The position numbers and the translations under genes were made by a program. Below, in pieces: positions 1 through 32,791 of a stretch of 32,791 nucleotides of DNA. Source of the DNA: Chthoniobacteraceae bacterium (GTDB lineage Bacteria; Verrucomicrobiota; Verrucomicrobiia; Chthoniobacterales; Chthoniobacteraceae); the NCBI GenBank assembly GCA_947476045.1, contig CANJNZ010000055.1:1-32791 (forward strand), in the 5' to 3' direction. The notes below the pieces were generated by a model. The model did no database searches, was not told where the DNA came from, and worked only from the letters and a program-made list of their open reading frames with translations. The stretch's first letter is position 1. Each line of letters begins with the position of its first letter.

Positions 1-1
1 A

Positions 2-130
2 CTCCGGCATCGAATGAGGGACACCCTGCAACGTTACTGGGAGGACGCCAAATCCGTCCTCCAACTCATCGGTCGCGACTGGCTGCTGGTTCAACTAAAC
101 GCTATGCGGAAAACTCGAATGTCTGTTTAA
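2..130 (+). other. Possible 3' end of a gene entering from the left edge
   Basis: This frame is open from the edge to a TAA at 128-130 and reads as protein-like sequence (for example DTLQRYWEDAKSVLQL). If one A is dropped from the AAAA run at 110-113, the frame continues without a stop into the Pro-rich frame at 132-563. The two could therefore be one gene split by a single-base indel. Against this, the first 60 bases overlap a repeat-like hairpin element, so the reading may be spurious. Confidence 0.25.
16..62. repeat. Hairpin-bearing dispersed element, copy 1
   Basis: Bases 40-47 (GGAGGACG) and 55-62 (CGTCCTCC) form a perfect 8-bp stem around a 7-nt loop containing CCAAAT. The stretch 18-53 resembles 7926-7959: an ACACCC-GCAAC block and an AGGACGCCAAAT block occur in the same order, differing by a 5-nt gap and a few substitutions. 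Two linked blocks are less likely by chance than one shared 12-mer. The element is probably a small dispersed repeat, but only two copies are visible. Confidence 0.4.
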
Positions 131-131
131 T

Positions 132-563
132 TTGAGCAGATGGTATGAGCAGGCTCAGGAACCCACGCCCAAAGCTCCACTTCCAAAAGCCGAACCACGT
201 ATATCCCAGCCGCCAAAAATTGATGCGCCTGCAAAACCCGCAGATGCGAAACCGCTGCCTGCTCCAAATCCGGAAGTGCCGAAGCGTGAGGCCGCGGTCG
301 GAAAACCACCCACACATCCGCAGCCTGAGCCCGTGATTGAGAAGCCAGTGAATGATCTTAAAAAGCCGAAGAGGGAGGCGGCTCCAATCGCCATACCGGT
401 TGCAGAAAATCCAGCCGACGCTGAAAAAAAGGCTCTCAAAAAACTGGTGAAGCCCTTGATTACCAATCCCGCTCCAACTCCATCAACAAGTGTTCCCCAG
501 CCTCCGAAGCCGGGCCCTGCTTCTTCCGCACAAGAACCAGCGGGAGCGAAAACAAATCCTTAA
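132..563 (+). CDS. Pro/Ala/Lys-rich hypothetical protein, possibly the tail of a frameshifted gene
   Basis: As it stands this is a 143-residue frame with a TTG start and no Shine-Dalgarno site. It is dominated by Pro, Ala, Lys and Glu, has no predicted membrane segment, and no catalytic motif is recognisable. The composition resembles a disordered linker or tail, not a folded domain. The first residues (SRWYEQAQEP) look like the continuation of a folded part encoded upstream in another frame, which supports the idea of a one-base indel near 110-113. An overlapping antisense frame exists but reads as a compositional shadow. A short hairpin with a T run follows the stop. No function is assigned. 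Confidence 0.4.
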   Translation: MSRWYEQAQEPTPKAPLPKAEPRISQPPKIDAPAKPADAKPLPAPNPEVPKREAAVGKPPTHPQPEPVIEKPVNDLKKPKREAAPIAIPVAENPADAEKKALKKLVKPLITNPAPTPSTSVPQPPKPGPASSAQEPAGAKTNP

Positions 564-569
564 TTCTCC

Positions 570-587
570 ACCGCAGTATGCGGTTTT
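570..587 (+). terminator. Weak intrinsic terminator candidate
   Basis: ACCGCA at 570-575 pairs with TGCGGT at 579-584 around a 3-nt loop, followed by TTTT at 584-587. It starts 7 bases after the TAA at 561-563. The stem is only 6 bp and the T run is short, so termination would be modest. It lies between two converging genes. Confidence 0.35.
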
Positions 588-625
588 AGAGCCGCAGAAC
601 GTTGCCGCTCTGAAAATGCCAGCTG

Positions 626-1504
626 CTATTTGGGGAGAATCGACGGTCGGTCACTGAGTTTTGGAACGGGCAGTGCGCTGGGAGCGGCGGGGCGTTCTCG
701 CGTGGCACCCACGACCACCATCGTGCCGTCCGGCTTTTTGCGGACTGACGCGCGTCCCTTCGGTGCATTCCACAGGCTTTGACCAAGCCACTCGCCATTC
801 ACACCGATTTTGGTGAGCATATACTGACTTGGGCCAGTCATGTGAAAGGCGTGGAGTGTGTTTTCGTTGTCATATTCACCGATGGGTGTGGAGCCACCGA
901 TGAGGCGACCCAGCGGGTAAGTGCCATAGTATGCGCCCGTAGCCACATCCTCCACGCGGGCATAGAGCGTGAGCTGATTTCCAGTCTGAAAACTGAGGAG
1001 CGTCATTGAGTGATACTGGCCTGCATCCTCTTTTCCGTTCGGAACTCCAACCGTCTCCGACCACAGCTTCCTTCCTTCGCTGATGTCCACTTTGAAGACA
1101 TCTGAAATCATGTATTTTTCCGTTTCAGAAAAGTAGATCGCGGCGCGCACTTTGTAGGTGGCCAGTTCATTGATGGGATAAAGTTTCAGCAAATCGACCG
1201 TGCGGGAAACGCTGTCGCCGGCGAGCATGGTGAGCGGATCGTTTTTGTAGTCGGCCTTGCTGGGTGCGATGGGCGTGTCGCTTCCACGGATGACCTCAAA
1301 TCCAAACCACTGGTGACCCGGGGCATCACGCAGGGTGATATCATGGCCCGTGAGATTGCGAATATGCACCGTTGCGGGGATGGGTTCTCCGCGAAGGAAA
1401 ATGTGCCGCTTGATTTCGATTCTTACATCGAGTTGGGCGTGCGCTTTCCCGGCTGCGACGAGGAGGATGAGGAAGCAGAGAAAGTGTTTCATGGTGCGGG
1501 TCAT
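626..1504 (-). CDS. Secreted hypothetical protein
   Basis: This 292-residue protein begins with a short hydrophilic lead (MTRT) and then a clear signal peptide (Met5-Lys-His-Phe, a Leu/Ile/Val core, AHA-Q cleavage), so it is probably exported. The mature part is beta-rich, with early segments such as HIFLRGEPIPATVHIRNLTG that suggest an Ig-like or DUF-type beta sandwich. The C-terminus is Pro-rich and low in complexity. No catalytic motif is recognised. The ATG at 1504 overlaps the stop of the upstream gene as ATGA, which implies translational coupling. Met5 at 1492 is an alternative start that gives a cleaner signal peptide. It is the last gene of a three-gene unit and its function is unknown. 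Confidence 0.8.
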   Translation of the reverse strand: MTRTMKHFLCFLILLVAAGKAHAQLDVRIEIKRHIFLRGEPIPATVHIRNLTGHDITLRDAPGHQWFGFEVIRGSDTPIAPSKADYKNDPLTMLAGDSVSRTVDLLKLYPINELATYKVRAAIYFSETEKYMISDVFKVDISEGRKLWSETVGVPNGKEDAGQYHSMTLLSFQTGNQLTLYARVEDVATGAYYGTYPLGRLIGGSTPIGEYDNENTLHAFHMTGPSQYMLTKIGVNGEWLGQSLWNAPKGRASVRKKPDGTMVVVGATRERPAAPSALPVPKLSDRPSILPK

Positions 1505-4281
1505 TTGCGTTTCACGGTGCGGAAGCCGATGTAGAGCGTGCGGGTGTTCGCATTGATCATGTCATCCACATAAAGCTCATCGGATTCCATCGTGAGAACG
1601 ACCTTCTTTGGTTTTTGTCTGGCTGGATATACCTTGTGGCAATCCTCCGCAGGAACTTTCTCCACACGTTCAAACATGGCGATGGGGTCACTCGCAAAAG
1701 AGCCGCCTTTGACGACTGGAAACTGTTTTTTTCCATCAAAGCGGTATGTCCATTCAGCGACATTGCCAGCCATGCCGATGACTTTAAACGGGCTTGCATC
1801 GCCGCTGAATTCATCCACGGGCGACCAATAGTTATAGCCGTCCTGTGGCTTGTGCGCCCCACGCGCGAGCGGCTTGTAGTCCTGGTTTGAGTTGAATTTA
1901 TCCGTCTTGAGCTCGTTGCCCCAAGGATACTTGTAGCCATTCAGACCACGGGCTGCGGCCTCCCACTCCTCCTGCGTCGGAAGATCGCGCTGCTTCCAAT
2001 GAGCGTAAGCATATGCGTCCCACCACGAGACGGTCACAATCGGGCAGTTGAGATCCACAGGAACGCCAGGGTTGTTTTTGTCCGTAAAAACCATGGCGTC
2101 ACGCTGGGCAGCCCTTCCGATGAGCTTCTTCACATCGTCCGTGATATGCGACACGCTCTTGGGCGCGTTCGGGTGATCATATTTGTGCTCGTTGGCTCCG
2201 CCGTCAGCTTCGCAAAATTTTATAAACTCCGCATACTGACCGATGGTCACTTCGTATTTATCAATATCGAAAGCCTGAATGTTGACAGTGCGCCCATCGG
2301 CACCGATTGGATAACTTCCTGCTGGAATTTGCACCTGAGCATCGAGCGTGCGCTCATTGGAAATGAGGTATTTCCAAACAAAGAAGATCACCAACAACAC
2401 GAGCGCGGAGATGGTGGCGATCTGGAAACCAGCCGCCTTCTTTTTTGTTTTACGAGCGGCTTCCACGGCCTTGATCGCGACCACGTCGGCCGCTTTAATT
2501 TTTGCAGCCTCGACGGGAATGACCTTGGGCTCGAGTGCCTTTACAGCCTGCAAAACGATGGGCCATGACGTGATGGGATTTTGAATCCCTGCCATGCGAC
2601 CCAGCAATGCGCGGAGTCCTGGCGACTGGGCTTGTGAGTGCACGAGTTGGGAAATCAGCCCTGAGAGTGTCTGGATTTCGCGACTGGTAGTGACGCTGGG
2701 ATCGGGGCTGCTCGTCGCGAGATTTGCAAGACGCGGTATGTTATCGCTGCCAAAACGGATGCCGCTCGCATCGAGCGGACTATGCGCAAAGTTGTGCGAC
2801 CAAAGATAGTTCAGCGCCTCACCTGTCGCCTTCATGACTTGGAGCGCAGTTTTTTCATCGAAGCCCTCCCCTGCCCTGATGAGGTCTTCCAGTGTCGGGC
2901 CATCGAGATACTCGTGTGTGTAAAAGACGAGCCCATTGCGCTCATCAGCCTCGAAAACTGAAATGATAAACGGATGCTGCACGGCCGCCTTGGCACGTGC
3001 GTCGGCGAGAAACTGTGCGTGTGCATTTTCATTCTGACTGCTCGCGGGATCGAGCACCTTGAGACCCACGGGGCGGTTCACACTGAGTTGGGTCGCAACA
3101 TAAACGGCACCCCAAATGCCTTTGCCGAGGAATTGCTGCACGCGGTAATCACCAAGCTGGACTCCGATGAGTTGATCCGGTTGCGCGATTGTCTGCTCCT
3201 CGTGCTGCTCTTTGTATGGAACAGGCGCAGCGACCGGCTCCGGTGGAGCGACCGGGCGTGGCGCTGCCGTCGCTGCTTGCGGGACTTGGATAGGCTGAGC
3301 TACGGGAGGCTGGGGAACAGCGACTGGCTGTGGACTTGGCATTGGCGGGGGCGGCGCGACCTGCGGGACAGCTCGCACTACGGGAATTGGCTGAACTGCC
3401 AATGGCACCGCTTGCGGGACAGCGACAGTCTGCACAGGAACAGGCTGCGGGACGGGCGTTGGCTGGGGAACGGGCGTCGGCTTCGGCGCCACTGCTTGCG
3501 GCACTGCTTGCGGCACTGCTTGCGGCACTGCTTGCGGCACTGCTTGCGGCACTGCTTGCGGCACTGCTTGCGGCACTGCTTGTGGCACTGCGCTCACCAC
3601 GGGCGTCGGTTGAGCTATCGGCGCGGGCTGCGGGGCGGCAATTGCTCGCACCGACACAGCAACCGGTTGCGGAACGGGCTGTGGCTGGTGAACGACAACC
3701 GGCTCCGGGACTGGCGCAGGCACGGCTTGGGGCACAGCGCGAGCAACTGGAGTCGGCTGGGCTACAGGCTTCGCCTGCGGGACTGAAACGGCTTGCACTG
3801 GAGCGGCGACTGGCTGCGCAACGACAGCCTGTGGCGCCGCTGCGACTTGTGGCACCGCCGCGACAGGCCGTGCTTGCGGGACTGCAACGGCAGCGCGCGG
3901 AGCGGCGACAGGCTGCGGTGGAGCGCTCAAAGCCTGTTCGATTGCAGCGACGAGTGCACGGACTGCTTCTGCATTCACCGGCTTGGAAAGCATCGCAGCG
4001 CCAGCCATCTGCTCAGTGTAATCACTGAGATCATAGCCGCTGATGAAAGCTGCGCGCATCCTTGGAAATAGCGCCTGCAACTCACCGCGCAGTGTGATGC
4101 CGTCGGTGGGCTCCATCACCACGTCAGTGATCAGTAAATCCACACCCCCAAGAGTCAGCGCATGTTCGTGCGCCTTTTGTGCATTGGCAGAAACTCGCAC
4201 ATCGTGACCGGGCGCGGAGTTCACAGCAGCGATGAGCGCCTGGAGGACGCTCGAATCATCATCAACTAGAAGAATTCTCAT
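1501..4281 (-). CDS. REC / pseudokinase / TM / FGE-like domain fusion protein
   Basis: 926 residues. The N-terminal 1-118 is a response-regulator receiver domain with the acidic cluster D7-D9, phosphoacceptor D53, S81 and K100. A roughly 240-residue Pro/Gln/Ala/Val linker follows, including a perfect AVPQ repeat at about 232-262. Residues about 378-585 have a Ser/Thr kinase fold with an intact glycine loop (GKGIWG, 386-391) and lysine K408. The HRD region reads HSPLD (500-504) and the DFG position reads ANL (519-521), so catalytic residues are missing and it should be a pseudokinase. A membrane helix lies at about 619-639. An FGE/SUMF1-type domain (647-924) contains EVTIGQYAEF, LPTQEEWEAAARG, GMAGNVAEWT and a terminal GFR; the catalytic Cys pair of true FGE is not evident. 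The order kinase-TM-FGE resembles chlamydial Pkn1. It is probably a membrane-spanning sensor or scaffold, with the FGE-like part outside. Confidence 0.85.
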   Translation of the reverse strand: MRILLVDDDSSVLQALIAAVNSAPGHDVRVSANAQKAHEHALTLGGVDLLITDVVMEPTDGITLRGELQALFPRMRAAFISGYDLSDYTEQMAGAAMLSKPVNAEAVRALVAAIEQALSAPPQPVAAPRAAVAVPQARPVAAVPQVAAAPQAVVAQPVAAPVQAVSVPQAKPVAQPTPVARAVPQAVPAPVPEPVVVHQPQPVPQPVAVSVRAIAAPQPAPIAQPTPVVSAVPQAVPQAVPQAVPQAVPQAVPQAVPQAVPQAVAPKPTPVPQPTPVPQPVPVQTVAVPQAVPLAVQPIPVVRAVPQVAPPPPMPSPQPVAVPQPPVAQPIQVPQAATAAPRPVAPPEPVAAPVPYKEQHEEQTIAQPDQLIGVQLGDYRVQQFLGKGIWGAVYVATQLSVNRPVGLKVLDPASSQNENAHAQFLADARAKAAVQHPFIISVFEADERNGLVFYTHEYLDGPTLEDLIRAGEGFDEKTALQVMKATGEALNYLWSHNFAHSPLDASGIRFGSDNIPRLANLATSSPDPSVTTSREIQTLSGLISQLVHSQAQSPGLRALLGRMAGIQNPITSWPIVLQAVKALEPKVIPVEAAKIKAADVVAIKAVEAARKTKKKAAGFQIATISALVLLVIFFVWKYLISNERTLDAQVQIPAGSYPIGADGRTVNIQAFDIDKYEVTIGQYAEFIKFCEADGGANEHKYDHPNAPKSVSHITDDVKKLIGRAAQRDAMVFTDKNNPGVPVDLNCPIVTVSWWDAYAYAHWKQRDLPTQEEWEAAARGLNGYKYPWGNELKTDKFNSNQDYKPLARGAHKPQDGYNYWSPVDEFSGDASPFKVIGMAGNVAEWTYRFDGKKQFPVVKGGSFASDPIAMFERVEKVPAEDCHKVYPARQKPKKVVLTMESDELYVDDMINANTRTLYIGFRTVKRK
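3490..3585. repeat. 12-bp tandem repeat coding for AVPQ
   Basis: Eight consecutive copies of CACTGCTTGCGG (plus strand). Seven are identical and the eighth has one change (CACTGCTTGTGG, 3574-3585). A partial copy, CACTGCG, follows. The unit is a multiple of three, so copy-number change would lengthen or shorten the Pro-rich linker of the fusion protein without breaking the frame. Confidence 0.95.
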
Positions 4282-4286
4282 CAGTA

Positions 4287-5459
4287 TTATTCGGAAAGTG
4301 TGAAGGACGCCGGGAACTTTTGGTTCAGTGCGACAGGTTCTGCCTGGGTGTCCTGGAGTTCGCCCTTGTAGTAGAGCCGGACGATGTAGCCGTAGTATTC
4401 GCGGGGTTCCCCACGCCCGGTGCTTGCGGCAAGGTCGTAGCTCACTTCGAGCGTTTCATTGTCGCCATCCGCCCAATCCGCAGGCGGGTTGCCCCAACGG
4501 TTGCTCACGTTGGCGCTTGTGCGGACGATGTCCTTGCCATTGAGCTTTTCAAAAAAAAGCACAAACACCTTCACGTCGCGCACGCTGATCGTCTCACCGG
4601 CTCGCGCCCGGATTGGAACACCCAGCGTGAATTTTTTCGCCGACCCGGCAGCAGTTTCGTTATCCATTCGCGACAGGCCGAGCGCGAGTATCTTGCCTTC
4701 GGGAATCGCCGTCGTGGCCGGCGCGGGAGCCACCGTGCGTGTGGTGTCTGCGATGGCCGCGTTCAGTTTCCCCTGCGCAGCAGAGTAGTAAACTCCCGCC
4801 CGCTCTCCCATCGCAAGAATACGCCTCCACTGCTCGGCAGCCTTGTTCGAGAGACTCATTTTTTCAAATGTGTAGGCCTGCTCGGCGATTGGTAGCGGAT
4901 CGCTGGAGGCAAGCGTGGCTGCTTCACGGAATTTCGCCAGCGCACCTGCGGTATCTCCACTTGTGCGCAATAATTTGCCCTGCTCGATCAGTTCAGAAAA
5001 ATGCGGATCCACTTTGGGCGTCAGCGCGCTCAGCGGAACAGGTGTGGGTCGCGACTGGCCTTTACCCGGCACGGTGGCAGGCACCGCAAGCACAGGTGCA
5101 GCTTTGGGCTTTTCCGGGACTGCTGTCGGCACAGAGTCAGGCTGGACTGGTGCTGGCTTCAAGGCTGAGGGCTGGGCGCCAGTCGATGCAGTGGACTCGG
5201 GCGACGCGCCAGCAAGCGGATCACCACCGATGTTGAGCGGACCCTCCGGTGGTGGCGACTCGGCCATGAGTTGCTTGACGTCAATTTTCTCGGGCGGTTT
5301 GCGCGGCGCTTCCTCCTCTTCGACAACTGGTTTTTGTTTATGGAAAAAAGACCATGTGACCATCCCGAGCTGCACCACCGCTGCAACGCCAAGCACCGCC
5401 GCCGCGACGACAAACGTGCGGCCAAACGATTGGCGAGGGTTGGGCGATTGATCGGGCAT
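4287..5459 (-). CDS. Membrane-anchored TPR-like protein
   Basis: 390 residues with a short cytoplasmic N-terminus, one membrane helix at about 14-38, and no cleavage site, so it is probably anchored with the rest outside. Residues about 45-150 are acidic then Pro/Ala-rich. Residues about 155-235 form helical pairs that look like TPR units (GDTAGALAKFREAATLAS, then KAAEQWRRILAMG). Residues 245-390 form a beta-rich C-terminal domain with no family I can name. It is the first gene of a minus-strand unit, with its stop 5 bases before the start of the REC/pseudokinase gene, so the two proteins are probably partners. The start at 5459 is the only Met near the membrane helix. Confidence 0.8.
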   Translation of the reverse strand: MPDQSPNPRQSFGRTFVVAAAVLGVAAVVQLGMVTWSFFHKQKPVVEEEEAPRKPPEKIDVKQLMAESPPPEGPLNIGGDPLAGASPESTASTGAQPSALKPAPVQPDSVPTAVPEKPKAAPVLAVPATVPGKGQSRPTPVPLSALTPKVDPHFSELIEQGKLLRTSGDTAGALAKFREAATLASSDPLPIAEQAYTFEKMSLSNKAAEQWRRILAMGERAGVYYSAAQGKLNAAIADTTRTVAPAPATTAIPEGKILALGLSRMDNETAAGSAKKFTLGVPIRARAGETISVRDVKVFVLFFEKLNGKDIVRTSANVSNRWGNPPADWADGDNETLEVSYDLAASTGRGEPREYYGYIVRLYYKGELQDTQAEPVALNQKFPASFTLSE

Positions 5460-5569
5460 TATGAAAAAGTGGGCGCGAGGCTAGGGGCACGTTCGCTGAC
5501 TGTCAAACGCACCCAGCATACTTTGACCTCGGAGCCATGCTGGTGTAGAGCAACCGCAGAATTCCGCAA

Positions 5570-5737
5570 ATGAAACGCCTGTTCGTATTCACAACCATCG
5601 CACTCGCCGCAGCCGCCGCAGTCTGGGCCGCGATGCGCCCCCCGGCACCGCCAGCACCAAGCACCCAGCAAAAGCCGGAGGAGGTAAAATCGTGCTGCCA
5701 GCGGCCGCCCAGCCGCGCATCGCTGCTCACGAAGTAA
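5570..5737 (+). CDS. Small exported or membrane-anchored double-Cys protein
   Basis: This 55-residue frame opens with MKRLF followed by an Ala-rich hydrophobic stretch (residues about 5-22), then a Pro/Ala linker and a terminal block containing SCCQRPPSR. The N-terminus looks like a signal anchor. The paired Cys at residues 42-43 could bind metal or form disulfides. It is divergent from the TPR-like gene (110 bases apart) and its last 9 bases overlap the tail of prmA, which converges on it. No Shine-Dalgarno site is visible and the family is not recognised. It could be a chance frame, but the start-signal-tail organisation argues for a real small protein. Confidence 0.5.
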   Translation: MKRLFVFTTIALAAAAAVWAAMRPPAPPAPSTQQKPEEVKSCCQRPPSRASLLTK

Positions 5738-6593
5738 CGCGCGCAAGGCACGTCACCCATTTACCACGGCGCGTGATACGCTCGAAACGGCACCGCTGTT
5801 TCTTAAACGCCGCAATCACATCGTCCGCCTGCTCGCGCAGGATTCCGCTCAAAATCAGCGCGCCTCCGTGCTCCACGGCAGACGCAATCTGCGGCGCAGC
5901 TTCGATCAGAATCGGCCCATACACATTCGCCAAAACCACCGGCCAGCGGCGCTGCGGCTTCCATTTCAGCACATCGAAACGCTTCACGACCACTCCGCGC
6001 ACGCCATTCGCTGCCGCGTTCTCCTTCGCCAGTCGCACAGCCGTCGCATCGAAATCCCCCGCCTCCACTTTCCTCGCGCCGAAATGCCGCGCCGCCAGCG
6101 CGAGAATCCCGCTGCCCGTGCCGATGTCAAGCGCGTCCCATTCCCTCCCGCGCAGCGACGCCGCCACATCGGCGAGAATGCGCAGACACGTCGCCGTCGT
6201 CGCGTGCTCCCCGGTGCCAAATGCGAGACTCGCCGGAATCAACACACACGGCACACCGTCCTTCGCAGCAGCAGCGCGCTCTTTCTCCGTGCCCACCACC
6301 ACGAGCTTCCCGCGCACACGCAGCGGCGAACGCGGCTCCGGTTCGAGGTCACGCTTCGTCAGCGCCTTCGCCGTGCGCACCGTCCCGCCAAATTCCTTCG
6401 TCAGCAAATCCGCCTCCGCCCGCGTGAGCTGATGCGCCTCGAGCCGCAGTGTCTTCAACCCCTTCAGCACAAAAATCACCAGCCGCTGCCCCAGCCAGCC
6501 GAGACGTTCCTGCCACACATCCTCCCACTTCGCGGGTGAAAGTTTCCGCCAAACCAAACGCGCACCAGCGCCCGTGCTCTTCACCTTGCTCAT
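5727..6593 (-). CDS. prmA: Ribosomal protein L11 methyltransferase
   Basis: 288 residues, close to the usual PrmA length. It transfers methyl groups from S-adenosylmethionine to ribosomal protein L11 in the cytoplasm. Seen: an N-terminal substrate-recognition half (about 1-115), the family signature AFGTGEHATT (124-133), SAM motif I DIGTGSGILAL (156-166), and the later ANVYGPIL and LSGIL segments. The gene starts 9 bases after the stop of the exported methyltransferase gene on the same strand, so the two are probably cotranscribed. Its 3' end overlaps the small double-Cys frame on the other strand. PrmA-like enzymes with other protein targets exist, so the L11 substrate is inferred from the family. 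Confidence 0.85.
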   Translation of the reverse strand: MSKVKSTGAGARLVWRKLSPAKWEDVWQERLGWLGQRLVIFVLKGLKTLRLEAHQLTRAEADLLTKEFGGTVRTAKALTKRDLEPEPRSPLRVRGKLVVVGTEKERAAAAKDGVPCVLIPASLAFGTGEHATTATCLRILADVAASLRGREWDALDIGTGSGILALAARHFGARKVEAGDFDATAVRLAKENAAANGVRGVVVKRFDVLKWKPQRRWPVVLANVYGPILIEAAPQIASAVEHGGALILSGILREQADDVIAAFKKQRCRFERITRRGKWVTCLARVTS

Positions 6594-6602
6594 ACGCGTG
6601 CG

Positions 6603-7319
6603 CTACTTCCTGCGGAAAATGACGATGTGCTGCTGCGGCAGATCCTTCTTCGTTTCCACCCATTCCAGCTCCGGGTGCAGCGCCATCTCCTTCTTCACCT
6701 GCGCCTCCGTCATCTTGTGAACCTCCTTGATCGGCACCTTCGGGTCCTCCCCGCGAAACTCGATGAACACCAGACGCCCGCCCTTTTTCAGCGCCGGGAT
6801 CATCGCCCGCGTCATCTCGTAGGGAAAATCAAACTCGTGATACACATCCACCATCAGCATCAAATCGCAGCTCTCCGGCGCAAGCTTCGGGTCCTTTTCC
6901 GCGCCGAGCACCGGCTTCACATTTTCCACCCGCAGCATCTTCATCCTCCGCATGAGCAAATCGAGCATCTCCTGCTGGATGTCCACGCCATACACCACGC
7001 CCTTCTCCCCGATGATGCGCCCCATGCGGCTCGCGTAATATCCACTCCCGCATCCGATGTCCGCCACCGCATCCCCCGCCTTCAAGCCCAGCGCCGCCAC
7101 CGCCAGATCCGTGCGCTCCTCCTCCTCGCGCTCCGGTCGCTCCAGCCAGCCCGCAGCCTGATGCCCCATCACATGCGCAATCTCCCGCCCCATGAAAAAC
7201 TTCCCAATCCCATTTCGGTCATGCTGCTCCCGCGTTTCGTAAAGCGGCTCCGGCAGCTTCGGAGTCTCGTCCGATTGAGCAAGAGCAGTGAGGAGAAAAA
7301 GGATCGCGAAGATGCGCAT
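6603..7319 (-). CDS. Exported class I SAM-dependent methyltransferase
   Basis: 238 residues from the Met at 7319, chosen because it gives a signal peptide (MRIFAILFLLTALAQS). A longer frame reaches 7406 but its extra residues look untranslated. The body is a class I methyltransferase: DIGCGSGYY (87-95) is SAM motif I, a following acidic residue occurs in VYGVDIQQEM, and MLMVDVYHEF is the motif II/III region. Export of a SAM-dependent enzyme is odd because SAM is cytoplasmic. Similar leader-bearing methyltransferases are common in Planctomycetes and Verrucomicrobia. The substrate is unknown. It is followed by prmA after 9 bases, and the 63-bp palindrome array lies in its upstream region. Confidence 0.75.
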   Translation of the reverse strand: MRIFAILFLLTALAQSDETPKLPEPLYETREQHDRNGIGKFFMGREIAHVMGHQAAGWLERPEREEEERTDLAVAALGLKAGDAVADIGCGSGYYASRMGRIIGEKGVVYGVDIQQEMLDLLMRRMKMLRVENVKPVLGAEKDPKLAPESCDLMLMVDVYHEFDFPYEMTRAMIPALKKGGRLVFIEFRGEDPKVPIKEVHKMTEAQVKKEMALHPELEWVETKKDLPQQHIVIFRRK

Positions 7320-7483
7320 GACGCCAGACTGCCCACGCATCCCCACAAGTGCAAGCGCAGGAGCAACAGCACGCAAAACCCGAAGGCCGCCATGCTCATC
7401 AAACAAACGGAGCGCGCCCCGTGAAGAGCGGGCGCTAAAAATGACAATCCTCTTCCGCCTCTAGGTGTCTTCCCTGCGCTTTG

Positions 7484-7922
7484 CATGGACGTCCCTCCGC
7501 TTTCCATGGACGTCCATGCGTGAAATGGGGGCCGCCCCACGCCGTCCATGGATGTCCTTCCGCCTTCCATGGACGTCCATGCGTGAAATGGGGGCCACCC
7601 CGCGCCACCCATGGACGTCCCTCCGCTTTCCATGGACGTCCATGCGTGAAATGGGGGCCGCCCCGCGCCACCCATGGACGTCCTTCCGCCTTCCATGGAC
7701 GTCCATGCGTGAAATGGGGGCCACCCCGCGCCACCCATGGACGTCCCTCCGCCTTTCATGGACGTCCATGCGTGAAATGGGGGCCACCCCGCGTCGCCCA
7801 TGGACGTCCCTCCGCCTTTCATGGACGTCCATGCGTGAAATGGGGGCCACCCCACGCCGCCCATGGACGTCCCTCCGCCTTCCATGGACGTCCATGCGTG
7901 AAATGGGGGCACCCCCATTTCA
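7484..7922. repeat. 63-bp tandem array of palindromes
   Basis: About seven units with an exact 63-bp period; the marker GTGAAATGGGGG recurs at 7520, 7583, 7646, 7709, 7772, 7835 and 7898. Each unit holds the perfect 14-bp palindrome CATGGACGTCCATG (first at 7505-7518). A partial copy, CATGGAYGTCC, lies 21 bases upstream of each. A GGGGGCC-R-CCCC inverted motif follows. Site spacing alternates 21 and 42 bases. Differences between units are single transitions, mostly C/T or A/G. The array ends in a perfect 11-bp inverted repeat (7899-7909 with 7912-7922). Five of six frames are open, so openness is no evidence for coding. No similar array is present elsewhere in the window. Confidence 0.95.
7899..7922. 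repeat. Inverted repeat closing the array
   Basis: TGAAATGGGGG at 7899-7909 is followed after two bases by its exact complement CCCCCATTTCA at 7912-7922. The left arm belongs to the last 63-bp unit. The right arm occurs nowhere else in the array, so it marks the boundary. Confidence 0.85.
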
Positions 7923-7925
7923 TCC

Positions 7926-7966
7926 GGGGAACACCCCGCAACAGGGAAGGACGCCAAATTTCCCCG
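7926..7966. repeat. Dispersed element, copy 2
   Basis: This matches the left-edge element (18-53) over two linked blocks: GGGAACACCCCGCAAC and GGGAAGGACGCCAAAT. It also can fold, GGGAA with TTCCC around a loop containing CCAAAT, although more weakly than copy 1. It directly follows the palindrome array. Confidence 0.4.
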
Positions 7967-8141
7967 GAAAACCGCCCCCGCCGCAGAAAAGAGTGCCCCC
8001 CTTTCAGACAACCCCGCCACTCTCCCCGCGAACCCCGTCCCCTCGGCAGCCGACTCGAATATGGAAAAGCACAGCGACCCCCATCCGCATCCCAGCCCGC
8101 TCCCCGCGAACCCCATTTGCCCAATAGAGTTGGCACCCAGA

Positions 8142-8342
8142 TTTCTTCGAGGTGCCGCTGGCCTTGCTGCCCTCCGCGATATTCTGCTCCCCCGAGCGTG
8201 CGGCCTGCACCATCTGGTCGTGGGTGCGGCTCCTCGGACTGATGGTGCGGTCACAAAACCGCACCGTGACATTGGTGCAAAGCTGCGCGTTCTGAAAGCT
8301 CTTGAGCTTCCGATAGCCACCGTGCTTCGGGATGAGCGGTTC
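8142..8342 (-). pseudogene. Truncated four-helix-bundle suffix-domain protein
   Basis: The minus strand encodes a recognisable N-terminal portion of the four-helix-bundle (S23/IVP-like) suffix-domain family: LIPKHGGYRKLKSFQ, then RSRTHDQMVQAARSGEQN and IAEGSKASGTSKK. Family members normally continue for about another 100 residues of helix. Here the similarity stops at the KK near 8142 and the frame turns into unrelated Trp/Gly/Arg-rich sequence. On the 5' side the frame runs into low-complexity GWTGWTDLTGWT sequence made by short repeats. No convincing start codon is present. I read it as a decayed remnant beside the repeat array. Confidence 0.7.
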
Positions 8343-8526
8343 GGGTTCCACAGGATTATTCTTCCCCTCCCAAGTCCATCCCGTCAAATCGGTCCATCCA
8401 GTCCACCCTGACACCCCGACTCCCCCGCGCCGCGAGGCAGCCCGGCAGGATCGTTTCAAAGCAGGGGTGCGGCAGGCTCATCGCCATGCACAATGTCCGG
8501 CGCCGATGATCGTGATTCCCGGAACG

Positions 8527-9522
8527 CTAGAACGGTAAATCGTCATCGTTAACAGAATGTGCCTCTGGGGCGACTCCCTTGGGCAGTGGCAAATTGGTGA
8601 CTATAAATAGGTTTAGAATGTCATCCCGATCCATGAACATAACTTGGCTCCGCTTAGTTGCGTCGAGTTTATTGCCGAGCCAATTTCGAGCAGCTTTGGT
8701 GATCTCTCCACCAGCGACGATAAAAGCGTGATCGACTAAAACGCGCTTGCCGATCTCAGGATCAAAAATTTCATGCCCCAGCATCATCGTGACCTGATTG
8801 TGAATCTCTGCGACATTCGCGTTCGCGGCTGCGCTTACGCCAGCTGCATCAAGCTTTCCTTTCTTGGCCTGAATACCGAAATACAGAACGTGCTGAGTCG
8901 GCAACGTGAACTTCATCCATACGTCTTTGCCATACTCCAACGCTTTGTCTTTGTGCCCAGCGACCGTAACACGATGAAAACCAAGCTGTCGGAACAGAGG
9001 TAACAATACCTCCTCGATTAACGAGTCCTCTGATGCCTGGTCGAGATAGGCAATCATTTGCTCGCGCTTCTTTAGCTCCAGCGCAGAAAACGGTCGGTGC
9101 GGGTTTGGGGAGGCTATCGCAATGGTGTTGGTCGAGAGATGGCGCAGATAGCATAAATTGTCTGGCGCGTAGAACGACTCAAACCCCTCGCGAACAAGAG
9201 CAGCGTTTAGCAGCGCCAGCGCACCTTTTCTTTCCGCCGATTCATTCACCGCATCTCCCTGATCCATGAGCGTAGCAATCACGCGAGAGAATGCTTCAGG
9301 CGGAGTATTTGCGTTGGATTGCGGCTCTACGAGGATTTTTCGGAGCGTTTCAGCGACCCAATAGTTTCTCGTTGATCCATCGTGCTCGTAATCAGTATCG
9401 CAATCTCGGAAGAACTCTGTCAGAAAGCTACTGCTTCGATAACGGAAGAAGCTCTCCTCAGCCTTGAAATTGCCGCAAATCATATCTGCGATCTGCGTAA
9501 GGGTTCGCTGCTTGAATTCCAT
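8527..9522 (-). CDS. AbiJ-like N-terminal domain / nuclease-like protein, candidate phage defence gene
   Basis: 331 residues. The N-terminal half (about 1-130: RTLTQIADMICGNF, RYRSSSFLTEFFRDCD, a following conserved Trp) resembles the AbiJ N-terminal-domain (NTD3) group found on abortive-infection-type proteins. This assignment is from memory of the family pattern. The C-terminal half (about 165-315) has a possible PD-(D/E)XK core: E171 in a helix, D200 in YGKDVWMKF, and Q218-A-K220 in FGIQAKKGK, the Q-x-K variant seen in Mrr-like enzymes. The DHAFIVAGGEITKAARNWLG segment follows. It is a soluble cytoplasmic protein. No partner gene or methylase is adjacent, so it would act alone. It neighbours a repeat array and a decayed gene, which suggests a variable locus. 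Confidence 0.7.
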   Translation of the reverse strand: MEFKQRTLTQIADMICGNFKAEESFFRYRSSSFLTEFFRDCDTDYEHDGSTRNYWVAETLRKILVEPQSNANTPPEAFSRVIATLMDQGDAVNESAERKGALALLNAALVREGFESFYAPDNLCYLRHLSTNTIAIASPNPHRPFSALELKKREQMIAYLDQASEDSLIEEVLLPLFRQLGFHRVTVAGHKDKALEYGKDVWMKFTLPTQHVLYFGIQAKKGKLDAAGVSAAANANVAEIHNQVTMMLGHEIFDPEIGKRVLVDHAFIVAGGEITKAARNWLGNKLDATKRSQVMFMDRDDILNLFIVTNLPLPKGVAPEAHSVNDDDLPF

Positions 9523-9605
9523 AAGTTAGATCCGGTTCTATCCTGCAAAAAAGTCGGAACAATGCTAAGTGCTACTCATATTGTGCCAAAAGCCGATGAT
9601 GTCGG

Positions 9606-10499
9606 TCAGCCCTCCTGCTCCGCGTGGATTTTGACATGGATATGGATGTGGTCGTTGACGATGTGTTTGCCGAGGAAGCGGAAGAGTTTGCCGGAGCCGT
9701 AGTGGCTGCCGAATTCGGTGCGGTCGAGCGTGAGCACGCCCTGGCCGGTGAGGCGCGGGCCGTCCATGGCGATGAGCACGGGGAACTCGAGCGGGCGGCT
9801 GATGCCCCGGAGCGTGAACGTGCCGCGCAGGAGAAAGTTTGGCGTGCCGTCGGTGCAGGCGGCGATTTTCTCGGCGGCATCGGCGGTGAACTGCGCGGTG
9901 GGATGGTGCTCCGTGTCGAAGAAATCGGCGGTGCGCAGGTGCGCGATGAGCAGGGCGTTCATCGCGGAGTCGCTGATGTCCTCATTGGCGATGCTCGTCA
10001 TGTCCACGGTAAAGCGGGCGCTCGCGAGCTGGCCTTGCCGCAGGATGATTTCGCCGGCGGAGAGCTTCACGGTGCCGCTGTGGTGATTGAAGAGATTGCG
10101 CCCGGTCCAGCGGATGACGCTCTGCGCGGTGTCGAGCAGGAAGGTGCCATCGGGGACGGGCGGCTGCGGCAGATGGCCGTCGCCTTCGAGCGGCAGACCG
10201 GCGGCGCGCCATTCCGCGAGTCCGCCATCGAACGGCTGCACCTGCGTGTAGTCGGCGGCGCGGAGTTTTTCCCCAGCGGTCGCGGCATCGAGCGATCCCT
10301 CGCCCGCGCCGTAAACGACGATGGGGGCGGACGCGTCGTATACGAGAGCGCGGACTTGATCGAGGAAGGTCATCTCATACACGCACGCGTTTTGCGAACC
10401 GGGGATGCGCGTGGCGGCGAAGACTTCCGGCGGCAGGACGTGGAGAAGCGTCGGCGGCTGCGCAGACTGAATGAGGGTGTAGAGTTCGAGGGCGGTCAT
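9606..10499 (-). CDS. Rhodanese-like / YceI fusion protein
   Basis: 297 residues from the Met at 10499; a longer frame exists but its extra N-terminus looks non-coding. Residues about 5-103 form a rhodanese-like domain (HVLPPEVF, RIPGSQNA, PIVVYGAGEGS, PFDGGLAEWRAAGLPL). The catalytic Cys expected after VVY is Gly64, so sulfurtransferase activity is unlikely. Residues 118-297 form a YceI-type lipocalin-like domain (RWTGRNLFNHHSGTVKLSAG, DFFDTEHHPTAQF, LRGTFTLRGISRPLEFPV), which binds isoprenoid-like lipids in known members. YceI proteins are usually periplasmic, but no signal peptide is present here. It is divergent from the dioxygenase gene, 211 bases away. Confidence 0.85.
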   Translation of the reverse strand: MTALELYTLIQSAQPPTLLHVLPPEVFAATRIPGSQNACVYEMTFLDQVRALVYDASAPIVVYGAGEGSLDAATAGEKLRAADYTQVQPFDGGLAEWRAAGLPLEGDGHLPQPPVPDGTFLLDTAQSVIRWTGRNLFNHHSGTVKLSAGEIILRQGQLASARFTVDMTSIANEDISDSAMNALLIAHLRTADFFDTEHHPTAQFTADAAEKIAACTDGTPNFLLRGTFTLRGISRPLEFPVLIAMDGPRLTGQGVLTLDRTEFGSHYGSGKLFRFLGKHIVNDHIHIHVKIHAEQEG

Positions 10500-10545
10500 C
10501 AGAAGAGGACTAGCAAACGTGGATAAAAAGAGGCGCGTTCGAGCG

Positions 10546-10558
10546 AGAGCACTGCTCT
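10546..10558. promoter_or_regulatory. Inverted repeat in a divergent promoter region
   Basis: AGAGCA-C-TGCTCT is a perfect 6-bp inverted repeat with one central base. It lies between the divergent rhodanese/YceI and dioxygenase genes. A second short palindrome, ATGCTGCAGCAT, is at 10607-10618. Either could be an operator, but only their position supports this. Confidence 0.25.
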
Positions 10559-10710
10559 GGTCATGCGTGCGAACTATCCTAAACGACGGACTAGGAAACG
10601 ACAAAAATGCTGCAGCATCCGGGGAATGCCGATGCACCCAGCGCGTCGGATTTCACTCCCCCCGTCCTTTTCTCGACAACCTTTCCGCCTGCGCGCAGTT
10701 TCAATTTACC

Positions 10711-11370
10711 ATGCAAAACCTCTCCTCTCTCGACCGCCGTCGCTTTCTCACCCGTGCTGGAATGAGCCTCGCGCTTTTTGCGGTGCCGGGCGCGTTTGCC
10801 GAGCAACTCATCCGCACTCCCGCGCAGACGGAGGGGCCGTTTTACCCGGACCATCTGCCGCTCGATACGGATAACGATCTCATCGTCATCAATGACGCGA
10901 TCACTCCCGCAGTCGGTGAGATTACTTACATGAGCGGGCGCATCCTCGATGCGCAGGGCGACCCGGTGCGCAATGCGCTCGTGGAAATCTGGCAGTGCGA
11001 CAACTGCGGGGCCTACCTGCATTCGCGCACGGGAAATGCGGACAAGCGCGACAGGAATTTCCAGGGCTTCGGGCGCTTCCTCACGGGCAGTTCGGGCGAG
11101 TATCTTTTCCGCACGATCAAGCCGGTGTCGTATCCGGGGCGGACGCCGCACATTCATTACAAAGTGAAGGCGAAGGGGAAAGATTTGCTGACGACGCAGT
11201 GCTACATCAAAGGCCATCCCGGCAATGAAAAGGACGGCATCTGGCGCAGCGTGCGCGATGAGAAGTTGCGCGACGCAATCACAGTGGATTTCGCCCCGCT
11301 CAAGGGCGCAAAGGCGGGCGAACTCGCAGCGCGTTTCGACATCGTGCTCGGCGTGACGCCGGAGAGCTGA
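10711..11370 (+). CDS. Tat-exported intradiol ring-cleavage dioxygenase
   Basis: 219 residues from the ATG at 10711, which opens the twin-arginine leader SSLDRRRFLTRAG and is followed by a hydrophobic core ending AFA. The protein is therefore likely exported folded. The body matches the protocatechuate/catechol 1,2-dioxygenase family, which opens aromatic rings between the two hydroxyls using non-haem Fe(III). The four iron ligands are all present: Y102 (WQCDNCGAY), Y141 (KPVSYPG), H147 and H149 (PHIHY). The substrate cannot be told from sequence and no other aromatic-degradation gene is near. Exported forms are common in soil bacteria and often orphan. Confidence 0.85.
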   Translation: MQNLSSLDRRRFLTRAGMSLALFAVPGAFAEQLIRTPAQTEGPFYPDHLPLDTDNDLIVINDAITPAVGEITYMSGRILDAQGDPVRNALVEIWQCDNCGAYLHSRTGNADKRDRNFQGFGRFLTGSSGEYLFRTIKPVSYPGRTPHIHYKVKAKGKDLLTTQCYIKGHPGNEKDGIWRSVRDEKLRDAITVDFAPLKGAKAGELAARFDIVLGVTPES

Positions 11371-11430
11371 CACGCGCACGTCACACTTTCCGTCTTTCCC
11401 CGCGCGCGGTGCGTCGCTTTTCTGCACGGC

Positions 11431-13089
11431 GTGCAAACTATTGTTATCGGTCACAAGAATCCCGATATGGATTCCATCTGCGCAGCGCTCGGCTACGCGG
11501 AATTCAAACGCCTGTCCGGCTGCAAGGATGTCGTCGCCGCGCGCTGCGGCTCGACGAATGCGCGCATTGATTTCGTGCTTCGTAAATTTGGCGTGGAGCC
11601 GCCCATGCTCATCAACGACCTCTCCCCACGCGTCCACGATGTGATGCAGCCGAATGTGGTCAGCGTCCACGCCGACACCGCCATCTACGACGCCATTCAA
11701 CTCATCGAAGGCCGCCGACTGCGCGGCCTGCCCGTGGTGGACGATCACAATCGCTGCCTCGGCCTGCTGAACGCATTCAAAATCACGCATCATCTTTTCC
11801 CCTCGCGCGAAGAAACCACCGCAGCGCGCATCGTCACCGCATCGCTCGCCGATGTCGCACGCACGCTCGGCGCCCAGCTCGTCTGCGGGGAACTCGGCAA
11901 TGAGGAGGAGCAGCTGTTTCTCGTCGTCGCCGCGATGCAGCGCGGGACGTTTGCCACGCGCCTCGAAAAATACACCGCCGAAAAAAGGCATCTGGTGATT
12001 TTCGTCGGCGACCGTCCGCGCACGCAGTTGCTCGCCATTCAAAATCGCGCGCGCGCTGTCGTCGTGACCGGCGGACAGCCCATCGGGGCCGATGTGGAAG
12101 TCGCCGCCCGCGAGGCTGGCGTCACGCTTCTATCGGTGCCGGGCGATACGGCGACGAGCGTGCTCATGGCCCGTGGGGCTACGCGCGCGGGCCGCATGTT
12201 GGAGACAGACTTCCTCGCCTTTCAACACGACGCCCGACTCGACGAAGCAAAGCACCGAGCAGCCGACAGCAGCGCGTTTATTTTTCCCGTGCTGGATGAC
12301 CACGGCGCGCTCTGCGGAATTCTTTCAAAGTCGGACTTCATCAAGGACATCCCGCGTCAGCTCATCCTCGTGGATCACAATGAACTCGATCAGGCCGTGC
12401 GCGGCGCGGACCAGACGCCGATTATAGAAATCCTCGACCACCATCGCCTCGGCGGAATCACCAGCGCGACGCCCGTGCTCTTTTGGAACAACCCTGTCGG
12501 CAGCACTTCAACCATCGTCGCGCTCAGCTTTCAGCAACACGGCATCGCCATCCCTCCACGCACTGCGGGACTTCTGCTCGCGGGGCTCATCAGCGACACG
12601 CTCAATCTCAACTCGCCCACCACCACGCAGACCGATCGCACATTGCGCGAAACACTCGCACGGATCGCCGGCGTGGACGCGGATACTTTCGCGCAGGAAC
12701 TCTTCAGCGTCGGCAGTCCGCTGCTCACACTCACTCCGCAACAGGCCATCACCGCCGACTCGAAGCCATACACCGAGGACGGCCACCGTTTTCTCGTCGC
12801 GCAAATCGAGGAGCTCACCCTGGCGAATTTCCCCGCGCGGAGCGAAGCCCTGCTCGCCGCTCTCGAAGCCCAGCGCGCCGCCGAGAAAGTGCTCTTCACC
12901 GCGTTGCTCATTACGGACATCACTACGCAAAGCTCGCTGCTCCTCGCGAGCGGCGATGATCGCTTCCTTTCAAAAATCCAGCACCCACGAATTGCGCCAA
13001 ACCTCTGGCAGCTCGATGGAATCGTCTCCCGCAAAAAACAACTACTCCCCTATCTCATCGAGTGCCTCGGAAAAATGTCGCCGGGCTAA
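11431..13089 (+). CDS. ppaC: Family II (Mn-dependent) inorganic pyrophosphatase with CBS and DRTGG domains
   Basis: 552 residues with a GTG start; the first codons already encode the metal-binding motif GHKNPDMDS (H8, D12, D14). It hydrolyses pyrophosphate to phosphate in the cytoplasm. The DHH core is split. A regulatory insert, about residues 70-310, holds a CBS domain, a DRTGG-like domain and a second CBS-like part. The DHH half resumes with LVDHNELDQAV and EILDHHRLGG. The C-terminal DHHA2 domain follows. In characterised CBS-containing relatives adenine nucleotides regulate activity, so energy-dependent control is expected here. The gene ends 6 bases before the convergent DUF1501 gene, with no room for a separate terminator. 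Confidence 0.9.
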   Translation: MQTIVIGHKNPDMDSICAALGYAEFKRLSGCKDVVAARCGSTNARIDFVLRKFGVEPPMLINDLSPRVHDVMQPNVVSVHADTAIYDAIQLIEGRRLRGLPVVDDHNRCLGLLNAFKITHHLFPSREETTAARIVTASLADVARTLGAQLVCGELGNEEEQLFLVVAAMQRGTFATRLEKYTAEKRHLVIFVGDRPRTQLLAIQNRARAVVVTGGQPIGADVEVAAREAGVTLLSVPGDTATSVLMARGATRAGRMLETDFLAFQHDARLDEAKHRAADSSAFIFPVLDDHGALCGILSKSDFIKDIPRQLILVDHNELDQAVRGADQTPIIEILDHHRLGGITSATPVLFWNNPVGSTSTIVALSFQQHGIAIPPRTAGLLLAGLISDTLNLNSPTTTQTDRTLRETLARIAGVDADTFAQELFSVGSPLLTLTPQQAITADSKPYTEDGHRFLVAQIEELTLANFPARSEALLAALEAQRAAEKVLFTALLITDITTQSSLLLASGDDRFLSKIQHPRIAPNLWQLDGIVSRKKQLLPYLIECLGKMSPG

Positions 13090-13095
13090 GGCTGT

Positions 13096-14457
13096 TCAAG
13101 CGAGCAGAGCTTTTACGACATGCCCGGAGACATCGGTGAGGCGGTAGTCGCGACCGCCGTGGCGGAATGTGAGCTTTTCGTGATCGAAGCCGAGCAGATG
13201 CAGAATCGTCGCATGGAAATCATGCACGTGAACACCATTCTCAACGACATGTTCACCGTATTCGTCCGTCTTGCCGTAGGCGATGCCGCCTTTCACGCCA
13301 GCGCCTGCGAGCCACGAAGAATACGCAGCAGCCTGATGAGTGCGGCCCTTTGTTCCATCCACATTCGGCGTCCGGCCAAACTCTGTCGTCCACACGACCA
13401 GCGTGTCTTCGAGCATCCCGCGTGATTTCAAATCGCGCAGCAAACCGGCGATGGGGCGATCTACGTTTTTCGCGAGCGGTCCGTGCGTGGCCATGTCGCC
13501 ATGCGCGTCCCAGTTGTCGTGCGAGCCAACGTCAATCAACTCGATGAATCGCACACCGCGTTCGGCGAGACGGCGCGCTACGAGACACTGCCACGCGAAG
13601 CCTTTACTGGAGCCGCGCTCCAAGCCGTAGAGGTCGAGAGTGGCGTCGGTTTCATGGCTCAAATCGAGAACGTCCGGCATCGTCATTTGCATTCCCGCTG
13701 CGGTCTCGAATGACTTGAGCCGCGCGACGAGCGCAGGGTCGGCGGGATGCTTCTGCTGGTGCTTGCGATTGAAGCGGTCGAGCAAACCAAGTTCCAGCCC
13801 CTGCACTTCAGCCGACGGCGAACGGCGCACGAGATTGGGAATCGGCTCTGCGCCCGCAAGCACGCGCGTGCCTGCGTGAATGCCGGGCAGAAAGTCGGAG
13901 CTGAAAACTTGCGTGCCGGCGTAGGGCAATTCCGGCGCGAGCACGACAAACGAAGGAAGATTTCGATTTTCCGTGCCCAAGCCGTAGCTCACCCATGAAC
14001 CCATGCTTGGCCGCGCGAAAGTGACCGATCCGGTGTGAATGCCGAGCGTGGCCTGGAAGTGATCGTTGTGATCACCGCGCATCGAGCGCACGAGGCAGAT
14101 GTCATCCATGCACTCGCGAATGTGTGGAAAAAGATCGCTCACCTCGGTGCCGCACGTCCCGCCGGGTTTGAAATCCCAAAGCGGTGGCAGATAGAGTGAA
14201 GCGCCCGGTTTGTCCGACGTGGGCTTGCCGCCATCGGCTTTCAATCTCGGCTTTGGATCAAACGAATCCATGTGCGACACACCGCCCGTCATGAAGAGGA
14301 AAATCACCCGCTTCGCCTTCCCCGGAAAGTGCGCACCCTGCGGAGCCAGCACGCCGCCATCCTCCGCGAGCAGTTGATTCAAAATGCCGGGAAACATCAT
14401 GGAGCCCGCAACCAGCGAGCGAACCATCTGTCGGCGTGTGCAGCAGGGTTGATTCAT
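13096..14457 (-). CDS. DUF1501 secreted protein
   Basis: 453 residues from the ATG at 14457 (MNQPCCTRRQMVRSL), which has a Tat-like leader. DUF1501 belongs to the alkaline phosphatase/sulfatase superfamily and no activity is established for this type. Characteristic segments seen: FLFMTGGVSHMDSFDPKP, HNDHFQATLGIHTG, DVGSHDNWDAHGD, WTTEFGRTPN. In Planctomycetes and Verrucomicrobia it is routinely the second gene of a pair with a cytochrome/DUF1549/DUF1553 protein. That partner is the upstream gene here, at 14981-17473 on the same strand. The two are separated by a 0.5-kb cassette carrying a GxxExxY gene in the opposite direction. The left inverted repeat of the cassette ends 9 bases before this start. 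Confidence 0.85.
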   Translation of the reverse strand: MNQPCCTRRQMVRSLVAGSMMFPGILNQLLAEDGGVLAPQGAHFPGKAKRVIFLFMTGGVSHMDSFDPKPRLKADGGKPTSDKPGASLYLPPLWDFKPGGTCGTEVSDLFPHIRECMDDICLVRSMRGDHNDHFQATLGIHTGSVTFARPSMGSWVSYGLGTENRNLPSFVVLAPELPYAGTQVFSSDFLPGIHAGTRVLAGAEPIPNLVRRSPSAEVQGLELGLLDRFNRKHQQKHPADPALVARLKSFETAAGMQMTMPDVLDLSHETDATLDLYGLERGSSKGFAWQCLVARRLAERGVRFIELIDVGSHDNWDAHGDMATHGPLAKNVDRPIAGLLRDLKSRGMLEDTLVVWTTEFGRTPNVDGTKGRTHQAAAYSSWLAGAGVKGGIAYGKTDEYGEHVVENGVHVHDFHATILHLLGFDHEKLTFRHGGRDYRLTDVSGHVVKALLA

Positions 14458-14466
14458 ATTTTTAAG

Positions 14467-14495
14467 GCCTCGCACAAAGGCACAAAGGCACGAAG
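14467..14495. repeat. Left 29-bp inverted repeat of the cassette
   Basis: Begins GCCTCGCACAAAGG and ends with AAAGGCACGAAG. It pairs with the arm at 14951-14979 (28 of 29 positions). It contains internal CACAAAGG direct repeats. Confidence 0.85.
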
Positions 14496-14537
14496 AGATT
14501 GACAAGGAAGATGGCTCCCACGGGACTTGGCATCGCT

Positions 14538-14942
14538 ATGAATGAAAACCAAATTGCTAAGATCATCGTCAATGCAGCCTACCAAATTCATACGAAACTT
14601 GGGCCGGGATTGCTGGAGACAGTTTATCAAGTTGTGCTCGCGCACGACTTGAGGAAGCAGGGCCTGACCGTCGAGCGAGAAGTTTCCATTCCCATTTTTT
14701 ACGATGGCTTGCGTTTCGATGAAGGATTTCGGGCCGATCTGATTGTGGGCGACAAAGTCATCGTCGAACTCAAGTCCCTCGAAGCCCTGAATCCTGTTCA
14801 CGCAAAACAAGTCCTCACACAAATCCGTTTGAGCAATCGCAAGCTCGGTCTGCTGATCAATTTCGGTGAAGAGCTTATCAAGAACGGCATTCGTCGTCTC
14901 ATCAACGGAACAATCGCACTCGAAGACGAAACAAATTCCTGA
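14538..14942 (+). CDS. GxxExxY family protein (nuclease-like fold)
   Basis: 134 residues. It has the family-defining motif G24-L-L-E27-T-V-Y30 and a PD-(D/E)XK-type arrangement: D68 in FRADLIV and E77-L-K79 in VIVELKS. The family is widespread in bacteria, often many copies per genome, and its function is not established. The Met at 14538 is chosen because MNENQIAK matches the usual family start; a longer frame begins at 14499. It is the only gene inside the 29-bp inverted-repeat cassette, and its stop ends 8 bases before the right arm. It lies in a DUF1553/DUF1501 operon in the opposite sense. Confidence 0.85.
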   Translation: MNENQIAKIIVNAAYQIHTKLGPGLLETVYQVVLAHDLRKQGLTVEREVSIPIFYDGLRFDEGFRADLIVGDKVIVELKSLEALNPVHAKQVLTQIRLSNRKLGLLINFGEELIKNGIRRLINGTIALEDETNS

Positions 14943-14950
14943 GTCCCTTC

Positions 14951-14979
14951 CTTCGTGCCTTTGTGACTTTGTGCGAGGC
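14951..14979. repeat. Right 29-bp inverted repeat of the cassette
   Basis: Reverse complement of 14467-14495 apart from one base (an A replaces a C within TTTGTGACTTT). It ends one base before the DUF1553 stop codon at 14981-14983. Confidence 0.85.
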
Positions 14980-14980
14980 G

Positions 14981-17473
<2,493 letters not shown>

Positions 17474-17614
17474 GTGAAAATTAAGAACATGCGAGCGCTG
17501 GGCTTTTGCAGCATCCCAACATGACCCGCAACCGCATTCATGCTTTGGGAAAATTCACTCTGAAACGGCGAAATTTACGCGCTTACGCCGAGACGCATCA
17601 CCGAGCACCCATGC

Positions 17615-17872
17615 TTACTTTTCAGCAGCAGGCTCGGGTGTCGCCGCAGGTTTTGTCTCGCCTGCCTTTTTGGCTGCGTCCTTCTTTTTACCACCCTTCT
17701 TTTTGCCCCCCTTTTTTGAATTCTGAACCTGCTCGGTGCCCGTCTTGTCTTTTTTCTTCTTTTTGTGAGAAAACATTTTCCACGCAACCAGAGACAAAAT
17801 GAGAACGGCACCGATGATGATGAGAAGGTGCGTATTGGTGAAGGCTGCACGCCGTTTCGTGGTTGAGTTCAT
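17615..17872 (-). CDS. Small Lys-rich membrane protein
   Basis: 85 residues from the ATG at 17872; a GTG at 17893 is a longer alternative. The start MNSTTKRRAAF leads to a single membrane helix (LLIIIGAVLILSLVAW, about residues 17-32). A strongly basic tail follows, with runs of Lys, then KKGG blocks and a Pro/Ala/Glu-rich end. Such single-helix proteins with basic tails could bind nucleic acid or ribosomes at the membrane, but nothing in the sequence shows this. It is divergent from pgk. Confidence 0.65.
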   Translation of the reverse strand: MNSTTKRRAAFTNTHLLIIIGAVLILSLVAWKMFSHKKKKKDKTGTEQVQNSKKGGKKKGGKKKDAAKKAGETKPAATPEPAAEK

Positions 17873-17927
17873 GTAGTTGAGATGGGTTGGCACTTTGTAA
17901 CCAAAGGCGGGTGAAAAGTAGAATCAC

Positions 17928-17957
17928 TTTGGCGTGACGCTTCCGTCACTCGCCAAA
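17928..17957. promoter_or_regulatory. Hairpin in the pgk leader or divergent promoter region
   Basis: TTTGGCGTGACG (17928-17939) pairs with CGTCACTCGCCAAA (17944-17957) around a CTTC loop, with a two-base bulge. No T run follows on either strand, so it is not a usual terminator. It lies 101 bases before the pgk start and could be an operator or leader structure. Confidence 0.4.
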
Positions 17958-18058
17958 AAGCCGCTAAACGCAACCAAAGCAAGCCCGCAGAAATGCAGCA
18001 CCGGCTCCAAAGAGCTTGTATTTTTCAGCCTCCCGGCGATTTTCGCCGCCCAATTTCC

Positions 18059-19273
18059 ATGGCCAAGAAAAGTATTCGCGACATCTCACTATCCGGTAAA
18101 CGCTGCTTCGTGCGCGTAGATTTCAACGTCCCGCTCGACGAAAAAGACGGGCAGATGGTCATCACCGACGACACGCGCATCAAAGAAACGCTCCCAACGC
18201 TGAAGTTCCTCATCGAGGCCGGAGCTCGAGTCATCCTCGCCTCGCATCTCGGTCGCCCAAAAGGACAGTTCGATCCGAAGCAGTCACTCCGCCCCATCGC
18301 CGCGCGCCTTAGTGAAATGATCAAGCGTCCCGTGGATTTTGCGGACGACTGCATCGGCGATGCCGCAAAAGCCAAAGCGATGGCTTTGCAAGACGGCGGT
18401 GTTCTTGTGCTCGAAAATGTTCGCTTTCACGCAGGTGAAGAAAAGAACGACCCGGAACTTGCGCGGCAGATGGCTGACCTCGCCGAGGTCTATGTGAACG
18501 ACGCTTTTGGCTCCGCTCACCGCGCGCACAGTTCGACGGCGGGTGTCGCGGCCTTTCTCCCCGCAGTCAGCGGACTGCTGATGGAAAAAGAGCTCACCTA
18601 TTTGCATGATGAACTCGAAAATCCCGAGCGCCCGTTCGTGGTGATTCTCGGCGGCGCAAAAGTGAATGACAAAATAGAGGTCATCAATCGTCTGCTCGAA
18701 AAAGCCGATACCATCATCATCGGCGGCGGCATGGCATACACATTCCGCAAGCTGGTGCAGGGCATCGCCATCGGCAAAAGCCTCTACAAGCCCGAGTGGG
18801 AACCCATCGCGCAAGCGGCCATCGAAAAGGCGAAGGCGCGCGGAGTAAAACTGCTCATCCCCGTGGACGCGATGGTCACGGATGCGTTCGACTTTGACGC
18901 GAAGAAACTCGGCAACATGAAGCTCGCAGCCGAAGGACAGGACATCGAGCCCGAGTGGGAAGGCGTGGACATCGGGCCCGCAAGCGTGAAGCTTTTTGCC
19001 GACGAAATCGCGAAAGCGAAAACAGTGATTTGGAACGGGCCGATGGGCGTCTTTGAAATCAAAGAAGCCGCGAAAGGCACGTTCGCCATTGCGGAAGCCA
19101 TCGCGGCCAACCAGCGCGCGAAAACGATCATCGGCGGTGGAGACAGCGTGAAGGCCGTGAAAAAGGCCGGCGTCGCGGACAAAGTCACTTTCATCAGCAC
19201 TGGCGGCGGTGCGAGCCTCGAACTCCTCGAAGGCAAAACGCTCCCCGGCGTCGCAGCACTCAACGAGAAATAA
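18059..19273 (+). CDS. pgk: Phosphoglycerate kinase
   Basis: 404 residues. It catalyses reversible phosphate transfer from 1,3-bisphosphoglycerate to ADP in glycolysis, in the cytoplasm. The ATG at 18059 (MAKKSIRDISLSGKRC) is chosen because it gives the standard length; a longer frame starts at 17993. Seen: RVDFNVPLDE (substrate binding), SHLGRPKG, LENVRFHAGEEKND, VNDAFGSAHRAHSS, GGAKVNDKI, IIGGGMAYTF, WNGPMGVFE, and the nucleotide-binding GGGDS and STGGGASLELLEG. It is followed after 22 bases by tpiA on the same strand, so the two probably form an operon. Confidence 0.95.
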   Translation: MAKKSIRDISLSGKRCFVRVDFNVPLDEKDGQMVITDDTRIKETLPTLKFLIEAGARVILASHLGRPKGQFDPKQSLRPIAARLSEMIKRPVDFADDCIGDAAKAKAMALQDGGVLVLENVRFHAGEEKNDPELARQMADLAEVYVNDAFGSAHRAHSSTAGVAAFLPAVSGLLMEKELTYLHDELENPERPFVVILGGAKVNDKIEVINRLLEKADTIIIGGGMAYTFRKLVQGIAIGKSLYKPEWEPIAQAAIEKAKARGVKLLIPVDAMVTDAFDFDAKKLGNMKLAAEGQDIEPEWEGVDIGPASVKLFADEIAKAKTVIWNGPMGVFEIKEAAKGTFAIAEAIAANQRAKTIIGGGDSVKAVKKAGVADKVTFISTGGGASLELLEGKTLPGVAALNEK

Positions 19274-19295
19274 ACAACCAACTTTTCAAAACCAC

Positions 19296-20066
<771 letters not shown>

Positions 20067-20073
20067 AACACCG

Positions 20074-21399
20074 CTACCCGAGCTTGCCGTGCAATAGCTC
20101 GCGGAGCTTTTGCTGAAGTGGCTCACCGGGCAAACGCTCGATGACTTCGTTCAAAAAGCCGAACGTCACGAGCTGATGCGCGAGCCGCAGCGGAATGCCG
20201 CGAGACTGGAGGTAAAAGATTTCCTCCATATCCACCTGCCCGCTCGTCGCCCCATGGGTGCAGCGCACGTCGTCTGCTTCGATTTCGAGCCCCGGCGCGC
20301 TGTTCGCCTCGGCCTCATCTGACAGCAAAAGATTGCGGACTTTTTGGTAGGCATCCGTCTTGTGCGCGCCTTCATCCACGCGGATGAGGCCGGTGAAAAT
20401 CGTGCGCGCCTTATCGTTCAGCGAGTTTTTGTAGAGCAAGTCGCTCGACGTGTTCGGTGCTTCGTGAATTTGCAAAGTGCGCTGATCGAAAATCTGTTCA
20501 CCTTCCGCAGCGGAAATGCTGAGCATGTCGCTGCGTCCGCCGGGACCGCACAGCCGCGAAACCGCCTCGTCGCGCACGCGTGCACCACCGAGATTGAGCC
20601 GCAGAGCGAGCGCACTGGCATCGCGAGCGACGGTCGTGGTGTTGAGGTGAAAGGCGAGCGTCTTACGGCTCCAATCCTGCACGGCGACGTAGGTGACACG
20701 TGCGCCGCTGCCGACGACGATATCATTCACTCCGCAGGCAAACCCCGCTTCGTCGCCCACTGACTGGAAGTAATCCACGAGCGTCACCTTCGCATTTTCC
20801 TCCGCGATGATGAGTGTGTGTGGAAAAACGCTGGCTCCTTCGCCACTTAGCCAGTGAAACGTTTCAACCGGTAGCGCGATCTCCACGCCGCGCGGCACGT
20901 AGAGAAACGTGCCTGCCTTCACCTGCGACTCATGCAGCGCTGCAAACTTCGCGGAACCAAGAACGCCGCTTTCACGCATGAAATGTTTCTCAATCAATTC
21001 CGCCTGTTCCGCGATGGCCTGCTCCATCGGCAGCCACAGCACGCCTTTCGCGCGCAGCGCATCGCCATGAAGGTCGCGCCCGATCAATTGATCGTTCGCA
21101 AACACCATCCGACCACTCGTCTCCGCAAGACCTGCTGAGCGTTTCAAAAGAGCCGCTTGCTCATCATCGCCCAATACTTCGGCGCGTGTGAAAGGTGCAA
21201 GACTAAGCGATTTCACATCGGCAAAGCGCCACGTCTCATCCGTGCGCGTCGGCATCGCTGTGGATTCAAATTTTCCCCATGCTGCCTGCTGGCGTGCGCG
21301 GAAGGCTTCGGGATGCGAGGCAAAGTCAGGGCCAGTGGTCATCAGTGAGTCGTTCTCTTCGCTTACGGTCTCTATTGGTGCTTCGATAGTTGCGTTCAT
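20074..21399 (-). CDS. sufD: Fe-S cluster assembly scaffold protein SufD
   Basis: 441 residues. SufD pairs with SufB and SufC2 in the SufBC2D scaffold that assembles Fe-S clusters. The C-terminal SufBD core carries the family segment CTHGATSGQVDMEEIFYLQS, including the His conserved in SufD, and GIPLRLAHQLVTFGFLNEV. The N-terminal part is divergent, as usual in SufD. The start overlaps the sufB stop by one base (TGATG), implying coupling. No sufS or sufU follows, since the next gene is convergent. Confidence 0.9.
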   Translation of the reverse strand: MNATIEAPIETVSEENDSLMTTGPDFASHPEAFRARQQAAWGKFESTAMPTRTDETWRFADVKSLSLAPFTRAEVLGDDEQAALLKRSAGLAETSGRMVFANDQLIGRDLHGDALRAKGVLWLPMEQAIAEQAELIEKHFMRESGVLGSAKFAALHESQVKAGTFLYVPRGVEIALPVETFHWLSGEGASVFPHTLIIAEENAKVTLVDYFQSVGDEAGFACGVNDIVVGSGARVTYVAVQDWSRKTLAFHLNTTTVARDASALALRLNLGGARVRDEAVSRLCGPGGRSDMLSISAAEGEQIFDQRTLQIHEAPNTSSDLLYKNSLNDKARTIFTGLIRVDEGAHKTDAYQKVRNLLLSDEAEANSAPGLEIEADDVRCTHGATSGQVDMEEIFYLQSRGIPLRLAHQLVTFGFLNEVIERLPGEPLQQKLRELLHGKLG

Positions 21400-22829
21400 C
21401 AGCCGACGCTCCCTTCCATTTCGAGATCAATGAGGCGCTTCAACTCGACGCTGTATTCCATCGGAAACTGGCGGACGAGGTCGTTAACGAAGCCGTTCAC
21501 AGAAAGGCTCATCGCCTGCGCCTCGGTGAGTCCCCGCTGCTGCATGTAAAAAATCTGCTCGGCAGAAATTTGCGAAACGCTCGCTTCGTGCTGCGAAGAG
21601 TTGCCGGTGCCGCGCACAGTGATTGCGGGATAAGTGTCGGTCCGTGATGTGGAGTTGATGAGCAAGGCGTCACACTCGGTGTTGTTTTTACAGCCCTTGA
21701 GATGCTTCGGAATGTGGACGAGTCCGCGATACGTCGCGCGGCCTGTGCCGACGCTGATGCTTTTGCTGACGATGTTTGATGTCGTCTCGTCCGCAGCGTG
21801 AATCATCTTCGCGCCTGTGTCCTGATGCTGGCCGTCGCTCGCGAGCGCGATGGAGATCACTTCGCCGCGCGCTTTGCGACCTTTCAAAACAACGCCGGGA
21901 TATTTCATCGTGAGACGCGACCCGATGTTGCAATCAATCCACTTCACCTCCGCCTCTTCGTGCGCGATGGCGCGCTTGGTCACGAGGTTGAAAACGTTCG
22001 CCGACCAGTTTTGCACGGTCACGTATTGCAGCTTCGCGCCTTTCATCGCCACCAACTCGACGACCGCCGAGTGTAGCGTAGCAGTTTCAAATTTCGGCGC
22101 AGTGCACCCTTCCATATACATCACCTCGCTGCCCTCGTCGGCGATGATGAGCGTGCGCTCGAACTGCCCGAAGTTTTCCGCGTTGATGCGGAAATACGCC
22201 TGCAACGGATGTTTCACCTTCACGCCCGGAGGCACGTAGATGAATGAACCGCCGCTAAACACAGCGCTGTTGAGCGCGCTGAATTTGTTGTCGCCGGTCG
22301 GAATGACTTTACCGAACCACTTGCGGAAAATCTCCGGGTGCTCCTTCAATCCTTCAGTGCTGCCGACGAAGATGACACCTTGATCGCCGAGCGCCTTCTT
22401 CATGTTGGAATACACGGCCTCCGAGTCGAACTGCGCCTCCACGCCCGCGAGGAATTTTCGTTCCTGCTCCGGGATGCCGAGCCGCTCGAATGTCTTTTTC
22501 ACGTCATCCGGCACCTCCTCCCACGAACGCGTGGGCTTTTGTCCATTGGCCAGATAATAGCGGATGTTTTGGAAGATGATGTTTTCCAAATCGTGCGACG
22601 CCCAGTGCGTCGGCATCGGCTTGGAAAGGAAAACGTCGAGCGCCTTGTGGCGATATTCGCGAATCCAATCCGGCTCGTTTTTTACGTCGGAAATGTAATC
22701 TACCGTAGCGTGCGAGAGACCGGTGCCGGCGTCGAACGTGTGCTGCTCCGGGTAGGAGAAATTGCCCGCCGTGCGGTCTATATCAATCTGCTTGGCCTGG
22801 TCGGTTGCTTCGAGAAGTTCGGTGCTCAT
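21399..22829 (-). CDS. sufB: Fe-S cluster assembly scaffold protein SufB
   Basis: 476 residues, typical length. SufB receives persulfide sulfur and, with SufC and SufD, builds the nascent cluster. Seen: [47 protein letters not shown], and [21 protein letters not shown]. The later [15 protein letters not shown] contains conserved Cys, and the end carries [19 protein letters not shown]. The sequence is highly conserved, supporting function. It starts 18 bases after the sufC stop with an unusually clear Shine-Dalgarno site for this window. Confidence 0.95.
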
Positions 22830-22835
22830 TTGTGT

Positions 22836-22840
22836 CTCCT
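22836..22840 (-). promoter_or_regulatory. Ribosome binding site of sufB
   Basis: Minus strand reads AAGGAGACACAA before the ATG at 22829. The AGGAG lies 6 bases upstream. Most other starts in the window have no such motif. Confidence 0.8.
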
Positions 22841-22847
22841 TGTGTGT

Positions 22848-23615
22848 TTAGGCGCTCACTGCCTGAGCGATGTCGTCTTTGATCCAGTCGTAGCCCTTCG
22901 CTTCGAGTTCGAGCGCGAGTTCCTTGCCGCCGGTGTGTTCGATGCGACCACCGACGAGCACATGCACGACATCGGGCACGATGTAGTCGAGCAGGCGCTG
23001 ATAGTGAGTGATGACGAGAAAGCCGCGCCCCGGGCCACGCATAGCGTTCACGCCGCTTGAGACGATCTTCAGTGCGTCAATGTCCAGACCGCTGTCTGTC
23101 TCATCGAGGATGGCATACTTCGGTTCCAGCATGAGCATTTGCAGGATTTCGTTCCTCTTTTTCTCACCGCCGGAGAATCCGTCATTCACCGAGCGTGCGG
23201 TAAATTTCCGATCCATTTCGAGCATGTCCATTTTCTCGTAGAGACGAGCGTAGTAATCGGTGGCCTCAAGTTCCTCGCCTTCGGGAAGACGGGCTTGGAG
23301 AGCAGCGCGGAGGAAGTTGGCATTCGAGACGCCGGGGATTTCCATTGGATATTGGAAAGCGAGAAAGAGTCCCGCACGCGAACGCACGTCGGGCTCCATG
23401 CCGAGAACGTTCACTCCATCAAGCAGCACTTCGCCCTCGGTCACTTCGTAATCGGGATGTCCGCCGAGAACTTTGCTCAGCGTGCTTTTGCCGGAGCCGT
23501 TCGGCCCCATGATGGCGTGGACTTTCCCCGCTTCGACGGTGAGGTCGAGGCCGCGCAGGATTTCGGTTCCATTGGCGGCAATACGGGCGTGTAGATTTCG
23601 GATTTCGAGACTCAT
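22848..23615 (-). CDS. sufC: Fe-S cluster assembly ATPase SufC
   Basis: 255 residues. SufC is the ABC-type ATPase of the SufBC2D complex. Its ATP cycle remodels SufB-SufD, and it has no membrane partner. Seen: Walker [11 protein letters not shown], the SufC-specific [16 protein letters not shown], signature [11 protein letters not shown], Walker [13 protein letters not shown], and the switch His in [10 protein letters not shown]. The start at 23615 ([12 protein letters not shown]) matches the family start. Its ATGA overlaps the Fur stop, so translation is probably coupled. The first codons contain the same CGAAATC heptamer that repeats through the end of fur. Confidence 0.95.
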
Positions 23616-23646
23616 TTGGATTTCGGATTTCGGGCTTCGGATTTCA
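23594..23646. repeat. Heptamer repeat across the fur/sufC junction
   Basis: GATTTCG or a close variant recurs at 23594, 23601, 23619, 23626, 23633 (GGGCTTCG region) and 23640, mostly every 7 bases. It encodes the terminal Lys/Ser/Glu/Arg/Asn/Pro residues of Fur and the first residues of SufC. The sufC start codon (23613-23615) interrupts it. Confidence 0.7.
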
Positions 23647-24085
23647 GATTTTTCTTTTTCGCGCACTTCGGGCACTCGCCACGAAAGGCGACTTGATGAT
23701 GCGAGATGGTGATGTTTTCCGGCACCTCCCACACATCCTGCGGGCGCTTGCGTGCACGGAGCGGGAGGTCGGAAACTTCACCGCAACTGTCGCAAAAGAA
23801 ATGGGCGTGATCTTTGAGGTTCGGGCAGTAACGCGAGGGGCCGCGCTCGTGAGTGACGATCTTTACGAGGCCGCAGTCGGTGAGTGTTTCGAGGCAGTTA
23901 TAGACCGTAGCCAGCGAGATATTCGGCACCTGACCGCGCACTTTGGTGAAGACCTCGACGGCAGTCGGGTGGTTGCGCTCGCCCATGAGCACATCATAGA
24001 CGGCACGACGCTGCCCGGTCATCCGCAGTCCATGACCGTGGATGGTGTCGTCGGGAGAATGCTGATGTTGAGCGAGCGTAGCCAT
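23612..24085 (-). CDS. Fur-family transcriptional regulator
   Basis: 157 residues. Winged-helix N-terminal half ([35 protein letters not shown]) and a metal-binding C-terminal half with H93-A-H95, C98-D-S-C101 and C138-P-K-C141, a structural zinc site. It may sense iron or peroxide (Fur or PerR type), which cannot be separated by sequence alone. It is the first gene of the suf unit, with its stop overlapping sufC as ATGA, so it probably controls Fe-S assembly and itself. Residues 146-157 ([13 protein letters not shown]) are encoded by a heptamer repeat and look like an extension acquired by repeat growth. The Met at 24085 is chosen; an upstream TTG at 24106 is less likely. Confidence 0.85.
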
Positions 24086-24194
24086 GGCAAAGCACATTCG
24101 AGCCAAGGCGACACCTTATCAAGAACAATTCCTATTTAAGTTAGCGCAAATGCTCGGCATTGCTGCTCACGCCTGTAGATGCGAAAACGCTGCT

Positions 24195-25556
24195 GTGTTT
24201 CACCATCTTTTGTTCATCCTCATAACCCTCACCCTTACGGTAAGTCCGCTTGGGGCCGCCGATACGAAGAAGCCATCTAGCAAACCAAACATCCTCTTTA
24301 TTCTCACAGACGACATGGGCTGGGCAGACCCCGGTTCTTTTGGAAACAAAGAACTGCCTACACCAAACATCGATCGTCTCGCGAAGGAGGGCACGCGGTT
24401 CACACAGTTTTACGTGGCGTCACCGATCTGCTCGCCCTCCCGCACAGCCTTCATGACCGGCAATTACCCCGCACGCTGGCGCATCAACGACTATCTCCAC
24501 GAACGTGCCGCAAACAAAGCCCACGAATGCGCAAACTGGCTCGACCCAAAAGCGCCCACGCTCGCCCGCACATTGCGTGATGCTGGCTACGCGACGGCGC
24601 ACTTTGGAAAATGGCACATGGGCGGCGGACGCGACGTTGATGACGCGCCGTGGCCGAAGGAATACGGCTTCGACGAACACCATGTGAACATCGAGGGCTG
24701 TGGTCCGCGCATGGAAAGTTGGGGCAGCCCGAAGCCGGAGCCGCTCGAAGGAAAAATGCTCGCTCGTTACGACTTCACCGGATTCTGGGCGGATAAAACG
24801 ATGGACTTCATCCGCCGCCACAAGAGCGGCCCGTTCTTCGTCCAGCTATGGCCGATGGATGTTCACACTCCGCACGTCCCTGATCCGAACGAACTGCCGC
24901 ACGTCGCCGAAACACCGCAGGCGCATCAAAAATTCAACGCCGTGCTGCGCCGCTTCGACTCCGAGATCGGGCGCGTCCTCGATTTTCTAAAAGCCGAAGG
25001 TCTGGAGCAAAACACCATCGTGGTCTTTACGAGCGACAACGGCGCGGAGCCATCTTTTCAGCGCCAGCGCACCGGCGGATTGCGTGGCATGAAATGGAGC
25101 CTCTACGAAGGCGGCATCCGCGTTCCGCTTTTGGTCCGCTGGCCGGGGCAAATTCCTGCGGGCAAAACCGACACCGAGAGCGTGCTCGCATCTATTGACC
25201 TCTTCCCCACGCTCTGTGCGCTTGCCGGAGTTTCGTTTCCAAATGACGCGAAACCCGACGGGCTCAGCGCGTGGGCGACTTTCCTCGGTTTTCCGCTGCG
25301 TCGCACCGAGCCATTGCTGTGGGAATATGGCCGCCAGCCCGACTACCGCTATCCACGTGAACCCGAAGCGCGCAGCCCCAACCTCGCCATCCGCGAAGGC
25401 CGTTGGAAATTGCTCATCAACGCCGACGGAACAGGCGCAGAACTCTACGACCTCTCTGCCGATCCCAACGAAACGAATAACCTCGCAACTAAACAAAACG
25501 ACCAAGCCACCCGACTCAGCGACACCGTGCTGAAATGGAGAAAAGCCCTGCCATAA
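24195..25556 (+). CDS. Secreted type I sulfatase
   Basis: 453 residues from the GTG at 24195, chosen because it gives a clean signal peptide (VFHHLLFILITLTLTVSPLG, then AAD). An ATG at 24150 and one at 24084, which overlaps the fur start codon on the other strand, are longer alternatives. Type I sulfatases hydrolyse sulfate esters with a formylglycine made from Cys. Here C79 lies in the activation motif C-S-P-S-R (followed by TAFMTG). Metal and substrate residues are in ILTDDMGWAD, FGKWHMGG and FTSDNGAEPSF. It is probably exported, possibly against sulfated polysaccharides. Activation needs an FGE elsewhere; the FGE-like domain at the left end of the window does not look catalytic. Confidence 0.9.
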   Translation: MFHHLLFILITLTLTVSPLGAADTKKPSSKPNILFILTDDMGWADPGSFGNKELPTPNIDRLAKEGTRFTQFYVASPICSPSRTAFMTGNYPARWRINDYLHERAANKAHECANWLDPKAPTLARTLRDAGYATAHFGKWHMGGGRDVDDAPWPKEYGFDEHHVNIEGCGPRMESWGSPKPEPLEGKMLARYDFTGFWADKTMDFIRRHKSGPFFVQLWPMDVHTPHVPDPNELPHVAETPQAHQKFNAVLRRFDSEIGRVLDFLKAEGLEQNTIVVFTSDNGAEPSFQRQRTGGLRGMKWSLYEGGIRVPLLVRWPGQIPAGKTDTESVLASIDLFPTLCALAGVSFPNDAKPDGLSAWATFLGFPLRRTEPLLWEYGRQPDYRYPREPEARSPNLAIREGRWKLLINADGTGAELYDLSADPNETNNLATKQNDQATRLSDTVLKWRKALP

Positions 25557-25600
25557 AAACGGCAAGCGCCACATCCTTCCATGACAAACAGCTTTTAAGC

Positions 25601-28600
25601 CTAAACCCTGCGCCGCCGCACTCCGAGCAGCAGGCCGAGGCCACCGAGCAGTGACATCGCCACGCCCGGTTCAGGCACCACGGTCAATGTGACCTCATTT
25701 GTAGTCCCATCCGCGCCATTGTAGGAAATTTGATACGCGTTCAGCCCCACCGTGAAGATGCTGTCGTCAGGCTTTCCATCAAAGGCAACCCCGTTCCACA
25801 CCCCACTGTAGGTGATGATCGGAGCCGCTGTCCCCAAACTCAAAGCCGACGAACCCAAGTCACTCACGTTCATCACCGCTCCAGTCGTAATATTCAGATT
25901 CCCAGTGATACTGATGAGGTCAATGGCGACCGCCGTGGAATCTATTTCAAATTTAAAGATACCTCCCGCGTTGAATGTCACCGTGCCGGTGTTCAGCGTG
26001 CCGGCGTCATTCACTCCGTCATTCACTCCGTCATTCACTCCGGGCGACAAGGCACCGCCGTTATTCACTGTCACTCCCCCCACTGTTCCATTGCCACCTA
26101 ATGTGCCGCCGCTATTCACCACGCTCGTGCTGCCGGAAATCGAACCCGCGATATCTTTGACGAGTAACACTCCTCCATTCACCGTCGTCGGGCCGGTGTA
26201 GGTGTTGGTGAGATTGAGGATGGTGGTGCCGCTGCCGGCTTGGGTGAATCCGCCGGTGCCGGTGATCAGACCGAAGTCCACACCCTGTGTCGCTGTGTTG
26301 GAGCGATTGATGGCGAGGGTGCCGTTGTCCGTGAGAGTGCTGTTGATTGAAATCGAACCTGTGGTGCCGCCGTTGCCGAGTTGCAGTGTGCCCGCGTTGA
26401 TCGTGGTCGGGCCGGTGTAGGTGTTGTTGCCAGCGAGGATTTGCGTTCCGTTGCCAGCCTTCACCAAACTGATTTTATTGGTCGCACCATTGCTGATGAC
26501 GCCGCTGAAGCTGGTGGTGGATGTGCCGCTGATGGTGAATGTGGCATCCTGACTGCCGCTATTGGTCACGCTTCCTCCACCTCCACCGGAGTTGGCGAGC
26601 GAAGCCACTTGCTGATTCACGCCACCGAGATCCAAAGTCGAACCTGAAGCCACGGAAAGTGCGGTAGTAACAGGCAGGAGATTGTTGGCGACGCCAGAGT
26701 AGGTGTAGGCGTAATTAGCAATGAAGTATGTGTTGTTTTGTCCGCCGTGCGTGCCGTTGAAGCCCATGTAGGCTGTATTGGCGCCAACCTGGGTGGCGAT
26801 GCTGCCGACCGTATATGCACGGGTGAAGCTGTTTGCCCCATTGGTCATCGTTTCTGTCCAAATATTCGTGCCGTCATAACTGAGGTCCACATGGGTCGGA
26901 CCCCAACTGCCATTGGAAAACGGTGCAGTCGTTGCGATCCAAGTCCCCGGGGTGCCGTTCGCCCCATATCCGGTTCGACTGTTATAGGTATCAATCGATA
27001 TAAGCGCACTAGGCGAAATCCCGTTTCCGTAACGATTTCCATCATTGGCTCCGACATTCAGTCCGGAGTTTTGGAGGAAGAAAGTTACAGCATCCGCCAC
27101 GCTCGTAGCGCCACCGTAGCTCATGTCGAATGACGCTGTGAACGCCTTGGTGACGTCCACCTTGGTATTATAGAAGGCGCTCGCGTTGTTCATACTCAGC
27201 ACGTCGGCTGAAACGGTGGAGCTGTTCAATGTCCAGCCGGTGCCGTTGGTGCCGAAGCCGGTGATAGATGTCGAACCCGTCAATTTGAGCGTGCCTGCGC
27301 TCACATTTGTAGCGCCTGCATAGGTGTGCGAAACGCTACCGGCGAGTGTCAGTGTGCCGCCGCCCACCTTGGTCAAACCGCCATTGCCACTCAAAGCGCC
27401 ACCGTAAGTAGTCACTGCTGCGTTATTACCGACGGTAAGTGTCACAGCCTCGGATGCGGCGGTAGTCAGCGTAATGCTACCGCTGCCCTGCAAACCACCG
27501 AGCGTCGGGGACACGACTCCGGCGGCAAAAGTCAGGGCATTGTTGTTTTTCGCCACATCCACCGTGGTGTTTTGCAGCGCAAGATTATGGCCCACGTTGA
27601 TCGCGCCGGCGGAGATGGACGTCGCGCCGCCGAATGTATTCGCTGCGGAAAGGGTGACGGTGCTGGCGGTAGTTTTGGTGAGCGTGGCGGCGGCTCCTGC
27701 GAGGCCTGCGCCGATCGATCCGCTCGATACCGCATACGAGGAACCAGTGAGTGTGCCGTTGTTGATCTGTGCGCCATTGCTCAAAGTGACCGTGCCAACT
27801 GTCTGCGAAGTCCCGCCGAGATTCACGATGGCCGTGGCTCCGTCTGCAGTCAGCGGTGCCGTGCTCGCGCCGAGCGTGCCACTGCCAGACACAGCGAGCG
27901 TGCCGACGTTGACGGTGTTGCCGCCGGTGTAGGAATTCGCCGCGGTGAGGTTCAGCGTGCCGGAGCCGGACTTGATCAGTTTACCGACGCTGGTGCCGTC
28001 GCTGATGCTCGCGCCGATGGTCAAATTATTCGCGCCTGTATCCACCAAAGTGCCGACCGCGCGAGAGAGCGCCATCGGCGTGTTGATGACCTGATTATTG
28101 GAGGAGTTGTTGATGATGTCTCCGCCCATCCCGATTGCGTTGCCGCCGATGGTGAAGCTGGCCGCGCCAGCATCAAAGGTGATGCCCGTAAAGAGCGTCC
28201 CTGCCGTGAAATTGTTATTCGGTGTCGGACGAACAGAACCAGCGAAGTGCAGGATTTCACCACCGACAACCGGGGCATCCCAGTTTGCGCCAGTGGTCCA
28301 GTTGTCATTGCCGCCGCCGCCATTCCAAACCCGGTTGTTGGCCACCACCAAATTGAGCACGTTAGCCCCATAGCTAAGGAAATATCCGGCGGGCACGACA
28401 CCGCCAGCTAACGTTTGCAGACTGAAATTACCGATGGGCGATGCCGTTCCTGTGAAGCTGATTAGTGGATAAGTATTGGCCGCGATTCCGGTTGGCACTT
28501 CGATGATCGCTCCGCTGGCTGCACTGAGATTGCCGACGACATTCAGGAAGTCCCGGATGGAAATATCCGTGATGTCGAAATAGCCGATGGCCCCTGCGCC

Positions 28601-31600
28601 TAGCGTCAAGCCACCGCCGAGGCTGAGTGTGCCCGTGCTGCCGATTCCGGCGGCGGAAATTTCGTTAAAGCGATTCACGGCGGTCGTCGCACTGATGGTG
28701 ACAGCGCCAAAGATTGTTCCAGTTCCGCCAAGCAGCGCGGTAGTGTTGTCGTTCGTGTTCGTGACGGTCACAGCACTGCTGGCAACAGTGCTGCCATTCA
28801 CAAGAAGTGTGCCGCCGTTGATTAGAGTCGCGCCTGTGTAGTTGTTGGTGCCGCCCAGCGTCAGCGTGCCGGAGCCGGTCTTGGTCAGCCCGCCGTTGCC
28901 GCTGCCGATCGCGCCACTGATTGTCGTATTTCCAGCGCCGGTGACCGTGAGGAGATTCGCGCCGTTGGTGACTGCGCCGCTGATGGTCAGTGTGCCTGCG
29001 TCGCTGCGGAGGGTGCCCGCGCCGGTCAGCGTGATCGTGCGATTCACGCCGAGGTCGTAAGTATTGGCCGTGGATTGCAAGGTGGTGTTTGCCGCCATAC
29101 TGATCGTGTTGGTAGCCGATGCGTTGCCCAGACTATTTGCGCCGTTGATTTGCAAAGTGCCCGCGCTGATCGTGGTCGGGCCGCTGTAGCTGCTGTTGCC
29201 GAAGAGGGCCAGAGTGCCTGTGCCAGCCTTCGTGATTGCGTTGGCCGTGGTGCCGTTGCTGATGGCTCCGCCAAAAGTCAGCGTGGCGGCATTGTTGACA
29301 GTGATCGTGCGCGTGGTGCCCGCAGTCGTGCCCAGCGAAACCGCACCCGTGCCGAGATTCAGCGCGTTGTTGGTCGCCGCTCCAAATGTGAAGTTACTGT
29401 TGATCGTCACCGGATTGTTGCTGGTGTTTGTGATCGAAGCGGCGGCGTTCTGATCAATGTTGCCGCCGTTGATATTGAACGTCCCGGCCGTTGCGCCGAG
29501 CGCCGTTGCATTGTTCACAAAGAGAGTGCCGCTATTGAGCGTCACACCCCCACTGAACGAATTCGCGCCAGCCATAACGAGATTGTTGCTGGCATTCATC
29601 GTGAGACCGCCACCACCGCTGATCGCGCCATTGAGATTGGTCGGTCCACTCCCAGCGATGGTGAGCAGGTTGCCACCGTTGGCGACGCTGCCATTGATGA
29701 CGAGGGTTCTGCCATTGTTATTGTTCGTCCAAGGCTGCGCTGCGCTCATTGCAAGATTGGCGTTGAAATTGGCGTTTCCTCCGGCCGGAGAACCCGTGTT
29801 CATCGTGAGACCGCCGATTCCGATCATCAGCGTCGAGCCATCCGCATTGAGGTTCACATCGTTGGGTGTGCTGACATTTGTGATGGTCAGCCCCCTGATC
29901 GACATATCCGCGCCGAGCCTCATGTCGTTCGGGTTTTGAGAAATCGAAGTGGCCGAGAGGAAAACGTTGGTGTTAGAGCCGGGAACGAGCGGTGTGGCAC
30001 CGCCGCCGACTGCTGTGACCCAGTTGCTATTGGCCGTTCCGTCTGAAATTGCCCAAAGGTTGGTCGCTCCACTGAGTCCACCTTTCCAATAAGCATTAGC
30101 TAGGGGCGCAACACTGGTGATCGAAACCATGAGGTCGGTGGCTGTGCTTGAGAACGCACCGATCGAAAAATTCGTGTCGTTAAAAACAGTTCCAAGCGAA
30201 TACGTGGGACTGTTGAGTGTGCTGTTTCCATTGGCGCTGTGCAGCAAAGTGTATGTGCCGGTGGAGGGACTGACACCGTTGATCCCGTAAAGATTCACTT
30301 TGACGGCACCGGAAGTGGCGGAAGCGATCCCGGCGACATTGATTTCAGCACTGGTGTTGGTGGAGCCAATCGAACCACCGATGGCTGTCGTTCCTCCCGA
30401 CGCGATGGAAAGGTTTCCACCGATGGCCAATTGAGCATCAGTGCTGGCTGCGTAATTCAATATTGTGTTCTGCGACAATGTCACACTCCCAGTGCCGAGG
30501 CCGCTGGCATTGGTGACCTTCAAAGTGCCGCCAGTGATTGAAGTGCCGCCGCTGTAAGTATTGGCACCGCCGAGGATCAGCGTGCCGCCGTTCGCCTTCG
30601 TCAGCGCATTGGCAGTGGTGCCGTTGCTGATCACACCGCCGAGCGTCAGCGTATTGTTATTCACGTAGATCGTGCGGCCCGTTCCGGGTGTCGTGCCGAG
30701 TGTGATTGCGCCGGTGCCGAGGTTCAGGCTTTGCTGTCCATTAAAAGTGAAGTCGGCATTGACCGTGACGGTGTTGTTGAATGCGGTGGTCACATTCGCC
30801 TCCGCATCGAGACTGCCTCCGTTGAAGGTCAACGGCCCGCTACCCAGTGACGTGGCGCTGTTGATGAATAGCGTCCCCGCATTGATCACCGTGCCGCCAG
30901 TGTAGCTGTTTGCCCCGCGCAGATAGAGATTCTGGTATCCGCTTTTCACCAGCGTCAGCGCACCGACGTTGTCTGCGATCGGCGCGTTCATGAAAATCTG
31001 CCCCTGATTACCCGTGGTGATGTAGAGGTTTCCCGCTGCCGTCCCGTTTTGCCGGATCACGCCACCCGAACTGTTGATGTTCCAGTTGTTGTTCGCGTAG
31101 TTGAGCAGGCCGTTGGTTTCGAGGTTGAAAGCGCCGAGGGTCAGCGTGTCTCCATTTCCAACATCCCTCAGCGCCGACACCGTCCGATTTGCCGTCAGCG
31201 TCTCATTCCCCTGAGTGCCAAGTATGCCGCTCCCCATCGTGTAGGCGTTCGCCGCATTCGTCCACGTCGTCTGCGCCGAAACGGCGATGTTCGCAGGCAT
31301 GATATTCCCCGACCCATCATAAATCGCGTAGTCCCGCTGATTGCCGTTGTCCGCACCGGTCGTAGCCCACGCACCGATGATCTGACCGACCGGGGTCGCC
31401 GCCGCACCCGTGACCTTGATCACATTTGTCGCCGTATTCGGCTGAGTTGTATTCGCGGAGAAAGTGATCACCGAAGTTCCATTGTGAGTCAGTCCGCCGA
31501 GAGTCAGCGTCTGTGTGTTGTTGGCGACCCCGGCGGAATTCTGCTGCAACCACACATCGAATTGACCGCTATTCGTCGTCACCGCTCCGATGGTCTCGGA

Positions 31601-32791
31601 ATAGTTCGCGTTGTTCGTGGCAGAATTACTCACATAGAAACCGCCGCCCGTCGTAGTTATCGGAGCGCTGTCGGCAACACGGTTAACGAAGCTTTCGTTG
31701 GCACTTCCGCTGTTCAGCGTCAGATTACCCTGATTGATGGCGATGCTCGTGGATGAAGCGATCGCACCGCTCTGGCCTCCAAGATAAATGCTGCCCCCAT
31801 TGATCGTCGTCGGTCCGCTGTAGGTGTTGGCACCGTTGAGATACATCTGGTAAACACCATTCTTGGTCAAACCACCGGCACCGCTGATGGCTCCATTGAT
31901 GGTGGGAGTGTTCTGAGCATTGGAAGCCAACACCGTGTTTATCGTGAGCAGGTTCCCCTGGTTGTCCACGTTGCCGTTGATGGTCAGAAAGTTCCTTCCG
32001 TAATTGGGAGGGCTGACGAACGGGCTGTTGATCGTCCAAGTTTGGGCTGCGGCCAGCTTGATGTCGGTATTGATGGTGATGGTCTGCTGATCCGGAGCAC
32101 TGATGAGATTGAGGCCGCCGCTGCCAATCGTCAGGGTATAACCATCGGCGTTGAAATTCAGCGAGTTGGTGGTGTTGGTGGTGTTGATCGTCAGGCTCTT
32201 GATGCTCATGTCCGCGCCGAGAACCGAGTTGGTCCAAGCATCATTTCCGGCCGGGGATGCTCCAAGAATAACGTCAGTGTTGATCCCGGGAATGAGTCCC
32301 TGTGCCGCTCCCGATGGGGATGTGGACGACCAGTTGCTGGCCGTGCTGCCGTTGGATGCCGTCCAAGTTGTAGTGGCCCCACTCAGTCCACCGCGCCAAT
32401 ACGCTGTGGTGAGCGCAGTGGCGGTGGTGACAGCGATTTGCAGATCCGTGGCCGAGCGGGTGAACGCTCCCACCGTGAAGTTCGTGTTGTTGTAAACGAA
32501 GCCGAGTGTGGGTGCTGTCGTCGGGTTGAGCGAGCTACCTGCTCCGCCGTGGATCAATGTGTAGGTCCCGGTCGCGGGCGACACGCCGCTCACTCCGTAG
32601 ATGTTGATGCTCTGTGCAAAGTTCGGGATCACTGCCGCTCCGACCACGTTGATCTGCGCGCTGGTCGGCGTCGATCCGATGGCCGCGCCGATGGTGGCGT
32701 TGCTCGATCCGGTCGCTCCGATGAAGGTCAGGTTTCCTCCAACCGCCAGCTGCCCGTCCACCAGCGGATTGTAGGTGAAGTTCTGCCCGGG
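25601..32791 (-). CDS. Giant beta-strand-repeat surface protein with PEP-CTERM, 5' end outside the window
   Basis: 2,396 codons open to the right edge, so the N-terminus is missing. By eye it holds about eleven autotransporter-associated beta-strand repeats (PATR type), for example LTKTGSGTLTLGGTNNYTGA and LVKAGNGTQILAGNNTYTG. They should form a long beta-helix. The C-terminus is not a beta-barrel. It is a PEP-CTERM sorting signal (VVPEPG, hydrophobic stretch, RRRRV). A lectin-like segment at about 26690-27245 (SYGGATSVADAVTFFLQ, ALISIDTYN, VDLSYDGTNIW) resembles an L-type lectin fold. Two copies of a larger module containing GLSGAT and GADMSI blocks lie about 2.3 kb apart. A GVND repeat at 26006-26041 follows a VNG segment. 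It is probably sorted to the surface or matrix for adhesion or glycan binding. Confidence 0.9.
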   Translation of the reverse strand, partial: PGQNFTYNPLVDGQLAVGGNLTFIGATGSSNATIGAAIGSTPTSAQINVVGAAVIPNFAQSINIYGVSGVSPATGTYTLIHGGAGSSLNPTTAPTLGFVYNNTNFTVGAFTRSATDLQIAVTTATALTTAYWRGGLSGATTTWTASNGSTASNWSSTSPSGAAQGLIPGINTDVILGASPAGNDAWTNSVLGADMSIKSLTINTTNTTNSLNFNADGYTLTIGSGGLNLISAPDQQTITINTDIKLAAAQTWTINSPFVSPPNYGRNFLTINGNVDNQGNLLTINTVLASNAQNTPTINGAISGAGGLTKNGVYQMYLNGANTYSGPTTINGGSIYLGGQSGAIASSTSIAINQGNLTLNSGSANESFVNRVADSAPITTTGGGFYVSNSATNNANYSETIGAVTTNSGQFDVWLQQNSAGVANNTQTLTLGGLTHNGTSVITFSANTTQPNTATNVIKVTGAAATPVGQIIGAWATTGADNGNQRDYAIYDGSGNIMPANIAVSAQTTWTNAANAYTMGSGILGTQGNETLTANRTVSALRDVGNGDTLTLGAFNLETNGLLNYANNNWNINSSGGVIRQNGTAAGNLYITTGNQGQIFMNAPIADNVGALTLVKSGYQNLYLRGANSYTGGTVINAGTLFINSATSLGSGPLTFNGGSLDAEANVTTAFNNTVTVNADFTFNGQQSLNLGTGAITLGTTPGTGRTIYVNNNTLTLGGVISNGTTANALTKANGGTLILGGANTYSGGTSITGGTLKVTNASGLGTGSVTLSQNTILNYAASTDAQLAIGGNLSIASGGTTAIGGSIGSTNTSAEINVAGIASATSGAVKVNLYGINGVSPSTGTYTLLHSANGNSTLNSPTYSLGTVFNDTNFSIGAFSSTATDLMVSITSVAPLANAYWKGGLSGATNLWAISDGTANSNWVTAVGGGATPLVPGSNTNVFLSATSISQNPNDMRLGADMSIRGLTITNVSTPNDVNLNADGSTLMIGIGGLTMNTGSPAGGNANFNANLAMSAAQPWTNNNNGRTLVINGSVANGGNLLTIAGSGPTNLNGAISGGGGLTMNASNNLVMAGANSFSGGVTLNSGTLFVNNATALGATAGTFNINGGNIDQNAAASITNTSNNPVTINSNFTFGAATNNALNLGTGAVSLGTTAGTTRTITVNNAATLTFGGAISNGTTANAITKAGTGTLALFGNSSYSGPTTISAGTLQINGANSLGNASATNTISMAANTTLQSTANTYDLGVNRTITLTGAGTLRSDAGTLTISGAVTNGANLLTVTGAGNTTISGAIGSGNGGLTKTGSGTLTLGGTNNYTGATLINGGTLLVNGSTVASSAVTVTNTNDNTTALLGGTGTIFGAVTISATTAVNRFNEISAAGIGSTGTLSLGGGLTLGAGAIGYFDITDISIRDFLNVVGNLSAASGAIIEVPTGIAANTYPLISFTGTASPIGNFSLQTLAGGVVPAGYFLSYGANVLNLVVANNRVWNGGGGNDNWTTGANWDAPVVGGEILHFAGSVRPTPNNNFTAGTLFTGITFDAGAASFTIGGNAIGMGGDIINNSSNNQVINTPMALSRAVGTLVDTGANNLTIGASISDGTSVGKLIKSGSGTLNLTAANSYTGGNTVNVGTLAVSGSGTLGASTAPLTADGATAIVNLGGTSQTVGTVTLSNGAQINNGTLTGSSYAVSSGSIGAGLAGAAATLTKTTASTVTLSAANTFGGATSISAGAINVGHNLALQNTTVDVAKNNNALTFAAGVVSPTLGGLQGSGSITLTTAASEAVTLTVGNNAAVTTYGGALSGNGGLTKVGGGTLTLAGSVSHTYAGATNVSAGTLKLTGSTSITGFGTNGTGWTLNSSTVSADVLSMNNASAFYNTKVDVTKAFTASFDMSYGGATSVADAVTFFLQNSGLNVGANDGNRYGNGISPSALISIDTYNSRTGYGANGTPGTWIATTAPFSNGSWGPTHVDLSYDGTNIWTETMTNGANSFTRAYTVGSIATQVGANTAYMGFNGTHGGQNNTYFIANYAYTYSGVANNLLPVTTALSVASGSTLDLGGVNQQVASLANSGGGGGSVTNSGSQDATFTISGTSTTSFSGVISNGATNKISLVKAGNGTQILAGNNTYTGPTTINAGTLQLGNGGTTGSISINSTLTDNGTLAINRSNTATQGVDFGLITGTGGFTQAGSGTTILNLTNTYTGPTTVNGGVLLVKDIAGSISGSTSVVNSGGTLGGNGTVGGVTVNNGGALSPGVNDGVNDGVNDAGTLNTGTVTFNAGGIFKFEIDSTAVAIDLISITGNLNITTGAVMNVSDLGSSALSLGTAAPIITYSGVWNGVAFDGKPDDSIFTVGLNAYQISYNGADGTTNEVTLTVVPEPGVAMSLLGGLGLLLGVRRRRV
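26006..26041. repeat. Three 12-bp copies in the surface protein
   Basis: GTCATTCACTCC is repeated three times without change (26006, 26018, 26030). On the minus strand it encodes three consecutive GVND tetrapeptides. The period is a multiple of three. Confidence 0.9.

Follow-up and report, generated by a model that had tools for sequence, protein, structure and literature searches.

An apparently mobile GxxExxY nuclease cassette with inverted heptamer-array arms in a Chthoniobacteraceae genome

What places a lone nuclease gene, enclosed by a near-perfect pair of inverted repeats, in the gap between two genes that normally adjoin? The question is raised by a short block (Table 1) in the window, by which we mean the whole 32,791-nucleotide stretch of DNA analysed from a Chthoniobacteraceae bacterium. 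The genome of the window is G000 in what follows, and G005 and G007 are sister genomes.

Table 1. Coordinates of the cassette, its parts and its neighbours in the window.
Feature	Position	Strand	Remarks
Whole GxxExxY cassette, arm to arm	14467..14979	none	513 bp; bounded by inverted pair; missing at the G005 site; other cassette at the G007 left junction
Left arm: leader GCCTCG and three class-A heptamers	14467..14495	+	Spacing 8/8; CACAAAG 14473-14479, CACAAAG 14481-14487, CACGAAG 14489-14495
GxxExxY gene (PD-(D/E)XK nuclease, class A clade)	14538..14942	+	TIGR04256 and PF13366 over cut-off; reading frame; start ATG 14538, alternative in-frame ATG 14511, stop 14940-14942
Right arm, inverted: three class-A heptamers, then leader	14951..14979	-	8/8 register, as in left arm; read on the - strand: CACGAAG 14951-14957, CACAAAG 14959-14965, CACAAAG 14967-14973
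Left neighbour, DUF1501 gene	13096..14457	-	PF07394, 446 bits; start codon (CAT) 14455-14457
Right neighbour, DUF1553/DUF1549/PSCyt1 gene	14981..17473	-	PF07587, PF07583, PF07635

Anatomy and site of the cassette in the window

The arms are 29 nt each, match at 28 of 29 positions (97% complementary) and stand 455 nt apart; each consists of a short leader followed by heptamers of the type CACRAAG placed 8 nt apart. As the original prediction had it, they enclose one complete GxxExxY gene and nothing else, this gene runs opposite to both of its neighbours, and the block fits closely to the gene edges, nine bases separating the left arm from the DUF1501 start codon and a single base lying between the right arm and DUF1553. 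With our own aligner the arm pair scores 26.5 against a best of 17 among 277 virtual-gene controls in loci of the genus; a larger control set (n = 2,620) has its 99% point at 14.5 and its maximum at 21. The block has terminal inverted repeats as in a classical insertion sequence, and its sole gene is of the PDDEXK_3 family, with no known transposase (DDE, Y1, serine or tyrosine recombinase) in the cassette. Rfam at gathering scores recovered no family in the window or at 8 other loci.

The encoded protein scores 137.8 bits against TIGR04256 (cut-off 35) and 134.6 bits against PF13366 (cut-off 22), no other Pfam or NCBIfam model matching the gene, and both the profiles and the GxxExxY and D/ExK residues place it in the GxxExxY/PDDEXK_3 family. 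In an alignment of 23 relatives the invariant residues include G23, E26, D66 and K78, with E76 nearly so. At residue 94 (14820-14822, counting from 14541) the other 22 of 23 have the tyrosine of a QxxxY-like motif; the window protein has Q instead, and because of this replacement its nuclease may be impaired. An AlphaFold2 model (pLDDT 91.3, pTM 0.84) found no Foldseek match at E 0.001 or better, the best E-values being 1.7e-3 or weaker. A second structural comparison placed PD-(D/E)XK nucleases at the top, namely Cas4 SSO0001 (Z 9.1), restriction-fold proteins (Z 8.7 and 8.3) and the Holliday junction resolvase Hjc (Z 6.9), and these middling scores of a predicted model suggest a PD-(D/E)XK fold rather than a function. 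The profile matched no PDB sequence up to E 1, and the three GxxExxY proteins tried had no match in PADLOC-DB 2.0.0 or PHROGs. In the open-licence PMC literature, which our search covered, two papers turned up that mention GxxExxY, each a single time and in passing, and among the matches listed no title, abstract opening or passage describes these cassettes. Common though GxxExxY genes are, we know of no role for them.

The DNA of the DUF1501 gene is 94-95% identical in G005 and G007 up to the cassette junction. In G005, whose DUF1501 protein is 97% identical, the aligned flanks lie only 16 nt apart and the cassette is absent. Thus, in the closest orthologue that can be read through, DUF1501 and DUF1553 are separated by a short spacer, so that the claimed adjacency of the pair holds for this orthologue, which also provides an empty site of the kind that the prediction had proposed to compare. 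In G007, whose DUF1501 protein is 98% identical, the left junction is the same and the sequence identical through TTTTTAAGGCCTCGCAC, past which come other repeat units and then another GxxExxY gene. The G007 contig ends within this cassette, so that the comparison covers its readable part: 76% protein identity over 29 residues, with only 4 of 12 fourfold sites in agreement, yet DUF1501 DNA that is 95% identical. On the other side of the cassette, the DUF1553 segment at 14975-17434 is 80.9% identical to G005 at the nucleotide level against 90-97% in most of the aligned 500-nt bins nearby, and this change falls at the cassette; other dips in G000/G005 identity lie at 4.0-5.5 kb (74-83%) and at 7.5, 21 and 24-25 kb. 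Separately, overlapping alignments of window positions ~7492-7919 to one G005 stretch suggest a tandem repeat of ~63 nt there.

Related cassettes in the genome, the genus and other phyla

A search for other arm-flanked GxxExxY genes in the same genome, as had been proposed, was rewarding: all four PF13366 genes of G000 lie between inverted tandem-unit arms, and all four arm sequences are different. Across the genus, PF13366 genes occur in 9 of 10 genomes, giving 29 match rows, of which 16 have arm scores above 17, the best of the 277 controls. The remaining 13 comprise nine that lie in long open frames (261-388 codons; some have two domains and are perhaps domesticated), one cut by a contig end and three weaker cases. 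The long frames at L052/L058 (G009:C66) and L054/L056 (G008:C186) each carry a tandem pair of GxxExxY domains, and no arms there rise above the controls.

Several sites could be compared between genomes. At pheT/pheS (named by Pfam), G000, G005 and G002 each hold a cassette, no two with the same arms, and the site is empty in G007 and G004; the end of the right-hand gene, as read on this strand, is TTA in the five genomes without a GxxExxY cassette and TCA in the three with one. G005 carries a cassette at the L044 site, where G000 has none. At the glt site there is a cassette in G000, G008 and G009 and none in the six other genomes examined. The glt flanks are common to G000 and G008 at 90-97% over 6-7 kb. 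No narrow homing tract around a cassette was seen, the glt flanks being shared over this length, and the low-identity segment beside the cassette in the window being DUF1553, with dips elsewhere too. By eye, the filled and unfilled sites of the window, phe and L044 yielded no clean target-site duplication, the filled junctions having extra or changed bases. Two of these sites also hold other things: at pheT/pheS, L142 (G009) and L143 (G008) have a different insertion of ~0.9 kb in which no heptamer arms were seen, and at the glt junction L146 (G007) and L148 (G001) have a small different palindrome, GGCCCAATA...TATTGGGCC, in place of the GxxExxY cassette.

Proteins from the same site group as clades, and the identity of same-site genes at fourfold sites is 30-55% in nine pairs, which is near saturation. 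For G000 and G005 at phe the fourfold-site identity is 43% with flanks at 92%, and for G000 and G009 at glt it is 30% with flanks at 93-98%. The conjunction of saturated fourfold sites with flanks that are 92-98% identical in the close pairs therefore points to cassettes having been repeatedly re-acquired by horizontal transfer at the same sites. The same comparison led us to reject the alternative that a single ancestral cassette had evolved fast by vertical descent.

The architecture extends well beyond the genus. A one-genome-per-species scan provided the best 80 loci of a longer list, drawn from many phyla, though favouring one clade because a single conserved peptide was used; 68 of these 80 exceed the 99% control score (n = 2,620 controls), and 63 score at least 16 as against 21 of the 2,620 controls. 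Among order-level loci, fetched once the grammar had been set down, 55 of 66 lie above the same 99% score. A further 40 rows of extra cassettes were hand-picked from listed, previously unfetched matches. The shared grammar consists of a leader (often TTAACC, TTCACC or TGAACC) and heptamers of the form CRCNRAG pointing inward on both sides, with approximately three per arm and a spacing that is mostly 8, 9 or 10 nt (93, 77 and 35 cases). Where 250 nt could be taken on both sides (76 of the 80 loci), CRCNRAG occurs 2.8-3.3 times per 250-nt flank in the inward sense, 0.9-1.0 times in the outward sense and 0.3-0.4 times in control segments. A simple self-match test of 264 GxxExxY arms gave period 9 in 54, 8 in 48, 10 in 7 and 7 in none, the other 155 having no single period since their spacers vary.

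The block in the window is thus well supported, by comparison of genomes, as one intact copy of a widespread, apparently mobile GxxExxY cassette family. The prediction of a gene-sparing mobile cassette stands on the empty sites, on the sister that carries a different cassette at this junction and on the same architecture across phyla; its qualifier, "non-autonomous", is doubtful for the gene-bearing form.

A second kind of gene, whose protein has another fold, has similar surroundings. Four-helix 23S-IVP genes (PF05635) of the genus were examined at the 30 of 38 match rows that had loci (L080-L109), and 25 of these 30 lie in inverted tandem-repeat arms scoring 16 or more. By self-match, the period of their arms (n = 50) is 7 in 29, none in 11 and other in 10, with units such as GGATTGC, CGGATAC, GACGAAT and GTTGAGA (e.g., L100, 1311-1807, and L109, 1312-1915). 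Six of nine IVP sites have at least one sister with a short gap and no cassette. At the L102 site G005 carries a full IVP cassette, and L170 (G007) and L171 (G000) carry a gene-less hairpin with the same arms in a 155-nt gap, which would be either a deletion derivative or a precursor.

Heptamer register, protein clade and gene-less arrays

What is kept between the two arms of a cassette was examined at 59 loci with at least three inward class-A heptamers on each side, chosen without regard to arm score. The spacing pattern is equal in both arms at 55 of the 59, against a mean of 18.6 and a maximum of 32 in 2,000 permutations. Comparing one arm with the other, degenerate heptamer positions agree in 86% of cases (427 of 495) and spacer bases in 56% (93 of 165), the corresponding values between loci being 50% and 44%. 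Because spacer bases match so poorly between arms, pairing does not appear to be the main thing kept; pairing alone would keep the spacers too. Conserved heptamers in a conserved register are what a DNA-binding protein would need. The original suggestion that the arms may fold still has room, folding in RNA or DNA being possible.

The spelling of the heptamer was then set against the protein tree, using classes chosen by eye from the same data: A (CRCNRAG), B (CRCNRAT) and C (ACAGRAT). From a set of 173 genes, compiled after dropping L180 and L258 as duplicates of genus loci, 97 fall in A, 13 in B and 9 in C, and the 20 with other arms and the 34 with none (score not above 14.5) were left out of the trees. 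The class label changes 3 times on the tree built from the 119 classified genes (the minimum being 2), as against a shuffled mean of 21.3, with none of 200 shuffles as low. On a tree restricted to a single order (59 genes, of which 38 are A, 12 B and 9 C) there are 2 changes, the minimum, and in 98-100% of bootstrap trees a single branch sets each class apart. Even among class-A arms, the letters at heptamer positions 2 and 5 sort with the tree: values as low came up in 0 of 300 shuffles, and in 1 and 0 of 300, respectively, within the order. Position 4 does not clearly do so (7 of 300, and 29 of 300 within the order). Both flanks are common to 75 pairs among the 173 loci. At gltB/gltD (named by Pfam for L004 and L203), L004, L040, L046 and L323 are class-B genes in class-B arms, and L203, L283 and L300, one of them from a Planctomycetota genome, are of class A in both gene and arms. 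Therefore the arms travel with the protein and not with the site, and the alignments show heptamer class to follow the nuclease clade rather than the host or the site. This agreement could also arise from linkage within the cassette, without recognition.

These observations bear on the best-surviving alternative, that of a stem-forming selfish insert like the intervening sequences (IVS) of 23S rRNA, in which arm pairing, in RNA or extruded DNA, would serve RNase III or a similar enzyme, and the nuclease gene would be a passenger. The arms are indeed strongly complementary, four-helix IVP genes of the same genus lie in the same kind of arms, and in size and anatomy the cassette resembles the Coxiella IVS, for which excerpts of PMC4990558 give 428 nt, a 28-bp terminal stem and one small ORF. 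We nevertheless consider this account unlikely, given that spacers are matched so much less than degenerate heptamer positions, that spelling follows the protein clade, and that the cassette lies between protein genes with its own gene on the strand opposite to both.

Arrays of the same heptamers are also scattered through the genomes with no accompanying gene, frequently in the form of compact inverted pairs. One compact class-A hairpin of G000 is missing from two sisters, which have different sequence at the corresponding position. Among 147 genomes of the order, class-C arrays are present in 24 of 29 with a class-C gene and in 9 of 118 without (Fisher p 1.4e-15, in tests that treat genomes as independent of shared ancestry and with gene classes assigned by bit thresholds set by eye at score gaps). 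The respective means are 5.3 and 0.21 arrays per genome, counts which include some cassettes' own arms, and the link holds also within genomes with and without class A. Counted the other way, class-C arrays occur in 33 genomes, of which 24 also have a class-C gene and 9 lack one by the threshold used. Class-A arrays are only a moderate marker, being found in 48 of 74 genomes with a class-A gene and in 25 of 73 without (p 0.0003), and they are tied to class C too (26 of 29 genomes against 47 of 118). The presence of class-A arrays as a strict marker of class-A genes was accordingly rejected. Among 28 genomes without a PF13366 match, 8 of which were assigned to this group by elimination from the matches listed, 6 have class-A arrays, and G017 has 12 of them with no such match. 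The gene-less hairpin is likely to be the non-autonomous form of the element.

The commonness of gene-less arrays, including those in genomes without a PF13366 match, could be read to mean that GxxExxY genes were inserted into or captured by pre-existing generic intergenic hairpins, with the repeats produced by another agent or by replication slippage. The original prediction had indeed named arms without GxxExxY genes as grounds for giving up the cassette idea. Such arms do occur; we do not take them as refuting it, since the class of the heptamer goes with that of the protein, and arrays of class C go with genes of class C. The capture of generic hairpins is also hard to square with two heptamer classes at one gltB/gltD site, each with its own protein class, with the full agreement of clade and class among the classified genes of one order, and with the concentration of class-C arrays in genomes with class-C genes (24 of 33), so that we regard it as rather improbable.

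Less probable still is a reading in which the arms serve a small toxin-like or defence nuclease as operators or regulatory hairpins, the locus being shuffled by ordinary homologous recombination. It would account for the sporadic distribution at recurrent gene-end sites, for the lower identity to G005 of the DUF1553 gene next to the cassette than of most of its surroundings, and for the long glt flanks held in common with G008. It sits poorly with a cassette that has no partner gene and proteins that matched neither PADLOC nor PHROGs, and gene-less hairpins far from any copy would need another cause. A chance inverted repeat or an assembly artefact, for which one might cite the draft metagenome contigs and the G007 contig that stops inside its cassette, can be set aside as refuted, since arm scores lie far above controls and the same grammar recurs in records of named strains (e.g., Geothrix fermentans L197, Marinifilum flexuosum L246, and Hymenobacter L222 and L240).

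A proposed mechanism, its known counterparts and its implications

We think it fairly probable that the cassette is a mobile element and that the heptamer arrays of its arms are recognised by the PD-(D/E)XK nuclease that it encodes, such recognition being the most economical link between the spelling of the arms and the clade of the protein. Briefly, we advance the following plausible course of events. The nuclease would bind the heptamer arrays, several protomers to an arm, and either bring the two arms together or meet them as an extruded hairpin. It might then cut the DNA at the ends of the element, close to them, or at an empty site, whereupon host repair would install the cassette just outside gene ends, where it is least harmful. 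The same nuclease could move the gene-less hairpins in trans.

Among the closest counterparts are the REPIN/RAYT systems. They too have one resident small DNA enzyme flanked by palindromic repeats that are also present as many gene-less inverted intergenic copies, and enzyme lineage and repeat class go together. A further point of likeness, the tie of gene-less copies to the cognate enzyme, is found here for class C and more weakly for class A. RAYTs are Y1 HUH transposases, and REP palindromes are mobilised in trans by the resident transposase; in contrast, the enzyme here is a PD-(D/E)XK GxxExxY nuclease, the arms consist of approximately three heptamers mostly 8-10 nt apart, and the cassettes recur at the same conserved gene junctions. 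MITEs and IS-derived miniature elements are short gene-less inverted-repeat copies that accompany coding ones, as is the case with the cassettes, but the latter have no known transposase and no recognised target-site duplication. Homing endonuclease elements are likewise found as related but divergent copies repeatedly at the same site, with empty sites in relatives. The likeness is one of distribution only: the cassette is intergenic rather than in an intron or intein, has inverted heptamer arms, and any cleavage of the empty site by its nuclease is putative.

Rpn nucleases share the PD-(D/E)XK fold, and the cassette, too, carries a small nuclease tied to apparent mobility, but they belong to Pfam PF04754 rather than PF13366, and we know of no heptamer-array arms in Rpn systems. 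In excerpts of PMC5350276 and PMC10327210, these Rpn (YhgA-like) recombination-promoting nucleases are small proteins linked to DNA mobility or defence. The 23S rRNA IVS, as excerpts of PMC4990558 describe it, is of ~0.4 kb, with terminal inverted repeats near 28 nt and one small ORF, sporadic, horizontally spread and hypothesised to be mobile. The cassette shares its size, inverted ends, single small ORF and sporadic horizontal spread, but lies between DUF1501 and DUF1553 rather than in rRNA, encodes the PF13366 fold rather than IVP/S23 (PF05635), and keeps heptamers rather than full pairing in its arms. Finally, the SPADE survey ranked tandem heptamers first in abundance among periodic DNA repeats in prokaryotic intergenic regions, and the part of its text drawn on here gives no clear indication of what they do (PMC6344855). 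Our arms similarly are short tandem units between genes, with those of most IVP genes having period 7, but the same part of that survey makes no connection of its repeats to inverted pairs or genes (PMC6344855).

More tentatively, and with the balance of probability somewhat against it, we suggest a kind of mobile element that has gone undescribed, wherein GxxExxY nucleases of the Cas4/restriction fold would read clade-specific heptamer arrays, each lineage with its own spelling and register, and would maintain a population of gene-less hairpins in trans. The same logic would have been adopted separately by four-helix IVP genes with their period-7 arms, and together the two might explain much of the puzzling abundance of short tandem repeats between bacterial genes.

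From these data the GxxExxY family gains a concrete, testable role, that of a nuclease tied to its own heptamer code, and the cassettes suggest why short tandem repeats stand between genes. If the nuclease does read the heptamer, the many natural nuclease/heptamer pairs (classes A, B and C, with the sub-variants at positions 2 and 5) would be a ready set from which to work out a recognition code.
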